Of a DNA stretch of 64,000 nucleotides, positions 1 to 64,000 are shown piece by piece. Below the pieces are notes generated by a model. The model saw only the letters and a program-made list of their open reading frames with translations, had not been told where the DNA came from and ran no database searches. The stretch covers positions 62,001 to 126,000 of the forward strand of contig CAACVI010000012.1 of NCBI GenBank assembly GCA_900659855.1, given 5' to 3'. Position numbers and translations under genes: made by a program. Every line of letters begins with the position of its first letter. The first letter of the stretch is position 1. Source of the DNA: Candidatus Desulfarcum epimagneticum. GTDB taxonomy: Bacteria; Desulfobacterota; Desulfobacteria; Desulfobacterales; CR-1.

Positions 1-343
1 ATGAGGCCCGGCAGTGACGCCCCATCATGACATTTTCCAGAACCGTCATGTTCTTAAACAGACGGATGTTCTGAAACGTCCGGGCCAGGCCCGCCTCCGT
101 CACATGATTGGGTTTCAACCCGTTGATTTTTTTCGAAGATTTTCCCGGGGGGCTGATGATCATCTCTCCGGAAGAGGGGGGGTAGATGCCGGTGAGACAG
201 TTAAAAAAAGTGGTTTTACCGGCCCCGTTGGGGCCGATCAGGGCCACGATTTCGCCTCTCCCGATGTCCAGATCAATGTGGTCGAGCGCTCTCAATCCTC
301 CGAAATCCATGGTCAGCTGTTTGACTTCAAGTATAGGTTCCAT
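1..343 (-). CDS. livG: ABC transporter ATP-binding protein, LivG type (partial, 3' end cut by window)
   Basis: The minus strand opens with MEPILEVKQLTMDFGGL and contains the Walker A sequence LIGPNGAGKTTFFN at about residues 33-46, then the LivG-type stretch LARTFQNIRLFKNMTVLENV. About 114 residues are visible; the signature motif, Walker B and the rest lie beyond position 1. It is the cytoplasmic ATPase of a branched-chain or aromatic amino-acid type (HAAT) importer. It starts 22 bp after livM ends, last in the visible part of the livJ-livH-livM-livG operon; a livF partner would be expected next. The start is the ATG at 343, but its ribosome binding site is weak. Confidence 0.93.
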   Translation of the reverse strand, partial: MEPILEVKQLTMDFGGLRALDHIDLDIGRGEIVALIGPNGAGKTTFFNCLTGIYPPSSGEMIISPPGKSSKKINGLKPNHVTEAGLARTFQNIRLFKNMTVLENVMMGRHCRAS

Positions 344-365
344 AAAATTAAAATGATCTGTTCTT

Positions 366-1580
366 TTATTTTTTAAATTTGTAAGTTCGACGCACATTGC
401 TGATGATCCCGTCGGGTTTGAACACCATCATCATCACCAGGAGAATTCCGAAAACAAGCATCCGGTATTCGGAAAAGGCCCTGAGATACTCCGGCAGAAG
501 GATCAGAATAAAAGCGCCTGTGATCACGCCGAGGATAGATCCCATGCCCCCCAGGACCACGATGCATAAAATAATGATGGATTCCCATATGGTGAAGCTG
601 GCGGGATTGATGAAAGTGGTTTTGGCCGCGAAAACCACCCCGCCCATGCCGGCCCAGGTGGCGCCCAGAGCAAAGGCCGCGAGTTTGGTCTTGGTCTTGT
701 CCACGCCCATGGCCTGGCATGCGATTTCATCCTCCCTCAACGCGATCCACGCGCGGCCGAGCCTGGAGTTCTCCAGGCGATTGACCACAAAAATGGTGAA
801 CATGGCCAGGGCGATCATCAAAAAGTAGATAAAAATGGCGGAGTTGTGAAGGGAAAACTGGATGCCGAAAAACCCGGGTTTGGGGATATTGGCGATGCCG
901 CTGGGGCCGAATGAAAATTCATTCCAGTTTTCAAGGACCAGGCGAATGATCTCGCCGAATCCAAGGGTCACAATGGCCAGGTAATCCCCCCTCAAGCGCA
1001 GAACCGGAAAGCCCAGAAGAATTCCGAACAAAAAAGCGGCCCCGGCGCCGATGGGAAGAACGGTCCAGAACCCCAGACCGAAATGATGATTCAAAAGGGC
1101 GTAACAGTAAGCCCCCACCGCGTAAAACGCCACATAGCCCAGGTCCAGAAGACCCGCCAGACCCACCACGATATTCAATCCCAGGGCCACCACCACATAG
1201 ATGAGGCATGTGATCATGATATTGGTCTGGTAAAGGGAAAACATGAAAGGAAACGCGACCGCGAACAGCGCGGCCATCACGCAGGCGGGGATCAGCAGTT
1301 TTTTGTCCCCGGCGATCCGGTGAATGAAGGAAAAACGGTTTTCCGCGCCGTTTTCATCCCGTTTTTCCCCCATCTCTTTTCTTTCGATCATGCGGCGCCA
1401 GATGAACGAAAGCGCAAACGTTCCAATCCCGATCATCAAAAGATTCCGCCATCGCCATTCAATCACATCTTTGACCGTGTTGACCCGAATGACCATAATG
1501 GGAAAAGTCAGGAACATAAACCATATGGAAACAAAAAGCGATTTTTTGATTTCTTCTAATTTGAGCAATTTCTTCACCAA
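366..1580 (-). CDS. livM: ABC transporter permease, LivM type
   Basis: Inner-membrane permease of the HAAT family. The conserved core runs from about residue 120 to 395 and shows LivM hallmarks such as GLNIVVGLAGLLDLGYVAFYAVGAY, the cytoplasmic EAA-like segment with LRGDYLAIVTLGFGEIIRL, and RAWIALREDEIACQAMGVD. An N-terminal extension with further hydrophobic stretches (about residues 15-60 and 95-115) makes it 404 residues, at the long end for LivM. The annotated start is a TTG followed by a GTG one codon on; neither has a clear ribosome binding site, so the true start could be internal. It pairs with LivH to form the channel. Confidence 0.93.
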   Translation of the reverse strand: MVKKLLKLEEIKKSLFVSIWFMFLTFPIMVIRVNTVKDVIEWRWRNLLMIGIGTFALSFIWRRMIERKEMGEKRDENGAENRFSFIHRIAGDKKLLIPACVMAALFAVAFPFMFSLYQTNIMITCLIYVVVALGLNIVVGLAGLLDLGYVAFYAVGAYCYALLNHHFGLGFWTVLPIGAGAAFLFGILLGFPVLRLRGDYLAIVTLGFGEIIRLVLENWNEFSFGPSGIANIPKPGFFGIQFSLHNSAIFIYFLMIALAMFTIFVVNRLENSRLGRAWIALREDEIACQAMGVDKTKTKLAAFALGATWAGMGGVVFAAKTTFINPASFTIWESIIILCIVVLGGMGSILGVITGAFILILLPEYLRAFSEYRMLVFGILLVMMMVFKPDGIISNVRRTYKFKK

Positions 1581-1663
1581 AAACTTGTGTCGCCGTCAGG
1601 AGCCGGCGTTTTATATTCTTAATTCAAGGGCCGCCCGGAAATGGGGATAAAGGCCGGGCCAGT

Positions 1664-2566
1664 CTAAACTTTTTCCGACGCGGAGCGCCCCAGGATTCCG
1701 GCGGGCCTGAATATCAGAATCAGAACCAGGAAAAGGAAGGCGAACACATCCTCATAATCGCTGGAGACATATCCGGTGAAAAAGCTTTCCGTCCATCCCA
1801 GCACAAGGCTTCCGAGCACAGCCCCCGGCATGCTTCCGATGCCTCCCAGAACAGCCGCCACAAACGCCTTGATGCCCACGATGAACCCGATATAAAAATT
1901 AATCTGCCCAACGTGAGAGGCGATGAGGACTCCCCCCAAAGCCGCCGTGGCCGACCCGATGACAAACGTCGTGGAAATCACCCGGTTGACGTCCACGCCC
2001 ACCAGCATGGCCATGTCTTTGTCCTGGGCCGTGGCTCTCATGGCTTTTCCCGTCTTGGTCAGTTTGATCAAAAAGGTCAAAAAAACCATGACTCCGGCGG
2101 TGGAGGCGATGATGACGATTTCCGCGGAGCTGATGATATGTGAAAAAGGTTTCACAAACTCGAATTCAGGAATCAGGCTGGGAAAGGGGAGAAAATCCGA
2201 TGTCTGGGCCAAAAGCACATAGTTTTGAAGAAAAAGAGACATGCCGATGGCGCTGATAAGGGCTGAAAGCCTGGGCGCGTTCCGGAGCGGCTTATAGGCG
2301 ATTTTTTCAACGGTAAATCCATACGCGGCGGAATAAACAACGGCCGTGGCCACCGCGATGAACGCGGCGGCGGCGTAACCCAATCCGAGCTTGGCCAGGA
2401 CACTGGCCACAATCAGGGCTGTGAACGCCCCGATCATATAAATTTCGCCGTGGGCGAAATTGATCAGCTGGATGATGCCGTACACCATGGTGTATCCCAG
2501 GGCGATGAGCGCGTATATGCTGCCCCGGGTGAGACCGCCCAGGAAAATTTCCAGGAAATAATCCAT
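1664..2566 (-). CDS. livH: ABC transporter permease, LivH type
   Basis: The second membrane subunit of the HAAT importer, about 300 residues. It begins MDYFLEIFLGGLTRGSIYA and continues with ALGYTMVYGIIQLINFAHG, which is typical LivH. Near the C-terminus it has AALGGVLIASHVGQINFYIG and KAFVAAVLGGIGSMPGAVLG. A longer reading frame reaches 2605, but the ATG at 2566 is preferred because a GGAG sits about 10 nt upstream and the conserved LivH N-terminus starts there. It lies between the binding-protein gene and livM. Confidence 0.95.
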   Translation of the reverse strand: MDYFLEIFLGGLTRGSIYALIALGYTMVYGIIQLINFAHGEIYMIGAFTALIVASVLAKLGLGYAAAAFIAVATAVVYSAAYGFTVEKIAYKPLRNAPRLSALISAIGMSLFLQNYVLLAQTSDFLPFPSLIPEFEFVKPFSHIISSAEIVIIASTAGVMVFLTFLIKLTKTGKAMRATAQDKDMAMLVGVDVNRVISTTFVIGSATAALGGVLIASHVGQINFYIGFIVGIKAFVAAVLGGIGSMPGAVLGSLVLGWTESFFTGYVSSDYEDVFAFLFLVLILIFRPAGILGRSASEKV

Positions 2567-2670
2567 ATTAAGTGTTCTCCGAACATTTTTCTTTTTTGAA
2601 TGCAAAAACTAAAAAAAACCGGGGTCAGGACCCGAAGGCCCCTTTCCCCGGCTGTTAGAAAACGGTGGGT

Positions 2671-3861
2671 TTAGTTGACTTCCACATATTCTCCGTTTTT
2701 GACCTGATACATGGAAAATCCCACTCCGATGGCGTCGCCTCTCGCGTCAAAGCTGATTTTTCCCAAAGGCGTCTCCACATATTCGGACCGGAGGGCCTTT
2801 TCGATGGCGTCATACTCCACCGATCCGGATTTTTCAATGGCGTTTAAAAGGGCGATGGCCGCGGAATACGCGTTTAAGTAAAACGCGCCGGGATCTTCGC
2901 CGAATTCATTTTTATGCTCTTCCGTGGCCATAATGGTCAGGGGGTTGTCGCTGGTGTCCTTGGGGCCGGTGGCGTACGCGCCTTCCGCGTATTTCCCGGC
3001 GACCTTGATGAAGGTCACGTCTTTCACCCCGTCGTCGGAAATAAAAGCGATGTCCATCTTCTTTTTTCTCATCTGGGTGATGATCTTGGAGGCTTCGGGG
3101 TGATACCCGCCGAAAATAACGGCCTCGGCGCCGGAGCGTTTGATCTTCTGAACCACCGCCGAATAATCCATGGCGCCGGGGGTCACGCCTTCATAAAGGA
3201 CCACTTCAGCCCTTCCGGATTTTTCCAGGAAAGCCTTGGCAAACTCGGCGAGCCCCTTGCCATAGTCGCCCTTGTCATGAATGACGGCTATTTTGGAAAG
3301 CTTCAGGACATCCAGGGCAAAGTCCACTTCCAGCTTGGCCTGGGCGTCGTCCGAGGCGATGGTGCGGTAAAAATTCGAATAAAGACCGCTCTGGGTCAAA
3401 GCCGGGTTGGTGGCCGAGGGAGACATGACAATCACCTTGGACTCTTTGTAAATGCCCATGGCCGCTTTTGTGGCGCCGCTGCAGATATGGCCCAGCACCA
3501 CATCCACATCTCCGGATACCAGCTTGGTGGCGGTGTTGGTGGCGACCTCGGGTTTGCACACGTCATCCTCGATCATCAGCTCCACTTTCTGACCCAGGAT
3601 TCCGCCCTTTTCGTTGATTTTCCGAACCACGAGCTTGGCGGCGTTAACGGTGGGAATGCCGTAAGAGGCCAAATCCCCGCTGTGGGGGCCGGCCACGCCC
3701 AGTTTGATGGGCGCCGACAGGGCGGCTCCCATTTTCGCCGACTGGGCCGGCTTTGCCTCGTCTTCCGCCTTTTTCTGGGAATCTCCGCAGGAAAAGAGGA
3801 AAAAACCGGCCATCAAAATGGTGGAAAGCAAAACGATCGTCTTTTTAAACTGGTTTTTCAT
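2671..3861 (-). CDS. livJ: ABC transporter substrate-binding lipoprotein, LivJ/LivK type
   Basis: The periplasmic ligand receptor of the importer, 396 residues. A lipoprotein signal with lipobox LFSC (Cys at about residue 25) is followed by a low-complexity linker and the Leu/Ile/Val-binding fold: IKLGVAGPHSGDLASYG, MIEDDVCKPEVATNTATKLV and MSPSATNPALTQSGLYSNF. The ligand cannot be read from sequence: the family binds branched-chain amino acids, amides and aromatic acids. It is first in its operon, has a strong GGAGGCGCA ribosome binding site, and a promoter is visible 60-90 bp upstream. Its nearness to an aromatic-acid cluster is suggestive only. Confidence 0.93.
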   Translation of the reverse strand: MKNQFKKTIVLLSTILMAGFFLFSCGDSQKKAEDEAKPAQSAKMGAALSAPIKLGVAGPHSGDLASYGIPTVNAAKLVVRKINEKGGILGQKVELMIEDDVCKPEVATNTATKLVSGDVDVVLGHICSGATKAAMGIYKESKVIVMSPSATNPALTQSGLYSNFYRTIASDDAQAKLEVDFALDVLKLSKIAVIHDKGDYGKGLAEFAKAFLEKSGRAEVVLYEGVTPGAMDYSAVVQKIKRSGAEAVIFGGYHPEASKIITQMRKKKMDIAFISDDGVKDVTFIKVAGKYAEGAYATGPKDTSDNPLTIMATEEHKNEFGEDPGAFYLNAYSAAIALLNAIEKSGSVEYDAIEKALRSEYVETPLGKISFDARGDAIGVGFSMYQVKNGEYVEVN

Positions 3862-3920
3862 TGCGCCTCCTAAAATAGAATGTTATTTTTTCTTATTCTG
3901 ACCTTTTTGAACCATCGGTT

Positions 3921-3949
3921 TATATAATAAGTTGACAATCTCCAGTCAA
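3921..3949 (-). promoter_or_regulatory. Sigma-70-type promoter of the liv operon
   Basis: On the minus strand, TTGACT (3949-3944) and TATATA (3926-3921) are separated by exactly 17 bp. This predicts a transcript start near 3914 and a leader of about 50 nt before livJ. The promoter lies in the 202-bp divergent gap between livJ and nadK. Confidence 0.6.
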
Positions 3950-4063
3950 GCATGAAATATATTTTTTTTAAAAACAGCGAAAAAAAAAGCGGCCCACCGT
4001 CGGGTCCGGGGGATTTTTTTAACTCGGAATTAAACCCATTTTTATCCGGAGGAAGCGGTTGAT

Positions 4064-4927
4064 ATGGCGAAAAGAATAGGACTGGTGGTAAAAGAGGACT
4101 TAAGCGCCCGCAAAAAAGCGGCGGAGCTTGAGGCCCGGCTGAAGGCCAAGGGCGTCGGGAGCGTGAGAAAAAAAGCCTCCCCCCAAGGGCGCCGGGACCC
4201 CCGGCGGCCCAAAGAGCGCGCTCCCGGCGATCTGACATGCGTGTTCGCCCTGGGCGGCGACGGCACCTTTTTAAGCGCCGTGCGCTGGATCGAAAACCAG
4301 GAAATCCCGGTTTTGGGAGTCAAATTCGGCCAGGTGGGATTTCTGGCCGAGGCGTCCGAGGAAAGCCTGTTCCGTATGGCGGACGCCATCATCCGGGACG
4401 GGTTTGAAACCAAGCGCCGGATGGCCCTTTCTGTCCGTGTGATCCGGGAAGGCCGGGAAATCCGCCGGGAAACCGTTTTAAACGACATTGTCATCAACAA
4501 GGGCGCCATCGCCCGGCTCGCCCATATCAGGACCGACATTGACGACCATTATGTGACCGATTACCGGGCCGACGGCCTGATTGTGTCCACTCCCACCGGA
4601 TCCACCGCGTATTCCCTGGCCGCCGGGGGGCCTGTGGTTCATCCCGGTGTCCAGGGCATCATCATCACCCCCATCTGCCCCTTCACCCTGACCAATCGCC
4701 CCCTCATTATCCCGGATTCGTCCCGGATTCTCATCAGGCTGGCGAAGAAATCATCGGATATCATGTTGAGTTTCGACGGGCAGTCCGGAATGAAAATAGA
4801 CGAAAGGGACCGAATTCTGGCGTCCAAGAGCCGCCGCCCGGTTTATATGATCCAGACGCCCGGGCAAAAATATTTTGACATTTTAAAAACCAAACTGCGC
4901 TGGAGCGGGGGCGCGGTTCAGCCGTGA
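4064..4927 (+). CDS. nadK: NAD kinase
   Basis: Phosphorylates NAD to NADP in the cytoplasm. At 287 residues it is a usual length. The diagnostic motifs are the GGDGTFLSAVR nucleotide loop (about residues 65-75), the LNDIVINKG segment and YRADGLIVSTPTGSTAYSLA with the conserved TPTGSTAY. In the second motif the usual Glu of the NE pair is Asp. GGAGG lies about 11 nt upstream of the ATG. It stands alone, divergent from the liv operon and convergent with the TPR lipoprotein gene. Confidence 0.95.
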   Translation: MAKRIGLVVKEDLSARKKAAELEARLKAKGVGSVRKKASPQGRRDPRRPKERAPGDLTCVFALGGDGTFLSAVRWIENQEIPVLGVKFGQVGFLAEASEESLFRMADAIIRDGFETKRRMALSVRVIREGREIRRETVLNDIVINKGAIARLAHIRTDIDDHYVTDYRADGLIVSTPTGSTAYSLAAGGPVVHPGVQGIIITPICPFTLTNRPLIIPDSSRILIRLAKKSSDIMLSFDGQSGMKIDERDRILASKSRRPVYMIQTPGQKYFDILKTKLRWSGGAVQP

Positions 4928-4958
4928 AGGAATTCTTTGCGTTGAAACACGATGACGG

Positions 4959-4982
4959 CGCCGTCTGATCTGTTTTTTACGA
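4959..4982. repeat. 24-bp repeat, copy A
   Basis: These 24 bases, from CGCCGTCTGATCTG to TTTTTTACGA, occur again without mismatch at 22062-22085. Both copies lie immediately beyond the 3' end of a minus-strand gene. The T-run plus ACGA end is shared with the outer arms of the 128-bp hairpin repeats in this window, so this may be a decayed end of that family. Confidence 0.6.
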
Positions 4983-4987
4983 CGCCA

Positions 4988-5578
4988 TCATTTTTTGATT
5001 TTGCCGATGATCTCGTACTCCGCCTCCGCCTCCTTGACATACCCCCTGTCCAGCTCAATCACCTTGATGAACTGCTCCGAGGCCCTTCTGAAATCCGACG
5101 ACATTTTGTAGGCCAGCCCCATGTAAAAATACGGCTCCGAGGAGTTGGGGGCGATGGAGATGGCCTCATTGAAGTGGTGCTCCACATAGGCCAGCCAGTG
5201 TGTGTCGAATTTTTCCCTGCCCACAATGTAAAACCGCATTAAAAAAATCCTGGAAAGGACTTTTTCCTCATCGGTGGCGGCATAGTCGAAAGCCCGGGCA
5301 AAGGATGAGGCTCCCCGGTCAAAATTCCCTTTAAAGCCGTGAATCAGACCGGCCCCGGCATAGGCGGACGAAAATCCGGGGTTTAATTTTGTGGAGATGA
5401 AAAATTCCTGGAGGGCCGCGTCCAGTTTGCCCAGTTTCAGCAACTTCATCCCGTTGGAGGTGTGATGTTCGGCGGTGTTGAGCCTCGGGGTGAATGGCGC
5501 CGTGGCGGACGCGCAGGAAAAAAGAAAAGCCGCCGCGGCCGACGCCAGTGAAACGGCCCACGCTTTTTTCAGTAACAT
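4988..5578 (-). CDS. TPR-containing lipoprotein (pilus-biogenesis/outer-membrane-assembly-like)
   Basis: About 196 residues. The N-terminal hydrophobic signal ends in the lipobox FLFSC (Cys near residue 22), so the protein should be lipid-anchored. The rest is helical TPR-like repeats: NGMKLLKLGKLDAALQEFF, then NPGFSSAYAGAGLIHGFKG, then NSSEPYFYMGLAYKMSSDF. The ATG at 5578 has AGGAGG about 8 nt upstream, so the longer frame to 5605 is not used. It follows the 5592-6491 gene by 13 bp and is the last gene of the metK-ahcY transcription unit. Its role is unknown beyond a scaffold-type protein. Confidence 0.75.
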   Translation of the reverse strand: MLLKKAWAVSLASAAAAFLFSCASATAPFTPRLNTAEHHTSNGMKLLKLGKLDAALQEFFISTKLNPGFSSAYAGAGLIHGFKGNFDRGASSFARAFDYAATDEEKVLSRIFLMRFYIVGREKFDTHWLAYVEHHFNEAISIAPNSSEPYFYMGLAYKMSSDFRRASEQFIKVIELDRGYVKEAEAEYEIIGKIKK

Positions 5579-5591
5579 GCCATGCCCCTCC

Positions 5592-6491
5592 TTAATCAGT
5601 GACAATAATCACGCCGCATTTCTTTAAAAAAACCAGGTGTTCTGAAGATCCTCGAAGCTTTGAGGCGTCCAGATCGCTGATCACGATATCGGAGCGCCCC
5701 GGCCCCGCCGACATCAACCCCCTTGCGACCAGGGGGTTTTTCCCCACCCGGGGGCTCTTTTGAGCGGCTTTCAGGTCGGTCATATATCCGCTCATTCCGT
5801 TTTGAACCGCGAATTCCCGACTGACAAACGCGGCCCCATAGATTTCTTTCCCGCCCCTGTCCAGTATCCGGGGGGACATGGACGGCAAGACGCCGATGCC
5901 CTTGGCGTCCACCACCAGCCCCGTGAACACATCGGGAGATATCTCTTTCCCATTGGAGGCGGGTTTCAATTCCCGTTTTTTCCCGGAAATCAAGGGCTTG
6001 ATGGATTCCAGCTTTCGAATGTCCGGCGGAAGAGCCAGCTGGGCGAATTCCCCGCGCATGTCCATTTGGATCTCCACTTCTAAAAATCCGTCATGGCCCC
6101 ATTTATAACCGGACACGGGAAGCGCCTTGATAAAGCCGATCATTCGGTTCAACATGCCCACATCTTCAGACACCGCGTCGGATATGACGACGTCCGAGTC
6201 GATATGGATATCCCACAGGGTCTTGAACAGATTCCTGACCGCGTCTTCCTTCGCCTCGCACAGGGCCGGCCGCAGGGATTTGGGGTCTTTCGTGTTCCGG
6301 CCCTTCCAGTGAAAGACCCCCTTTGCCCGGATAAATCCGGCGTTCCAGTTGATCCGGCTTTGTCCTGTGATTTGAGTCAGATCCGGGGACTGCCCCCGGC
6401 AGATTCCGGGCAAATGGAGAAGCGCCGCGCACACAAACGCCAAGGGCGCCAGACGCCTGGCCAGGCCCCATTTTTCATAAAAAGCCGCCAT
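5592..6491 (-). CDS. Secreted LPP20/FlgT-like protein of unknown function
   Basis: 299 residues with a Sec signal peptide (hydrophobic run at about 13-30, likely cleavage near CRGQS). The mature part contains EAKEDAVRNLFKTLWDIHID, the pattern seen in LPP20 lipoprotein and FlgT N-terminal domains, and ends in a segment with SDIVISDLDASKLRGSSEHL. No lipobox Cys is evident. It begins 3 bp from the ahcY stop and precedes the TPR lipoprotein gene; the two exported proteins probably work together in the envelope. The family assignment is by eye and only moderately sure. Confidence 0.65.
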   Translation of the reverse strand: MAAFYEKWGLARRLAPLAFVCAALLHLPGICRGQSPDLTQITGQSRINWNAGFIRAKGVFHWKGRNTKDPKSLRPALCEAKEDAVRNLFKTLWDIHIDSDVVISDAVSEDVGMLNRMIGFIKALPVSGYKWGHDGFLEVEIQMDMRGEFAQLALPPDIRKLESIKPLISGKKRELKPASNGKEISPDVFTGLVVDAKGIGVLPSMSPRILDRGGKEIYGAAFVSREFAVQNGMSGYMTDLKAAQKSPRVGKNPLVARGLMSAGPGRSDIVISDLDASKLRGSSEHLVFLKKCGVIIVTD

Positions 6492-6493
6492 GC

Positions 6494-7948
6494 TTAGTAC
6501 CTGTACGAATCCTTTTTAAAAGGCCCCTCGACCGCAACCCCCAGGTAATCCGCCTGGTCCCGGGTCAGCCGGGTGAGGGCGGCGCCTGTTTTTCCAAGAT
6601 GCATCATCGCCACCTCTTCGTCCAGGATTTTGGGCAGCGTGTAGACCTTGTTTTCATGTTTTCGCGAGGCGAGCGCGATCTGGGCCAGGCACTGGTTGGT
6701 GAAACTGGCGCTCATCACAAAGCTGGGATGGCCGGTGGCGCAGCCGAGGTTCACCAGACGGCCCTCGGCGAGCACGATGATGGATCGGCCGGATTCCATG
6801 ACCCATTTGTCCACCTGGGGTTTAATCGGGATTTTCTTCCGCCCGGGGTGGTTCTCAAGGGCGGCCATGTCAATTTCGTTGTCAAAATGGCCGATGTTGC
6901 ACAGGATGGCCTCGTCCTTCATCTCTTCCATGTGCTCGCCCCGGACCACGTCGCAACATCCCGTGGCGGTGACAAAAATATCCCCCAAAGGCGCGGCGTC
7001 CTCCAGGGTCATCACCTCATAGCCCTCCATGGACGCCTGAAGCGCGCAGATGGGATCGATCTCCGTGACGACCACACGGGCGCCGAAACCCTTCATGGAC
7101 TGGGCGCAGCCTTTCCCCACGTCCCCGTATCCGCAGACCACCACCGTTTTGCCCGCGATCATGACATCCGTGGCCCGTTTGATGCCGTCGGCGAGAGATT
7201 CCCGGCATCCGTAAAGGTTGTCGAACTTGGATTTGGTGACGGAATCATTCACGTTGAAGGCCGGGAAAAGAAGCTCCCCGTTTTTGGCCAGATGGTAGAG
7301 GCGGTGAACCCCGGTGGTGGTCTCTTCGGAAACGCCCCGGATACAAGACGCGATCTCCGTCCAGAAGCGGGGGTTTCTTTCCCGGGAGGCTTTGAGGCGC
7401 CGGACCAGGGCCCGCATGTCCCGGCTTTCATAGTCCCGGTCCAGAATATCGGGATTTTTCTCCGCCATGACCCCCTGGTGAACATACAGGGTCGCGTCCC
7501 CCCCGTCGTCCACAATGAGGTCCGGGCCGGTTTGGTCGGGCCACACCAGGGACTGCTCGGCGCACCACCAGAATTCTTCGAGGGTCTCGCCTTTCCAGGC
7601 GAACACGGCGGCCGATCCTTTCGCGGCGATGGCGGCGGCCGCGTGGTCCTGGGTGGAAAAGATGTTGCACGACGCCCAGCGGACGTCGGCGCCCAGCGCC
7701 GTCAGGGTTTCGATAAGCATGGCCGTCTGAACGGTCATGTGAAGGCTTCCCGTGACCTTGAGCCCGTCCAGGGGCTTTTCCGGCCCGTATTTTTCCCGAA
7801 CCGCCATGAGCCCGGGCATTTCATTTTCAGCCAGGTCCATTTCCTTCCGGCCGAAATCCGCCAGGCCGATGTCGGCGACCTTGTGCGGAAGGCTTAAATC
7901 CAATTCACAAAAGGTTTTTTCATCCTCTGAAAACCGCAAAAGAGGCAT
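6494..7948 (-). CDS. ahcY: Adenosylhomocysteinase
   Basis: Hydrolyses S-adenosylhomocysteine to adenosine and homocysteine, with a tightly bound NAD. At 484 residues it is the long bacterial form. Visible motifs are [35 protein letters not shown], the substrate segment [19 protein letters not shown] and the NAD loop [17 protein letters not shown]; the C-terminus ends KDSYRY, as is typical. AAGGAG lies 8 nt upstream of the ATG. It sits directly after metK, forming an S-adenosylmethionine cycle unit. Confidence 0.98.
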
Positions 7949-7981
7949 ATGTCACACTCCTTAAAATAAACGATATTTTAA

Positions 7982-9151
<1,170 letters not shown>

Positions 9152-9199
9152 GGATCCTCCTTGTATATATAATCAAACTCCGCCTTTCTTAAGTCTTGC

Positions 9200-10093
9200 T
9201 TAATTCGGGCGGAACGTTTTCGGGCAAAGAAGCGCGTTGTCGATCAGGCGGATTTTTCCCACCCGGACCGCCAGCGCCATCAAAGCCGGTCTTTCTATGA
9301 CGTCCACATCTTCAAGGGTGTCCGGATCGCATATGGAAATGTAGTCAATGGATGTCTCCGGACGGGATTGAATAATTTCGGCCGCGGCCCCGATCATTTT
9401 AGGCGAACTCAGCGTCCCCGCCTCAACCATCTCCCGGGCCTTGCCCAAAGCCGCGAAAAGGGAAAGGGCCGACGGCGTCTGCCCCGGCTTAAGACGGGCG
9501 TTCCGGGAACTCATGGCCAGGCCGTTTTTTTCTCTTACAATGGGCGCGCCCGCTATCTCCACATCAAAATCAAGATCCCGGACCATCCGTTTCACAATCA
9601 CCAGCTGCTGGTAATCCTTTTCCCCGAAGACCGCGACATGGGGCCGGACCATGTGAAACAGCTTGGACACCACAGTGAGCACTCCCCTGAAATGATGGGG
9701 GCGCGACCGGCCGCACAAACGCCGGGCCAGGTCTGAAGGCTCCACATACGTCTGAAAACCCGGGCCGTACAGGTCATCGGCCACGGGGGCGAACACAATG
9801 TCCACGCCTTCGTTTCGGGCCATCTCCATATCCCGGTCCATATCCCGGGGATAGGTGTCGAAGTCCTCCCCGGGGCCGAACTGGGCGGGATTGACGAAAA
9901 TGCTCGTCACCGTCCTTTGGGCCCTTTTCCCGGCCTCGCGCATCAAAGACAGATGCCCCTCGTGGAAAAAGCCCATGGTGGGAACCAGGGCGATTGTCCG
10001 GCCCCGGCCCCGCAGCCGGCGGGACTCCGCGATCATGTCTTTGGGGGTTTGAATGATTTTGATTTCAGCCGCCTTTTTGTTGAAAAAAAACAA
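9200..10093 (-). CDS. panC: Pantothenate synthetase
   Basis: Condenses pantoate and beta-alanine with ATP. It contains ALVPTMGFFHEGHLSLM with the nucleotidyltransferase HxGH-type signature, SIFVNPAQFGPGEDFDTYPR, FGEKDYQQLVIVKRMV and the KMSKS-like REKNGLAMSSRN. At 297 residues it is slightly longer than usual because about 12 residues precede the conserved start, so initiation could be a few codons downstream. No panB or panD is present nearby. Confidence 0.95.
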   Translation of the reverse strand: MFFFNKKAAEIKIIQTPKDMIAESRRLRGRGRTIALVPTMGFFHEGHLSLMREAGKRAQRTVTSIFVNPAQFGPGEDFDTYPRDMDRDMEMARNEGVDIVFAPVADDLYGPGFQTYVEPSDLARRLCGRSRPHHFRGVLTVVSKLFHMVRPHVAVFGEKDYQQLVIVKRMVRDLDFDVEIAGAPIVREKNGLAMSSRNARLKPGQTPSALSLFAALGKAREMVEAGTLSSPKMIGAAAEIIQSRPETSIDYISICDPDTLEDVDVIERPALMALAVRVGKIRLIDNALLCPKTFRPN

Positions 10094-10189
10094 ACAGATT
10101 TTGCGCCAAATTATATTTATTAGATAATACAGTGGAAAGTGTCAATAGACAATATGAAAAAAGATGAAAACCAAAAGGGCCGGATGGTT

Positions 10190-10228
10190 GGACAAAACAA
10201 AACGCCCCTCCCCCGGAACAGGGGAGGG
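10190..10228 (-). terminator. Rho-independent terminator after hsp20
   Basis: An 8-bp G/C stem (10206-10213 with 10221-10228) and a 7-nt loop are followed, reading the minus strand, by CGTTTTGTTTTG. It lies 36 bp beyond the hsp20 stop codon and upstream of panC. Confidence 0.65.
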
Positions 10229-10263
10229 ATGGGTGAAGAGTGTGGTTTTAAAAACGGGGTCGG

Positions 10264-10707
10264 TCAGTGGATGGCCACTTCTGTCTCCTGGTTCTCTTCA
10301 GGTTTGGGAATGCTGATCTCAAGCAGGCCGTCTGTGTAATCCGCCTTGATGGATTCCGCTTTGACCTCTCCCGGCAGGGTGAAGGAGCGCTCGAATTTGC
10401 CGTGGAACCTTTCCCTGCGGCAGCATTTGTCTTTTTTCTCCTCATTTTCCGATCGGGTCTCGCCTTTCAGGGTCAGCGCCCGTCCTTTGACGTTGACATG
10501 AATATCTTTTTTGTCGATCCCGGGAAGCTCGGCTTTGACCACGAATTGATCTTTTTCATCGTAGATATCGACCTTGGGTCTCCAGGTTGAAAAAGCGCCG
10601 GCCGCCTCCCCGGTCGGGGCAAAAAAGCTCCCAAAAAGGCCGCTCAAATGATCCGGAAAACGAAACACATCCCTCGCGGGTGAAAATCTTGTGAGTTCCA
10701 TAATCAT
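10264..10707 (-). CDS. Small heat shock protein, Hsp20/alpha-crystallin family
   Basis: ATP-independent holdase chaperone, 147 residues. The alpha-crystallin domain spans about residues 43-140: PKVDIYDEKDQFVVKAELPG, then the IHVNVKGRALTLKGE strand pair and FHGKFERSFTLPGEV. The C-terminal LLEISIPKP follows, with the usual I-x-I/V-type anchor region. It is monocistronic, with its own terminator downstream and a 200-bp upstream gap facing hisHF. Confidence 0.93.
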   Translation of the reverse strand: MIMELTRFSPARDVFRFPDHLSGLFGSFFAPTGEAAGAFSTWRPKVDIYDEKDQFVVKAELPGIDKKDIHVNVKGRALTLKGETRSENEEKKDKCCRRERFHGKFERSFTLPGEVKAESIKADYTDGLLEISIPKPEENQETEVAIH

Positions 10708-10912
10708 TTCTCCTTTTTTTTAATGGGTTATCGGTTTCTCTGTTTAAAAGATAGTCACGGATTCGGCGCTGTCAAGACCGCCGGGGGCGGCCTTTCACGG
10801 GAAAAAAACTTCGGGTGTTTTTTTTTAATAAGGACAAAAAAACATTGAATTATTCGGCCGTTGATATAAAATGCCGCCTTTGCCGAATTTTCAGACAAAA
10901 GGAAAACCCAAA

Positions 10913-12487
10913 ATGATCACATTGCTGGATTACGGAGCCGGAAACGTCAGAAGCGTCATCAACGCGGTGGAGAGGCTGGGGGAAACCATCCGCCCGGCCG
11001 TCTCCGGCCGGGACATCGCCTCGGCCGAAAAACTGATATTTCCCGGGGTGGGCGCTTTCGGCAGCATGATGCGCATGCTCCGGAAAAAAAATTTCATCGC
11101 CCCTTTGAAGGATTACCTGGCGTCCGGCAGGCCCTTTTTCGGAATATGCCTGGGGATGCACGCCCTTTTCGACCAAAGCGAGGAGGCCGCCGGGGAAAAG
11201 GGCCTGGGGCTCATCCCGGGGACGGTCAGGCGCTTTGACACGAATCTGGCCGTTCCCCACATCGGCTGGAACGGGGTCAGCGCCCAAAAAAAATCCCGCC
11301 TGTTCAACGGGTTTTCGGGGGATGAAAAATTCTATTTCGTCCACTCGTTTCATGTGGTCCCGAAGGATCGGTCGGTCACGCTGGCCACCACGAATTACGG
11401 CGTGGAGTTTGTCAGCGCCGTTCAGACCGGCTCCATCTTCGCCACCCAGTTTCACCCTGAAAAAAGCGGGGAAAAGGGCCTGGCGCTTTTAAAAAATTTC
11501 TTAAGCCCCGGAACGGAAGCGTCCCGGCCCGTCGCCGCGCCGGCCGAAACAAAGCTGGCCAAGCGCGTCATCGCCTGTCTGGACGTGAGGGCCAACGACC
11601 AGGGGGACCTGGTGGTGACCAAGGGCGACCAGTACGATGTCCGGGAAAAGGGCCGGGTCCGGAACCTGGGAAAACCGGTGGAGGCCGCGGAGAAGTATTA
11701 CCGGCAAGGCGCCGATGAAATCACGTTTTTAAACATCACCGGGTTCAGGGATTTTCCGCTCAAGGACCTGCCCATGCTGGAGGTTTTGAAGGAGACCTCA
11801 AAGCGGGTGTGCGTCCCCCTGGCCATCGGGGGAGGTATCCGGGATTACACGGACTCGAAGGGAAGGGCCTACAGCGCCCTGGAAGTGGCCGACCGGTACT
11901 TCCGGTCGGGCGCCGACAAAATATCCATCGGAAGCGACGCCGTTCTCATCGCCGAACAGTATCTGAAAACCGGGCGCAAAACCGGCCGGACTTCCATTGA
12001 GCGGATATCCGACGTTTACGGAAGCCAGGCGGTGGTCGTGTCCATTGATCCCAAAAGGGCCTGGGTGAATTCCCCGGACGAAACCCGCCACCCGGTCATG
12101 GAGGAAAAAGAGCCGGGCGAAAACGGCGCCGGACGGTTCTTCTGGCATCAGGCCACCATCAGTGGGGGACGGGAGCCCCGGGACATGGACGCCGTCACCC
12201 TGGCCCGAATCTGCGAAGAGCTGGGGGCCGGGGAGATCCTTTTAAACTCCATCGACCGGGACGGGACCGGGGCGGGCTTCGACATGGATCTCATCCGCTC
12301 CGTCAAGTCGGCGGTCTCCATCCCCGTCATCGCCTCCAGCGGGGCCGGAAGCCCGGCGCATTTCGTGGAGGTCTTCACCCGGACACAGGCCGAGGCGGCC
12401 CTGGCGGCCGGGATATTTCACAGGGGCGAAGTCTCCATCGGCGAGGTGAAACGGGCGCTGGACGGAAAAGTGGAAACCCGCGCATAA
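10913..12487 (+). CDS. hisHF: Bifunctional imidazole glycerol-phosphate synthase, fused HisH-HisF
   Basis: About 524 residues. The HisH glutaminase domain is N-terminal (residues 1-200): the nucleophile lies in FFGICLGMHALFD and the His/Glu pair in TQFHPEKS. The HisF cyclase barrel follows from about residue 215: RVIACLDVRANDQGDLVV has the first catalytic Asp and VVVSIDPKRAW the second, and LLNSIDRDGTGAGFD and PVIASSGAGSPAHF also match. This fused order and the long HisF insertions are those of fungal and plant HIS7, whereas bacteria normally have two genes. The ATG at 10913 starts the HisH core and has AAAAGGAAA upstream. It stands alone, with no other his genes in the window. Confidence 0.93.
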   Translation: MITLLDYGAGNVRSVINAVERLGETIRPAVSGRDIASAEKLIFPGVGAFGSMMRMLRKKNFIAPLKDYLASGRPFFGICLGMHALFDQSEEAAGEKGLGLIPGTVRRFDTNLAVPHIGWNGVSAQKKSRLFNGFSGDEKFYFVHSFHVVPKDRSVTLATTNYGVEFVSAVQTGSIFATQFHPEKSGEKGLALLKNFLSPGTEASRPVAAPAETKLAKRVIACLDVRANDQGDLVVTKGDQYDVREKGRVRNLGKPVEAAEKYYRQGADEITFLNITGFRDFPLKDLPMLEVLKETSKRVCVPLAIGGGIRDYTDSKGRAYSALEVADRYFRSGADKISIGSDAVLIAEQYLKTGRKTGRTSIERISDVYGSQAVVVSIDPKRAWVNSPDETRHPVMEEKEPGENGAGRFFWHQATISGGREPRDMDAVTLARICEELGAGEILLNSIDRDGTGAGFDMDLIRSVKSAVSIPVIASSGAGSPAHFVEVFTRTQAEAALAAGIFHRGEVSIGEVKRALDGKVETRA

Positions 12488-12503
12488 GCCGGGCGCCGAG
12501 GGG

Positions 12504-13259
12504 TCATGGGCCGCAGACCGGGCAGTCGGGATTGGGGCCGATCTCCATTTTGTTAAAGTCCATTGTCCGGCAGTCCATATAAAGCAACGTGTTTGTTAAA
12601 AGACCTTCCGTCATTCCCAGGACGCATTTGATGGCCTCCATGCTCTGGATGGAGGCCACGACGCCGGGAACGGGCCCGAAAACGCCTATTTTTCTTTTTT
12701 CTTCCGCGCCGGATTCGGAGCCCGGGCCCGGGAAAAGGCACTCCAGGCACGGGGTCCGGCCGGGAAGAAAAGTGGAGACCATTCCGCAAAACCCGTCAAT
12801 GCCTCCATATATATAAGGGACGCCCTTTTGAATGGAGAACCGGTTCAAAACCCTTCGCGCGGCCATATTGTCCGCCGCGTCCAGGATGACATGGGCGCCT
12901 TCGGCCATCTCGCCGATGGAGTCCCGGGTGATTTTTTCCTGGAAATAAACGACATCGCAGCCGGGGTTCAAGGCCTTGAGTTTTTCACAGGCGGACCTGG
13001 CCTTGGGTCTTCGGACATCGGCGGTTCGATGGATGATCTGCCGGTTCAGGTTCCCGGTCTCCACCACATCCATGTCGGCGATTCTCAAACGCCCCACCCC
13101 GGCGGCCGCCATGTAAAAGGCGGACACGGAGCCCAGCCCCCCCAGTCCCGCCACAAAAACGCAGGCCTCCTTTAAGGCTTTCTGGCCCGTCTCCCCCACC
13201 CCGGGGATGATGATCTGGCGCCCGTATCTTTTTTTTTCTTCGGATGACAGAGAGGTCAT
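12504..13259 (-). CDS. ThiF/MoeB/HesA-family E1-like adenylyltransferase
   Basis: Activates the C-terminus of a ubiquitin-like sulfur carrier (ThiS, MoaD or a relative) by adenylation. 251 residues, with RYGRQIIIPGVGETGQKAL, the nucleotide loop VAGLGGLGSVSAFYMA, DMDVVETGNLNRQIIH, and zinc ligands in CLECLF and the C-terminal CPVCG. There is no rhodanese domain. No carrier protein lies next to it, so molybdopterin, thiamin or another sulfur-transfer role cannot be separated. Convergent with hisHF. Confidence 0.88.
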   Translation of the reverse strand: MTSLSSEEKKRYGRQIIIPGVGETGQKALKEACVFVAGLGGLGSVSAFYMAAAGVGRLRIADMDVVETGNLNRQIIHRTADVRRPKARSACEKLKALNPGCDVVYFQEKITRDSIGEMAEGAHVILDAADNMAARRVLNRFSIQKGVPYIYGGIDGFCGMVSTFLPGRTPCLECLFPGPGSESGAEEKRKIGVFGPVPGVVASIQSMEAIKCVLGMTEGLLTNTLLYMDCRTMDFNKMEIGPNPDCPVCGP

Positions 13260-13533
13260 GGGTGAATCCGGCGCTCCCGCGCGGAGGCCGCCTTCCTTTT
13301 TCGGGATGTGTTTGAGCCGGTCCGGCGCTCATCCAAATATTTTTTGACGATAACAGGATTTCAGGGCCTTGTAAAGAATCAAAAAAAACCGGGGGGGGAA
13401 AATCGCCTTCTTTGCCCCGCGAAGTCTTGATTTAAAAAAATATTTTCCTTTTATGTTTGATATTTTGTCAAAAATTTTATATTTAACCCCATATTGCGGA
13501 TCATTTATTTTTTAAGCGCCGACAGGAGATGTT

Positions 13534-14874
13534 ATGGGAAAAAAAATCATGCTCGCCTTTTTCATTCTGTGTCTGCTTTCCCTTTCCTCGCCGCCCTCGC
13601 CCCGGGCCGGGGAGACGACGTGGAAGGCCCAGACCTGGTCTGAAAAAGGATCGCTGTACTATGAGGCTTTCGTGGAATTCACGGATGACATTCGAAAAAA
13701 AACCGCGGGCGCCCTTGTGATCCGGCCCTTTCCCGTGGGCGCGTTCATGCGGGGATCTGAGATGCTCGACGGCCTCAAACACAATATCATCCAGGCCGCC
13801 AACAACGCCCCGGCCTATTTTGTGGAAAAAGACCCCGCCTTCGCGCCCATGGGGGTGCTTCCCGGGGCCTGGACAGAGGTTTCCCAGCTCATGACATGGT
13901 TCCGGGACATGGGGGGAAAAGCGCTTCTGACCCGGCTGTACGCGCCCTACGACGCGGTTCCCATCGGGGTCCAGTCCTTCGGCATGGAATCCATCTCATC
14001 CCGGTTCCCCATCCGCCGCATGGAGGATTTCAAAGGCCGCCGGATACGGGTTCCGGACGAGGGGATGGTGAAAACCCTGTTTGAAAAAATGGGCGCGCGG
14101 GCCGTCCCCCTGCCCGAAGGCGACATTTTGACGGCCCTGGAGAATCAGTTTGTGGACATGGTGGACTGGGGGACCCCGGCCATGAATTACAGCAAGGGAT
14201 TTTATAAAATCGCCAAACATTTTAATTTCCCGGGCTTTCATTCCCTGGGGCTCACCGACTTTTCCGTCAGGAAACAGGACTGGGAGAGGCTTTCCCCGGA
14301 AATCCGGGCCATTGTCATGGACGGGGTTCAGGTGTGGGGGGAGAAACTGCTTCGCCGGATCAATGAGGAAAATTACGTGAAAATCGGAAAGATGCTGGGC
14401 GAGGGGGCGTTTATCCACACCTGGGACAGCGAGGAGATGGACCGGGCCAGGGAAAAAGCCTCGGAGGCGTGGGACGAATGGGCCCAAAAGAGTCCCATGT
14501 CGGCAAAAGTCATCGAATCCCAGAAGATTTGTATGGAAAAGCTGGGCCTGGCCCGATTTTCGGAAATGAAACGCTCAAGGAGACTGTCGGATATCCACGC
14601 CGGTCTGAAGGAGGCGTTTCGGCTCTACGACGACATGATGCTTGAGATCAGCGAAACGCCGCCGGAAAGCCCTTTGGGTTTTGAGCGAGCGGACATCGGC
14701 CGCCTGAAGGCCGCGCTTCAAAAACCGCTGGAAGCCATCCGGAAAATCGAAAAAGGAATGTTTGAAAGCATCAAAAACAGGCTCATTTTAATGGACCGGG
14801 GCCGGGAGGCTGAAAAAACCTTTCAGACCCAAAACCCGCCCGCCCGGCCGTCCATAGGACAAGAGGCCCCATGA
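13534..14874 (+). CDS. TRAP-type solute-binding protein (DctP family), no transporter genes nearby
   Basis: 446 residues. A Sec signal peptide (hydrophobic 5-20, likely cut after PSPRA) precedes a DctP-like domain (about 28-340) with WKAQTWSEKGSLYYEAFVEF, FPVGAFMRGSEMLDGL, MEDFKGRRIRVPDEG and LTALENQFVDMVDWGTPAMN. A helical, charged C-terminal tail of about 100 residues follows that ordinary TRAP receptors lack. No DctQ or DctM membrane subunits are present. GACAGGAGATGTT precedes the ATG, and its stop overlaps the start of the cyclase-kinase gene by 4 bp (ATGA), so the two are translationally coupled. This suggests a sensing rather than transport role. Confidence 0.85.
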   Translation: MGKKIMLAFFILCLLSLSSPPSPRAGETTWKAQTWSEKGSLYYEAFVEFTDDIRKKTAGALVIRPFPVGAFMRGSEMLDGLKHNIIQAANNAPAYFVEKDPAFAPMGVLPGAWTEVSQLMTWFRDMGGKALLTRLYAPYDAVPIGVQSFGMESISSRFPIRRMEDFKGRRIRVPDEGMVKTLFEKMGARAVPLPEGDILTALENQFVDMVDWGTPAMNYSKGFYKIAKHFNFPGFHSLGLTDFSVRKQDWERLSPEIRAIVMDGVQVWGEKLLRRINEENYVKIGKMLGEGAFIHTWDSEEMDRAREKASEAWDEWAQKSPMSAKVIESQKICMEKLGLARFSEMKRSRRLSDIHAGLKEAFRLYDDMMLEISETPPESPLGFERADIGRLKAALQKPLEAIRKIEKGMFESIKNRLILMDRGREAEKTFQTQNPPARPSIGQEAP

Positions 14875-16217
14875 CCCGATTCATTGATCTTTCCCATCCC
14901 ATCACCCGCCGAACGCCCTGCTACCCGGGGGACCCGGAAATCGCCCTTGATCAGGCCCGAAACATCCGGGAGCACGGCTGCGACGTGCTGGAGATTTCCA
15001 TGGGAAGCCACACCGGCTCTCACATAGACGCGCCCTCGCACATGATTGAAGGCGGAAAAACGCTCGGCGATTTCGACCTGTCCTCTTTTTGCGGAAAGGC
15101 CGTCAAAGTGAGGCCGGATGAGGATATAGAGGGGCTTTTCGACGCCTTTGATCTGGATGGGATCATCCTGGAGACCGGATGGGGGGCCCATTTTTCCCGG
15201 CCGGACCTCTATTTCGGCCCCGGGCGTCCCGCCATCCCGGACCATTTTCTGAAAGCCGTCAGGCGCTCCGGGATCAAATTTTTCGGATGCGACCTTCCCA
15301 GCGTGGACCCAAGCGGATCCCGGGACAAAACCGTTCACCGGACGCTTTTGTCCCGGGACATTCTCATCTATGAGAGCCTGGCGAGCCTGGACAAACTGCC
15401 CGACAAAACCCCTTTTTTTTTCCACGGATTCCCCTTGAATATTCCCGGGGCCGACGGATGCCCGGTCAGGGCCGCGGCCCGGATCGGGGAGAGCGGCCGG
15501 GCGCTGGCGGCGAAGAGCCGTTTCCTGGCCGAAATCTCCCATGACCTGAGGGTCCCTTTAAACGGCATGGTCGCCATCGCCGATTCCCTGGCCGGGGGGG
15601 GCGCCGGGGAATTAAGCGAAGATCAGGCCGGGCTCGCGGCCATGATGGGGGACTGCGCCAGGCGGCTGGCGCTGATGGCGGACAACATCCTGGAATATTC
15701 CATTGACAAACGCCGCGCCGTCCGTCCGTCCCTCAAACCGGTGAACGTCCGGAAAGTCGCGGAATGGGCCATGACCTTCTCCAAACCCCTGGCCAGGAAA
15801 AAACCCATTGTGTTCATCAATGATATCCCCGAAAACCTTCCCATGGCCCGGGCCGATGAAAACAAACTGGGCCGGATTCTGCAAAACCTCATGGCGAACG
15901 CCGCGAAATTCACCCAAAAGGGCCGAATAACCGTGGACGCGCGCGCCATGCGGGACGGCGAAATCCGCGTCTCGGTGGCCGACACCGGCCCCGGGATCCC
16001 CAAAGACCGGCAGGCCCTGATTTTCAAACCCTTTGAGCGAGCCGGCGCCCCAAAGGACTCCCGGGACAGCGGCGTGGGGCTGGGGCTGGCGGTGGCCCGT
16101 AAACTGGCGCGGGAGCATGGCGGAGAAATCCGCCTGGAGCGCTCGGGCCCCGAAGGGTCGCTGTTCTCCCTTATCCTCCCGGGGGCCGGGGAACCCGATC
16201 AAAAAAACAGGAATTGA
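14871..16217 (+). CDS. Cyclase-family hydrolase domain fused to a histidine kinase
   Basis: 448 residues in one uninterrupted frame. Residues 1-205 form a cyclase domain (kynurenine formamidase/isatin hydrolase family): FIDLSHPITRRTPCYPGDPE, the metal motif HTGSHIDAPSH (HxG[ST]HxDxPxH), CDLPSVDP and ESLASLDKLP. Residues 215-445 are a kinase: H-box FLAEISHDLRVPLNGMV, N-box ENKLGRILQNLMANAAKFTQ, G1 DTGPGIP, F-box IFKPFERAG and G2 GVGLGLAVARKL. There is no signal peptide or membrane segment, so it should be cytoplasmic. No response regulator lies nearby. The cyclase domain keeps its metal ligands and may be an enzyme or a ligand sensor. I do not recall this architecture from described proteins. 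Confidence 0.88.
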   Translation: MTRFIDLSHPITRRTPCYPGDPEIALDQARNIREHGCDVLEISMGSHTGSHIDAPSHMIEGGKTLGDFDLSSFCGKAVKVRPDEDIEGLFDAFDLDGIILETGWGAHFSRPDLYFGPGRPAIPDHFLKAVRRSGIKFFGCDLPSVDPSGSRDKTVHRTLLSRDILIYESLASLDKLPDKTPFFFHGFPLNIPGADGCPVRAAARIGESGRALAAKSRFLAEISHDLRVPLNGMVAIADSLAGGGAGELSEDQAGLAAMMGDCARRLALMADNILEYSIDKRRAVRPSLKPVNVRKVAEWAMTFSKPLARKKPIVFINDIPENLPMARADENKLGRILQNLMANAAKFTQKGRITVDARAMRDGEIRVSVADTGPGIPKDRQALIFKPFERAGAPKDSRDSGVGLGLAVARKLAREHGGEIRLERSGPEGSLFSLILPGAGEPDQKNRN

Positions 16218-16218
16218 C

Positions 16219-16262
16219 AAAAAAAAAGCCCCGCCGGCGCAAAACGACGGCGGGGCCTTCAT
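16219..16262 (-). terminator. Rho-independent terminator of the glutamate-synthase-like gene
   Basis: A 10-bp stem (GGCCCCGCCG with CGGCGGGGC) and an 11-nt loop are followed on the minus strand by nine T residues. It starts about 13 bp beyond the stop of the 16275-17927 gene. The cyclase-kinase gene converges on it and may use the hairpin as well. Confidence 0.85.
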
Positions 16263-16274
16263 CCTGAATTTTTT

Positions 16275-17927
16275 TTATGCGCCCAATATCTTTCGGGCCT
16301 TTTCGTCATTGACATCCGACACATGGGGAATGCCCGTTTCCTGGGCCGTTTCCCGGTTGCCTGAAAAAATGTCGTCCCTGGAAATCTGGTCCATGGAAAA
16401 TTTCCGGGCGCCGGCCAGAAGCTGCTGAAGCCCGCCGGCCAGTTTGTCCGCCAGGGTGTAAAACGCGATGGCGCCGTAGGGAATGTGTTTCATCTCTTTT
16501 TTGCCGACTCTTTTCTCCAGATCAAAATAAGAGGCGAAAATCTCTTTCGCGCTGTTGCCCACTCTCTGGACCGTCCGGGGCAGCTCGGACCAGTTTCCGT
16601 TGACCTCCGCCCTTCTTTCGGGATAAATGGCCCCCTCGATGTTGGAGCCCACAAACCCCGGTATCATGATGGCGCGCCCCATGCAGACCAGTTTGGTGAA
16701 AGGGGCCCCAAGGGCCAGGGCTTTAAAAATATGGTCCTCCAGGGCAAAGCCCCCGGCAAAGGACAGGTCCACCACATCCTCGCCCTTTCCGGCGAGGATG
16801 GAGGCGTACTCATACGCCTTCGAGTGGAGATTGATGGACGGCACGCCCCAGCTCTGCATCATGTTCCACGGGCTCATGCCTGTTCCCCCGCCCGAGCCGT
16901 CGATGGTGAGAAGGTCGAGCTTGGCGTCCGTGGCGAATTTAATGGCCATGGCCAGCTCTTCCATGCCATAGGAGCCGGTTTTCAGGGTGATGCGTTTAAA
17001 GCCCAGGTCCCGCAGGTATTTCACGCTGTTCATGAAATCTTCCCGAACCTCCCCCACAGTGTCCATGTCCGTCCCCCCCAGGCGGCTGTGGCGGGCGAAG
17101 GACTTGATGGAGCCCTCCTCAAAGGCCTGCCGCACCTCGGGAAGCGAGGGGTCGGGGTCCACGATATAACCCCGCTCTTTCAGGAAAATGGCGTAATCCA
17201 GGCTTCTGACCTGGATTTCCCCGCCGATATCCTTGGCGCCCTGCCCCCATTTTAATTCAATGATGCATTTGTTGCCGTATTTTTTGGCCACAAATTCCGC
17301 CACGCCGTTTCGGGTGTCCTCCACATTGAGCTGGGTGATGATGGCGCCGTAGCCGTCGTAATAGCGCAGATACGTGTCGATTCTTCGCTCCAGCTCGGGC
17401 GATGTCTTGACTTTGCCCTCTCTCTTTTCCCCGGGATCGATTTTGGAGTCGCGGTCCACGCCCACCACGTTTTCCCCGATCACCACGGGAATGCCCACCA
17501 GGGCGCCGCCGATGGCGAAACTGTCCCAATATTTGGAGGCGATGAAGGTGGAGCCCAAAGCGCCCGTCATAATGGGAATCCGGGCCTTTGTTTTCATTTC
17601 CCGGCCGAATTCGGTCTCAAGACTCACATTGGGGAAAATGCAGTCATCGGGATTCGGGGTCAACCCCGGCCCGAGCCCGTGGGAGCCGTAGGCGTATCCC
17701 TGGATCCGTAGAGAATTGTATGAGACCCCGACGTGTGTGGTGTTGTTGGCCCCGGCGGTGACAAGCCCGAAGCTTCTCGGGTACAGCAGCTTCCGGCCCA
17801 CAAGGCTGGAGAGCCAGGTTTCGCATTTGCCCACGCAGTCGGCGCGGCAAAGCGTGCACAGGCTGGATTCAGCGGGATTCCCGCGGTTGCTGGTCCCCAA
17901 AACGTCGTTGCTCTTCGAAAATCTCAT
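16275..17927 (-). CDS. FMN-binding glutamate synthase-like protein
   Basis: 550 residues matching the FMN/synthase domain of GltB: GALGSTFIASKYWDSFAIGG, ECIIELKWGQGAKD-like KCIIELKWGQGAKDIGGEI, TIDGSGGGTGMSPWNMMQSW and ALALGAPFTKLVCMGRA. There is no glutaminase domain. The N-terminus has a CTLCRADCVGKC motif (CxxCxxxCxxxC) that could bind an iron-sulfur cluster. Such standalone proteins occur in archaea and anaerobic bacteria; the reaction could be glutamate synthase or another FMN-dependent redox step. AAAGGAGA lies upstream of the ATG. Single gene with its own terminator. Confidence 0.85.
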   Translation of the reverse strand: MRFSKSNDVLGTSNRGNPAESSLCTLCRADCVGKCETWLSSLVGRKLLYPRSFGLVTAGANNTTHVGVSYNSLRIQGYAYGSHGLGPGLTPNPDDCIFPNVSLETEFGREMKTKARIPIMTGALGSTFIASKYWDSFAIGGALVGIPVVIGENVVGVDRDSKIDPGEKREGKVKTSPELERRIDTYLRYYDGYGAIITQLNVEDTRNGVAEFVAKKYGNKCIIELKWGQGAKDIGGEIQVRSLDYAIFLKERGYIVDPDPSLPEVRQAFEEGSIKSFARHSRLGGTDMDTVGEVREDFMNSVKYLRDLGFKRITLKTGSYGMEELAMAIKFATDAKLDLLTIDGSGGGTGMSPWNMMQSWGVPSINLHSKAYEYASILAGKGEDVVDLSFAGGFALEDHIFKALALGAPFTKLVCMGRAIMIPGFVGSNIEGAIYPERRAEVNGNWSELPRTVQRVGNSAKEIFASYFDLEKRVGKKEMKHIPYGAIAFYTLADKLAGGLQQLLAGARKFSMDQISRDDIFSGNRETAQETGIPHVSDVNDEKARKILGA

Positions 17928-18060
17928 ACACCAGTCTCCTTTTTTAAATTGTAAAAAATAACGACAATGCCGTCCGATCCATTTTTTACAGGTTTATTAA
18001 ATAATTCATCAAGTAACCAGTGAATATAATTTTTTTTATTTTCTTTGTCAAACTAAAAAT

Positions 18061-18101
18061 GATAAGTCCGTGAAAAATCACGGGACAGCGTCGTAAAAAA
18101 T
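18061..18101. repeat. Solo end of the 128-bp hairpin repeat family
   Basis: The sequence from GATAAGTCCGTG through CACGGGACAGCGTCG to TAAAAAATG closely matches the left flank and left arm end of hairpin copy 2 (38303-38347), but the central hairpin is missing. It ends 6 bp from the stop codon of the minus-strand gene at 18107. Confidence 0.55.
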
Positions 18102-18106
18102 GAAGG

Positions 18107-18979
18107 TCAGGCGATCCGCTCCAGACATTTAAGGCCCATCCGCCTGACGTTGACCCGGATGATTTCGCGCCTGTGCCAGGCCCGTCCCCGGGCGCTGTCC
18201 CGAACCTTTGACTCGGCGGCGGCGATTTCCCCGGCTTTACCCAGCGCGGCCTCGTCCACGGCTTTGCCCGTCAGGAATGCTTCGGCCTTTTTCGCCCGCA
18301 TGGGCGTGGGGGCCGCCACCCCCAGGCATATCCGGGCCTTTTTGCATGTGACGCCGTCTTCCTCCAGGGCCAGCAAAACCCCGGTTCCCACGATGGGAAG
18401 CTCCATGGCGGCCCTTCGGGAAAACTTGGCGTACGCGCCCGCGGAGGCGGGCTCTTTTTTGGGAATGACGAACCGGGTGAGGATGTCGGACTTTTTTAAA
18501 ACGGTTTGGCCCGGGCCGACAAAAAAATCGGCGATGCCCACCTGCCTGGCTCCCCCGGCGCCATGTATCTCCACCCGGGCGTCCAGGGCCAGCAGAGGGA
18601 CGGCCCCGTCGGCCGAAGGCGCCGCGTTGGCCACGTTTCCCCCCATTGTGCCCACGTTGCGCACCTGGACGGACCCGATGTTGGACACGGCGTCGTGGAT
18701 AATCGGGAACCGGGACTGAATCATGGCGGAGGTCTCCAGGGCGCGGTGGGTCGTCCGCGAGCCGATGCGAAGCTCCCCGGAGTCCGAATCCAGCTCCAGC
18801 GCGTTCAATTCCTTGATCCGGTTGAGGGAAATCAGGGCGTCCGGCCGGGCCCATCCCTCCTTGATCCGGACCATGACATCGGTGCCGCCGGCGATGTAAA
18901 GGGCGTTTTCCCCGGCGGACTCCATGAGGGACACCGCCTCGTCAAGGGCGCCGGGCATGTGGTATTTGAATGTCTCCAT
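18107..18979 (-). CDS. Molybdenum hydroxylase FAD subunit (CoxM/XdhB type)
   Basis: The medium, FAD-binding subunit of a xanthine dehydrogenase-family enzyme, 290 residues. It shows YIAGGTDVMVRIKEG and VRNVGTMGGNVANAAPSADG, the two FAD pyrophosphate loops, then a CO dehydrogenase flavoprotein C-terminal domain. It lacks the cysteine insert seen in the second FAD subunit at 34890. It follows the CoA ligase gene by 24 bp and ends the minus arm of the catabolic cluster. No large or small partner is adjacent; it may share those on the plus arm (37823, 38474) or have partners elsewhere. Confidence 0.9.
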   Translation of the reverse strand: METFKYHMPGALDEAVSLMESAGENALYIAGGTDVMVRIKEGWARPDALISLNRIKELNALELDSDSGELRIGSRTTHRALETSAMIQSRFPIIHDAVSNIGSVQVRNVGTMGGNVANAAPSADGAVPLLALDARVEIHGAGGARQVGIADFFVGPGQTVLKKSDILTRFVIPKKEPASAGAYAKFSRRAAMELPIVGTGVLLALEEDGVTCKKARICLGVAAPTPMRAKKAEAFLTGKAVDEAALGKAGEIAAAESKVRDSARGRAWHRREIIRVNVRRMGLKCLERIA

Positions 18980-19003
18980 ATTCTTAAAACCCTCTTTTTT
19001 GGT

Positions 19004-20293
19004 TTATTCCCGGTTGTCGAACAGCCGCGCCGATTTGCGCTCGGACCTGGGCAGGCAGCCGCAATGAACGGGCTCGACATCGCACGACACCATGATGTTT
19101 TTTTTCACCGCCGCGCACACGTTTTGGGCGATCTGCGGATAGCTGGAGGGGTCGGCGTCTTCCCGGCACTCCACCTTGAGCTTCATTCGGTCCCGGCCGT
19201 CGTCGCCCCGGCCCAGAAGAATCTGGTACTCGCAGCTGATGCCCGGGGTCCGGGAAAGAATCTCATCAATCTGGCCCGGGTAGATGTTCACGGCCCTGAA
19301 GATGAACATGTCGTCGGAGCGGCCCAGTATCCGGTCGTGCATGGGCAGAACGCTGCCGCAGGAGCACGGCGCCTCGATCATCCGCGTGATGTCCCGGGTG
19401 CGGTAGCGGATCAAAGGCGCGGCCTCCTTGGTCAGGGTGGTGACCACCATCTCCCCGGTCTCGCCGGGCGCGACCGGCTCCAGGGTGTCGGGATCTAAAA
19501 TTTCCAGGATGTAATAATCGGCCCAGTAATGAATCCCCTCGTGTTTATGACAGTCGATGCCGGTCCCGGGACCGTACAGCTCGGTCATGCCGGTGATGTC
19601 GAACATGTCTTCCAGGTCCAGGAGGCTCTGAATCCGGCCCCGCATGGCGTCCCCGCTTCTCTCGGAGCCGAAAATCATCTTTTTCAAAGCGATTTTGTCT
19701 TTAAGACCCCTTTTTTCAATCTCCTCGGCCATCAAAAGCCCCATGGAGGCGGTGCAGCACATGACCGTGGGCTGGAGATCCACCAGGAACCGGCATTGCA
19801 TCTCCAGGTTTCCCGGCCCGATGGGAAGGGCCATGGCCCCCAGCTTTTCGCACCCCATCTGGAATCCCACACCCGCCGTCCATATGCCGTATCCCACGGC
19901 GATCTGGACCCGGTCATTCTGGCCGACGCCGGCCATCTCGTAGCACCGGGCGAAAAAATGAACCCAGTCGTCCACATCTTTTTGGGTGTAGGCCAGCACT
20001 TTTTTCTTGCCGGTGGTGCCCGATGAGGCGTGAATGCGGACCACTTCGGATTCCGGAACCGACAAAAAAGGCAGGGGATATCCCTCCCGGAGATCGTCGG
20101 CGACGGTGAACGGCAGGCGTCTGATGTCGTCAAGAGATCGAATGTCGCTTCCGCTGACGCCTTTTTCATCCAGTTTTTGACGGTAAAAGGGCGAATGGGC
20201 GCGGGCGTGACTCACCGTCCACTGAAGCCCTTTCAGCTGGCGCTCGCGCAACTCTTCCGCGTTTTCAATGGACGGCATAAACGTTCCGGTCAT
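19004..20293 (-). CDS. Phenylacetate-CoA ligase-like aryl-CoA ligase
   Basis: An AMP-forming acyl-CoA ligase of the PaaK type, 429 residues. It shows HSPFYRQKLDEKGVSGSDI, the P-loop HASSGTTGKKKVLAYT, GYGIWTAGVGFQMGCEKLGA, GMTELYGPG and the RSDDMFIFRAVNIYPGQI segment with the PaaK C-terminal domain. Substrate cannot be fixed from sequence. Its company (HyuAB, mutase, CoA-transferase, Mo enzyme) is that of indoleacetate-CoA ligase (IaaB) in anaerobic auxin degradation, and this is the favoured guess. Other options are phenylacetate or 2-aminobenzoate. It begins 3 bp from the hyuB stop. Confidence 0.88.
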   Translation of the reverse strand: MTGTFMPSIENAEELRERQLKGLQWTVSHARAHSPFYRQKLDEKGVSGSDIRSLDDIRRLPFTVADDLREGYPLPFLSVPESEVVRIHASSGTTGKKKVLAYTQKDVDDWVHFFARCYEMAGVGQNDRVQIAVGYGIWTAGVGFQMGCEKLGAMALPIGPGNLEMQCRFLVDLQPTVMCCTASMGLLMAEEIEKRGLKDKIALKKMIFGSERSGDAMRGRIQSLLDLEDMFDITGMTELYGPGTGIDCHKHEGIHYWADYYILEILDPDTLEPVAPGETGEMVVTTLTKEAAPLIRYRTRDITRMIEAPCSCGSVLPMHDRILGRSDDMFIFRAVNIYPGQIDEILSRTPGISCEYQILLGRGDDGRDRMKLKVECREDADPSSYPQIAQNVCAAVKKNIMVSCDVEPVHCGCLPRSERKSARLFDNRE

Positions 20294-20295
20294 AG

Positions 20296-22038
20296 TTAAA
20301 TCCCCCTGTTTTTTCTTCTGGTTTCCCTAAGCGTTCGGGTGGCCTCAAGGTCGGCTTTCATGGTTTTGGGATCAATGACCACCCCGTAATCCCTTTCGGC
20401 CCCCTCAAGGCTCACGTACTCATACAAAATATCTCGTTCCACATCCCCGGGATCCCGGTCAAGGGGATCGCCGCACCCCCCTCCCCCGGCGCTGTGAAAC
20501 GACATCTCATCCCCGGGCTCGAAAAAGGTCAATCCGCTTGGATCGGCGTTTTTTCCGTTTTTAAGAAACCGGGCTTTGGCCCCGGCGCGGCCGTTGAAAA
20601 TGCCGGCCGGCGGGTAGCGGAAACGACCGGCCTGGACCGCCGCGGCCGTGGGCGACGAAGGGGCGGCGTCATCGTCCGGGACCCGGATGACCATTTTTCT
20701 CCCGATTCCCCCCCGGCGTTTGCCGGGCCCGCCGGAATCGGTCAACAGCTCCCGGGATTTCACAATGAGCGGGGTGTCGGTCTCCAGTATCTCCACCGGT
20801 GTGTTGGCGCCGTTGGCCGGAAAAATGGCGCAGTGATGGCCGTCCGAGGCCCTTCCCGCCCCCAGGCCCCCGCCCCGGATCACCATGGTGTGAAAGGACG
20901 CGCCGCTGTTTCGTTTCCCATAAAAGATATTGGTCTGGGCCGGGGTCCCCCCGCTTTCCGCGATGATATGATCCGGCGCGGCTTCGGCCAGCGCTTTAAA
21001 CACCATCTCCGTCATGAAATGGCCCACCTGCATGCGGGCCGCCACCGCCGCCGGGAACCGGCAGTTGACCACGGACCCTTCGGGCGCGGTGACTTTGATG
21101 GGCCGAATGGAGCCCTCGTTGATGGGAATGTCCGGGTCAAAGGCGCTTTTGACGGCCATAAACACGTAGGCGTAGGTAAAATTAAGCGCCACATTCACCC
21201 CCCATCCCACCTGGTCGGAGGTTCCTGAAAAATCCACGTGAATGTCGCTTCCCTTCACGTCCACGCTCAGCCGGATGGCGATGTCCTCCCGGTCCCCGGC
21301 GCCCTCGATGACCCCCTCGTAGGGATAAACGCCGTCCGGGATTTTGGCGATGGACTTTCTCATGCCGGCCTCGGTCCGCCCGATGATCTCATCGGCCAGG
21401 TCGTCCAGCGTGTCCAGGCCCTCGTCCGTCATCATCTCCACGATTTTTTCCGCGCAGACATGGTTGGCCGCCACCTGGGACCGGATGTCGCCCACCGACT
21501 CCTCCGGGGTGCGGACGTTCCACCGGATCAGCTCCAGGGCCTCCCGGTTGAGCCGGCCCGCGTCGTAGAGTTTGATCAGGGGGATGAAAAGCCCCTCCTC
21601 GTAAACCTCCCGGTTGTCCGAGGACACCCGGCCCCCGATGTCCGAATGGTGAAACACGCAGGCCGTGAAGGCCGCGGGCCGGCCTTTGAAAAAAATGGGG
21701 CTGATCACGCACACATCGTTCAGATGCCCGGCCAGAAGCCAGGGATCGTTGACGATGAACACGTCCCCCTCCTTATAGTCCGAAAAAGGGACGCTTCGGA
21801 TGATCTTTTTCACCCCCAGGGCCATGGCCCCGGCCTGGCCCGGCGTGCAGAAGGTCCCCTGGGCCAGCTCCCGGCCGGCGCGGTCCGTGAACATGCAGGT
21901 GTAGTCATGGGCGTCCCGGAGCAGGCTGGAAAAGGCCGTCCGGGCCACCGAGGCGTCGGCCTCGTCCACGATGGAGATCATCCGCCGCCACAAAATCTCA
22001 AGGGTGATGGGATCGAATTTGGATGTTTGATTTCGCAT
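20296..22038 (-). CDS. hyuB: Hydantoinase B/oxoprolinase-family subunit (HyuB)
   Basis: 580 residues, the B subunit of an ATP-dependent hydantoinase/oxoprolinase/carboxylase. It begins with FDPITLEILWRRMISIVDEA and has FIVNDPWLLAGHLNDVC, VFHHSDIGGRVSSDN and SGGPGKRRGGIGRKM. HyuA/HyuB pairs open cyclic amides with ATP or carboxylate ketones. The matching HyuA is 3.8 kb upstream at 25863, separated by a foreign-looking cassette (22102-25852); the two genes would normally be adjacent. In the indoleacetate pathway a HyuAB-type enzyme opens the oxidised indole ring. Confidence 0.93.
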   Translation of the reverse strand: MRNQTSKFDPITLEILWRRMISIVDEADASVARTAFSSLLRDAHDYTCMFTDRAGRELAQGTFCTPGQAGAMALGVKKIIRSVPFSDYKEGDVFIVNDPWLLAGHLNDVCVISPIFFKGRPAAFTACVFHHSDIGGRVSSDNREVYEEGLFIPLIKLYDAGRLNREALELIRWNVRTPEESVGDIRSQVAANHVCAEKIVEMMTDEGLDTLDDLADEIIGRTEAGMRKSIAKIPDGVYPYEGVIEGAGDREDIAIRLSVDVKGSDIHVDFSGTSDQVGWGVNVALNFTYAYVFMAVKSAFDPDIPINEGSIRPIKVTAPEGSVVNCRFPAAVAARMQVGHFMTEMVFKALAEAAPDHIIAESGGTPAQTNIFYGKRNSGASFHTMVIRGGGLGAGRASDGHHCAIFPANGANTPVEILETDTPLIVKSRELLTDSGGPGKRRGGIGRKMVIRVPDDDAAPSSPTAAAVQAGRFRYPPAGIFNGRAGAKARFLKNGKNADPSGLTFFEPGDEMSFHSAGGGGCGDPLDRDPGDVERDILYEYVSLEGAERDYGVVIDPKTMKADLEATRTLRETRRKNRGI

Positions 22039-22061
22039 ATTTTTTTCCCGCCGGCGCTCCC

Positions 22062-22085
22062 CGCCGTCTGATCTGTTTTTTACGA
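22062..22085. repeat. 24-bp repeat, copy B
   Basis: Identical to 4959-4982 over all 24 bases. It lies between the start of hyuB and the stop of the ATPase/nuclease gene at 22102, at the edge of the cassette that separates hyuA from hyuB. The following bases, GTTTATC, equal those at the outer edge of hairpin copies 2 and 3. Confidence 0.6.
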
Positions 22086-22101
22086 GTTTATCTGTTTTGT
22101 C

Positions 22102-23772
22102 TCAGCCCCTGACCCAGACCCGTTTGCCGTCAAACACCACGCCCCATTTCCGAATGTCTTGAATCCCTCTTTGGATAAGGGCCGTCTCATACTTTCTTTC
22201 CTCAATCTGCGAAACGGCGCTTTCAAGGGCCTCGTCCTTTGTCTCGCCGGGACGAATGGTTTTCAGCTCCAGGATCAGCGCCGTTTTGTCCGGGTCCTTT
22301 GGAATGACGGAGATGTCATATCTCCCAAATCCGGACTCCTTTTCCGACGCGATCTCATAATCCGCCGCCAGATTCACCAAAAGCCCCAGGATAAACGCCT
22401 GATACACCTTTTCCACATTTTTTCCGGCCGTGTCGAAATAAGACAGGGTCTCGGCGACAAAATCCCCCAGGAGGGTCTCAAAGACCCCGGCGTCGCCCGT
22501 GGTCACGGCTTTCAGCATTTCTTTGAGTTTGTGGCTCTCATAGGACTCGTTGATCCATTTCATCACGGCGTGTTTAAAAATCTGCCTCACCTCAAGGTTG
22601 GGGGCCAGAAGGCTGCGGTGGTCCTCATGATCCACGCGTTTCGGGTCAAAGGCTTTCAGGTACCCGCAAAAAAGAAAAAAATTGTAAACGGCCACCTCGT
22701 CTTTCGGCAAATCCTCAAAGACAATGTTTTCCTCGATCCTCGACTCCACAGGGACATCGTTTAAAATATCCTGAATCCCTTCCCTCACCGCATGGGGCGC
22801 GCCTTTGACAAGGGACTTGATCAGGTCGTTGGAGGATGTGTTGGCCCAGTAAGGACGGCAGACTTTGTCCTTGCTGGAGGCGAAATTCAGGATGGACCAC
22901 GGATTGTAAACGGTCTTTCCCCCGAACAGGTATCCGTCATACCAGCGTCTCACATCCTCCATCCGGTCCTTCGCCCCGCAGGCTTCCATAAGCGCCGACA
23001 CTTCGTTTTCGGAAAAGCCGAAGCGCTCCCGGTATTCCTCTCTCAAAATGGTGTAAACCGCCAGGTTGTTGATGCCCGAAAAAATGGACTCTTTGGCCAC
23101 CCGCAGGATGCCGGTCAAAACCCCTTTGAAAATATACGGATTGTCCTTGAGCCCCGCCCCCAGGAAACTTCTGAAAAAGGCGATGATCTCTTTGTAATAG
23201 CCCTCGCTGTGCCCCACATGGATGGGGGTGTCGTATTCGTCTATTAAAATCAGGGGCTTTTTGTTATGGAAATGATAAAGGTATTGAGACAGGTCGCCCA
23301 GGCTTGCCTCAAAAACATGCGTCTCCGCCTTCATGGCCAATATATCATCAAATCTGCTTTTCTGGATATCGGTGAGAGCCTCGCTTTGCCGCAGATATCC
23401 AAGCCGTCCGAATTCTTTTGAAATGAGCAGTTTGATGGTTTTTAACGCGTCTTCAAACTGAAGCGATTTGACATCTTTAAAACTCAAGTGGATCACGGGA
23501 TATGCGCAAAGATGTTTTTCAAACACAGGCTCTTTTTCCACTGAAAGACCATGAAAAAGTGTTCTGATCCGGTCCTTTTCACCTGTTTTTTCAAAAAAAT
23601 ATCTCAGCATGGAAAGGTTCAGGGTCTTTCCGAATCTCCTGGGGCGAGGCAGCAGAACCACCCGCGCGTCTTCATCGATGATGTCTTGGATGAATAAAGA
23701 CTTGTCGACAAAATAACGGTCCTCTTCCCTGAGTTCCCTGAAGTCGCTTATGCCGATGGAGAGTTTTTTCAT
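22102..23772 (-). CDS. AAA-ATPase_like/PD-(D/E)XK nuclease domain protein (DUF1703 type)
   Basis: 556 residues. The N-terminal ATPase begins IGISDFRELREEDRYFVDKS, with Walker A LPRPRRFGKTLNLSML and Walker B KPLILIDEYDTPI. The C-terminal PD-(D/E)XK fold has FGRYDISVIP and ALILELKTI, with the D...ExK residues intact near residue 490-510. The family is widespread and mobile, and its function is unproven; defence or DNA-processing roles are suspected. First of the genes inserted between hyuB and hyuA, same strand. It has only a weak ribosome binding site. Confidence 0.85.
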   Translation of the reverse strand: MKKLSIGISDFRELREEDRYFVDKSLFIQDIIDEDARVVLLPRPRRFGKTLNLSMLRYFFEKTGEKDRIRTLFHGLSVEKEPVFEKHLCAYPVIHLSFKDVKSLQFEDALKTIKLLISKEFGRLGYLRQSEALTDIQKSRFDDILAMKAETHVFEASLGDLSQYLYHFHNKKPLILIDEYDTPIHVGHSEGYYKEIIAFFRSFLGAGLKDNPYIFKGVLTGILRVAKESIFSGINNLAVYTILREEYRERFGFSENEVSALMEACGAKDRMEDVRRWYDGYLFGGKTVYNPWSILNFASSKDKVCRPYWANTSSNDLIKSLVKGAPHAVREGIQDILNDVPVESRIEENIVFEDLPKDEVAVYNFFLFCGYLKAFDPKRVDHEDHRSLLAPNLEVRQIFKHAVMKWINESYESHKLKEMLKAVTTGDAGVFETLLGDFVAETLSYFDTAGKNVEKVYQAFILGLLVNLAADYEIASEKESGFGRYDISVIPKDPDKTALILELKTIRPGETKDEALESAVSQIEERKYETALIQRGIQDIRKWGVVFDGKRVWVRG

Positions 23773-23800
23773 TGGTGATTTTTTTTGCTTCTTTATCGCC

Positions 23801-24769
23801 TTAGTAGTTTATTTTTGTTTTCTTGCTTATAATATAAAACCCATCAAAAGCTAAATGCACCTCTTTAAGTCTCATAAACCTAAGTTGTTTTTTAATTTCC
23901 CAGTCTAAATATCGAAATATAATCAACACAAATACCGTCAATAAAAAAAAGATGATGATTGAATTTCCGACGTTTCTGTAAACAAGTGAAAAGTATTCAA
24001 AATCCAAAATTTTCGCAAAAAAGATACAAATAAAAACGAATATAACCAGAAGGTTAAGGATAAAGCTATATTTAATTGCATAAAATACGCCGGCAAACAA
24101 TCGAACAAGAGACTCTTGGCCGCGCATCTCTTCTTTGAATGAAGAACTGCTTTCGAAGATTACCGATTTGCAAAAATTGAAGAATGCTGAATGGCTCATT
24201 ATCCCTTCTCGATCGTATTTTTCAAAAAAATCAATATAATCTTGGGTTTGTTTTCTCAACCTTGCTTCCGTCACTCGAAGTGGATAAGGAAATTTTTCCC
24301 AAAAATTAAATATTTTGAAATGATTATGAAGTTTTAATTTGTATTCTTCAGTTGTAATCTTTCTTGCGTAATATTGATCATTAATCACTTTAAAATGTCT
24401 TCTGAAAAGATTATTGTATTCTTCTACGGGACTGTCGATTTTAAAAGAACCGTGTATAGCCTTAATTTTTGCCTTTTTCCCATCATCGTTTTTTATTCTT
24501 TTTATTCTTTTCTTCCGGAATGCGGTTACAGACTTTTTTTCTAAATCATCGAGTCGTTTTAATCTTAAAGATTGGCCTGCGATGTAGCTAAATATCAGAA
24601 ACGCCGAAAAGGTCAAAAAGCTGTTCAATTTCAAAATAATAGAAAATACATTGAGTGAAAAGAAAAGTAGAATAAGCCCCGAAAAGGCCCAAAGTATAAA
24701 AAAGACTAAGAACCCCCCAGGGAATAGAATGCCGACACCGTCTCTCACTATGTCTCTAAGCAATCCCAT
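23801..24769 (-). CDS. Hypothetical membrane protein, AT-rich
   Basis: 322 residues, no family recognised. Two hydrophobic segments lie at the N-terminus (about 14-38 and 42-64) and two near the C-terminus (about 232-256 and 266-288), with a charged, helical, probably cytoplasmic middle that includes a KKRIKRIKNDDGKKAKIKA patch. Base composition is clearly richer in A and T than the neighbouring catabolic genes, which points to recent acquisition. It lies between the ATPase/nuclease gene and the MNT-HEPN genes, all on the minus strand, and may form one accessory cassette with them. Confidence 0.6.
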   Translation of the reverse strand: MGLLRDIVRDGVGILFPGGFLVFFILWAFSGLILLFFSLNVFSIILKLNSFLTFSAFLIFSYIAGQSLRLKRLDDLEKKSVTAFRKKRIKRIKNDDGKKAKIKAIHGSFKIDSPVEEYNNLFRRHFKVINDQYYARKITTEEYKLKLHNHFKIFNFWEKFPYPLRVTEARLRKQTQDYIDFFEKYDREGIMSHSAFFNFCKSVIFESSSSFKEEMRGQESLVRLFAGVFYAIKYSFILNLLVIFVFICIFFAKILDFEYFSLVYRNVGNSIIIFFLLTVFVLIIFRYLDWEIKKQLRFMRLKEVHLAFDGFYIISKKTKINY

Positions 24770-24826
24770 AAAAGCGCCATGTTTTCCTGTTTTAATTTCA
24801 TGTTAACCGGAATCCGAAACCGGGCT

Positions 24827-25150
24827 TTACGGATCAATTCTAACGCCCTGGCGCCGCGCCGCCTCTATGATCGGACTCTCATCATCCGTCATCCATCGTT
24901 TTGATCCAATGGGAACGGGCTCAATCCGGCTGTCAACCCGGGCCGCCGCTCTCCACAAAATATTGACCTCTTCGCGGCCGTATTCCTCATCATAGACAGG
25001 CGATATGACCATTAAATCGATGTCGCTCCATTGATCCTGGGCGTTTTGGGCAAATGAGCCGAACAAAACCCCAAATTGAGCCGGGGACCCGATCTTTTCA
25101 AGCTCTTTCAGATAATTTTTCACTGAGGCTATAACTGATTTTTCAACCAT
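24827..25150 (-). CDS. MNT-type nucleotidyltransferase (NTP_transf_2)
   Basis: 107 residues. The polymerase-beta fold signature is complete: FGVLFGSFAQNAQDQWSDID gives GS-x10-DxD. The start overlaps the end of the HEPN gene by 22 bp, so the two are coupled. MNT proteins of this size act as antitoxins that AMPylate a HEPN toxin (MntA/HepT type) or as part of related nucleotidyltransferase systems. It is the second of two such genes flanking one HEPN gene. Confidence 0.8.
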   Translation of the reverse strand: MVEKSVIASVKNYLKELEKIGSPAQFGVLFGSFAQNAQDQWSDIDLMVISPVYDEEYGREEVNILWRAAARVDSRIEPVPIGSKRWMTDDESPIIEAARRQGVRIDP

Positions 25151-25509
25151 TCAAAAAGTTCTCCCGCCTGTTTGATAAGGTGACGGGCTTCTTCCCGCGA
25201 TGGAGGCGCGCCCCAAACTTCGGGATAGCGCCCCTCGATGTTAAACGGATTCATTTCAGCCAAGAAATCAATCTGTTCCGGATCCAAAGAAAGTTTTGAC
25301 CATTCCCCAAGACGGACAAGGTTGTGGGTTTTGGGAGCAATATCCTGTGAATCGGCGCAGATGTGGGCTTTCAATATTTTTTCCAGCGTTAAATGAAGGA
25401 AGAAAAGCCCATGACGAATTTTACCGGATTTTACAAGCTGATTGGCGACATCCCAATCCTCTTCAGCCCCTTTTCGCCAAAATGAGATATGTTTGTCAAT
25501 ATTTATCAT
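25129..25509 (-). CDS. HEPN domain protein
   Basis: 126 residues, all-helical. It begins HISFWRKGAEEDWDVANQLV and continues HGLFFLHLTLEKILKAHIC, both typical of the HEPN (DUF4145/HEPN-MNT) family. Near the C-terminus REEARH gives the R-x4-H pattern of the HEPN RNase site, though it lacks the following x-Y of the HepT class. It lies between two nucleotidyltransferase genes and overlaps the downstream one. It is probably the RNase toxin part of the cassette; activity is not shown. Confidence 0.78.
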   Translation of the reverse strand: MINIDKHISFWRKGAEEDWDVANQLVKSGKIRHGLFFLHLTLEKILKAHICADSQDIAPKTHNLVRLGEWSKLSLDPEQIDFLAEMNPFNIEGRYPEVWGAPPSREEARHLIKQAGELFEWLKNQL

Positions 25510-25534
25510 TTTTCAGCATTTCTGAAATCCAAGT

Positions 25535-25852
25535 TCACACAAGCCTGATTCCGGTCTGGATGATCTCCCTGACCAGCGGATTTTTTAAATTAAAATCACG
25601 AGGCGAAAACGGCAGAACTTCTATTTCACTTCCCACAGACAGTGTCACGCGTCTTATTTTGTCTTTGTCATCCATTCTGTCGCCGACAAATATATCGGAA
25701 ACCAGGGCGATGTCAATGTCGCTCCATTGATGATAATCGCCCCTGGCGTAGCTGCCGAAAAGGATCGCCTCCTTGATCGGCACATTGTTTTCATTCAACG
25801 TTTTAATGTAGAGGTCTATTTTTTTCTTTACCTCATCAGGGAATCGAAGCAT
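25535..25852 (-). CDS. MNT-type nucleotidyltransferase, second copy
   Basis: 105 residues from the ATG at 25852; the longer frame to 26014 overlaps hyuA and has no conserved sequence. It has the NTP_transf_2 site in AILFGSYARGDYHQWSDID, with GS-x10-DxD intact. It starts 10 bp after the hyuA stop and 25 bp before the HEPN gene, so the order is hyuA-MNT-HEPN-MNT. It resembles the copy at 24827 only in the active-site region, so the two are not a recent duplication. Confidence 0.78.
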   Translation of the reverse strand: MLRFPDEVKKKIDLYIKTLNENNVPIKEAILFGSYARGDYHQWSDIDIALVSDIFVGDRMDDKDKIRRVTLSVGSEIEVLPFSPRDFNLKNPLVREIIQTGIRLV

Positions 25853-25862
25853 TTCAAAAATC

Positions 25863-27953
25863 TCACCCCTCGATATCCATCCACACAAACCCGTATGCGT
25901 CCACCGAGGCGCGGGCGTCCTCGCCGATGACGATGGTGGACTCCCTTTCCTCGATGATGGCCGGGCCGTCGATGCGCGCGCCCGGGAAAAGGGCCGGGCG
26001 GTCATACACGGCAAAGGGCGTGAAGTCCTTTTTCAAAATGGAAAAGGCCCACCGGGTTCCTTTCAGGCAATCCTGAATATTCCCGGACCCGGGCCCGAGA
26101 TCGGGCATGCTGAAGGGGTTTTCAGGCAAACGGGCCCGAACCTTGAAGGTGACGAACTCCACCTTGTTTTCCGGATAGGTCCGGCCGTAGAGGCGTTTGT
26201 ATTCGGAGTCGAACATGCCCCGGACCTCCTCACGGGTCCATTTCTCAAAGGGCTTTGTCTCAATGGAGATATCCGTCTCAGACCCCTGGCCGGAGAACCG
26301 CATCATGATGGAGCGGTCATAGATGACCTCATGTTTGCCGGCGCTTTTCAGTATCTGGGCGCCCTCTTTCTCAAGGGACCGGAAAAGCGCCTCGATTTCG
26401 GCGAAGTCCGCCTCTTCCAGAACAGCCCGGTGGCTCCTGGAAAGATCAAAGGCCACCGGCGCGGTGAAAAAACCCAGCGCCGACCCCACCCCGGCCAGGG
26501 GAGGGACCAGTATCCGGGAGGCGCCGATCTTTTTGGCCAGACCGTAGGCGTGGACCGGCCCGGCCCCGCCGAAGGCCGACAGGGTGACGGCGGCCGGGCT
26601 GCCCCCTTTTTCGGCGATGTGGGTTTTGGCGGCGGCGGCCATGGTTTCGTTGATGAGATCATGAATCCCGAAAGCCGCGGCGACCATGGAGGTTTGAAGG
26701 GGGTCGGCGATCTTGTCCGCGATGGCCTTTTCCGAGGCCGATTTATCCAAAGGCATCTCGCCGCCGAGAAAAAAATCGGGGTCCAGGTAGCCCAGGGCCA
26801 GGTCGGCGTCGGTCACGGTGGGGTTTTCCCCGCCAAGGCCGTAGCAGGCCGGTCCCGGATCGGCGCCCGCGCTTTCAGGCCCCACCTGCAAGAGCCCCAT
26901 TTTGCTGATTTTGGCGACGCTGCCCCCGCCGGCTCCGATTTCCATCAGGTCCACCACCGGCACCTGGATGGGCAGGCCGCTGCCTTTTTTAAAACGCTGA
27001 ACCCGGCCCACCTCAAAGGTGGACACCAGGCCGGCCTCCCCTTTTCGAATCAGGCAGGACTTCGCCGTGGTGCCGCCCATGTCGAAGCAGAACATCTCCT
27101 TGACGCCCAGCATCCTCCCGTAAAAACAGGAGGCGGTCACAGCGGCGGTGGGCCCCGACTCGATGATTCTCACCGGGAACTCAATGGCGGTCTCAACGGA
27201 GGTGATGCCCCCGGATGAGAGCATGATGAACAGTTTTCCCGAAAAGCCCAGGGACCGCAAACCGGAGGAGAGCCTTTCAAGGTACCCGGAGGTGATGGGT
27301 TTCACATAGGCGTTGGCCACGGTGGTGGAGGCGCGCTCATACTCCTTGACCTGGGGCAGGGCCTCAAAGGAGATGGAGACAAAAAGGCCGGGATGTTCGG
27401 ATTCCGCGATTTTTTTGATCTCAAACTCATGGACCGGGTTTTCGTAGGAATGAATCAGGCACACGGCCAAAGATTCCACGCCCCTTTTTTTCAGCTCGGC
27501 CAGGACCGCCGAAACGTCCTTCGGGTCCAGGCTCTTCAGGACTTTTCCGTCGCTTCGGACCCGCTCATCCACCTCCAGGCGGAGGAAACGGGGGGAAAGG
27601 GGCTCGGGGTACTGGGCGAAGATGTCGTAGGCGTCATAACGGATTTCCCGACCCAGCTCCAGGACATCCCGGAATCCTTTGGTGGTCACAAGCCCTGTTT
27701 TCGCGCCTTTTCTTTCAATGATGGCGTTGATGACCAGGGTGGTCCCGTGGATGATCTCCGACGTCTCGGGAATAAATTCGCCCGCTTTTTCAGCCAGCTC
27801 GGCAATGCCCCTTCGGACGGCTTCGGACGGATCGTTTGGAGTGGTGAGGCATTTGGCGGCGGTGATTCGGCCCGTCTCAACGTCAAGCAGGACAAAATCC
27901 GTAAATGTTCCCCCTATGTCGCATCCCAGGCGGTATCTGCCTTTTCCCGGCAC
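25863..27953 (-). CDS. hyuA: Hydantoinase A/oxoprolinase-family subunit (HyuA)
   Basis: 696 residues, the ATP-binding A subunit that pairs with HyuB. It shows the actin-like fold phosphate loops: YRLGCDIGGTFTDFVLLD at the N-terminus, HGTTLVINAIIERKGAKTGL, CFDMGGTTAKSCL in the middle, and LSAFGGAGPVHAYGLA. The GTG start at 27953 has AAAGGGGA 6 nt upstream. The gene lies downstream of the mutase genes with hairpin repeat copy 1 between them. Likely role in the cluster: ATP-driven opening of an oxidised nitrogen ring, with HyuB at 20296. Confidence 0.93.
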   Translation of the reverse strand: MPGKGRYRLGCDIGGTFTDFVLLDVETGRITAAKCLTTPNDPSEAVRRGIAELAEKAGEFIPETSEIIHGTTLVINAIIERKGAKTGLVTTKGFRDVLELGREIRYDAYDIFAQYPEPLSPRFLRLEVDERVRSDGKVLKSLDPKDVSAVLAELKKRGVESLAVCLIHSYENPVHEFEIKKIAESEHPGLFVSISFEALPQVKEYERASTTVANAYVKPITSGYLERLSSGLRSLGFSGKLFIMLSSGGITSVETAIEFPVRIIESGPTAAVTASCFYGRMLGVKEMFCFDMGGTTAKSCLIRKGEAGLVSTFEVGRVQRFKKGSGLPIQVPVVDLMEIGAGGGSVAKISKMGLLQVGPESAGADPGPACYGLGGENPTVTDADLALGYLDPDFFLGGEMPLDKSASEKAIADKIADPLQTSMVAAAFGIHDLINETMAAAAKTHIAEKGGSPAAVTLSAFGGAGPVHAYGLAKKIGASRILVPPLAGVGSALGFFTAPVAFDLSRSHRAVLEEADFAEIEALFRSLEKEGAQILKSAGKHEVIYDRSIMMRFSGQGSETDISIETKPFEKWTREEVRGMFDSEYKRLYGRTYPENKVEFVTFKVRARLPENPFSMPDLGPGSGNIQDCLKGTRWAFSILKKDFTPFAVYDRPALFPGARIDGPAIIEERESTIVIGEDARASVDAYGFVWMDIEG

Positions 27954-28087
27954 GTGGTTCCCCTTTCGTCTTTCATCTGTTTAAATTTTGAAAAAATATA
28001 ATCATGCCTTTTTGTGTCAGACCTCTGTCATGGGTGTTTCATTTGAAATGATTTAAAACATGAATGATAAACTTTTAAAAACTTGGG

Positions 28088-28215
28088 ATGGCTAAGTCAA
28101 AAAATTCGATATACAAGGCGTAGTGGTTATTTTTAATTGAGGCAATACATGTAGTATGCCTCAATTAAAAATAACCGCTGCAACGCAGTAGATCGGATTT
28201 TTTGACTTAGCCATC
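28088..28215. repeat. 128-bp hairpin repeat, copy 1
   Basis: A near-perfect inverted repeat. The outer arms GATGGCTAAGTCAAAAAAT and its complement are followed inwards by TTCGATATACAAGGCG, then a stem of about 20 bp centred on ATACATGTAGTAT. The right arm runs into the stop codon of the mutase gene (28214-28216). Copies 2 (38326-38453) and 3 (46785-46911) share the central 105 bp with paired changes in the stem. There is no coding capacity; it could be a non-autonomous transposon-like or structural element. Confidence 0.85.
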
Positions 28216-29842
28216 AAAACATGGGGGGCTCTTCCCATCGCCCAAACACATCCCGAAACACCCCGGTCATCTCCCCCACCGTGGCGTAAGCGGCGCAGCA
28301 CTCAACCAGATCCGGCATCACATTGCCCCCCTCCCGGGCGGTTTTCTCCAGTTTTTTGAGTTTCTGGGCCACGTCCGCGCCGTCCCGGGACCGGCGAAGC
28401 GCCTTTAAGGCAAGAATCTGCTTTTCAGCCGACTCCTCGTTGTATTCATGAAGCTCAACCTCCGGCTCTTCCCCGTCCTCGTACTTGTTCACGCCCACCT
28501 TGATGATCTCTTTTTCCTGAAGTCCCTTTTCAAACTCATAGGCCTGGGAGGCGATTTCGCGCTGGATGGCGCCGGTGGCCACCGCCTCCATCATGCCCCC
28601 CATCTTCTGAATCCGGGCCATCTCCTCCAGTATTTTGTCCTCCATCTCCCGGGTGAGGGTCTCCACAAAATAAGACCCGGCCAGAGGATCCACCGTGTCC
28701 CTCATCCCGACCTCCTCCATGAGAACCTCAAGGGTGCGCAAAGACAAAAGCGCGGCCCGGGGTGTGGGAATGGTGTAGGCCTCGTCAAAGGAGCACAGCG
28801 CCGTGGTCTGGGCGCCCCCCAGCGCGGCGGCCAGGGCGTAGTAGGCGCCCCGGATGATGTTGTTTTCCGGCTGGCTCTTGGACAGGCCGCTTCCCCCGCC
28901 CCCGAAAAGGCCCCTTAAAAAGAGTTTCTTTTTTTCCTTGACCCCGTATTCGGTTTTGAGCATTTTGGCCCACAGCTTCCGGGCGGCCCTGAACTTGGCG
29001 ATCTGCTCCCACATGTTGCCGAACACGTTCAGGTTAAAAGAAAACCGACCCACAAACTCACCGGGATCAATGCCCCGGCTTGAGACGTTGTCGATGTAGG
29101 TTCTGGCGATCTCAAAGGCGCAGGCGATCTCCTGGGCCGGGGTGGCCCCGGATTCCCGGATGTGGTAGCCGCACACGCTCACGGGGTTGCACCGGGGAAG
29201 CTCTTTCACGGCGTATTCAATGACATCGCCCACCAGGCGCACCGCCGGCTCCGGCGGAAAAATCCACGCGCCCCGGCCGATCATCTCCTTTAAAATATCA
29301 TTTTGCGGAGTGGCGCTGATTTTGTCTTTGGGAAAACCGAATTTTTCCGCCGCGGCCTGGTACATGGCCAGCATGACCGAGGCGTTGGCGTTGATGGTCA
29401 GCCCGGAGCCGATTTTGTCCAGCGGTATGCCGGCGAACGCGATCTCAAAATCCCTCAAAGAATCCACGGCCATGCCCACCCGGCCCACCTCCCCTTCGGC
29501 CCTGGGGTCGTCGGAGTCAAGGCCCATCTGGGTGGGAAGGTCAAAGGCCACGTTAAGCCCGGTCTGGCCGTGGGAGATCATGTACTTGAACCGTTCGTTG
29601 GTCTCCTCCGGAGACCCGAAGCCCGTGTACTGCCGGGTGGTCCAGGCCCGGCTTCGGTATCCGCCGGGATGCAGACTCCGGGTGAACGGATACTCCCCCG
29701 GCCCCCCCAGATCCTTTTCGTAATCAAAACCTTTCTCTTCAAGGTCTTTGGGGCCGTAGGAAGTTTTCACCCGGATCCCCGACTGGTAAACGACCTCCTT
29801 CACCGCGTCTTTCTCGTCTTTGATGTACCTTGCCACGCCCAT
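28214..29842 (-). CDS. Methylmalonyl-CoA mutase-family large subunit, probably acting on a bulky aryl substrate
   Basis: 542 residues, a standalone catalytic barrel without the B12-binding domain. It has FDLPTQMGLDSDDP, the substrate His in VCGYHIRESGATPAQEI and NDILKEMIGRGAWIFPPEP. By alignment to methylmalonyl-CoA mutase (Propionibacterium numbering) the carboxylate-binding Tyr89 (TTRQYTGF) and Arg207 (MIGRGAW) are kept, as for a dicarboxylic substrate. Tyr75, Thr77 and Met78, which line the substrate pocket, read His, Gly and Gly. This suggests a wider pocket, as for (2-aminophenyl)succinyl-CoA. It overlaps the small subunit gene by 1 nt (TAATG). Confidence 0.9.
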   Translation of the reverse strand: MGVARYIKDEKDAVKEVVYQSGIRVKTSYGPKDLEEKGFDYEKDLGGPGEYPFTRSLHPGGYRSRAWTTRQYTGFGSPEETNERFKYMISHGQTGLNVAFDLPTQMGLDSDDPRAEGEVGRVGMAVDSLRDFEIAFAGIPLDKIGSGLTINANASVMLAMYQAAAEKFGFPKDKISATPQNDILKEMIGRGAWIFPPEPAVRLVGDVIEYAVKELPRCNPVSVCGYHIRESGATPAQEIACAFEIARTYIDNVSSRGIDPGEFVGRFSFNLNVFGNMWEQIAKFRAARKLWAKMLKTEYGVKEKKKLFLRGLFGGGGSGLSKSQPENNIIRGAYYALAAALGGAQTTALCSFDEAYTIPTPRAALLSLRTLEVLMEEVGMRDTVDPLAGSYFVETLTREMEDKILEEMARIQKMGGMMEAVATGAIQREIASQAYEFEKGLQEKEIIKVGVNKYEDGEEPEVELHEYNEESAEKQILALKALRRSRDGADVAQKLKKLEKTAREGGNVMPDLVECCAAYATVGEMTGVFRDVFGRWEEPPMF

Positions 29843-30249
29843 TAATTGTGTTCTCCCTGAAAAAGAGCCTGAATCGATTCCACGATTTCCGAAAAGGGCG
29901 TCCCCCCCGGAAAGACGCCTTTTGCGCCGGCCTCCTTAAGCTTTGCCACATCCTGTCTGGGGATCACGCCCCCGACGACCACGCGGACATGGGCCATGCC
30001 CTCCTCCTCCAGGCGCCCCACCAGGCGCCGGCAGATGGAAAGATGGGCGCCCGTCATGACGCTCAGGCCGACGACATCCGCCGACTCCTGCACGGCGGTG
30101 GCCACAATCTGATCAATGGTCTGGTGAAGGCCGGAATAAATCACCTCCATGCCCGCGTCCCGAAGGGCCATGGACACCACCTTGGCCCCCCGGTCATGGC
30201 CGTCCAGGTCCGGCTTGGCCACAAGAATCCGAATTTTTTTATCCCCCAT
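29842..30249 (-). CDS. Cobalamin-binding small subunit of the mutase
   Basis: 135 residues. It has the B12 motif DLDGHDRGAKVV (DxHxxG, His ligand to cobalt), VVGLSVMTGAHLSICRRLV with the SxL-type motif, and GGVIPRQDVAKLKEAGAKGVF with the GG of the base-off pocket. It forms the adenosylcobalamin-dependent mutase with the large subunit directly downstream. A cobalamin adenosyltransferase gene (51222) lies 20 kb away. Confidence 0.93.
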   Translation of the reverse strand: MGDKKIRILVAKPDLDGHDRGAKVVSMALRDAGMEVIYSGLHQTIDQIVATAVQESADVVGLSVMTGAHLSICRRLVGRLEEEGMAHVRVVVGGVIPRQDVAKLKEAGAKGVFPGGTPFSEIVESIQALFQGEHN

Positions 30250-30352
30250 GATTTGGTTTTGTCCTTTAAGTGTTTTGAATCACAATTGGGTTGTGTGTCG
30301 GGACAAATCAAGCCAACTCGTTTAAATCATTAAATAATAAAACCCTTAAATC

Positions 30353-31483
30353 TTAGAGCCCCGACCACCTGGCGATATTGGTCCGTAAAATCTCATGGGC
30401 GCCGCCGCCGTAGAGCAGAAACCGGTTGTCCCGGTAGTAGCGCTGGACCGGGTATTCCATGGAGTAGCCGTAGGCGCCCAGTATCCGGGTGGCCTCGTCG
30501 GCGGCCTTGCAGGCGGCCTCGGTGGCGAAGTACTTGGCCATGGACGCCTCCTTTAAGCACGGTATTTTGTTGTCGACCATCTCGGCCGCCCGGTAGGTCA
30601 TAAGACGGGAGGCCTCCAGCTGGGTGGCCATGTCGCCGATTTTGGCCTGGATGAGCTGGTATTTGCCGATGGTCTTTCCGAACTGGGCCCGCTCCTGGGC
30701 GTACTGGATGGAATCGGCCAGGGCCGCCCGCTGAAGGCCGATGGCCAGAGAGGCGGTCATGGTCCGGATTTCCGCCAGTATGGACATGAGGTTGTCCAGC
30801 CCCTGGCCCTCGTTTCCCAGGCGATGCTCTTTGGGAATGAGAACGTCGGAAAAGGCGATTTCCGATATCTCGGTGGAGCGGGTGCCCACCGTCTGAAAGG
30901 GGGGGCTGACGGACACGCCCGGGGTCTGCCTGGGAATGAAAAAAAAGTTCAGCCCCCTGAATTTCTTTTTGGGGTCGGTCTGGCACAAAACGGTGAAAAA
31001 ATCCGCCACAGGGCCGTTGGTGACCCATGTCTTCATGCCGTTGATCCGGTAGCCGCCGTCGGTTTCCTCGGCCAGGGTGGACACGGCGCCCAGGTCTGAT
31101 CCGGCCTCGGGCTCGGTGAGGCAGAAACAGGCGATCTTTTCCCCCTTCATGGCCGGGATAAAATAGTCTTCGCGCATCTGGTCCGTGCCGAACTTAAACA
31201 GAAAATTGGTGCCCATCAGGCACTGCATGGCGGTGACGGCGGCCATGCTCATGAGCCCCCGGGCCAGCTCCTCGCAGATCACGCAGTAAAGGGTCGTGCT
31301 GCCCCCGCTTCCGCCTTTTTTGACCGGGTAGCGAATCCCGAAAACCCCCATCTCGGCGATTTTTTTGAACATGTCAATGGGGAACTCGCCTTTTTCATCG
31401 ATTTCGGCGGCCTTGGGGATCAGCTCCTGGTCCACAAAGCGGGCCATGCTTTTTCGGATCAGGGTTTGATGATCGGATCGCAT
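30353..31483 (-). CDS. Acyl-CoA dehydrogenase lacking the usual catalytic glutamate
   Basis: 376 residues with FCLTEPEAGSDLGAVST, RINGMKTWVTNGPVADFF, ERAQFGKTIGKYQLIQ and a C-terminal RDNRFLLYGGGAHEIL. In MCAD-type enzymes the catalytic Glu sits in YEGT; the gap-free alignment from RD to AR puts Gly there. The alternative Glu position used by isovaleryl-CoA dehydrogenase (just before the helix G Arg) is Ile, in AEIRTMTASLAIG. A substrate that decarboxylates would not need this base, which fits oxidative decarboxylation of an arylmalonyl-CoA after the mutase. Electrons would go to the neighbouring ETF. AGGATGACATC precedes the ATG. Confidence 0.9.
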   Translation of the reverse strand: MRSDHQTLIRKSMARFVDQELIPKAAEIDEKGEFPIDMFKKIAEMGVFGIRYPVKKGGSGGSTTLYCVICEELARGLMSMAAVTAMQCLMGTNFLFKFGTDQMREDYFIPAMKGEKIACFCLTEPEAGSDLGAVSTLAEETDGGYRINGMKTWVTNGPVADFFTVLCQTDPKKKFRGLNFFFIPRQTPGVSVSPPFQTVGTRSTEISEIAFSDVLIPKEHRLGNEGQGLDNLMSILAEIRTMTASLAIGLQRAALADSIQYAQERAQFGKTIGKYQLIQAKIGDMATQLEASRLMTYRAAEMVDNKIPCLKEASMAKYFATEAACKAADEATRILGAYGYSMEYPVQRYYRDNRFLLYGGGAHEILRTNIARWSGL

Positions 31484-31513
31484 GATGTCATCCTTTCTTG
31501 GGGCCGGCGCCTC

Positions 31514-32698
31514 TTAAGCCCGGTTTTTCAACTGTTTGATCATCTCGGGAACAATCTTTCGGACATCTCCGACGATTCCCCAGTCGGCGACGCTGAAAAT
31601 GGCGGCGTTCGGGTCCCGGTTCACGGCCACAATGTGCCCGGAATTGAGCATTCCGGCCCGGTGCTGGATGGCCCCTGAGATGCCGCAGGCGATGTAAAGC
31701 TCCGGGCGCGTGGACTGGCCGGTCTGGCCCACCTGGTTTTCAGCGGGAATCCAGCCCTCCTCCACGGCCACCCGGGTCCCGGCCACCTCGGCGTCCATGA
31801 GCCCGGCCAGCTCGTAAAGGAGTTTGAACCCTTCCGCGCCTCCCATGCCCCTTCCCCCGGCCACCACGCGTCCGGCTTTGACCAGATCCACCCCGGTTTT
31901 TTTCTCCTGAACGGTTTTAAGGATCCGGGTGGGAACGTCTTTTTCGGAAAGATCCGGCTCATGGCGGATAATTCGGGGCTTTTTGCCCGGGGACGCGACG
32001 GCCTCCATGATCCCGGGCCTGACCGTGGCCATCTGGGGCCGGGAATACCGGTTGACGATGGCGGCCATGACATTGCCGCCAAAGGCCGGCCGGGTCTGGA
32101 TCAAAACGCCCTCCTCCGGGTCTATGGCCAGCTCGGTGCAGTCGGCGGTGAGCCCGGACCCCACGCGCCGGGACACCCGGGGGGCCAGGTCCCGGCCCAG
32201 CCGGGTGGCGCCCATGAGCAGGATATCGGGTTTTTGTTCCAAAACGATTTTTTCAATGACATCGGCGTACGGCAGGGTGCGGTAATGTTCCAGAACCGGA
32301 TGCTCGGCCACGCACACATGATCGGCGCCCCACTCCCCCAGCTCATCAGCCAGGGGGGCCACGCCGTGTCCCAAAAGCAGGGCGAAAACCTCCTGCCCCA
32401 GGGCGGCGGCCAGACGCCGGGCCTCCCCGAGAAGCTCCAGGGACACCCGGGACAGGCGGCCGTTTTTCTGCTCGGCGAACACCCACACGCCCTTCCGGTC
32501 GGAAAAATCCGGAACGGCCCGGGGTTTGGCGTCGGTGAGTATGGCCGCTTTTTTGCACACGGACAGGCACGCGCCGCACCCGGTGCAGCGCTCCAGCACA
32601 ACGGGTTTTCCATCCTCAAGGCCGATGGCCTCATACTGGCACTGTTTTACGCATTTCCGGCATCCGTCGCAAAGTTCCGCTTCAATCCAGACGGTCAT
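31514..32698 (-). CDS. etfA: Electron transfer flavoprotein alpha subunit with N-terminal ferredoxin domain
   Basis: 394 residues. Residues 1-55 hold two 4Fe-4S motifs, CDGCRKCVKQC and CTGCGACLSVC. The EtfA domain follows, with MGATRLGRDLAPRVSRRVGS, the FAD-binding VAGGRGMGGAEGFKLLYELA and CGISGAIQHRAGM. Such fusions occur in anaerobes whose ETF links an acyl-CoA dehydrogenase to low-potential carriers, and some of them bifurcate electrons. Bifurcation here is not demonstrated. 12 bp after etfB. Confidence 0.93.
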   Translation of the reverse strand: MTVWIEAELCDGCRKCVKQCQYEAIGLEDGKPVVLERCTGCGACLSVCKKAAILTDAKPRAVPDFSDRKGVWVFAEQKNGRLSRVSLELLGEARRLAAALGQEVFALLLGHGVAPLADELGEWGADHVCVAEHPVLEHYRTLPYADVIEKIVLEQKPDILLMGATRLGRDLAPRVSRRVGSGLTADCTELAIDPEEGVLIQTRPAFGGNVMAAIVNRYSRPQMATVRPGIMEAVASPGKKPRIIRHEPDLSEKDVPTRILKTVQEKKTGVDLVKAGRVVAGGRGMGGAEGFKLLYELAGLMDAEVAGTRVAVEEGWIPAENQVGQTGQSTRPELYIACGISGAIQHRAGMLNSGHIVAVNRDPNAAIFSVADWGIVGDVRKIVPEMIKQLKNRA

Positions 32699-32710
32699 GG
32701 GGCCTCTCCT

Positions 32711-33502
32711 TTAAAGCAGCTTGTGCTCATACAGTTTTTCCATCAAAACGCCGGCCGCCTCCGCGGGCTTTCCCCCGATCTTCTCCCCCCGGCGCTCAAA
32801 CTTGGGGGCAAAGGTTCTCACGACATGGGTCAGGGAGCCTTCCAGGCCCACCTCCGACGTGAGAACCCCGATGTCGGCGGCGTTCCATACCTTCAGCGGC
32901 GCCTTTTCCCGGCATGAGGCGATGAGCCCTTTGACATCCGGATGCCGGGGCCGGCCGGCCTGGTCGATGACGGTCAAAAGGGCCGGCAGGCGGCATTCAA
33001 GGACCTCGTATCCGTCTTCCAGGCGTCTTTTGACCACCACGCTTTTTTCCCCGATTTCTTCAATCCCGAACACATAGGCGGCCTGGGGGATCCCCAGATG
33101 GTCGGCCACCTGGGGGCCGATCTGGGCCGTGTCCCCGTCGATGGCCTGACGGCCGCATAAAACCAGGTCGAAGCCGCCTTTTTTTTCAATGGCTTTTCCC
33201 AAAACCAGGGAGGTGGCCCAGGTGTCGGAGCCGGCAAAGGCCATATCGGACAGAAGAATTCCCTCGTCCGCGCCCATCCCCAGGGCCTCGGACAGGGCGT
33301 CCACAGCCTGGGGCGGGCCCATGGAGACGGCCGTGACCTTTCCCCCGGCCCGGTCTTTGACGGCCAGGGCCATTTCAAGGGCGTGCCGGTCGTCCGGGTT
33401 GATGACGCTTTCAATTCCCTCCCGGATCATATTGCCGGTTTTGGGGTCCAGTTTAACTTCCGTGGTGTCGGGCACCTGCTTGATCAAAACGATTGTATTC
33501 AT
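32711..33502 (-). CDS. etfB: Electron transfer flavoprotein beta subunit
   Basis: About 263 residues, with TIVLIKQVPDTTEVKLDPKTG, NPDDRHALEMALAVKD, DLVLCGRQAIDGDTAQIGPQ and PALLTVIDQAGRPRHPDVKG. The ATG at 33502 has GGAG about 9 nt upstream and is preferred over a TTG two codons earlier. It forms a heterodimer with the ferredoxin-EtfA encoded next. Confidence 0.93.
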   Translation of the reverse strand: MNTIVLIKQVPDTTEVKLDPKTGNMIREGIESVINPDDRHALEMALAVKDRAGGKVTAVSMGPPQAVDALSEALGMGADEGILLSDMAFAGSDTWATSLVLGKAIEKKGGFDLVLCGRQAIDGDTAQIGPQVADHLGIPQAAYVFGIEEIGEKSVVVKRRLEDGYEVLECRLPALLTVIDQAGRPRHPDVKGLIASCREKAPLKVWNAADIGVLTSEVGLEGSLTHVVRTFAPKFERRGEKIGGKPAEAAGVLMEKLYEHKLL

Positions 33503-33549
33503 TCTCAAAGCTCCGGGGGAAAGGGTCGCGGGTGGCTGTTATATGAAGC

Positions 33550-34740
33550 CTATATGACGCCTTTTTTCTCAAAAGCCGAGATTTCGCTTTCCGAATATCC
33601 CAGCCTTTGGCCGTATATCTCGCGGTTGTGCTCGCCGAAACGCGGCGGAAACGACATCTTCCGGCCTTTTTTTTCAAGATAAGGCGGCATGTTCGGCGGC
33701 GGGGCCAGGGTGATGGTTTTCCCCGTCTTTTCGTCCCGGGCGGAAATCAGTCTTTTCTCCACCAGGGGCTCTTCGATCATCTCTTTGATTTTGGCGATCT
33801 TGCTCACCGGCACCGTGATGGAGGAAAAAAGCGCGATGAGCGTCTCCGAATCATGCTTGCGGGTGATCTCATTGATCTCCCGGTTGATTTGCGCCACATT
33901 GTCGATCCGCCCCCGGTTTTTTTCATAAACCGGCCGGTCCAGGGGTTTGAAAATATCCTGGGACACAATGGACTTCCACTGGCGGTCGTTTCCCACGGCT
34001 AAATAGATAAAACCGTTTTTCGTTTTGTAAACCGAAACCGGGCAGAAAAACTCGTGGGTGTTTCCCCGGCGGGTGATCTCCTTTCCAAAGCTGGCCGTCA
34101 TGGTGATGGGCACGGTCTGCCACGAAACCGAGGATTCGAACATGGCCAGATCAATTCGGGAGCCCTCCCCGGAGACCTGGCGTTTGAAAAGGGCTTTCAT
34201 CAAAAGGCCGTAGGCGTGCTCGGCGGTGCCGATGTCGGGAAGCGCCACTCCCAGCACCTGGGGGTCCCCGTCCGCCTCGCCGGTCAAATCCATCAGGCCT
34301 GACCGGGCCTGCAGGATGGGGTCGTAGGCGGCCTCGTTGCTCTCGGGGCCGAAACCCGTGATGCCCAGCCATATGATATCGGATTTCAAGGACTTGAGAA
34401 ACGCGTAATCAATCCCCAGTTTTTCGTAATTTTTCGGAAGCTGGTTGGTGACAAAAATATCAACGCCCATATCCGTGATCAGTCGTCTGAAAATCTCATT
34501 GCCCTCCGGCTCGGCGAGATTTAAGGTGATGGCCTCCTTGCCCGCGTTGAAGCAAAGGTAATACGTGTTCATCCTTTCTTCGTCCAGCACGTTGTCGCCG
34601 ATCATCCGGTTGGGGTCCCCGTACACGGGATGCTCCATGCGGATGACGTTCATGCCGTCCATGGCCAGACGGTAGGTCAGGTGGGGGGCCACCATGGCCT
34701 GCTCAAGGGATAACACATTAATATTTTTAAATATGCTCAC
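33550..34740 (-). CDS. Family III (CaiB/BaiF) CoA-transferase
   Basis: 396 residues with LSLEQAMVAPHLTYRLAMDG, RLITDMGVDIFVTNQLPKNY, the substrate segment YDPILQARSGLMDLTGEADG and the catalytic Asp in VALPDIGTAEHAYGLL. It transfers CoA between carboxylic acids. In anaerobic indoleacetate degradation a family III enzyme (IaaL) makes the aryl-succinyl-CoA that feeds the B12 mutase, and the gene order here (transferase, ETF, dehydrogenase, mutase) fits that role. The GTG start has GGAGAAG upstream. First gene of the minus arm. Confidence 0.9.
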   Translation of the reverse strand: MSIFKNINVLSLEQAMVAPHLTYRLAMDGMNVIRMEHPVYGDPNRMIGDNVLDEERMNTYYLCFNAGKEAITLNLAEPEGNEIFRRLITDMGVDIFVTNQLPKNYEKLGIDYAFLKSLKSDIIWLGITGFGPESNEAAYDPILQARSGLMDLTGEADGDPQVLGVALPDIGTAEHAYGLLMKALFKRQVSGEGSRIDLAMFESSVSWQTVPITMTASFGKEITRRGNTHEFFCPVSVYKTKNGFIYLAVGNDRQWKSIVSQDIFKPLDRPVYEKNRGRIDNVAQINREINEITRKHDSETLIALFSSITVPVSKIAKIKEMIEEPLVEKRLISARDEKTGKTITLAPPPNMPPYLEKKGRKMSFPPRFGEHNREIYGQRLGYSESEISAFEKKGVI

Positions 34741-34810
34741 AAATCTTCTCCATCCGGGGAACCGCTCTCAAAGAATCCTTTGAATTTGCCCCCTGTCCGC
34801 GATTAATAAG

Positions 34811-34865
34811 TTGACTGTCGTTTTTCAATCGCGTAATATTAATATGGAAAAAAAACCATTGTCAA
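34811..34865. promoter_or_regulatory. Overlapping opposed promoters between the two cluster arms
   Basis: Plus strand: TTGACT (34811-34816), 17 bp, TAATAT (34834-34839). Minus strand: TTGACA (34865-34860), 18 bp, TAATAT (34841-34836). Both -10 elements lie in the palindrome TAATATTA, so one polymerase binding excludes the other. The plus promoter would drive the 34890 gene onward and the minus promoter the CoA-transferase/ETF/mutase arm. The two -35 boxes and the palindrome make a 55-bp imperfect dyad where a regulator could also bind. Confidence 0.6.
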
Positions 34866-34889
34866 TCCCTTTCTGCCGGAGGAAACGCC

Positions 34890-35891
34890 ATGCGACTGCC
34901 TGATTTTGAATATATAAGCCCCGGAAATCTCGATGAGGCCTTAGACGCCCTGGCCCGGGCCGGGGACGACGGCGCGGTCCTGGCCGGGGGAACGGACCTG
35001 CTGGTCCGCATGAAACAGGGCCTGGCCGGGCCCCGGCTCCTGGTGAGCCTGAAAAATATCGAGGGGCTTTCCTATGTCCGACGCGAAGAAAACGCCCTGA
35101 AAATCGGGGCGCGGACGTCTTTGGCCGACATCCTGTGCTCGGATGAGGCGGGCGGATTTTTCCCGGCCCTGGCCCGGGCCGCCAAATCGGTGGGCGCGTT
35201 TTCCCTCCAGCGCCACCAGGGAACCATCGGCGGCAATATCTGCCAGGACAACCGGTGCAAATACTACAACCAGTCTGCGTTTTTCCGCTCCGCCCGGCAG
35301 GCGTGCCACAAGGCCGGGGGCAAAATTTGCTACGCCCGGGACGGGTCGGACCGGTGCCGCTCCACCTGCCGGTCCGATCTGGGGCCGGTTTTAATGGCGC
35401 TCGACGCCCGGGCCGTTTTAACAGGAAAAGACGGCCAAAGAACCGTTTCCGTGGAAGACTTTTACGCGTCCGAGGGGGAAAATCCCATCGCCGTCGCGCC
35501 CCATGAGCTTTTGACCGAAATTCAAATCCCTTTTCCCGAAAAAAAACCGGGAAACGCCTACCACCGCCTGGCCTTTCGATCGGCCATCGATTATCCCATC
35601 GTCTGCGCCGCCGTCTCCCTGGAGGCCTCGGATGGAAACGTCTCAAAGGCCAGACTGACGGTGGGGGCCGTCGGCAGCGCGCCGCTTCTGCTTTTAAGCG
35701 CGTCAAAGCGCCTTGAAGGGCCGTGGTCGCCGGAAAAAATCGGGGAAGCGGCGAAAATGGCCATGGACACCGCCTCGGCATTCGCGGTGGACAATGTGGC
35801 CGCGCCTGTGGAATACCGGATCCAAATGATCGCGGTCATGGCGAAACGCGCCATCGAAGAAGCCGCCGGAATGGCTTTGGGGAAGGTTTAA
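34890..35891 (+). CDS. HcrB-like FAD/4Fe-4S subunit of a molybdenum aryl-CoA reductase/hydroxylase
   Basis: 333 residues. The FAD-binding loops are VLAGGTDLLVRMKQG and LQRHQGTIGGNICQDN. An insert of about 40 residues after the second loop carries cysteines spaced 16, 8 and 9 (RCKYY...QACHKA...KICYAR...DRC). This is the spacing I recall for the 4Fe-4S cluster of 4-hydroxybenzoyl-CoA reductase beta subunit (HcrB). Ordinary hydroxylases lack it. GGAGG lies 8 nt before the ATG and a promoter lies 50 bp upstream. Partner subunits are at 37823 and 38474, now separated from it by a toxin-antitoxin pair and an IS element. Confidence 0.88.
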   Translation: MRLPDFEYISPGNLDEALDALARAGDDGAVLAGGTDLLVRMKQGLAGPRLLVSLKNIEGLSYVRREENALKIGARTSLADILCSDEAGGFFPALARAAKSVGAFSLQRHQGTIGGNICQDNRCKYYNQSAFFRSARQACHKAGGKICYARDGSDRCRSTCRSDLGPVLMALDARAVLTGKDGQRTVSVEDFYASEGENPIAVAPHELLTEIQIPFPEKKPGNAYHRLAFRSAIDYPIVCAAVSLEASDGNVSKARLTVGAVGSAPLLLLSASKRLEGPWSPEKIGEAAKMAMDTASAFAVDNVAAPVEYRIQMIAVMAKRAIEEAAGMALGKV

Positions 35892-35895
35892 GTTT

Positions 35896-36207
35896 ATGAC
35901 CGGCGAAAGAAAAGAAAAATTTTTTGACCTGATAGAGCGGGAACAGGGCGCCCTGGCGGGCCTGGGGGTGAAAAAAATCGGTCTTTTCGGGTCCGCGATT
36001 CGCGGAGAAGACAATGACGCAAGCGATTATGACGTGCTGGCTGTTTTTCATGCGGGCGAAAAAAAATATAAAAACTTCACAGCCCTCATTGATTTTCTTG
36101 AGGAAAAGCTTGGAAACGAAGTCGAACTCGTCACAAAGGAAGGTTTGAGCCCATATATTGGGCCGTATATACTTGAGGAGGTCGTGTATGCCGATATCAA
36201 ACCTTGA
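35896..36207 (+). CDS. mntA: MntA-type nucleotidyltransferase antitoxin
   Basis: 103 residues with KKIGLFGSAIRGEDNDASDY, the GS-x10-DxD site of MntA-family enzymes. In the characterised MntA/HepT system this protein AMPylates a Tyr in the HepT toxin. It begins 5 bp after the hcrB-like stop and overlaps the start of hepT by 20 bp, so the pair has been inserted into the operon between hcrB- and hcrC-like genes. Confidence 0.85.
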   Translation: MTGERKEKFFDLIEREQGALAGLGVKKIGLFGSAIRGEDNDASDYDVLAVFHAGEKKYKNFTALIDFLEEKLGNEVELVTKEGLSPYIGPYILEEVVYADIKP

Positions 36208-36432
36208 ATTTGTCAGGCATATCATGGATGAGATTGAATTTATCACACGGGAAAGAAATAAGATTACAGAAGACGAGTTCCAGCGCGACGATCTTGTTCA
36301 AAGAGGGTTTGTCAGAAGTTTGGAAATTATTGGGGAGGCGGCGAAAAAAATAAAGCCTGAGTTCAGGAAAAAATATTCCAACATTGAATGGAGTGATATG
36401 GCAAAAATGAGAGACAAGCTGATTCACCACTA

Positions 36433-37644
36433 CTGTCATGTCAAGCTTGTAAAGTCGTATAAAATATGCTATGGTTTTCATAATTGCCAAAGGAGGGCGT
36501 ATTATGAAAAAATATATCGTAACTTTGACACAAGCTGAACGAAAAAATCTTATGGCGCTCACATCAAAGGGAAAGCATAAGTCTCAAAAGATTCTTAACG
36601 CATTAATTTTGCTTGGATGTGATGATGGTGAATTTCAGAAAAATCGCTCTAAAAACAAAGAGCTTTCAAAAATTCTGAATGTCAGCATGAAGAAAATTGA
36701 TCGCGTGAAAAAACGTTTTGTCGAAGATGGTATCGATATTACACTGAACGGAAAAAAAGGAAGTCGTATATACAAAAAGAAAACTGACGGAGATTTTGAG
36801 GCACGCTTGGTTGCGCTGAGCTGCAGCAAGGCTCCAGAGGGTTTTTCCAGATGGACTTTGCGTTTGTTGGCAGAAAAGGTTGTCAAGCTTGATTATATTG
36901 AAAGTATATCCCATGAAACTATTCGTGGCATTTTAAAAAAAACGAAATCAAACCATGGTTGCGTAAAGGATGGGTAATACCGCCGGAACAAAATTGCCAC
37001 TTTGTCGCTCATATGGAAAAAGTTTTGGATGTTTACAAACGTCCATTTGATACAAAGTTTCCAGTGATATGCATGGATGAATCGCCAAAACAATTGATTG
37101 GAGAAACAAAAATTCCTATTTCAGCGTCACCCGGCAAACCGGCGAGGCATGATTATGAATACAAGCGTTGCGGGGTGTGTAATATTTTCATGGCATGTGA
37201 GCCTCTGGCGGGAAACCGAATGGTAAAAATTACTGAGAGAAAGACAAAAAAAGACTGGGCATTTTTTATAAAAGAAATTGCCCTGGCTTATGAAAAAGCC
37301 CAAAAGATAACGCTGGTTATGGATAATCTGAACACACATACTCCTGGCGCTCTATATGAAACTTTTCGACCGCATACGGCAAAAAAAATATGGGACAGAT
37401 TTGATTTTGTGTATACTCCAAAGCACGGAAGTTGGCTAAACATGGCTGAAATAGAATTAAATGTTCTCATTGGGCAGTGTTTAAACAGAAGAATTGACGA
37501 TATTGGAACCGTGAAAAAGGAAGTGTGCGCATGGCAAAAAGCCAGAAACAATAAAAACGCCAAAGTAAATTGGCAATTCACATCTGAAAACGCACGAATA
37601 AAACTGCGTCGGCTTTATCCGACCTTTGACGCTTGACATGACAC
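36433..37644. mobile_element. IS630-family insertion sequence, 1212 bp
   Basis: Terminal inverted repeats TGTCATGTCAAGC (36434-36446) and GCTTGACATGACA (37631-37643) match perfectly over 13 bp. The target TA is found at 36431-36432 and 37645-37646; both flanks read CACTAC, so the exact duplication cannot be resolved, but TA is the IS630 norm. It carries a two-frame DDE transposase. The insertion splits hepT. Both the ends and the catalytic residues look intact, so the element is probably recent and possibly active. Confidence 0.92.
36504..37636 (+). CDS. IS630 family transposase, two frames joined by -1 frameshift
   Basis: The first frame (36504-36977) begins MKKYIVTLTQAERKNLMALT and holds the helix-turn-helix part; AGGAGG lies 8 nt upstream. 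The second frame runs to 37636 and holds the DDE catalytic domain, with Asp in VICMDESPKQL, Asp in LVMDNLNTHTPG and Glu in SWLNMAEIELN. They overlap at TTTTAAAAAAAACG (about 36931-36944). Slipping back one base there gives the usual IS630 sequence NEIKPWLRKGWVIPPEQ. Programmed -1 frameshifting on an A-run is common in this family. Confidence 0.88.
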
Positions 37645-37822
37645 TACTTTGGAGTGGATTACCAGATTGTCTGGCAGGTTGCCGCCGAAGATATTCCTCT
37701 GCTTAAAGGCAAAATCGAAGCAGTGATTGAAAATGAAAGAAAGTCTCCATGACAAAAGGATCAGATACAATTATAAACAGTTGGGAATATAAATTTTCAA
37801 AAATATGCCGGAGGTTTCCCAA

Positions 37823-38302
37823 ATGAAAAAAACCGCGAAAAAAATCCCTTTGAATCTGAACGTCAACGGGGAGACGCATGAGGTTTACGTCCGGCCCAAC
37901 CGGACTTTGCTGGAAGCGCTGAGGGATGATCTGGGGCTTTCCGGCGCCAAGGAGGGCTGCGGAGAGGGGGTGTGCGGGGCATGCTCGGTTCTTCTGGACG
38001 GCAAACCCGCGCGCTCGTGCCTCACCCTGGCCGTGGAGGCGGACGGCAGGGAGGTGACCACGGTGGAGGGCCTGGCCCGGGGCGGGGAGATGGATCCCCT
38101 CCAGGAGGCGTTCATCGAGCACGGGTCGGTCCAGTGCGGATTCTGCTCGCCCGGGATGCTGATGTCGTCCAAGGCGCTTTTGCTGGAAAACCCCGGCCCG
38201 GATGAAACCGAAATCCGCGAGGCCATCAGCGGCAACGTATGCCGATGCACCGGGTACGCCAAAATTGTCGAGGCGGTTTCATCCGTGTCGGAAAAAAAAT
38301 AA
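37823..38302 (+). CDS. Molybdenum hydroxylase 2Fe-2S subunit (HcrC/CoxS type)
   Basis: About 159 residues with two 2Fe-2S clusters. The plant-ferredoxin-type site is GCGEGVCGACSVLLDG plus a later RSC. The second cluster is in the helical domain, GSVQCGFCSPGM and NVCRCTGY. The ATG at 37823 has GGAGG 8 nt upstream and is preferred over the one at 37805. It was probably once directly behind the 34890 gene; mntA-hepT and the IS now intervene. Hairpin repeat copy 2 separates it from the large subunit. Confidence 0.93.
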   Translation: MKKTAKKIPLNLNVNGETHEVYVRPNRTLLEALRDDLGLSGAKEGCGEGVCGACSVLLDGKPARSCLTLAVEADGREVTTVEGLARGGEMDPLQEAFIEHGSVQCGFCSPGMLMSSKALLLENPGPDETEIREAISGNVCRCTGYAKIVEAVSSVSEKK

Positions 38303-38325
38303 GATAAACTCGTAAAAAATCACGG

Positions 38326-38453
38326 GACAGCGTCGTAAAAAATTCGATATACAAGGCGCAGCGGTTATTTCTAATTGCGGCAATACATTGTAGTATGCCT
38401 CAATTAGAAATAACCGCTGGAACACAGTAGATCGGATTTTTTACGATGCTGTC
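38326..38453. repeat. 128-bp hairpin repeat, copy 2
   Basis: The arms GACAGCGTCGTAAAAAATTC and its near complement enclose the same core as copy 1: TTCGATATACAAGGCG, then a stem with TTATTTCTAATTG facing its complement. The stem change T to C is matched by A to G on the other side. On the left, a further element GATAAACTCGTAAAAAATCA (38303-38322) is shared with the outer flank of copy 3. It lies between the hcrC-like stop and the hcrA-like start, 20 bp before the ATG. Confidence 0.85.
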
Positions 38454-38473
38454 AAAAAAGGGGGCGAACCCAA

Positions 38474-40765
38474 ATGCCGGATTACTCATTTATCGGAAAA
38501 AGAATGCCCCGGGTGGACACCGCGGCCAAGGTCTCCGGGGACGCGAAATTTACGGCGGATATCCAACTGCCCAGGATGCTCGTGGGAAAGATACTCAGGA
38601 GTCCGCACGCCCACGCGCGCATTTTAAACATCGACGTCTCCCGGGCCGAAAAGCTGCACGGCGTGAAGGCCACCGTGACCGGGGCGGACACCCTGGGAAG
38701 AAAATGGGGCGTGTTTCGCTACACCCAGGACCAGCGTTTTCTTCCCACGGACAAGGTCCGTTTCATCGGGGAGGATGTGGCCGCCGTGGCCGCCGTGGAC
38801 GAAGACACGGCCATGGAGGCGCTGGACCTCATCAAAGTCGAGTACGAGGAGCTTCCGGCGGTCTTTGACCCCATGGAGGCCCTGACCCCGGACGCCCCGT
38901 TGATCCATGACGACTTCCCGGGCAACATCAACATCCACGTGCCCATCCATGCGGGGGATGTGGAAAAGGGATTCAAAGACTCTTACTATGTCCGGGAGGA
39001 CACCTTCACGGCCCCGGAGGAATCTTACTTCCAGGGCGAGCCCTACGCCGTTGTGGCGAATTTCGACATGAGCGGGAACCTGGAGATGTGGATGCCCAAC
39101 GGGGGCCCCCACATGAAATCCAAGCCCCTGTCCAATGCCCTGGGGGTCCCCTTAGGAAAGGTCCGGGTGCGGAAAATCGCCATCGGGGGCGCCTTCGGGG
39201 GCCGCTCGGAAATCTCGCCGGCCGATTTCATCTGCGCCTTTTTGTCCCAAAAAACGCGAAGGCCGGTGAAAATCGTTTACACCCGGGAGGAAAACACCAT
39301 CGCCACCCGGCAGGGGCATTCCATGATCGTCACCATCAAAACCGGCGTGGACAAAAACGGAAAAGTCCTGGCCCGGGACGTGACCTGCTATATGGACGGC
39401 GGGGCCTACAGCAGCACCGGCCCCATCGCCACCAGCGTTCCCTTCCTGTGCATGGAGCAGGCCTACGACATGGACCATGTCCGGTACAACGGCTACCGCG
39501 TTTACACCAACAAACCCGTCCGGGGAATGATCCGGACCCACGGCCGGGCCTTTGCCTGCGGCGTGGACACCCAGATGGACATCATCGGGGAGCGCCTGGG
39601 GATCGACCCGGTCCGGATGCGTCTGATCAACGCCCGGAAACCCGGCCAGACCACCAACACCCGCTCATACGTGGCCAGCTGCGCCATGACGGAAACCATT
39701 GAAAAAGCGGCCGAAAAGGCGGGCTGGAAGGAAAAAAAGGGGAAACTGCCCCCCTTCCGGGGCATCGGCATCGGGTGCAACTCCGTTCAGACCGGTTTTC
39801 CCATGGGCATCCGGGGGGGCTCCAAGGCCCTGATCAAATTCAACGAAGACGGGGGCGCCACGGTCATCTCGGGAGTGGTGGACAACGGCCAGGGCAACGA
39901 CCACATGCTGGTTCAGATCGCCGCCGAGGAGCTGGGCGTTCTGCCCGAAGACATTCAGCTGGCCAACGCCGACACCGAGATCACCCCCTCGGACCCGGGC
40001 TCCTATTCCCAGGTCTCCACATTCATCGGGGGGCACGCGGTGAAAATCGCGGCGGAAAATGTTCGAAAAAAACTTTTTGAGATCGCCGCGGACATCCTGG
40101 AAGCGGACCCGGGGAGTCTGGAGGCGAAAAACCGCATGGTGTATGTGAAAGACGATCCTGAAAAAAGCGTCCTTATCAAAAAACTGGTCCGGATCAGCTT
40201 AAGCCGGGAACACGCCGTCACCGGCGAGGGCGAGTACTGGCCCAAGGTGGACCCCAAAAGGGAATGGGTGGAAAACCCCTTCGGCCAGATGTGCGGGGCC
40301 TTTTCATTCGGGACCACCATCGCCGAGGTGGAGGTGGACCCGGAAACGGGCAGGGTCAAGGTTCTGGAGGTCACAGCGGCCCAGGATGTGGGATACGGCC
40401 TCAACCCCCTGGTCCTGGAGGGCCAGTTCGAGGGCTCGGTGGCCATGGGGGGCCAGGGCGGCGTTTTGACCGAGCGGCATTCATGGAAAGACGGGGCGTC
40501 TTTGAACCCCACCCAGCTGGACTACCTGGTCCCCCTGGCCTGCGACATGCCCAAAATCAATTCCATCATCGTGGAATCCCGGGACCCGGACGGCCCGTAC
40601 GGGGCCAAAGAGGCCGGGATGTCCATCGCCATGTCGGCGGCCCAGGCCTACAGCGCGGCCGTCAACGACGCCACCGGCGTGTATTTCAGGGAATTGCCCA
40701 TCACGCCCGACAAGATCGTCCAGGCGCTCAAAGAAAAAAAAGAAAAGGGAGAGAAGACATCTTGA
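38474..40765 (+). CDS. Molybdenum hydroxylase/aryl-CoA reductase large subunit (HcrA/XdhA type)
   Basis: 763 residues, the molybdopterin-cytosine-dinucleotide-type catalytic subunit. It shows KVSGDAKFTADIQLP, LRSPHAHARIL and FIGEDVAAVAA in the first domain. The Mo domain has IGGAFGGRSEISPA, RGMIRTHGRAFACGVD, VVDNGQGNDHMLVQIAAEEL and the catalytic Glu in GPYGAKEAGMSIA. With the HcrB-like subunit it may form an HcrABC-type enzyme; whether it hydroxylates or reduces cannot be told. In the indoleacetate scheme a Mo enzyme oxidises the indole ring at C2. GGGGGCG precedes the ATG. Confidence 0.92.
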   Translation: MPDYSFIGKRMPRVDTAAKVSGDAKFTADIQLPRMLVGKILRSPHAHARILNIDVSRAEKLHGVKATVTGADTLGRKWGVFRYTQDQRFLPTDKVRFIGEDVAAVAAVDEDTAMEALDLIKVEYEELPAVFDPMEALTPDAPLIHDDFPGNINIHVPIHAGDVEKGFKDSYYVREDTFTAPEESYFQGEPYAVVANFDMSGNLEMWMPNGGPHMKSKPLSNALGVPLGKVRVRKIAIGGAFGGRSEISPADFICAFLSQKTRRPVKIVYTREENTIATRQGHSMIVTIKTGVDKNGKVLARDVTCYMDGGAYSSTGPIATSVPFLCMEQAYDMDHVRYNGYRVYTNKPVRGMIRTHGRAFACGVDTQMDIIGERLGIDPVRMRLINARKPGQTTNTRSYVASCAMTETIEKAAEKAGWKEKKGKLPPFRGIGIGCNSVQTGFPMGIRGGSKALIKFNEDGGATVISGVVDNGQGNDHMLVQIAAEELGVLPEDIQLANADTEITPSDPGSYSQVSTFIGGHAVKIAAENVRKKLFEIAADILEADPGSLEAKNRMVYVKDDPEKSVLIKKLVRISLSREHAVTGEGEYWPKVDPKREWVENPFGQMCGAFSFGTTIAEVEVDPETGRVKVLEVTAAQDVGYGLNPLVLEGQFEGSVAMGGQGGVLTERHSWKDGASLNPTQLDYLVPLACDMPKINSIIVESRDPDGPYGAKEAGMSIAMSAAQAYSAAVNDATGVYFRELPITPDKIVQALKEKKEKGEKTS

Positions 40766-41181
40766 AAGCCAAAAAAATAGACCACATCTGCATCGCCGTG
40801 AAAAACCTTTCCCAGGCCCGGGAGATTTATGAAAACACCCTGGGTCTTGATCTCGCCGCCGAATACGTGGCGGAAAGCGAAAAAATCAAAGTGGCCCGCT
40901 ACTACCTGGGGGAGGTGGCCCTGGAGCTGATGGAATCCACCACCCCGGACGGGGATGTGGCCCGGTTCATCGAAAAAAAAGGCGAGGGGGTGTTTCTGAT
41001 CTCCTACCTCGTGGACGACGTGGACGATGCCCTGGGCGAGCTGCGGGAAAAAGGGGAAAAAACCATCGATGAAAAACCCCGGGAGCTGATGGGCAACCGC
41101 TACGCCTTTATCATGCCCCCGACCCGGACCTGCGGGGTTTTGACGGAAATCATCGAAGGGGATTTTAATCCTGGAAAATAA
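40762..41181 (+). CDS. Methylmalonyl-CoA epimerase-like protein (glyoxalase/VOC fold)
   Basis: 139 residues starting at a TTG that overlaps the hcrA-like stop (CTTGA), with GGGAGAG upstream. It begins with KKIDHICIAVKNLSQAREIY and has YLGEVALELMESTTPDGDVA and the C-terminal YAFIMPPTRTCGVLTEIIEG. His and Glu metal ligands of the VOC fold are in DHICIAV, LELMES and LTEIIE. It would interconvert the epimers of the malonyl-CoA product of the nearby mutase. This couples the plus arm to the minus arm of the cluster. Confidence 0.9.
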   Translation: MKAKKIDHICIAVKNLSQAREIYENTLGLDLAAEYVAESEKIKVARYYLGEVALELMESTTPDGDVARFIEKKGEGVFLISYLVDDVDDALGELREKGEKTIDEKPRELMGNRYAFIMPPTRTCGVLTEIIEGDFNPGK

Positions 41182-41271
41182 TAAAGGATGGAATAATCTC
41201 TTTACATGGGTTTTTGTTCATGATACGAATATTCTTTTTCCGTTCCATATTTCCATTTAAAAGGTTGAAAA

Positions 41272-41634
41272 ATGAAAAAGAAAGACAAAGAATATTTCAA
41301 AAAGCTTTTGCAAGGCCGTCTGGATGACCTGCTGAGTCAGGCCGGAGACGCCATGGCGGGCATGACCAAACCCAAGGAGAATTTTCCCGATCCCACGGAC
41401 CGGGCCTCCCTTGAATCCGAGCGCAACTTCATGCTCAGAATTCGGGACAGGGAGCTGAAACTGATCAAAAAAATTAAAAAAGCCCTTGACCGAATTGAAA
41501 AAGACACCTTTGGAATCTGCGAAAAATGCGGGGATGACATTTCCAACAAAAGACTGAAGGCCCGCCCGGTCACCACACAGTGCATCGACTGCAAAACCGA
41601 GGAGGAGGCGCTGGAAAAGGCCCTTGGAATCTGA
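41272..41634 (+). CDS. DksA/TraR-family zinc-finger protein
   Basis: 120 residues. An N-terminal coiled coil (about 5-75, with DRASLESERNFMLRIRDREL) is followed by a C4 zinc finger, CEKCGDDISNKRLKARPVTT then CIDC. It binds RNA polymerase in the secondary channel and modulates initiation with ppGpp in the well-studied members. The usual acidic pair at the coiled-coil tip is replaced by a DPTDRAS loop, as is common. It overlaps the start of the PHP gene. Confidence 0.9.
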   Translation: MKKKDKEYFKKLLQGRLDDLLSQAGDAMAGMTKPKENFPDPTDRASLESERNFMLRIRDRELKLIKKIKKALDRIEKDTFGICEKCGDDISNKRLKARPVTTQCIDCKTEEEALEKALGI

Positions 41635-42511
41635 CGAAAACCAAACGGCCATTGACCTGCATATCCATTCTCTCGCCTCGGATGGAACCCTGTCCGCCGC
41701 CGAAATTATTTCCCTGGCTGAAAAACTCGGCCTCGGCGCCGTGGCCATCACGGACCATGACGCCATTGAGGGCTCCAGGGAGGCCCTGGGGCTTGTCCGT
41801 CCCGATTCCCTGGGGTTTCTGACCGGGGTGGAGATCAGCGTGGAGCCCCCGCCGGGTTATGTCTGCCGGGGAAGCGTCCACATACTGGGATACGGCGTCC
41901 ATCCGGATGACGACGATCTCAACCGCTCCCTGGAACGGATGCGCAAAGCCCGGAAAGAGCGAAATCCCAAAATTATCGAAAAATTAAACGCCCTGGGCAT
42001 GGATATTTCCATGTCCGACGTCCGGTCCCGGGCCGGGGGAGGCCAGGTGGGCCGGCCCCATATCGCCCAATGCATGCTGGACGCCCAACTCGTCCGGGAT
42101 ATCCCGGAGGCGTTTGACCGGTATCTCGCAAAGGGAAAGCCCGCCTATGTGGACAAAAGCCGTCTCACATGCCGCCGGGCCATCGAGATCATCCGGAAAG
42201 CCGGGGGAATCGCCTCCCTGGCCCATCCCTTCCTGGTCCAGCCCTCGGGAAACCATGACATCAACGATCTGATCGCCGCCTTGAAATCCATGGGCCTGGG
42301 AGCCCTGGAAACGTATTACACGGAGCATTCGCCTGAAATCCAAAATCATTACGCCCGGCTGGCCGACCGTTTCGGCCTTCTTCCTTCCGGAGGGTCTGAT
42401 TTTCACGGCGACGCCAAACCCGAAGTCCGAATGGGCGCCGGCAAAGGGGATTTGTCTGTTCCGTTTTCGGTGTATGAAAATTTAAAAAACGCCCTTTCAT
42501 CGGCCCCATGA
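41624..42511 (+). CDS. PHP-domain metal-dependent phosphoesterase
   Basis: 295 residues starting at a TTG inside the end of the dksA-like gene. It has the PHP metal motifs DLHIHSLASDGTLS, AITDHDAIEGS, IASLAHPFLVQ and SGGSDFHGDAKPEVRMG. It belongs to the YciV/RNase AM-like group that acts on 3',5'-nucleotide bisphosphates or RNA 5' ends. The following rnc gene overlaps its stop (ATGA), so an RNA-related role is plausible. Confidence 0.88.
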   Translation: MESDENQTAIDLHIHSLASDGTLSAAEIISLAEKLGLGAVAITDHDAIEGSREALGLVRPDSLGFLTGVEISVEPPPGYVCRGSVHILGYGVHPDDDDLNRSLERMRKARKERNPKIIEKLNALGMDISMSDVRSRAGGGQVGRPHIAQCMLDAQLVRDIPEAFDRYLAKGKPAYVDKSRLTCRRAIEIIRKAGGIASLAHPFLVQPSGNHDINDLIAALKSMGLGALETYYTEHSPEIQNHYARLADRFGLLPSGGSDFHGDAKPEVRMGAGKGDLSVPFSVYENLKNALSSAP

Positions 42512-43239
42512 ATTCCTTAATTCCTGAGACGACGCGGGCGGACGAAATGGATTGTTCCTGCCTGGAAAAACGACTCGGCCACTCATTTGAAAACCGGGAG
42601 CTTCTCAAAGACTCTTTGCGTCACAGCTCCTATGTGAACGAATCCGGCGATCCGGGGCTTTCGAACAATGAGCGCCTCGAGTTCCTGGGAGACGCGGCTG
42701 TGAATCTCATCGTGGGGCATTGCCTGATGAGGCGCCACCCCCATCTGGACGAGGGGGATTTGTCCCGGATGCGGGCCGGGCTGGTGAATGAGTCCGGGCT
42801 GGCAAAGGCGGCGCGCCGGATCGGCCTGGGGTCTTTCATCATGCTGGGAAGAGGCGAGCGCCGGACCAGGGGCGCCGAAAAAGACTCCATACTGGCCGAC
42901 GCGTACGAGGCCCTTGTGGCGGCGGTTTACCTGGACGGGGGCTTTGAGCGGGCCTTTGAGGTCATCGAAAAACAGTTTGAATCGCTCATGCCGCCCCCGA
43001 AAGACGCCCCGTCCTTCCACGACCCCAAAACCCGCCTCCAGGAGCTGGCCCAGGAAAAATACGGCGCCCCGCCCCATTACCGGATCATACATGAAAGCGG
43101 CCCTCCCCATGACAAAATCTTTGACGCCCGGGTGGACATGGGCGACATACGGGTGGAAGGCTCGGGCAAAAGCAAAAAAACAGCCGAGCAAAACGCGGCG
43201 AAAAAGGCCCTTGAGGCTCTGGAAGATCCGGAGCCGTGA
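42508..43239 (+). CDS. rnc: Ribonuclease III
   Basis: Cleaves double-stranded RNA in rRNA maturation and mRNA decay. 243 residues. The RNase III signature reads NERLEFLGDAAVNL (Ala instead of the usual Ser), with the second catalytic acidic site in DAYEALVAAVYLDGG. The C-terminal dsRNA-binding domain (about 170-238) has DPKTRLQELAQEKYG and KKTAEQNAAKKALEAL. Overlaps both neighbours by 4 bp (ATGA, GTGA). Confidence 0.95.
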   Translation: MNSLIPETTRADEMDCSCLEKRLGHSFENRELLKDSLRHSSYVNESGDPGLSNNERLEFLGDAAVNLIVGHCLMRRHPHLDEGDLSRMRAGLVNESGLAKAARRIGLGSFIMLGRGERRTRGAEKDSILADAYEALVAAVYLDGGFERAFEVIEKQFESLMPPPKDAPSFHDPKTRLQELAQEKYGAPPHYRIIHESGPPHDKIFDARVDMGDIRVEGSGKSKKTAEQNAAKKALEALEDPEP

Positions 43240-44246
43240 CCCCCTTTGTCATTCCCGTTTTCCTGCCCCATTCGGGATGCCCCCACCGATGCGTCTTCTG
43301 CGACCAGAGCGCCGTTTCCGGGGCCCCGGCCGCCCCGAACCCCCTGGAGGCTTTCAGGCGCGCCACACAACGGTTTTTAAGTTTTAAACGAAAAAAAAAC
43401 CGGCCCTCCCAGGTGTCGTTTTACGGGGGAAATTTCCTCGGGCAAAGCCGGGAAACGGTCCTGTCCCTGCTGGAGGCGGCGGAGGAGCTGGTGAAAAAGG
43501 AAAAGATCGACAGCGTCCGCTTCTCCACCCGCCCCGACTCCGTGGGCGAAGAAACCCTGGATATTCTAAAGGGATTTTCCGTCAAAACCATTGAGATCGG
43601 GGTCCAGTCCATGGACGACGGGGTTCTTTCCCTGGCCGGACGGGGCCACAGCGCCCTGGACACAAAACGGGCTGTTTTTCTTTTAAAAAAAAGGGGATAT
43701 GAGACTGGGGCCCAGCTCATGACGGGCCTGCCCGGCGACGATGGGGAAAAATCTCTTTTCACGGCCCGAAAAATCGGGGGCCTGCCCTTTGATTTCGCGC
43801 GAATCTATCCCGTCCTGGTGTTTAAAAACACGGTCCTGGCCTCATGGCTCCAAAACGGCCGTTACACGCCCCCGTCCCTGGAGCGGAGCGTTCGGACGGC
43901 GGCGGAGATGTGTCAAACGCTTGCGCAAAACCATGTCCCGGTGATTCGGATGGGCCTTCAGGACGAACCGGGGGCCGTGGACCAAATCCTGGCCGGCCCC
44001 CGGCATCCCGCATTCGGACACCTGGTTCTTTCCAGAATATTTCTGGAAAAGGCCGCCGGGGCCATCGAAGGGTCGGGGAAAAAACCTGGGACAGCGGTTT
44101 TGAAAGTCCACCCCGGCTCGGTCTCCAAAATGACGGGCATGAACCGGCGCAACATCCGGGCGCTCAAAGAACGCTTCGGACTCAAGGACGTCCGGGTCGT
44201 CGCCGACGATTCCGCGGGGAAAGACGAAGTCCGGGTTTGTTTCTAA
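43236..44246 (+). CDS. Elp3-like radical SAM protein without acetyltransferase domain
   Basis: 336 residues from a GTG that overlaps the rnc stop. The radical SAM cluster site is GCPHRCVFCDQ (CxxxCxxC) near residue 14-22. VSFYGGNFLG, EIGVQSMDDGVL and GAQLMTGLPGDDGEKSLF match the Elp3/coproporphyrinogen-oxidase-like B12-free group. The lysine acetyltransferase domain of true Elp3 is missing. Clustered with dksA-like and rnc, a tRNA-modification role is possible but unproven. Confidence 0.85.
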   Translation: MTPFVIPVFLPHSGCPHRCVFCDQSAVSGAPAAPNPLEAFRRATQRFLSFKRKKNRPSQVSFYGGNFLGQSRETVLSLLEAAEELVKKEKIDSVRFSTRPDSVGEETLDILKGFSVKTIEIGVQSMDDGVLSLAGRGHSALDTKRAVFLLKKRGYETGAQLMTGLPGDDGEKSLFTARKIGGLPFDFARIYPVLVFKNTVLASWLQNGRYTPPSLERSVRTAAEMCQTLAQNHVPVIRMGLQDEPGAVDQILAGPRHPAFGHLVLSRIFLEKAAGAIEGSGKKPGTAVLKVHPGSVSKMTGMNRRNIRALKERFGLKDVRVVADDSAGKDEVRVCF

Positions 44247-44288
44247 AAAAAATCCGTTTTTACGACGCCGTTTTAAAGAAAGCCGGAC

Positions 44289-46757
44289 TCACATCCCGGA
44301 TTTGAAAAAATCATCCACGCTGGTGATGGCGCCGGGTTTTTTGGAATACTCGGTGGGAATGGTCCCTTCCTTGAAACATTCAAAAATCGTTTTCCGGGTC
44401 TCCGGGATGGGCAAAAGGCCGGTTTCGGCGTCTATTTTTGAAAACACCACCCCTTCGGGCACGGAAAAAATCTTCACCGGCTTGTCGCGAAGAATTTTTT
44501 TCATAAAATCCAGCCAGATGGGCGCGGCCGCCCGGGACCCGGTCTCGTCGTGCCCAATCGGCCGCTCGCCGTCGAACCCCACCCATGCCCCGGTCACGTA
44601 GTCCGGGGTGAACCCCACGAACCACGCGTCGAACAGATTGTTCGTGGTGCCGGTTTTCCCGGCCACGGGCCTTCCCAGCGCCTTGACCCGATGTCCGGTC
44701 CCGTTTTTGACCACGCTTTCCAGAAGGCTTGTCATGATGTAGGCCGTGCTTTCGTCAATGACCGGCCGGGATCGGGTCTCGGTTTCCTCCAGGGTCTCGC
44801 CGTGGCGGTTTTCGATCCGGGTGATGAACACCGGCTCCACCAAAAGACCCTGGTTGGGAAACACCGAGTAGGCGTTGACGATCTCCAGCAAGGACATGCC
44901 CGAAGAGCCCAGGGCGATGGACAAATCCCGGCTGATGGGGGATTTCACGCCCATCTCCCGGGCGTAGTCAATGACGTAATCAATCCCGATGTCCTTTAAA
45001 ATTTTAATTGTCACCACATTTCGGGACAGCGCCAGGGCCTCCCTTAAAAGGGTGGGGCCGTGGAATTTTTCGCCGTAATTTTTCGGTTTCCATGTGAAAT
45101 CGCGCTCTTCGTCATGATAGACCACCGGTGAATCGATGAACATGCTCGCCGGGGTGTAGCCCTTGTCAAGGGCGGCGGAGTAGATGATGGGCTTAAAGGC
45201 CGAGCCCGGCTGGCGTCTGGATTGAATGGCCCGGTTGAACTGACTTTCCCTGAAATCGCGCCCCCCGACCATGGCCTTCACAAAACCGGTGCGGGCCTCC
45301 ATGCACAAAACAGCGGACTCGGCCTCGGGCGTCTGCTCAAGCGCCAGCGCCCATTTCTCCCCGGACCGTCCCCTGATCCGGACCAGGATCACATCGCCTT
45401 CGGAAAGGGCCTCCCTGGGGCTTTTGATGGCCGCGGCGTGGCGAGACGTCTCCGGATCGGGCTTTCGCGCCCATTTCATTTCGGAAAAGGGGATTTCCCC
45501 AGAATCGTCGCCCATCCGGACCGTCACGACGCCCGACTCGTCATGGATGGCCGTCACCACCCCTTTGACGATGTCGCCTTTTTTCAGTGAATTTTTATCA
45601 AACGACTCTTTCATCTCCAGGAGAAAAGACGCCATGTCCGGCTCGGACACATGGGACAGGGGCCCCCGGTATCCCTGCCTTTTGTCCAGGGCGCGAATCC
45701 CTTTCTCAACGGCCTTCCGGGCCGCCTTCTGGGCCTCCACGCTCACCGTGGTGTAAATGTTCAGACCCTCTTTGTACAAAGCGTTCGCCCCGTATTTTTT
45801 TTCCACCTCCCGGCGCGCATACTCGGTGAAAAACGGGACCTCCTCAATGTACAGATTCTTCCTGGCCCGGGCCTCAATCTTCTCCTCCATGGCCTCTTTC
45901 GACTCATCCCGGGTGATGTAGCCTTCCTCGGCCATGCGTTTAAGCACGTAAACCCGGCGTTTCTCTGCTCTTTTCGGAAACCGGAAGGGGGAGTAGCGGC
46001 TGGGCGCCCTTGGAAGACCGGCCAGCATGGCGCATTCGGCCAGGGTGAGCCGGATGGCCGGCTTCCCGAAATAGTTCTCGGCCGCCGCCTCCACCCCGTA
46101 GGCCCCATGCCCCAGGTATATCTGGTTCAGATACAAAAAAAGGATATCGCTTTTTGAAAAGGTCCGCTCAATCCGGCGGGCCAGAACAGCCTCCTTGATT
46201 TTCCTCATGTAGGTTTTTTCAGGAGAAAGAAAAAAGGACCTCGCCACCTGCTGGGTGATGGTGCTCCCCCCCTGGACAATGGCCCCGGCCCTGATATTTC
46301 GAAAAAAGGCCCGGACGATGCTGTAATAGTCCAGCCCCTCATGCTGGTAAAACTTCGCGTCTTCGGCGGCCACAAAGGCGTCTTTGAGGTTCCGGGACAT
46401 TTCCGACAGGGGGATGACAATCCGGCGCTCCTTAAAAAATTCGGCGATCTTTCGCCCGTCGTCCGAGTAAACAGTGGTGACCACATTCGGCCGGTAATCG
46501 GAAAGGGAGGAAATTCGCGGAAGATTTTTGGTGATCGTCAAAAACGCCATCCAGGCGAAAAAAGCCCCCAAAAATCCCAAAAAAAGGGCGATTAAGACCA
46601 GCCGTTTGAATAAGGAGGTCTTTTTTTTGGGTTTTTTCACACGAGAGTCCCCCATGCGCATATGGGGCGGCTTTTCGATTCTGTATTTTTCTTTTTGTTT
46701 TTTCTCTTTTTTCTCCGAACGGCGCTGTTCAGCCCGGGATTCTTTTGGGTCCGTCAT
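44289..46757 (-). CDS. Penicillin-binding protein 1A (bifunctional transglycosylase/transpeptidase)
   Basis: 822 residues. A very basic cytoplasmic tail (about 1-50) and one membrane anchor (about 50-72) precede the GT51 transglycosylase, with VAAEDAKFYQHEGLDYYSIV and GGSTITQQVARSFFLSPEKT. The transpeptidase domain has the SxxK in GSAFKPIIYSAA, SRNVVTIK-type SxN, and KTGTTNNLFDAWF. Between them lies an OB-like insert (about 375-450). Polymerises and cross-links peptidoglycan. Monocistronic, with hairpin repeat copy 3 just upstream of its start. Confidence 0.95.
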   Translation of the reverse strand: MTDPKESRAEQRRSEKKEKKQKEKYRIEKPPHMRMGDSRVKKPKKKTSLFKRLVLIALFLGFLGAFFAWMAFLTITKNLPRISSLSDYRPNVVTTVYSDDGRKIAEFFKERRIVIPLSEMSRNLKDAFVAAEDAKFYQHEGLDYYSIVRAFFRNIRAGAIVQGGSTITQQVARSFFLSPEKTYMRKIKEAVLARRIERTFSKSDILFLYLNQIYLGHGAYGVEAAAENYFGKPAIRLTLAECAMLAGLPRAPSRYSPFRFPKRAEKRRVYVLKRMAEEGYITRDESKEAMEEKIEARARKNLYIEEVPFFTEYARREVEKKYGANALYKEGLNIYTTVSVEAQKAARKAVEKGIRALDKRQGYRGPLSHVSEPDMASFLLEMKESFDKNSLKKGDIVKGVVTAIHDESGVVTVRMGDDSGEIPFSEMKWARKPDPETSRHAAAIKSPREALSEGDVILVRIRGRSGEKWALALEQTPEAESAVLCMEARTGFVKAMVGGRDFRESQFNRAIQSRRQPGSAFKPIIYSAALDKGYTPASMFIDSPVVYHDEERDFTWKPKNYGEKFHGPTLLREALALSRNVVTIKILKDIGIDYVIDYAREMGVKSPISRDLSIALGSSGMSLLEIVNAYSVFPNQGLLVEPVFITRIENRHGETLEETETRSRPVIDESTAYIMTSLLESVVKNGTGHRVKALGRPVAGKTGTTNNLFDAWFVGFTPDYVTGAWVGFDGERPIGHDETGSRAAAPIWLDFMKKILRDKPVKIFSVPEGVVFSKIDAETGLLPIPETRKTIFECFKEGTIPTEYSKKPGAITSVDDFFKSGM

Positions 46758-46784
46758 CTTATATTTCCTGACACATCATCCATT

Positions 46785-46911
46785 GACAGCATCGTAAAAA
46801 ATCCGATCTACTGTGTTGCAGCGTTTATTTTGAATTGAGGCATACTACATGTATTGCCTCAATTCAAAATAACCACTACGCCTTGTATATCGAATTTTTT
46901 ACGACGCTGTC
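46785..46911. repeat. 127-bp hairpin repeat, copy 3 (inverted orientation)
   Basis: The reverse complement matches copies 1 and 2 over the central 105 bp; the arms are GACAGCATCGTAAAAAATCC and its complement. The stem reads TTATTTTGAATTG against CAATTCAAAATAA, with a paired T to G/A to C change relative to copy 1. The right flank carries CGTAATTTTTTACGAGTTTATC (to 46934), the same outer element as left of copy 2. It is the main content of the 414-bp gap between PBP1A and the PxxKW gene. Confidence 0.85.
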
Positions 46912-47171
46912 CCGTAATTTTTTACGAGTTTATCATCCATTGAAAACGGTTATTGGCTTGATTTAAACCTTCTAATTTTATGCGCTGGTCCGCCGGGTGT
47001 CAACCCAAAACACAAAATAAAAAAATGCGAAAAAAAGAGCTTGACAAATACAAAAAAGATATTTATATTTTTTTGGTTAAGAATTGCTGGGGAAACCCGG
47101 CTTTTTTTGTTTGGTTCCATACGCGGCCATCCAGCGGCCGCCGAATTATACAACAAAAGGGGGTGATTCCA

Positions 47172-47450
47172 ATGGTTTGTGCAACAATCAAAGAGGGAGA
47201 GGAATGCGCGTTTATGACCTCCAGGGGGTGCGCCTACAATGGCGGCTGCTGCCACAAAATCGTCGAGGAATGCGACGGATGCGGCCGACGCGTTGAATTT
47301 TCATCCGGCTGGTTCTGCGCCTCAAGCCCGGATCCGTCCATGAAATGGAGAAACGGCCACTGCAACCTGGCCACGCATGTCTCGGTGAAATCAGAGTCCA
47401 AAAAAGTCAAGATCAATCCGCTTAAGGCTTCCAAACGCGGCGCCAGATAG
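47172..47450 (+). CDS. PxxKW family cysteine-rich protein
   Basis: 92 residues with ten cysteines or so in pairs: GCAYNGGCCHK, ECDGCGRR and a later WFCAS. The family tag PSMKW (PxxKW) is followed by RNGHCNLATH. The proteins are small, cytoplasmic and common in sulfate-reducing Desulfobacterota; function unknown, probably metal binding. The ATG at 47172 has AAAGGGGGTG 8 nt upstream; the frame upstream to 46980 is not conserved-looking. A strong terminator follows. Confidence 0.85.
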   Translation: MVCATIKEGEECAFMTSRGCAYNGGCCHKIVEECDGCGRRVEFSSGWFCASSPDPSMKWRNGHCNLATHVSVKSESKKVKINPLKASKRGAR

Positions 47451-47473
47451 TATCGACGGCCATAAAGAGGCGG

Positions 47474-47530
47474 ACCCCGCTTTGTTTTTTCGCCATCCGG
47501 GGACGGACGGCCCCAAAAGCGGGGTTTTTT
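47474..47530 (+). terminator. Rho-independent terminator after the PxxKW gene
   Basis: ACCCCGCTTT (47474-47483) pairs with AAAAGCGGGGT (47515-47525), followed by six T residues. A smaller GC hairpin is in the loop. It begins about 24 bp after the stop codon. Confidence 0.85.
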
Positions 47531-47606
47531 CATCTTTGAGGCATTGACTTTTTCTAAAACGCGTGGTAAGAGATTAATTTTACGTCAATTGAAGTTTCAT
47601 TTCCCG

Positions 47607-47683
47607 GGGCCGTTAGCTCAACTAGGCAGAGCACCTGACTCTTAATCAGTAGGTTGAAGGTTCGATTCCTTCACGGCCCACCA
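47607..47683 (+). tRNA. tRNA-Lys (anticodon CTT)
   Basis: 77 nt with encoded CCA. The acceptor stem GGGCCGT pairs with ACGGCCC, the anticodon stem-loop is CTGACTCTTAATCAG with CTT at 47641-47643, and the T-arm reads AAGGTTCGATTCCTT. Its 3' 24 bases are repeated at 49350-49373, marking it as an integration site. Confidence 0.97.
47660..47683 (+). repeat. Integration-site repeat, tRNA copy (att-like)
   Basis: The 24 bases from GTTCGATTCCTTCACGGCCC to the CCA form the tRNA 3' end and are repeated perfectly at 49350-49373. This is the pattern left by tyrosine-recombinase integration into a tRNA gene. The tRNA itself is intact. Confidence 0.85.
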
Positions 47684-48022
47684 ATCAAATCAAACAGTTA
47701 CATCGACTCGTTTTTTCTTTCCATTTCAAGGGGTGACAATAGGGTGACACGAAGGCGCTATTGCCCCGCTTCCGCTCTTCAATTTTCTATCAAATTTTTT
47801 CCATTCCCGAATAATCCAATAAGCGATCCGCAACACCATTAAAAGGCAGGCCGCCGCCCTAAGACATATTTTCAGCGCGGATCGGCTATGCCCCGGTTAT
47901 TTATTCGTTGCAAAAAAAAATTGAAATTGTTAAACAGACGGAAGAAGTCAAACACCTCAAGCCAATGCAGGAGACGCCAAGCGCCTCTGATTTTTACGTT
48001 ATCCGCAAAAAGCAACCTATGA
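47684..48022. other. 339-bp stretch inside the island scar with no recognisable gene
   Basis: Between the tRNA and the hsdM remnant I find no convincing reading frame, RNA gene or integrase. The sequence is richer in A and T than the surrounding chromosome and includes two GGGTGACA words near 47732-47750. It is probably rearranged island DNA. Confidence 0.5.
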
Positions 48023-48175
48023 ACCGTATCAAGCTATGTGGAGCAGGAAGACACCCGTGAGGTGATTGATATTCAAAAACTCAACGCCGAGATTGTCGGC
48101 ATTGTTGCCCGGCAGAATGAACTGCGTAAGGCGATTGATGAAATTGTCGCTGATTTGGAGGGAAGCCGGCAATGA
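48023..48175 (+). pseudogene. C-terminal remnant of a type I restriction methylase (HsdM)
   Basis: An open frame of 50 codons reading [20 protein letters not shown], then [20 protein letters not shown] and ending EGSRQ, which is the conserved C-terminal coiled part of HsdM. Everything upstream of TVSSYV is absent. Its stop overlaps the rhuM start (ATGA), the normal arrangement in hsdM-rhuM-hsdS operons. Confidence 0.8.
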
Positions 48176-49211
48176 AAGAAAAGCAAAAAAATAATATCCT
48201 TATTTATAAAACTGAAGACGGAAAAACGGGCATTGCCGTTCGTCTTGAAAACGAGGATGTATGGTTAAGCCAACAGCAAATGGCGGAACTCTACCAAACA
48301 TCACGAACGAATGTCGTCGAACACATCAAGCACATTTTTGAAGAAGAGGAATTGGCCAGGGAGGCAACCTGTCGGAAATTCCGACAGGTTCAAAAGGAAG
48401 GCGGCAGAAATGTCGAACGGGAAATTCCTTTTTATAACCTCGACATGATCATTTCCCTCGGGTATCGGATTAAATCCCGTATTGCCACCAGCTTCAGGAT
48501 ATGGGCGACAAAACGATTGAATGAGTACATCCGCAAAGGCTTCACCATGGATGACGAGCGGCTCAAAGAATCCGGCGGCGGCAATTATTGGGAAGAACTG
48601 CTTGACCGCATTCGAGACATCCGCAGCAGCGAAAAGGCGTTGTATCGCCAGGCGCTGGACCTTTACGCCACCAGTGTGGATTACACAACCCAAAAAGCGA
48701 CGAATCAATCACATTTTTCAAAACCGTGCAAAACAAACTGCACTATGCAACCAACCAGCAAACTGCCGCTGAGACTATTTACTCTCGCGCCGACGCCGAA
48801 AAAGATTTTATGGGGCTCACTACTTTTAGCGGCTCAATACCCACCAAAGCGGAAACCGCAATCGCCAAAAATTATCTCAATGAAGATAAGCTGTTTCGCC
48901 TGAACCGCATGGTGTCGGCATTTTTTGACCTTGCTGAAATCAAAGCCCGGGAACATACCCAGATGCGGATGAAAGATTGGGTGGCGGAACTTGATAAATT
49001 TGCCGAAATCTACGGCAAAGGCGCGCTTGCGGACGCAGGAAAAGTAAGCCACAGGCAGGCGACGGAAAAAGCCGAAAATGAGTACCGCCAATATCAGGTT
49101 AAAACGCTCTCTCCTGTGGAAGAAGCCTATCTGGATAGCATTAAAACCGTGCAGAAAAAGATTGAGAAGAAGGCAAAAAATGAGAACCGCCATGACAAAG
49201 CCCATGAATAA
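48172..49211 (+). pseudogene. rhuM-family gene with a single-base frameshift
   Basis: The first frame (48172 to about 48690) reads GKTGIAVRLENEDVWLSQQQ, FYNLDMIISLGYRIKSRIAT and WATKRLNEYIRKGFTMDDER, typical of RhuM (virulence-associated, KilA-N-like DNA-binding). At the A-run 48692-48696 one A appears to be missing. Restoring it continues into DESITFFKTVQNKLHYATNQ and MVSAFFDLAEIKAREHTQM. Without it the first frame ends at 48903. Either a disabled gene or a sequencing error at a homopolymer. It lies within the hsd remnants. Confidence 0.82.
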
Positions 49212-49349
49212 AATAGAGAAACTGATTGAGGAATTTTGCCCGCAGGGAGTTGAGTTTCGGGCGTTGGGGGAAGTGTTACAAAGAACAAAAGGAACGCCAA
49301 TTACAGCAAAACAAATGAACGAAATAAATAAAACAGGAGCCCCAACACA
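49204..49349 (+). pseudogene. N-terminal remnant of a type I specificity subunit (HsdS)
   Basis: Starts MNKIEKLIEEFCPQGVEFRA, continues RTKGTPITAKQMNEINKTGA and ends exactly where the 24-bp tRNA-end repeat begins at 49350. About 49 codons remain of a normal 400. It overlaps the rhuM end. The clean cut at the repeat indicates deletion or recombination at the att site. Confidence 0.82.
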
Positions 49350-49373
49350 GTTCGATTCCTTCACGGCCCACCA
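49350..49373 (+). repeat. Integration-site repeat, distal copy (att-like)
   Basis: Perfect 24-bp duplicate of the tRNA-Lys 3' end including CCA. It bounds a 1.67-kb segment with restriction-modification remnants and no integrase. Beyond it the chromosome continues with the split ATPase/nuclease gene. Confidence 0.85.
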
Positions 49374-49381
49374 TCTTCCCC

Positions 49382-50206
49382 TCAGCCCGTCTCCACGAAC
49401 ACGGGCGTGACGCGAACCCCTGTTTTGTCATCCAAAAAATCAGTCTCGTATTTTGCCCTGTTTGGATCGTCAATGCGTTCAATGAAAAAAATCAGGGCGA
49501 TCTCTTTCAGGCCCAGCCCGAGCCCATACGCCGCCGCCTGGCCGACGGCCCTTTCATATCCGGGTTTGTCCGTATAGGATTTCAGCTCAATTCCGTGAGT
49601 TTTGCCGGCGTATTGGATCAACAGGTCTATTTTCCCGTTTCCTGTGGGAAACTCGGGATAAACCGCGCCTTTAAATCTTCCGATAAAGCGCGACAAATAC
49701 ATGTATAGATTAAAATGAAACACCGCCTCGTAAACCCTCATGTCCGACCTTCTGGGGGCATTTTCTAAAATCCACCCCCTGTTCTTCGCCAGGTATTTCC
49801 GGTAAAGCCCCACGATATTTTTGACATTGAGGCTGTTTTTATCTATGACGTCATCCAGATCTTCAAAGGGATCGTAAAGGTCGTCGGCAAGGTCGAATAT
49901 CTCATCCGAAAAATAATGAAAAAGTCTTTTTTGAACAAAGGGACAGGGGAATTTCGCGTAAAACTTTCGGTCATCCGTTTTTTCAACATCGATGACCCCG
50001 TTCATGTATAAAAAATTCAGATCGGCTTTGTCATAGGCAAAGGGAATTTTCTCTTTGGTTCCAAAAAGATTCAAAACGGTCCGTTTATACGGCTCTTGTT
50101 TCGCCTTGCTGATGATGTTTAAAATATTGTTGTTGGGAAGCAGGGAGACGGCGGCCGACCACGCCTCTTCAAACAAAGCCATGTCAATGGGCATGTCTTT
50201 TGTCAC
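49382..50206 (-). CDS. PD-(D/E)XK nuclease half of a split ATPase/nuclease gene
   Basis: 274 residues if started at the GTG at 50206. The C-terminus has the PD-(D/E)XK core VYPEFPTGNGKIDLLIQ and THGIELKSYT (D...ExK), like the C-terminal domain of AAA-like/nuclease proteins. It is in the same reading frame as the ATPase half at 50219-51004, separated only by a TAG codon and three sense codons. So this was, or is, one protein of about 540 residues. Its stop lies 8 bp from the island scar. Confidence 0.75.
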   Translation of the reverse strand: MTKDMPIDMALFEEAWSAAVSLLPNNNILNIISKAKQEPYKRTVLNLFGTKEKIPFAYDKADLNFLYMNGVIDVEKTDDRKFYAKFPCPFVQKRLFHYFSDEIFDLADDLYDPFEDLDDVIDKNSLNVKNIVGLYRKYLAKNRGWILENAPRRSDMRVYEAVFHFNLYMYLSRFIGRFKGAVYPEFPTGNGKIDLLIQYAGKTHGIELKSYTDKPGYERAVGQAAAYGLGLGLKEIALIFFIERIDDPNRAKYETDFLDDKTGVRVTPVFVETG

Positions 50207-50218
50207 GCGAAACCCGTC

Positions 50219-51004
50219 CTATCCTTCGGTCAAAAGCTCCCCGAACCAGCAGGTCAGTCCGGGCTGGCCTTTGGTTTCGTAAAAAAGACGATCGATGACC
50301 TCCCGGGCGACGCTTTGACCCGAGTCCCGCTCATGCCACCTGAACATGGCCTTGACCTCGTCGAAAGTCAGATTGGGAACACGCAGGCTCCTTTGCACAT
50401 TAAAAGGAGAGCCCTTTTGATTTTCCACTCCCAAAACGGCCCGGACCCCGATCAGGGCCACGCTGTGCAGAAGATATTTTTTTTCTCCTGTGGCCATGTC
50501 CGACTGTTCCTGCCTGACCGTGTAAATATTCCTCAAAACCCCGACAATCGACGATATGGCGTCTTCGGGCAACGCGTCGAATTCGTCCAGGATCAGGACA
50601 AGGGGCTTTTTTAACGCGCCGTTCAAAAACAAATCCCCGAATTTCTCAGGCGTGTCCGCGCCGATTTTTCTCTGGTTTAAATCCCGGGCGATTTCCTTTT
50701 CAATATACATCAGTATCCGGCCGACGTCCTCCTGGGTTTTCAATATTTCCAGGCTGATCTTAACAGCGTCGAATCTTTTGTCCTGACGCAGCTTGAAAAG
50801 CGCCTCATTCAGCATCCATGTCTTTCCGGTCTGTCTCGGCGCCCAGACCGTGATATAATGCCCCCCTTTGTCCGGGTCCTTCCCAATCAGCTGTCCGCAG
50901 GCGAAATCAACCATTTTTTCTCTCGGGGCATAATAATGCAAATCCCTGTCCAAAGGGCCGTATGATGAAAACGCTCGCATATTTTGTCTTTCCATTTTAT
51001 TCAT
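50219..51004 (-). CDS. AAA ATPase half of a split ATPase/nuclease gene
   Basis: 261 residues. It starts FSSYGPLDRDLHYYAPREKM and has a P-loop-like TVWAPRQTGKTWMLNEAL (Ala in place of the first Gly), Walker B LVLILDEFDALPED and FDEVKAMFRWHERDSGQSVA. It ends at TAG in GELLTEG, where homologues should continue with an aromatic residue. The next codons keep the frame into the nuclease half. Similar in plan to, but not the same family as, the gene at 22102. Confidence 0.78.
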   Translation of the reverse strand: MNKMERQNMRAFSSYGPLDRDLHYYAPREKMVDFACGQLIGKDPDKGGHYITVWAPRQTGKTWMLNEALFKLRQDKRFDAVKISLEILKTQEDVGRILMYIEKEIARDLNQRKIGADTPEKFGDLFLNGALKKPLVLILDEFDALPEDAISSIVGVLRNIYTVRQEQSDMATGEKKYLLHSVALIGVRAVLGVENQKGSPFNVQRSLRVPNLTFDEVKAMFRWHERDSGQSVAREVIDRLFYETKGQPGLTCWFGELLTEG

Positions 51005-51221
51005 TCCAAGTCTGAAGGCGTCTTTTTACTTTAATTCAATCGCTTTTCAAAGGCAAGGGGTGATCGTTTTTTTCTCTTGCATACCGGGAGCGCATGGTCT
51101 AAACTCCTTTCATATTCTGACGATATAGTCAAAAATCCCGGAAGGCCCGGCGGCAAAAAGGGGGATTTTCCGGGCTCACTCAATCCAGTCTTCCGTACAA
51201 TAAAATTTTCATGGCGGCCAT

Positions 51222-51737
51222 ATGAAAGGATACACCCAGGTTTACACCGGAAACGGAAAAGGCAAAACCACAGCGTCCCTCGGACTCTCCCTGAGGGCGG
51301 CCGGGGCGGGTCTCAAAGTCTATATCGCCCAGTTTGCGAAAATGGGGGATTACAGCGAGATCAAAGCGCTGGAGCGCTTCCCGGACCTCATCACAATCGA
51401 GCAGTTCGGCCTCGGAAAATTTATCAAAGGAAAGCCTTCTGAAAAGGACATCGCCTCGGCGAAAACGGGACTTGAAAAGGCGAAGGCGGCCCTGTCATCC
51501 GGGGAATACGACGTGGTGATCCTGGAGGAGGCCAACGTGGCCGTCACATGCGGCCTTTTTGACGTCCAGACCCTTCTGGACATCGTGGAGACAAAGCCGG
51601 ACCACGTGGAGCTGCTGATCACCGGCCGGGGGGCGGCCCCGGAAATCATCGAAAAGGCCGATCTGGTCACTGAAATGAAAGAAATCAAACATTATTTTTC
51701 CAAAGGGGTCAACGCCAGGACCGGAATCGAGATGTGA
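51222..51737 (+). CDS. cobO: Cob(I)alamin adenosyltransferase, CobA/BtuR type
   Basis: Transfers the adenosyl group of ATP to cobalt, making adenosylcobalamin. 171 residues with the inverted P-loop GNGKGKTTASLGLSLRAAG at the N-terminus, VYIAQFAKMGDYSEIKAL, YDVVILEEANVAVTCGLF and LLITGRGAAPEIIEKADLVT. It stands alone, with no other B12 genes nearby. Its product is the cofactor of the mutase at 28214-30249, so the functional link is real even if regulation is separate. No cobalamin riboswitch was recognised in the 216 bp upstream. Confidence 0.93.
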   Translation: MKGYTQVYTGNGKGKTTASLGLSLRAAGAGLKVYIAQFAKMGDYSEIKALERFPDLITIEQFGLGKFIKGKPSEKDIASAKTGLEKAKAALSSGEYDVVILEEANVAVTCGLFDVQTLLDIVETKPDHVELLITGRGAAPEIIEKADLVTEMKEIKHYFSKGVNARTGIEM

Positions 51738-51953
51738 GACCCGGGCGAAAGCCTGCGTCCATGATCCTTTTCATATTTCCCGGGCCGGGGGAAATGTGAT
51801 TCAAAAATCCGACTCGCCTTCGACTTTTCGGCCGCGTTTCCTTTCGCGTTTCTGCCCGACTCCCTTTCGGAGAGATATCCATTAGTTGCTTTCGCGCTGC
51901 CCGGATTTGAAGCAAAACATCTTCGAGCAGGTGGCGCGCATCGAAAAGGAAAA

Positions 51954-52760
51954 TCAAAAAACGTCTGAGCGGTCCCGCCAATCATCCCCCTGAACTTTTT
52001 TCGGGGGCCGGGGAAAAAACGCGCTGGTGGCTCTCTTGTACGCCTCATACTCGGGATCGCCCTCATATGGTTTTTCCAGCATGGGAATCCCGGACACAAG
52101 GAGAATCAAAACCGTGATGGTCAGGGGGCTGACGATGGCGTAAAGGCCCTTTGGGGAAGCGCATGCGATGAGAAAAATCCCCCACCAGAGGCACACCTCG
52201 CCGAAATAGTTGGGGTGGCGGGAATATCGCCACAGGCCGGTTTTGAGAATTTTTCCCCGGTTGGCGGGATCGCCCGCGAATCGGGCCAGCTGAAAATCCC
52301 CCACCGCCTCAAAGTAAAATCCCACAAGCCAGACGCCTGTCCCGATGAGATCCCAAACGCCGAGCGCCGGCTGGGGAAAGGCGCTCACAATGACCGCCGG
52401 GCAGACAATCAAAAGAAGGAAAAAACCCTGAAGCGCAAATACCTGGAGGTAGGAGCGGATGTAAAAAAAGCGCCGCCACTCCCGGCGCCATTTGAGATAG
52501 CGGCTGTCCTCTTTTTTCTTTTGGTTCCGAACATAAATATGCGCGGCCAGTCGGATTCCCCATATCAAAATCAGCGCGCATAAAAGAAAAAGACGGGGCG
52601 AGGATTCACCGAAGAAAAGACACGCCAGGCACACTAAAATATAGCCGGGGCCCCAGGCGATGTCCGCCACGTCATTTCTTTGTTTGACGATGGAGACGCC
52701 GAACCAGACGGTGGCGTAGATCCAGATGACCAGGGCTGATTTTAAGAAAATGTCGGTCAT
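51954..52760 (-). CDS. DUF1295 membrane protein (steroid reductase/isoprenylcysteine methyltransferase-like)
   Basis: 268 residues with five or six membrane segments. The family hallmark is the C-terminal GLWRYSRHPNYFGEVCLWWG, with NVADIAWG-like NDVADIAWGPGYI at the N-terminus. These proteins resemble NADPH-dependent 5-alpha steroid reductases; the bacterial substrate is unknown. It starts 2 bp from the DUF2177 gene and both are probably co-transcribed. Confidence 0.85.
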   Translation of the reverse strand: MTDIFLKSALVIWIYATVWFGVSIVKQRNDVADIAWGPGYILVCLACLFFGESSPRLFLLCALILIWGIRLAAHIYVRNQKKKEDSRYLKWRREWRRFFYIRSYLQVFALQGFFLLLIVCPAVIVSAFPQPALGVWDLIGTGVWLVGFYFEAVGDFQLARFAGDPANRGKILKTGLWRYSRHPNYFGEVCLWWGIFLIACASPKGLYAIVSPLTITVLILLVSGIPMLEKPYEGDPEYEAYKRATSAFFPRPPKKVQGDDWRDRSDVF

Positions 52761-52761
52761 G

Positions 52762-53169
52762 TTATTTCAACGCGCTCCCCATCCAAAATCCCGCCAGGCC
52801 CACGATCCCGCATAAAAAAGTTCCCCAGGCCATATCAATGAACACGATGGGCAAAGGCCAGCCTTTTAATGTGGCCAGGTTGGTGAGGTCATAGGCGGCG
52901 TAGGCGAAAAATCCAAAAAGGGCGCCCAGAATCGCCGCCCTTGCCCATGAGGCCTTTTCCAGGGCCGGGAAAACGGCGAATATCAGGATTCCGGCCACGA
53001 ACAGCAGGTAAAAAATGACGGCGGCGGTCCAGTTGATGTCCGGCCTTAAAAAAGCGCCCAGGTATTTTTTGTAGACGCCCCGGGCCGCGAACCCCAGCCA
53101 GATCATGTCCACGGCAAAAAAAACGCATGCCGTGAGAATGTAAAGGATGACAATGGACGATGTTTTCAT
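52762..53169 (-). CDS. DUF2177 family membrane protein
   Basis: About 135 residues and four membrane segments, with YILTACVFFAVDMIWLGFAA, FLRPDINWTAAVIFYLLFV, GALFGFFAYAAYDLTNLATL and DMAWGTFLCG, the DUF2177 pattern. The ATG at 53169 has a GAGG upstream. Often found beside DUF1295 genes, as here; function unknown. Confidence 0.85.
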   Translation of the reverse strand: MKTSSIVILYILTACVFFAVDMIWLGFAARGVYKKYLGAFLRPDINWTAAVIFYLLFVAGILIFAVFPALEKASWARAAILGALFGFFAYAAYDLTNLATLKGWPLPIVFIDMAWGTFLCGIVGLAGFWMGSALK

Positions 53170-53262
53170 GGGGACCTCGTTTTGAGAGGTTAAACGCGCC
53201 GAAAGGACGTATTCATCCCGCCGCTGCCTGAAGCCATCCAAAAATCCCGGGGCAGCGGATAT

Positions 53263-53487
53263 TTATTGCTGAGACCGCGAACGGGACTGCCTTATCGCGT
53301 CAAGTATGTCCTGTGTGGAGGCTTTTGTTCGAATTCCGGGAACATCAAAAGGCGATTTCGGAAGGGACTTATACTTGACCACGAAGGATTCCCCACTCCG
53401 GCGTTTAATCATCACTTCCTCAAAGCGCGCGACATCTAAAACCTCGGGAAATTTTTTACGGGCCTCGGAATATGTGTATGCCTTCAT
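53263..53487 (-). CDS. Phd/YefM-like antitoxin
   Basis: 74 residues, MKAYTYSEARKKFPEVLDVA then EEVMIKRRSGESFVVKYKSL, the prevent-host-death fold with the typical short beta-hairpin repressor core. Its ATG overlaps the PIN toxin stop by 4 bp. The order is toxin first, antitoxin second, opposite to the usual Phd arrangement. Confidence 0.8.
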   Translation of the reverse strand: MKAYTYSEARKKFPEVLDVARFEEVMIKRRSGESFVVKYKSLPKSPFDVPGIRTKASTQDILDAIRQSRSRSQQ

Positions 53488-53882
53488 TTTTTGATCTCCA
53501 GAGTTCGGATTTTCATTTTTTGCGCGACCGATCTCATGCGTTTATCAAGAGTGAGCAATGGAAATTGCGAAGTGGCGGCGCATTCCAAAAAATAAGCGTC
53601 ATATGCGTAAATATTGAAAGTGGTCGCGATCCTCAGGGCGCTCCGAATATCAATTTTCCACAACTCAACTGGAATTTCCTGAACAGAATCCCATGCCGCG
53701 AGAACCTCATCGAAATCTATTCGTCGCATTTTAAAAATCGCAGACAACGCGTTGCCTATTTCAAAAGGCAACACATCCGGGGCGATGAGATCATGTCCAA
53801 TCGTCAACTTTATTATCTCTGATTTTTCAGGCTCATTAAGAGCCACCGCCAGAAAAGTATTTGTGTCCGCTATGATTTTCAC
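53484..53882 (-). CDS. PIN-domain toxin (VapC-like RNase)
   Basis: 132 residues from a GTG at 53882, where the conserved VKIIADTNTFLAVALNEPEK begins; the longer frame to 54089 is not conserved. The acidic PIN residues are Asp in IADTNTF, Glu in LPFEIGNALSAI, and the C-terminal YDAYFLECA and LLTLDKRM. Probably an RNase neutralised by the downstream Phd-like protein. Confidence 0.82.
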   Translation of the reverse strand: MKIIADTNTFLAVALNEPEKSEIIKLTIGHDLIAPDVLPFEIGNALSAIFKMRRIDFDEVLAAWDSVQEIPVELWKIDIRSALRIATTFNIYAYDAYFLECAATSQFPLLTLDKRMRSVAQKMKIRTLEIKK

Positions 53883-54070
53883 GCAGTCAATGTTACGACT
53901 ATTCACCTTTTTTGTCAAGATTAAGGGCTCGCGCGGGGGACGATCGAAAAAGAGAATGGAAAATTTAAAAAAAACGGCGGCCCCGGCCGGATTTGCCGGG
54001 AGCCGCCTGGAAAGAGCCAAGGCAGGCTTTGAAAGCCGCCCCGGAAAGGCGAAGGGCGAGTCCCGCCCCG

Positions 54071-54577
54071 CTACTGGGCAGGCATGCACGGGGGAGTTCC
54101 GCCCATGCCGCCTCCTCCCATCCTTCCCCGGCCCATGCCGTGTTTCATCATGCCCATTCCGCCTCCCATGCCGCCGAGGCCGGGCTTGATCTTATTGAGT
54201 TTGAGCATGTGGTCCAGGCGTTTCTGGTCCAGACTGGCCCGGGTGGAGGAAATCTCTTTCTGTATCTTGGCGGCCCTGGCCGCGTTCGGCTTGGCCTTGG
54301 CCAGCTCGCTTTTCAATTCGAGATTTTTCTGGTACAGGCCCTGACTGAGCGTCTGGGTTTCGGTCATAAAAGCGGCCCGCTCATCCTGGAAAAGCTTCAA
54401 TTCCTCGGGGGTCAGGTTTCCGGGACCCATGCCCATTCCGGGACCCATTCCCATTCCATGCCCCATGCCCATTCCGCCCTGTCCGGCTCGTTGTCCCATT
54501 CGGGCAAAGACGTCGGAGCCCAGGGCCGCCACGCTCAGAACCACGAGGGTCACGATCAATACTTTAAAATGTCTCAT
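54071..54577 (-). CDS. Periplasmic Met/Gly-rich protein, Spy/ZraP-like
   Basis: About 168 residues. A Sec signal (1-25, likely cut after DVFA) precedes a Met/Gly/His-rich stretch, a helical core with LTPEELKLFQDERAAFMTET and NLELKSELAKAKPNAARAAK, and a second Met/Gly/His-rich tail ending PPCMPAQ. The plan is that of Spy/CpxP/ZraP periplasmic metal-responsive chaperones. AAGGAGAAACAAA precedes the ATG. A role in copper or zinc stress is likely from family knowledge. Confidence 0.78.
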   Translation of the reverse strand: MRHFKVLIVTLVVLSVAALGSDVFARMGQRAGQGGMGMGHGMGMGPGMGMGPGNLTPEELKLFQDERAAFMTETQTLSQGLYQKNLELKSELAKAKPNAARAAKIQKEISSTRASLDQKRLDHMLKLNKIKPGLGGMGGGMGMMKHGMGRGRMGGGGMGGTPPCMPAQ

Positions 54578-54841
54578 TTTGTTTCTCCTTTTGTTTGGGT
54601 TGTTTTGTGATGGGGACGTGTCCCCATCTTCTCTGTTTGCCTTATATACAAAGCAAAATCGGCGCCAAAACAAACCGAAAGAAAAAATTTTTTTATAACA
54701 TTTTAAAATGATTAAGAAATGTTCCTTAAAGCACGACAGCTCCAGACAGCGGCGACCAGGCGGTCTTCAAAAAGACCGGGTCAAAAAGACACGCCCGTTT
54801 GAAGCCAAAACCCAAAACCGTGTCATTTTGACCCGCCTCCG

Positions 54842-55222
54842 TCAAAAGGCCCCCAGCTGGCAGCGCCGGAATTTAACTCCGGCGCCCTCGCAGATATGGG
54901 CGAGCTTCAGTTTCGGGATGCCGAAGCGCTCCGCGATCTTCCATGCTTCGGCGCAGTCCAGGCCGTTTTCTCCCGACGCGTCCCGGATGGCGTCCATGAG
55001 CTTTCGGTCGGATGTCTGCCGGGGCTGAACGATCTTCTTATCAGGACTGTGGCCGAACAAACCCAGTTGGCAGGCTGTGAGCGAGACATCCCGGGAATCG
55101 GCCGCCTCCCCCACCTGTTTCGGCGAAACGCCCAGGGAAGCGGCGATGTCAAAGGCGTCCGCGCAGGCCAGCCCGCCGTTTTTGATCCGTCCGGATATCT
55201 CTTTTAAGACGTTTTCATCCAT
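54842..55222 (-). CDS. Hypothetical protein with two tandem CQLG modules
   Basis: 126 residues, no family recognised. It consists of two copies of about 50 residues. The first runs from VLKEISGRIKNGGLACADAF to TACQLGLFG, the second from LMDAIRDASGENGLDCAEAW to FRRCQLGAF. Shared features are the GL-x-CA-[DE]A start, a hydrophobic helix followed by GVSP/GIPK, and the terminal CQLG. Each module looks like a small helix-turn-helix fold with two Cys. It precedes no obvious partner but lies 29 bp after coaD and is likely co-transcribed with coaD and rsmD. Confidence 0.65.
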   Translation of the reverse strand: MDENVLKEISGRIKNGGLACADAFDIAASLGVSPKQVGEAADSRDVSLTACQLGLFGHSPDKKIVQPRQTSDRKLMDAIRDASGENGLDCAEAWKIAERFGIPKLKLAHICEGAGVKFRRCQLGAF

Positions 55223-55251
55223 CTGTCCCCCTTTCTCCGGCCGGCGCCGGT

Positions 55252-55743
55252 CTAAAGACAGGCCGGCCCCATCTTTTCTTTGAGTTTCCGGTTGACCGCG
55301 GGCGGAACCATGTCCTCAATGTTGGCGCCGAACTGCGCCGCTTCCTTGATAATGGAAGAGCTGGTGAAAATCCACCGAAGGCCCGTCATGAGGAAAACGG
55401 TCTGAATCTCGCGGTTGAGCTTCCGATTCATCAACGCCAGCTGAAACTCAAATTCAAAATCCGAAACCGCCCGCATACCCCGAAGCACCGCCAGCGCCCC
55501 TTTCTGGGCCGCGTAATCCATCGAAAGACCGCAAAAGGCGTCCACTTCGACGTTGGGGGCGTCTTTGAGCCCCTCTTTCAAAAGGGCGATTCTTTCCTCC
55601 ACAGTGAACAGGCATTTTTTGTTGGGGTTGTGCAAAATGGCCACAATGATTTTGTCAAACAGCTTCAGGCCCCTTTGAACGATATCGATGTGCCCGTTGG
55701 TCACGGGATCAAACGAGCCGGGATAGATGGCGATTTTTTCCAT
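55252..55743 (-). CDS. coaD: Phosphopantetheine adenylyltransferase
   Basis: Adenylates 4'-phosphopantetheine in coenzyme A synthesis. 163 residues with YPGSFDPVTNGHIDIVQRGL (the HxGH-type T/HxGH motif), VAILHNPNKKCLFTVEER, GMRAVSDFEFEFQLALMNRK and the C-terminal IEDMVPPAV. It lies 6 bp after rsmD, a common pairing. Confidence 0.96.
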   Translation of the reverse strand: MEKIAIYPGSFDPVTNGHIDIVQRGLKLFDKIIVAILHNPNKKCLFTVEERIALLKEGLKDAPNVEVDAFCGLSMDYAAQKGALAVLRGMRAVSDFEFEFQLALMNRKLNREIQTVFLMTGLRWIFTSSSIIKEAAQFGANIEDMVPPAVNRKLKEKMGPACL

Positions 55744-55749
55744 GTCGTT

Positions 55750-56361
55750 TCAAAAATCCTTTCGTTGTGTTTTGCCTGGGGCGTTTTGTTCAAGAAGCGT
55801 CTCAGGCCGGCGTCTCAAAAACGAGGCCACGTTTCTCCCCTGTCTTTTGCTTTTAAAGACCTCAAAATCAGGGCTCTCTTCCCATATGGGCTCGGCCGGC
55901 GAATGTTCGACCACCACAATGGCGTCCGGGGCCAGGCATCGGCTTTCAGCCAGGCTCGTCAGCGCGGGATTAACCCGATCACGCTCGTAGGGCGGATCCA
56001 TAAACACAAGGTCAAAGGCCGGTGAGGCGTTTTTCACCCGGCTTAAACGCCTGGCAATGTCAAGCCGGATCAGCCGGGCCTCTTTCTCAAAGCCGCAGGA
56101 GCGGAGGTTTTCCCGGACCAGATCAAGGGAACGGGGGTCCTGGTCGATAAACACACACAGCCGGGCCCCCCGGCTCAGCGCCTCAATGCCCAGCGCTCCC
56201 GTGCCCGCGAACATGTCCAGCGCCGCCGCGCCCGGGACCCAGTCGGCGATGACATTGAAAATGGTTTCCCGAAGCCGGTTTGAAGTCGGCCGTATATATC
56301 CGCCTGGAACCGGGCGAAGCTTCTTGCCCTTTCTCCGGCCCCCGATGATGCGAATTCCCAT
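55750..56361 (-). CDS. rsmD: 16S rRNA (guanine(966)-N(2))-methyltransferase
   Basis: 203 residues with GGRRKGKKLRPVPGGYIRPT, the SAM-binding LDMFAGTGALGIEALSRGA and the catalytic FDLVFMDPPYERD (DPPY). Methylates G966 of 16S rRNA. It directly precedes coaD, and follows the response-regulator stop by 3 bp. Confidence 0.95.
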   Translation of the reverse strand: MGIRIIGGRRKGKKLRPVPGGYIRPTSNRLRETIFNVIADWVPGAAALDMFAGTGALGIEALSRGARLCVFIDQDPRSLDLVRENLRSCGFEKEARLIRLDIARRLSRVKNASPAFDLVFMDPPYERDRVNPALTSLAESRCLAPDAIVVVEHSPAEPIWEESPDFEVFKSKRQGRNVASFLRRRPETLLEQNAPGKTQRKDF

Positions 56362-56364
56362 TTT

Positions 56365-57723
56365 TTACTTCAGACTTTTCACTTTTTTATGGAGATAGCT
56401 GCGCGCCACCCCGATGATCTTGGCCGTCCGGGTGAAATTGTGGTCATTTTCCTTGAGTTTCCGATGGATGAATTCCTTTTCAAAGGCCCGTTTGGCCTCC
56501 TTGAGGTTTTCGCCTTCAAAAAGCCCCGGGAAAAAGACCGGGGAATGCCCGGCGGCTCCCCCGTCCCGGTATTCCGCCGGAATATCGCCGGCCTCGATGG
56601 TCTCTTTTCCCACCATGATCACCAGACGCTCCGCCAGATTTTTCAACTCCCGGACATTCCCGGGCCAGCGGTAGCCCATCAGCAGGTCCAGGGCCTCCGG
56701 CGCGACCTTTTTTTTCCGGCTCCTGTTTTCCCGGGCGTAAATATTAAAAAACGTGTCCATGAGAATGGGAATGTCCTCTATGCGATCCCTCAAAGGGGGA
56801 ACGGTGATGGGAATCACGTTCAAACGGTAATACAGGTCCTCCCGAAAGTTGCCCGCCTCGATTTCCTTTTCCATATCCTTATTGCTGGCGGTGATGACCC
56901 TCAAATCGATATCCAGGACCCGGGTGCCCCCCACCCGCTGTATTTTTCTCTCCTGGAGGGCGCGCAGTATCTTGGCCTGGTTTTTCAAGCTCATATCGCT
57001 GATCTCGTCCAGGAAGATGGTTCCCTTGTTGGCCAGCTCGAACTTGCCTCTTTTTTTGACGGTGGAGGACGAAAAAGCCCCCCGTTCCTGGCCGAAAAGC
57101 TCGGTCTCGATCAGCTCGTCGGGGATGGCGGCGCAGTTCACTTCCACAATGGGCTCCTCGGCCCTGGGGCTGAGCTGGTGGATGGTTCTGGCCACCAACT
57201 CCTTTCCCGTTCCGTTCTCGCCCTTGACGAATATCCATGAGTCGGAGGGGGCGATGACGGCCACCTGTTTCCTTAATTCATTGATAACGGGTGAATGGCC
57301 GTCAATGGAGTGTTTTTTTAGCGCCTTTCCCCTCAGGTAGCGGTTTTCCTCTTCCAGGCGTTTGAAATTCAAGGCGTTGTTGATGGCCACAATCACCTTT
57401 TCGATGGACAAAGGCTTTTCGATCAGATCATAGGCGCCCAGCTTGATGGTCTGGACCGCCGTCTCAATGGAGCCATGGCCGGTGATAACGATGACCTGAA
57501 CATGGGGGCTGGTCTTTTTGATTTCCTTTAAGGTCTCAATGCCGTCTATTCCCGGCATCCATATGTCCAGAAGGGCCAGGTCCGGGGATTCGGAATCAAT
57601 GATCTTTAAAGCCTCATAACCGTTTGAGGCCGTGAGCACATCATAGCCCTCATCCGAGAGCAGGCCTTTCAATGTCCGGATGATGGACGCCTCGTCATCA
57701 ACCAGGAGAATAGTGGGAAACAT
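56365..57723 (-). CDS. NtrX-like response regulator with altered GAFTGA loop
   Basis: 452 residues. The receiver domain (1-120) has the phospho-acceptor Asp in LALLDIWMPG. The AAA+ domain has Walker A VKGENGTGKELVARTIH, Walker B GTIFLDEISDMS, and a C-terminal Fis-type helix-turn-helix ending RSYLHKKVKSLK. The sigma-54 contact loop, normally GAFTGA, reads GAFSSS, as in NtrX proteins that have lost or weakened sigma-54 activation. It lies downstream of the NtrY-like kinase by 25 bp and forms a two-component pair with it. Confidence 0.9.
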   Translation of the reverse strand: MFPTILLVDDEASIIRTLKGLLSDEGYDVLTASNGYEALKIIDSESPDLALLDIWMPGIDGIETLKEIKKTSPHVQVIVITGHGSIETAVQTIKLGAYDLIEKPLSIEKVIVAINNALNFKRLEEENRYLRGKALKKHSIDGHSPVINELRKQVAVIAPSDSWIFVKGENGTGKELVARTIHQLSPRAEEPIVEVNCAAIPDELIETELFGQERGAFSSSTVKKRGKFELANKGTIFLDEISDMSLKNQAKILRALQERKIQRVGGTRVLDIDLRVITASNKDMEKEIEAGNFREDLYYRLNVIPITVPPLRDRIEDIPILMDTFFNIYARENRSRKKKVAPEALDLLMGYRWPGNVRELKNLAERLVIMVGKETIEAGDIPAEYRDGGAAGHSPVFFPGLFEGENLKEAKRAFEKEFIHRKLKENDHNFTRTAKIIGVARSYLHKKVKSLK

Positions 57724-57748
57724 GCGCGCGCTCCTTTATTTTTTTCTT

Positions 57749-60001
57749 TCAAACCGGAAACTCAATGACAAAAGTGGCCCCCCTGGGCTCGTTTCTGGCG
57801 ACATAGATTTTTCCCTTGTGATCCGCGATGATGGCGCTGACAATGGTCAGGCCCAGGCCCATCCCGGACTTCTTGGTGGAAAAATCCGGCTCAAAGAGCC
57901 GGGCCTTGTTTTCAGGGGAAATGCCGGCTCCGTCATCGCTGACCTTTAAAATCACCTTGCCGGCCTTTCGGTCGTGGGACGCTGAAATCATGATGGTCCC
58001 CTTGTTTCTCACCGCCGCGATGGCGTTGTCCACCAGGTTGAGCATGGCCTGTTTGATCTGCCGGCGGTCCAGGTTGAGAACGGGAATGTCCGGGTCTTCA
58101 ATATCCACCTTGAACACAATCCCCGGCCGGCCCTCCCGGTACAGGGACACCGTCTCCTCAATGATGGACGTCAGGTCGCAGGGCCTGGGGTCCGCGGAGG
58201 GGAATTTTGCGAGCGATGAAAATTCATTCACCAGATCCTTGATCAGATCCACATGATCGATGATGGTGCGGGTGCATTCATCGAACACATTGTTTTCATG
58301 GACATATTCGGAATATTTCCGCCTGAGACGCTGGGCCGAAAGTTTGATGGGGGTGAGGGGGTTTTTCACCTCATGGGCGATGCGTCGGGCCACCTCCCGC
58401 CAGGCGGCCATACGCTCGGCCTTTTCCAGCTCGGTCAAATCGTCAAAGACCAGCACCATTCCGATGCGTTTTCCGGCGTCGTCATTGAGCGCGTTGATAT
58501 GCAAAAGGAAACTTTTGGGGGTTCCGGCGATGGCGGTCTTAAAAGAGGACTCCAGAGCGCTCCGGCCCGAGGCCGCGAAGTCTTTGATAATTTTCCCCAC
58601 TTCAAACATGCCGGCGGACGCCGAAAAATCCCGGCTCCCCCGGCCCGCGATATTCTCGGCCCGGATGCCCAGCATTCTTTCGGCGGATTTGTTGATGGTG
58701 GAAAACAATCCCTTTGAGTCAAGGGAAATGACCCCGGCCGAAATATTTTTCAGCACCACCTCCATGTACCGGCGGCGCTCCTCAATCTCGATGTTTCGCT
58801 GTTTGAGCATGCCGGCTGAAAGCTCCAGCTGCTTCCGGCCCGCCCTCAAATCCCGGGTCATCTGGTTAAAGGAATCCACCAGGGTCCCGATTTCATCATC
58901 CCCTTGTATCTCAATGGCGACATCCAGGTCCCCTTCGGCCACCCGCCGGGTTCCCTCGGCCAGCTTCATGATGGGAATGGAAATGGTCTTGGCCAGGTAG
59001 AACCCGAACCATACGGCGCAAAACACCACCAGAAGGGCCACAATGGAAAGAGTGATATAGTACGTGATCCGAACGGGCCTTTTTAAAAACTTGATCTGCT
59101 GATACTCTTCAAAGCCCTTGGATATGGCGTCCATGTTGCGGGAAAGACCCAGGGGAATCAATATGTCCAGCACGATAAAGGCCCGGGCGTCGGTCTTGGA
59201 CGCCCCGAAGGGAATGGTTCCGATGGTCCGCGCCACTTCCCCGGCGCCCAGGGATTCGGAAAACGAGCGGGTTTTTTCCCCGCCCATGTCCTTTAAGAGG
59301 TGATCGGCCGACACCTTGGCGAAATGGCTTTCCACGTTGTCTTCCCCGATGTTCCCGGACACGGAAATAGCGATTCGCTCGGCGTTCGGGGAGTATATCT
59401 CGATGGCGTCTATATTAAATCCCCGCTGGATTTCTTTCAGGCGCCGGGAAAGGGCCCGGCGGTTTTTTTTGTCCGTCACATTGGCCTTTTCCAGTTCCCG
59501 GGATATTTTCTCCATGTAAAAACGGCTGTTTTCCCCGGCGTACTCATACAGGCGGCGGCCCACATTAATGGAATTTTCAAGGGCCTGCTCCACCGGCACA
59601 TTAAACCAGAATTCAATGCTGGTGGTGATGATGTTGATGGAGAAGAAAAAAAGAACCGCGGCGGGCAGAAGGGTGAGCGAGACAAAGGCCGCCACGAGGC
59701 GGGCGCGCAAACGGGCGCCCATGACCCTTTTCCGGCGCTGAAACAAAAGCTTGACCAGGTTTCTGAGAACCAGGAATATCAGAAGAATCAGAAGCAGGAG
59801 ATTGATATTGATCAGGATAAACAAAAAAATGGTGTTTGAAACGGGAAAATCGGCCCCGAAATTGATGATCCGGGTCTCCACAAAGGTAAGAAACGCCACC
59901 ACGGGAAAAATGGCGATGATGATGCTGTACTCCCGTTTGCGCCGCCTGCGCTCGTCTTCGGCAAGGGGGGCTTTTTTTCTCAAATGGCGGGAATCATCCA
60001 T
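57749..60001 (-). CDS. NtrY-like membrane histidine kinase
   Basis: 750 residues. Three N-terminal membrane segments (about 28-48, 58-84, 104-126), a periplasmic part, a further membrane segment near 305-330 and a HAMP region lead to a PAS-type domain with GVISLDSKGLFSTINKSAER. The phospho-acceptor His is in REVARRIAHEVKNPLTPIKL. The ATPase domain has NLVDNAIAAVRNKG, SDDGAGISPENKARLFEP and GMGLGLTIVSAI. The domain order matches NtrY. The signal is unknown; nitrogen, redox and envelope roles are all described for NtrYX. Confidence 0.92.
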   Translation of the reverse strand: MDDSRHLRKKAPLAEDERRRRKREYSIIIAIFPVVAFLTFVETRIINFGADFPVSNTIFLFILININLLLLILLIFLVLRNLVKLLFQRRKRVMGARLRARLVAAFVSLTLLPAAVLFFFSINIITTSIEFWFNVPVEQALENSINVGRRLYEYAGENSRFYMEKISRELEKANVTDKKNRRALSRRLKEIQRGFNIDAIEIYSPNAERIAISVSGNIGEDNVESHFAKVSADHLLKDMGGEKTRSFSESLGAGEVARTIGTIPFGASKTDARAFIVLDILIPLGLSRNMDAISKGFEEYQQIKFLKRPVRITYYITLSIVALLVVFCAVWFGFYLAKTISIPIMKLAEGTRRVAEGDLDVAIEIQGDDEIGTLVDSFNQMTRDLRAGRKQLELSAGMLKQRNIEIEERRRYMEVVLKNISAGVISLDSKGLFSTINKSAERMLGIRAENIAGRGSRDFSASAGMFEVGKIIKDFAASGRSALESSFKTAIAGTPKSFLLHINALNDDAGKRIGMVLVFDDLTELEKAERMAAWREVARRIAHEVKNPLTPIKLSAQRLRRKYSEYVHENNVFDECTRTIIDHVDLIKDLVNEFSSLAKFPSADPRPCDLTSIIEETVSLYREGRPGIVFKVDIEDPDIPVLNLDRRQIKQAMLNLVDNAIAAVRNKGTIMISASHDRKAGKVILKVSDDGAGISPENKARLFEPDFSTKKSGMGLGLTIVSAIIADHKGKIYVARNEPRGATFVIEFPV

Positions 60002-60080
60002 GGGCCGGCGCTTTTTTTAAGAAGTGGACGCCGCCGTCCGGCCGCCTGTTTTTCGCGGTTTTTTTCAGCATAGGGCCTTC

Positions 60081-60650
60081 TCAATAGGTGAAGTCGATGG
60101 TGTACCAGTCGGTTTCAAAATCCCAGAAAGACAAAAAAAACAGCACATAATGCAGGTAAAACGGCAGGGTGAACTTGCTCAGCTCGGCTTTGGCCCGAAT
60201 CTGGTACAACCCGCCCTTGTCCAGCCGTTTAAGGGGCACAATTCTTAAGCTGTCCACTTCGGTCATCAATTTCCGGGCCTCCACAAAGGATTTGGTGACC
60301 AGGGGTTTGTTGTTCTCCCAGGATCGTTTGATGACATATTCCTTTTTCAAGGTGTTGTACTTGATGGAATGGGTCACCTTGATGTCGGATATCTCTTTGT
60401 CGCCCCAGAAATCCCGGACCCGGTTTAGAATGATGAAAAATGAAAAAGCGGCCGGAACGCCGCTTAAAACCACTTTTTTGATCTTGTCGCTAAACGCCCC
60501 CTCCACATTCAGATAGATCAAAAGATCGTCTCTTGTGTTGGTGACAATGATATTTTCAAGCGTGGCTTCCTGGGCGGCCATGCTGTGAAGCGGCAGAATG
60601 ATGATGGAAAAAACAATGACAAAAATTTTGATAAAAGCGTTTGGTCTCAT
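60081..60650 (-). CDS. DUF4390 family exported protein
   Basis: About 189 residues from the ATG at 60650, where a signal peptide (IKIFVIVFSIIILPLHSMA) begins; the longer frame is not used. The body has NTRDDLLIYLNVEGAFSDKI, VTHSIKYNTLKKEYVIKRSW and the end WDFETDWYTIDFTY, the DUF4390 pattern. Genes of this family usually lie just upstream of ntrYX in Desulfobacterota, as here. It is probably anchored in the envelope; role unknown. Confidence 0.82.
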   Translation of the reverse strand: MRPNAFIKIFVIVFSIIILPLHSMAAQEATLENIIVTNTRDDLLIYLNVEGAFSDKIKKVVLSGVPAAFSFFIILNRVRDFWGDKEISDIKVTHSIKYNTLKKEYVIKRSWENNKPLVTKSFVEARKLMTEVDSLRIVPLKRLDKGGLYQIRAKAELSKFTLPFYLHYVLFFLSFWDFETDWYTIDFTY

Positions 60651-60818
60651 TTGCGCTCTTCCGAAACCCGGGCGTTCGGGCGTGGAATAAAAAAAAGCCC
60701 GGCCCGCCCAACCGGACGGCGGATTCAATGGTTTTTTTTTAAATGGCTTTGATTTTCAGGCTAAGGACATAGCCCACATTGTCCAAAATGGCAAGTTCTT
60801 TCTACAGAAGTCGGGCGA

Positions 60819-61682
60819 TCAGAATATCGTGCGGGTTTCCCAGGAATCTTTGGAGGCGAAAAACTCTTTGAGAAAGGCGTGATGAAAGGCGTGGCCGGAT
60901 TTTTTGGTCACGATATGCCCCATAATCGGCATGCCCAGAAGGGAGAAATCGCCGATGCAGTCCAGGGTCTTGTGGCGGACAAACTCATCCTCAAACCGAA
61001 GGCCGCCCTGGTTGAGGATATCATGTTTATCCACCACCACGGCATTGTCCAGAGAGCCCCCCCTGGCCAGGCCCAGGCTTTTGAGGGTCTCCACCTCCTC
61101 AAGAAAACCGAAGGTCCGGGCCCGGCAGACCTCCTTTTCGAAAATCCTGTTGTCAATGGCGGAGGAGAAGCTCTGGCGGCGTATCCGGGGGTGGTCGTAG
61201 TCAATGTCGCAGGTGATTCTAAAATCCGAAGAGGGGTAGATGGCCACCGATTTTCCATTCTCTTCCAGAACCAGGGGTTTTTTCACCACAAAATAAGATC
61301 GGGATCCCTCCTGGGTCTTAAAACCGGCGGATTTCAACACATCGGTGAACGGCCCCGCGCTTCCATCCATAATGGGAATTTCGTAAGAGTCCGTCTCAAC
61401 GGTGATGTTGTCGATCCCAAGCCCGAAAAAGCTGGCCATGAGATGCTCGACGGTGGACACGATCATCCCGTTTTCGCCGATGACCGTGGCCAGGCTGGTG
61501 TCCACGATCATATTAAAATGAGCCTTCACGCCGGGGCAATCCGGAAGGTCCGTCCGCACAAATCTCACGCCCTGGTTCGCGGGCGCGGGTTTGAAGGTCA
61601 CGTGGGCTTCTCTTCCGGAATGAACGCCGACTCCGGAACAGCTCACCGGATTTTCAATGGTGGTTTGTTTGCGCGGACGCAT
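60819..61682 (-). CDS. lpxC: UDP-3-O-acyl-N-acetylglucosamine deacetylase
   Basis: The committed, zinc-dependent step of lipid A synthesis. 287 residues, a little short. It has SGVGVHSGREAHVTFKPAP, the zinc/active-site HLMASFFGLGIDN preceded by STVE, HKTLDCIGDFSLLG and GHAFHHAF. It shows the cell has a Gram-negative outer membrane. Confidence 0.96.
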   Translation of the reverse strand: MRPRKQTTIENPVSCSGVGVHSGREAHVTFKPAPANQGVRFVRTDLPDCPGVKAHFNMIVDTSLATVIGENGMIVSTVEHLMASFFGLGIDNITVETDSYEIPIMDGSAGPFTDVLKSAGFKTQEGSRSYFVVKKPLVLEENGKSVAIYPSSDFRITCDIDYDHPRIRRQSFSSAIDNRIFEKEVCRARTFGFLEEVETLKSLGLARGGSLDNAVVVDKHDILNQGGLRFEDEFVRHKTLDCIGDFSLLGMPIMGHIVTKKSGHAFHHAFLKEFFASKDSWETRTIF

Positions 61683-61727
61683 GTGTATATGTATATATCC
61701 AAATATTTTTCAATGGGAAACAAGCCG

Positions 61728-61782
61728 GATAAACTCGTAAAAAAGCTTTGGAATGGCTAAAATAAGCGTTACGACGCCATCA
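61728..61782. repeat. Degenerate end of the hairpin repeat family
   Basis: Contains GATAAACTCGTAAAAAA (as in copies 2 and 3), ATGGCTAA (as in the arms of copy 1) and TTACGACGCCATC (as at the 4959 copy), but no central hairpin. It lies in the 280-bp gap between lpxC and rnhB and may be a decayed or assembling copy. Confidence 0.45.
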
Positions 61783-61975
61783 AGCTACTTTGTGGCATAA
61801 TATATTTCATGAAGCCGGGCGTTGTCAATCTGTTTCTATAACCCTGCGGCATATATTTTATAAAAACCATTCACGCGGTCGCAAACATCGCCCATGATCG
61901 AAAAAAAACATTGCTTTGCGCGTCGTGTTGTGAAAATAATTTAAAAATTCAACCCTTTCCCGAATGGAGGCGCCC

Positions 61976-62587
61976 ATGGAGCGAGATCAGTGGTCATTTG
62001 AAAAAAACGCCCGCGCCAAAGGCTTCCGTTATGTGGCGGGCATTGACGAGGCCGGGCGGGGACCCCTGGCCGGACCGGTTGTGGCGGCGGCGGTGATCCT
62101 TCCCCCCTCCTTTGACCCGGACGGGGTCACGGACTCCAAGAAGCTGACGCCGAAAAAAAGAGACGCCCTTTATGAAAAAATTTACAAAGTCGCCGTTTCC
62201 ATCGGCATCGGCATGGTGGATCCCCATGAAATCGACCGTGTCAATATTTTGCGCGCCTCCCTGTCCGCCATGGCCATTTCCGCCGGAAACTTAAAACCCG
62301 GGGCGGATTTTCTGCTCATAGACGGAAATTTTTCCATTCCGTCGGACATTCCCCAAAAGCCCATTGTCAAAGGGGATTCTTTGAGCGTCTCCATCTCGGC
62401 GGCGTCCATTGTGGCCAAAGTGACCCGGGACCGCATGATGGTCCGGCACGCCCTGGATTACCCCGAATTCGGTTTTGAAAAACACAAAGGCTACCCCACC
62501 CGGGCCCACCGGGAGGTTCTCCGGCGGCTCGGGCCCTCCCCCATCCACCGCCTGACTTTCAAGGGGAGTTTGCCAAAAACACGTTGA
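61976..62587 (+). CDS. rnhB: Ribonuclease HII
   Basis: Removes RNA from RNA-DNA hybrids. About 203 residues with RYVAGIDEAGRGPLAGPVVA (the DEAGRG acidic site), DSKKLTPKKRDALYEKI, DFLLIDGNFSIPSDIP with the second Asp, and SISAASIVAKVTRDRMM. The ATG at 61976 has GGAGG 5 nt upstream, which itself follows the earlier ATG at 61964, so the later start is preferred. Confidence 0.95.
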   Translation: MERDQWSFEKNARAKGFRYVAGIDEAGRGPLAGPVVAAAVILPPSFDPDGVTDSKKLTPKKRDALYEKIYKVAVSIGIGMVDPHEIDRVNILRASLSAMAISAGNLKPGADFLLIDGNFSIPSDIPQKPIVKGDSLSVSISAASIVAKVTRDRMMVRHALDYPEFGFEKHKGYPTRAHREVLRRLGPSPIHRLTFKGSLPKTR

Positions 62588-62625
62588 CTTTTTTTTTGTT
62601 TGGGTATATATGAACCCCAAAACAC

Positions 62626-62699
62626 TGGGAGATCGTCCAGCGGCAGGACTGCGGACTCTGACTCCGTCAACCCAGGTTCGAATCCTGGTCTCCCAGCCA
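62626..62699 (+). tRNA. tRNA-Gln (anticodon CTG)
   Basis: 74 nt with encoded CCA. The acceptor stem TGGGAGA pairs with TCTCCCA, the anticodon arm is GCGGACTCTGACTCCGT with CTG at 62658-62660, and the T-arm reads CCCAGGTTCGAATCCTGG. Single tRNA between rnhB and the DnaJ-like gene. Confidence 0.96.
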
Positions 62700-62711
62700 T
62701 CATCAAACAAA

Positions 62712-62735
62712 GGGGGCGCCTGGGCGCCCCTTCTT
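62712..62735 (+). terminator. Hairpin terminator after tRNA-Gln
   Basis: GGGGCGCC pairs with GGCGCCCC over a 2-nt loop, followed by TTCTTCCCCT, which has only a weak T-run. It starts 13 bp after the tRNA. Confidence 0.55.
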
Positions 62736-62817
62736 CCCCTCTTGAAGCCTTGACACCCCGCCGCCTGAGCCTTATTTTTACCCATCACTAAAAAACGATA
62801 ACAGGAGAAAAAGAAAG

Positions 62818-63750
62818 ATGCCTGATGTGGACTATTATAAACTCCTGGGCGTGGAAAAAACCGCTTCCAAAGAGCAGATCAAAAAGGCCTACCGGAAACT
62901 GGCCATGAAATGCCATCCGGATCACTGCGCCGACGACCCGAAAGCCGAGGAGAAATTCAAGCAGATCAGCGAAGCCTACGCGGTTTTGAACGACGATGAG
63001 AAACGCCGTCAGTATGACGCCTTCGGGTCCGCTGATTTCCAGCAAAGATATTCCCAGGAAGACATCCTGAGGGGCTTTGATATGGGGGACATTTTCCGGG
63101 AATTCGGATTCGGCGGCGGCGGTGGCGGCGACATGTTCGGCGGCCCCGGCGGAAACGTGAGGTTTTCCTTTGGAGGCGGCGGCTCGCCCTTCTCAAACCG
63201 GCGGCCCATGGCGGCCAAGGGAGACGACCTGGTGTATGAAATCCCCCTGACCCTGAAAGAAGTGGCCGCGGGGGCCACAAAAGACGTGAGCTTCCGGGTG
63301 GAGCAAAGCTCCGAGACCCTCTCCGTGAAAATCCCGAAAGGCATGATCCCGGGCAAGAAGCTGCGTCTGGCCGGAAAAGGGGGCCCCGGAATGAACGGGG
63401 GGCCCAGGGGCGATCTCTATATCCGGACCAGCCTTCTCAAAGACCCGGTGTTCAGCGCCGACGAATACGACCTTTATGTGAATAAAACCGTGAAGCTCAC
63501 CGACGCCATCCTGGGCGCCAGGGTGTCGGCGCCCACCATTGACGGAAACGAGCTGACCTTAAAAATCCCGGCGGGCGCCAAACACGGAACCAAGCTGCGC
63601 ATCCCCGGGCGCGGCCTCCCGGCTTTGGAAAACGGCTCAAACCCGGCAAAAACCGGGGACATGTATGTGCGCCTCCACGTGGACATCCCCAAAACCCTCA
63701 CCGCCGGGCAGAAAAAACTGATCCGAAACCTTCAAAAAGAAGGCTTGTGA
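62818..63750 (+). CDS. DnaJ/CbpA-type co-chaperone without zinc domain
   Basis: 310 residues. The J-domain (1-68) has [20 protein letters not shown] and the HPD in [11 protein letters not shown] Gly/Phe-rich linker (about 85-130) follows, then the two C-terminal beta domains with [20 protein letters not shown] and [20 protein letters not shown]. The cysteine-rich zinc domain of classical DnaJ is absent, as in CbpA. It stimulates a DnaK partner. AGGAG lies upstream of the ATG. Its end overlaps the mnmG end by 19 bp on the other strand. Confidence 0.92.
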
Positions 63751-64000
63751 CCCTTCTTTTTTTTTAACGCCTTAAGCGTGATCATGATGGCCGAAAACGC
63801 CGCCGGGGTGATGCCCGGGACCCGGGAGGCCCGGCCCAGGGAATCCGGACGGATTTCGGACAGTTTTTCCTTCAGCTCGTTGGAAAGCCCGTGGACCTTT
63901 GTGAAATCAAAGCCTTCCGGAATCCGGATCGCCTCAAGATCGGCGAATTTTTCCATCTCTTTTTTCTGGCGCCTGATATAGCCCTCGTACTTGATTTCAA
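63732..64000 (-). CDS. mnmG: tRNA uridine-5-carboxymethylaminomethyl modification enzyme MnmG, C-terminal end (partial)
   Basis: About 88 C-terminal residues are visible. [39 protein letters not shown] and [20 protein letters not shown] are the conserved helical C-terminus of MnmG/GidA, which binds the partner MnmE. The FAD-binding part lies beyond the window edge. Confidence 0.9.

Follow-up and report, generated by a model that had tools for sequence, protein, structure and literature searches.

The sensor kinase CbrA of Pseudomonas, a fusion of an SLC5 transporter with a histidine kinase, uses a working metabolic protein as its N-terminal part, and no phosphatase activity was detected for CbrA (PMC7096432). 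The binding-protein-activated kinases AgtS, AruS, and GtrS are encoded beside binding-protein genes (PMC11113362, PMC7927077). Among metal-dependent hydrolases of the Cyclase family, KynB (PDB 4co9, 4cog, and 4cob) forms a dimer in which each active site is partly built by the partner subunit and the last strands lie at the dimer interface (PMC4243253). Isatin hydrolase (PDB 4j0n and 5nnb) has the same fold and HxGxHxDxPxH motif, and its signature is GLAS/GLQC at the Gln219 position (PMC6117287).

The locus analyzed here is located in a 64,000-nucleotide stretch of the genome (draft, 52 contigs, 99.7% complete) of the sulfate-reducer-type bacterium Candidatus Desulfarcum epimagneticum, hereafter the window, to which all positions refer. 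As in CbrA, a metabolic protein forms the N-terminal part of a kinase, but it is a soluble hydrolase rather than a membrane transporter, and CbrA has a known response regulator. As for AgtS, AruS, and GtrS, a binding-protein gene stands beside the kinase gene, but those kinases are membrane receptors, whereas the one encoded here is soluble.

Organization of the locus

Two genes on the plus strand, gene 1 (13534–14874) and gene 2 (14871–16217), overlap by 4 bp, as reported in a preliminary description of this DNA; the ATGA overlap is at 14871–14874 and suggests translational coupling. Upstream lies a divergent ThiF-type gene (12504–13259, minus strand), and the gene that follows downstream is convergent and glutamate-synthase-like (16275–17927, minus strand). 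Between the convergent genes, a GC-rich, terminator-like hairpin (16228–16250, no strand assigned) closes the unit, and with such flanks the pair represents a self-contained two-gene unit. Farther upstream, at 10871–12487, a HisH-like glutaminase and a HisF-like His_biosynth domain (Pfam) are fused in one 538-residue open reading frame. Such a single-chain arrangement is known mainly from eukaryotic HIS7.

The orphan TRAP-type binding protein

Gene 1 encodes a TRAP/DctP-family periplasmic binding protein of 446 aa. Residues 34–318 matched Pfam DctP (E = 1.9e-35), and the AF2 model matched the receptors 4pe3, 2zzv/2zzx, 7ug8, and TakP. It most closely resembles the lactate and alpha-keto acid receptors of TRAP systems (2zzv, 7ug8, and TakP, 2hzk), and this similarity extends from the fold to the overall sequence, including the conserved Arg region. 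The only hydrophobic segment found in the hydropathy profile is N-terminal and of the signal-peptide type (residues 1–25, 13534–13608), with a weak putative cleavage site PRA|GE.

Unlike the lactate and alpha-keto acid receptors, the gene 1 protein has an extra helical C-terminal tail of about 100 residues (347–446, 14572–14871) and lacks its own permease. The tail was modeled with modest confidence (pLDDT about 50–76) as two long helices, 342–374 and 388–433. The nearest relatives, with 38%–40% identity, are receptors of ordinary length that stop near residue 340–350, and no relatives of residues 333–446 were found among 96 genomes of the order. Wherever their context was read, these nearest relatives adjoin DctQM-type permease genes, but no TRAP permease gene is present near gene 1, and each of the seven DctM permeases that the genome encodes adjoins another binding protein. 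Of the features initially attributed to this gene, the DctP-family receptor, the additional tail, and the absence of transporter genes nearby were all found, and the signal peptide was found as a segment of signal-peptide type. The missing permease, the otherwise paired DctM proteins, and the extra tail make a signaling or accessory role of gene 1 plausible.

The hydrolase-kinase fusion

Gene 2 encodes a protein of 448 aa in which Pfam recognized Cyclase (residues 5–147, 1.3e-18), HisKA (214–277, 8e-10), and HATPase_c (329–437, 2.1e-26) domains. Membrane segments were not found in it (best 19-residue hydropathy mean 0.96). The reading frame is open throughout, and stops of the other two frames occur at 15542 and 15547, just past the junction of the two halves. 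The GC periodicity of codon positions is unbroken across this junction, and the codon usage of both halves resembles that of neighboring genes. The alignment of the hydrolase half with stand-alone relatives holds over its whole length, first residues and last strand included, and passes through a T run near 15413–15421. Downstream of the hydrolase, no in-frame ATG, GTG, or TTG occurs before codon 233, and a start there would leave out the phospho-acceptor His224; therefore, the kinase can hardly be made outside the fusion. One model of the entire protein recovered both folds (pTM 0.51), with the relative orientation of the halves predicted without confidence; residues 190–205 had pLDDT below 50, this last hydrolase strand being poorly modeled because its alignment rows were trimmed. 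Since there is a single frame with unbroken periodicity, both folds are modeled, all motifs are kept, and the kinase has no separate start, an error at the join appears unlikely.

The full-length protein was used as a query against 389 genomes of the order, 291 of the class, and 297 of the phylum, in overlapping samples with the best few candidates scored in each. The Pfam Cyclase profile was also applied to 395 genomes of the phylum, and long frames were inspected among the matches listed. Together, the samples covered roughly 670 genomes of the phylum, and no second hydrolase-kinase fusion was found among the best few candidates and the matches listed. Among the latter, three long Cyclase frames were rejected as fusions, representing tandem cyclases (L130), a gap-joined contig (L128), and an upstream extension (L129), and another (L127) was not resolved into a fusion. 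The tandem case is itself a single open reading frame with two cyclase domains (L130:599–2122). The fusion was also not found in plasmids, phages, and viral contigs, where long plasmid alignments to gene 2 fell on ordinary kinases, nor in assembled genome contigs by an exact short-peptide scan, which reaches close relatives only. A limited search of the open-access literature revealed no published account of a hydrolase-kinase fusion.

The homologues of gene 2 found elsewhere are all separate genes. This was one of two signs of an erroneous join named in the preliminary description; the other, a frameshift or stop between the domains, was not seen in the sequence checks. Because no further member of the genus or family was among the samples, the fusion may be limited to the source lineage, and a single known example provides no evidence of selection on this architecture. 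Overall, gene 2 is a real, unusual, and probably lineage-restricted enzyme-kinase fusion.

The hydrolase domain

The hydrolase domain (residues 1–205, 14871–15485) has the KynB fold, as follows from PDB phmmer searches (best match 4cz1, 3.1e-19) and fold comparison. Its model matched KynB 4co9 with a VIA Z of 18.5 over 182 residues at 2.8 A (178–182 residues across the KynB matches); cyclase-phosphotriesterase and isatin hydrolase matched at about the same Z. The HxGxHxDxPxH motif and the His/Glu ligands are present, and the Pfam Cyclase score was 68 bits against a cut-off of 23.1. The metal-binding motif reads HTGSHIDAPSH (residues 47–57, 15009–15041), so that a domain of the HxGSHxDxPxH type is indeed joined to a complete histidine kinase devoid of membrane segments, as first described. 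The KynB active-site set comprises His47, His51, Asp53, His57, Ser144, Asp146, His156, and Glu168, together with Tyr18 in place of Trp20, and these residues are nearly invariant among relatives.

The domain thus shares with KynB the fold, the metal ligands, the catalytic His/Ser/Glu, and an aromatic residue at the Trp20 position, but it has about 25% identity to KynB, belongs to a separate clade, is fused to a kinase, and falls under the cut-off of the arylformamidase equivalog TIGR03035 (NCBIfam; 85.8 bits against 223). With isatin hydrolase, it has the fold and the HxGxHxDxPxH motif in common, but identity is 17% over the fold match, and instead of GLAS/GLQC the fusion reads IYES, with the KynB-type Glu. 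In the maximum likelihood tree, the hydrolase half branched first in a clade (support 100/100) whose other five members are stand-alone cyclases from the same order, with KynB placed elsewhere. None of these sister cyclases has a kinase attached. Four of them cluster with genes of a 2-hydroxyacid dehydrogenase, a HAD phosphatase, and an NAD-epimerase, and the fifth (L010) with the epimerase only. Such a context would fit the chemistry of sugar acids or related compounds better than that of indoles.

In Desulfamplus-type genomes, a stand-alone cyclase gene and those of the 2-hydroxyacid dehydrogenase, the HAD protein, and the NAD-epimerase form a conserved cluster (L030:5441–8645 and L074:5222–8426, the same genome region). 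Beside it, genes for a fusion of a cNMP-binding domain with a sodium-sulfate symporter and for an ABC_sub_bind protein were found (L074:2175–5134). A relocated copy of this cluster in the genome of Ca. Desulfarcum epimagneticum was considered and rejected, as the cluster epimerase has no close homologue there (best 26% identity). The fused hydrolase is not the sole Cyclase-family member in its genome: a second, distant gene (C34:161819; L131:3628–4632) encodes a protein with a signal-peptide-like start, which is possibly exported.

The preliminary description linked the pair to indole-derived compounds through kynurenine formamidase and isatin hydrolase. This link is not supported, since the hydrolase clades with these stand-alone cyclases and not with KynB or isatin hydrolase, and the gene 1 protein resembles lactate and alpha-keto acid receptors. 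An indoleacetate-like cluster had been noted 2 kb away, and iaa-type genes do start at 18107, a distance of 1.9 kb, but they are on the opposite strand, and both the GC-rich hairpin and an unrelated gene lie in between. By gene content, the region at 18107–40765 is a cluster of the anaerobic indoleacetate (iaa) type, with genes encoding a CoA ligase, hydantoinases A and B, a B12 mutase, an acyl-CoA dehydrogenase, EtfAB, a CaiB-type CoA transferase, and molybdenum hydroxylase subunits; iaa operons carrying their own ETF have been reported in sulfate reducers (PMC8360864). Between the hydantoinase B and A genes (22102–24769), there are an AAA-ATPase/PDDEXK_9 gene and a low-GC open reading frame without a Pfam match, whose third-position GC is 0.33 against about 0.75 around it, resembling an insertion.

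The kinase domain

The HisKA dimerization and phospho-acceptor domain (15510–15701) contains the H box SHDLR with His224 (15540–15542), and the Pfam HATPase_c domain (15855–16181) contains the N, G1, F, and G2 boxes. This is the complete set of a histidine kinase, and gene 2 is predicted to have kinase activity. The position four residues after the histidine, which belongs to the phosphatase motif, is occupied by Val228 (15552–15554); of 23 compared kinases, 22 have Thr and one has Ser there. In HisKA kinases, Thr or Asn at this position is needed for the phosphatase activity of bifunctional members but not for kinase activity (PMC3510030). Since gene 2 has Val instead, its output is predicted to be kinase-only, in which it would resemble CbrA.

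The closest relatives of the kinase half, with up to 47% identity, are the cores of large sensor kinases from the same order and phylum. The kinase with the closest core (47%) is a membrane protein, and its gene immediately follows one for a peptide-type binding protein (L069:1–3729). No linked response regulator was found for gene 2; the genome encodes about 20 receiver domains, and the nearest is ~41 kb away, in a regulator gene at 56365–57723 that adjoins its own kinase gene.

Proposed mechanism

The best reading of these data, which we give an even chance, is that gene 2 encodes a cytosolic, enzyme-derived sensor kinase biased toward kinase output. In this reading, it is a soluble two-domain sensor, with a dimer of KynB-fold metal hydrolases replacing the usual sensor region of a HisKA kinase. 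At the sequence level, this model is based on the intact hydrolase site, the intact kinase boxes, their direct join, and the overlap with an orphan TRAP-type gene. HisKA kinases, like KynB, are dimeric. Hardly any sequence separates the C-terminus of the hydrolase from kinase helix 1, which spans residues 207–241 in the model, and with active sites shared between subunits, a dimeric kinase, and such a short connection, a ligand-induced change of the dimer could reach the kinase.

A cytosolic small molecule, namely a substrate, a product, or a metal, would occupy the hydrolase site and change the dimer geometry. Via the short linker (about residues 204–212), this change would be passed to helix 1 of the dimeric kinase and would set the autophosphorylation of His224. 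The phosphoryl output, kinase-only because of Val228, would be handed to an unlinked response regulator. The gene 1 protein most likely would bind the same carboxylate, or one related to it, outside the cell, for import or accessory sensing. It counts against this model that the receptor is periplasmic and the kinase soluble, with no evident route for a signal to cross the membrane between them. The idea of a hydrolase-domain substrate sensor setting kinase activity had already been put forward in the preliminary description; the fusion and, as a plausible hypothesis, the sensor hold, but the indole ligand does not.

Alternative explanations

The alternative that survives best concerns only the role of gene 1 and is compatible with the sensor model. 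Its product could serve import only, feeding a TRAP permease encoded elsewhere, and the compound taken up would then be sensed or processed by the kinase within the cytosol. The overlap of the genes, the cytosolic location of the hydrolase-kinase, and the seven TRAP permeases in the genome are consistent with this, but every permease already has an adjacent binding protein. Also, a TRAP system usually works with its own binding protein only, and import alone is considered less likely than not.

Slightly less probable is a recent neutral gene fusion, leaving an active hydrolase and an unregulated kinase on one chain with no signaling link. The fusion is a singleton among the sampled genomes, and its sister genes encode stand-alone enzymes without a kinase, as would be expected in this case. 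On the other hand, all motifs of both halves are kept, a separate kinase start is absent, a second gene overlaps, and a kinase without input would probably be costly to retain. We regard neutrality as rather unlikely.

Gene 1 could also encode the true receptor of a three-component system, acting through a membrane protein on the kinase, with the hydrolase domain being merely a dimer scaffold. Binding-protein-activated sensor kinases are often encoded beside the binding protein (PMC11113362), the closest kinase relative follows a peptide-type binding-protein gene, and gene 1 has a new tail and no permease. However, known cases employ membrane kinases, and the fused kinase offers a binding protein neither a membrane part nor a periplasmic one to act on; moreover, the catalytic residues of a scaffold would need no retention. 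This makes such a system improbable. A sequencing or assembly artefact, suggested by the draft genome, the lack of a second copy, and the T run, is very improbable, since the frame agrees with relatives through the T run to the hydrolase end and unbroken codon periodicity accompanies a clean join at the domain boundary.

Implications

Tentatively, and with a probability well below that of the sensor model itself, the pair might represent a new class of cytosolic sensor kinases, in which catalysis or occupancy at an intact, subunit-shared KynB-fold site directly drives the kinase dimer and a co-translated periplasmic receptor of the same compound carries a helical tail for signaling instead of transport. 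If the hydrolase works, gene 2 would be a rare natural case of a soluble metabolic enzyme joined straight to a kinase, whose occupancy could be read as phosphorylation. The protein is small, soluble, and by its design dimeric, which makes enzyme-to-kinase coupling testable in vitro, and it may be of use as a modular biosensor.
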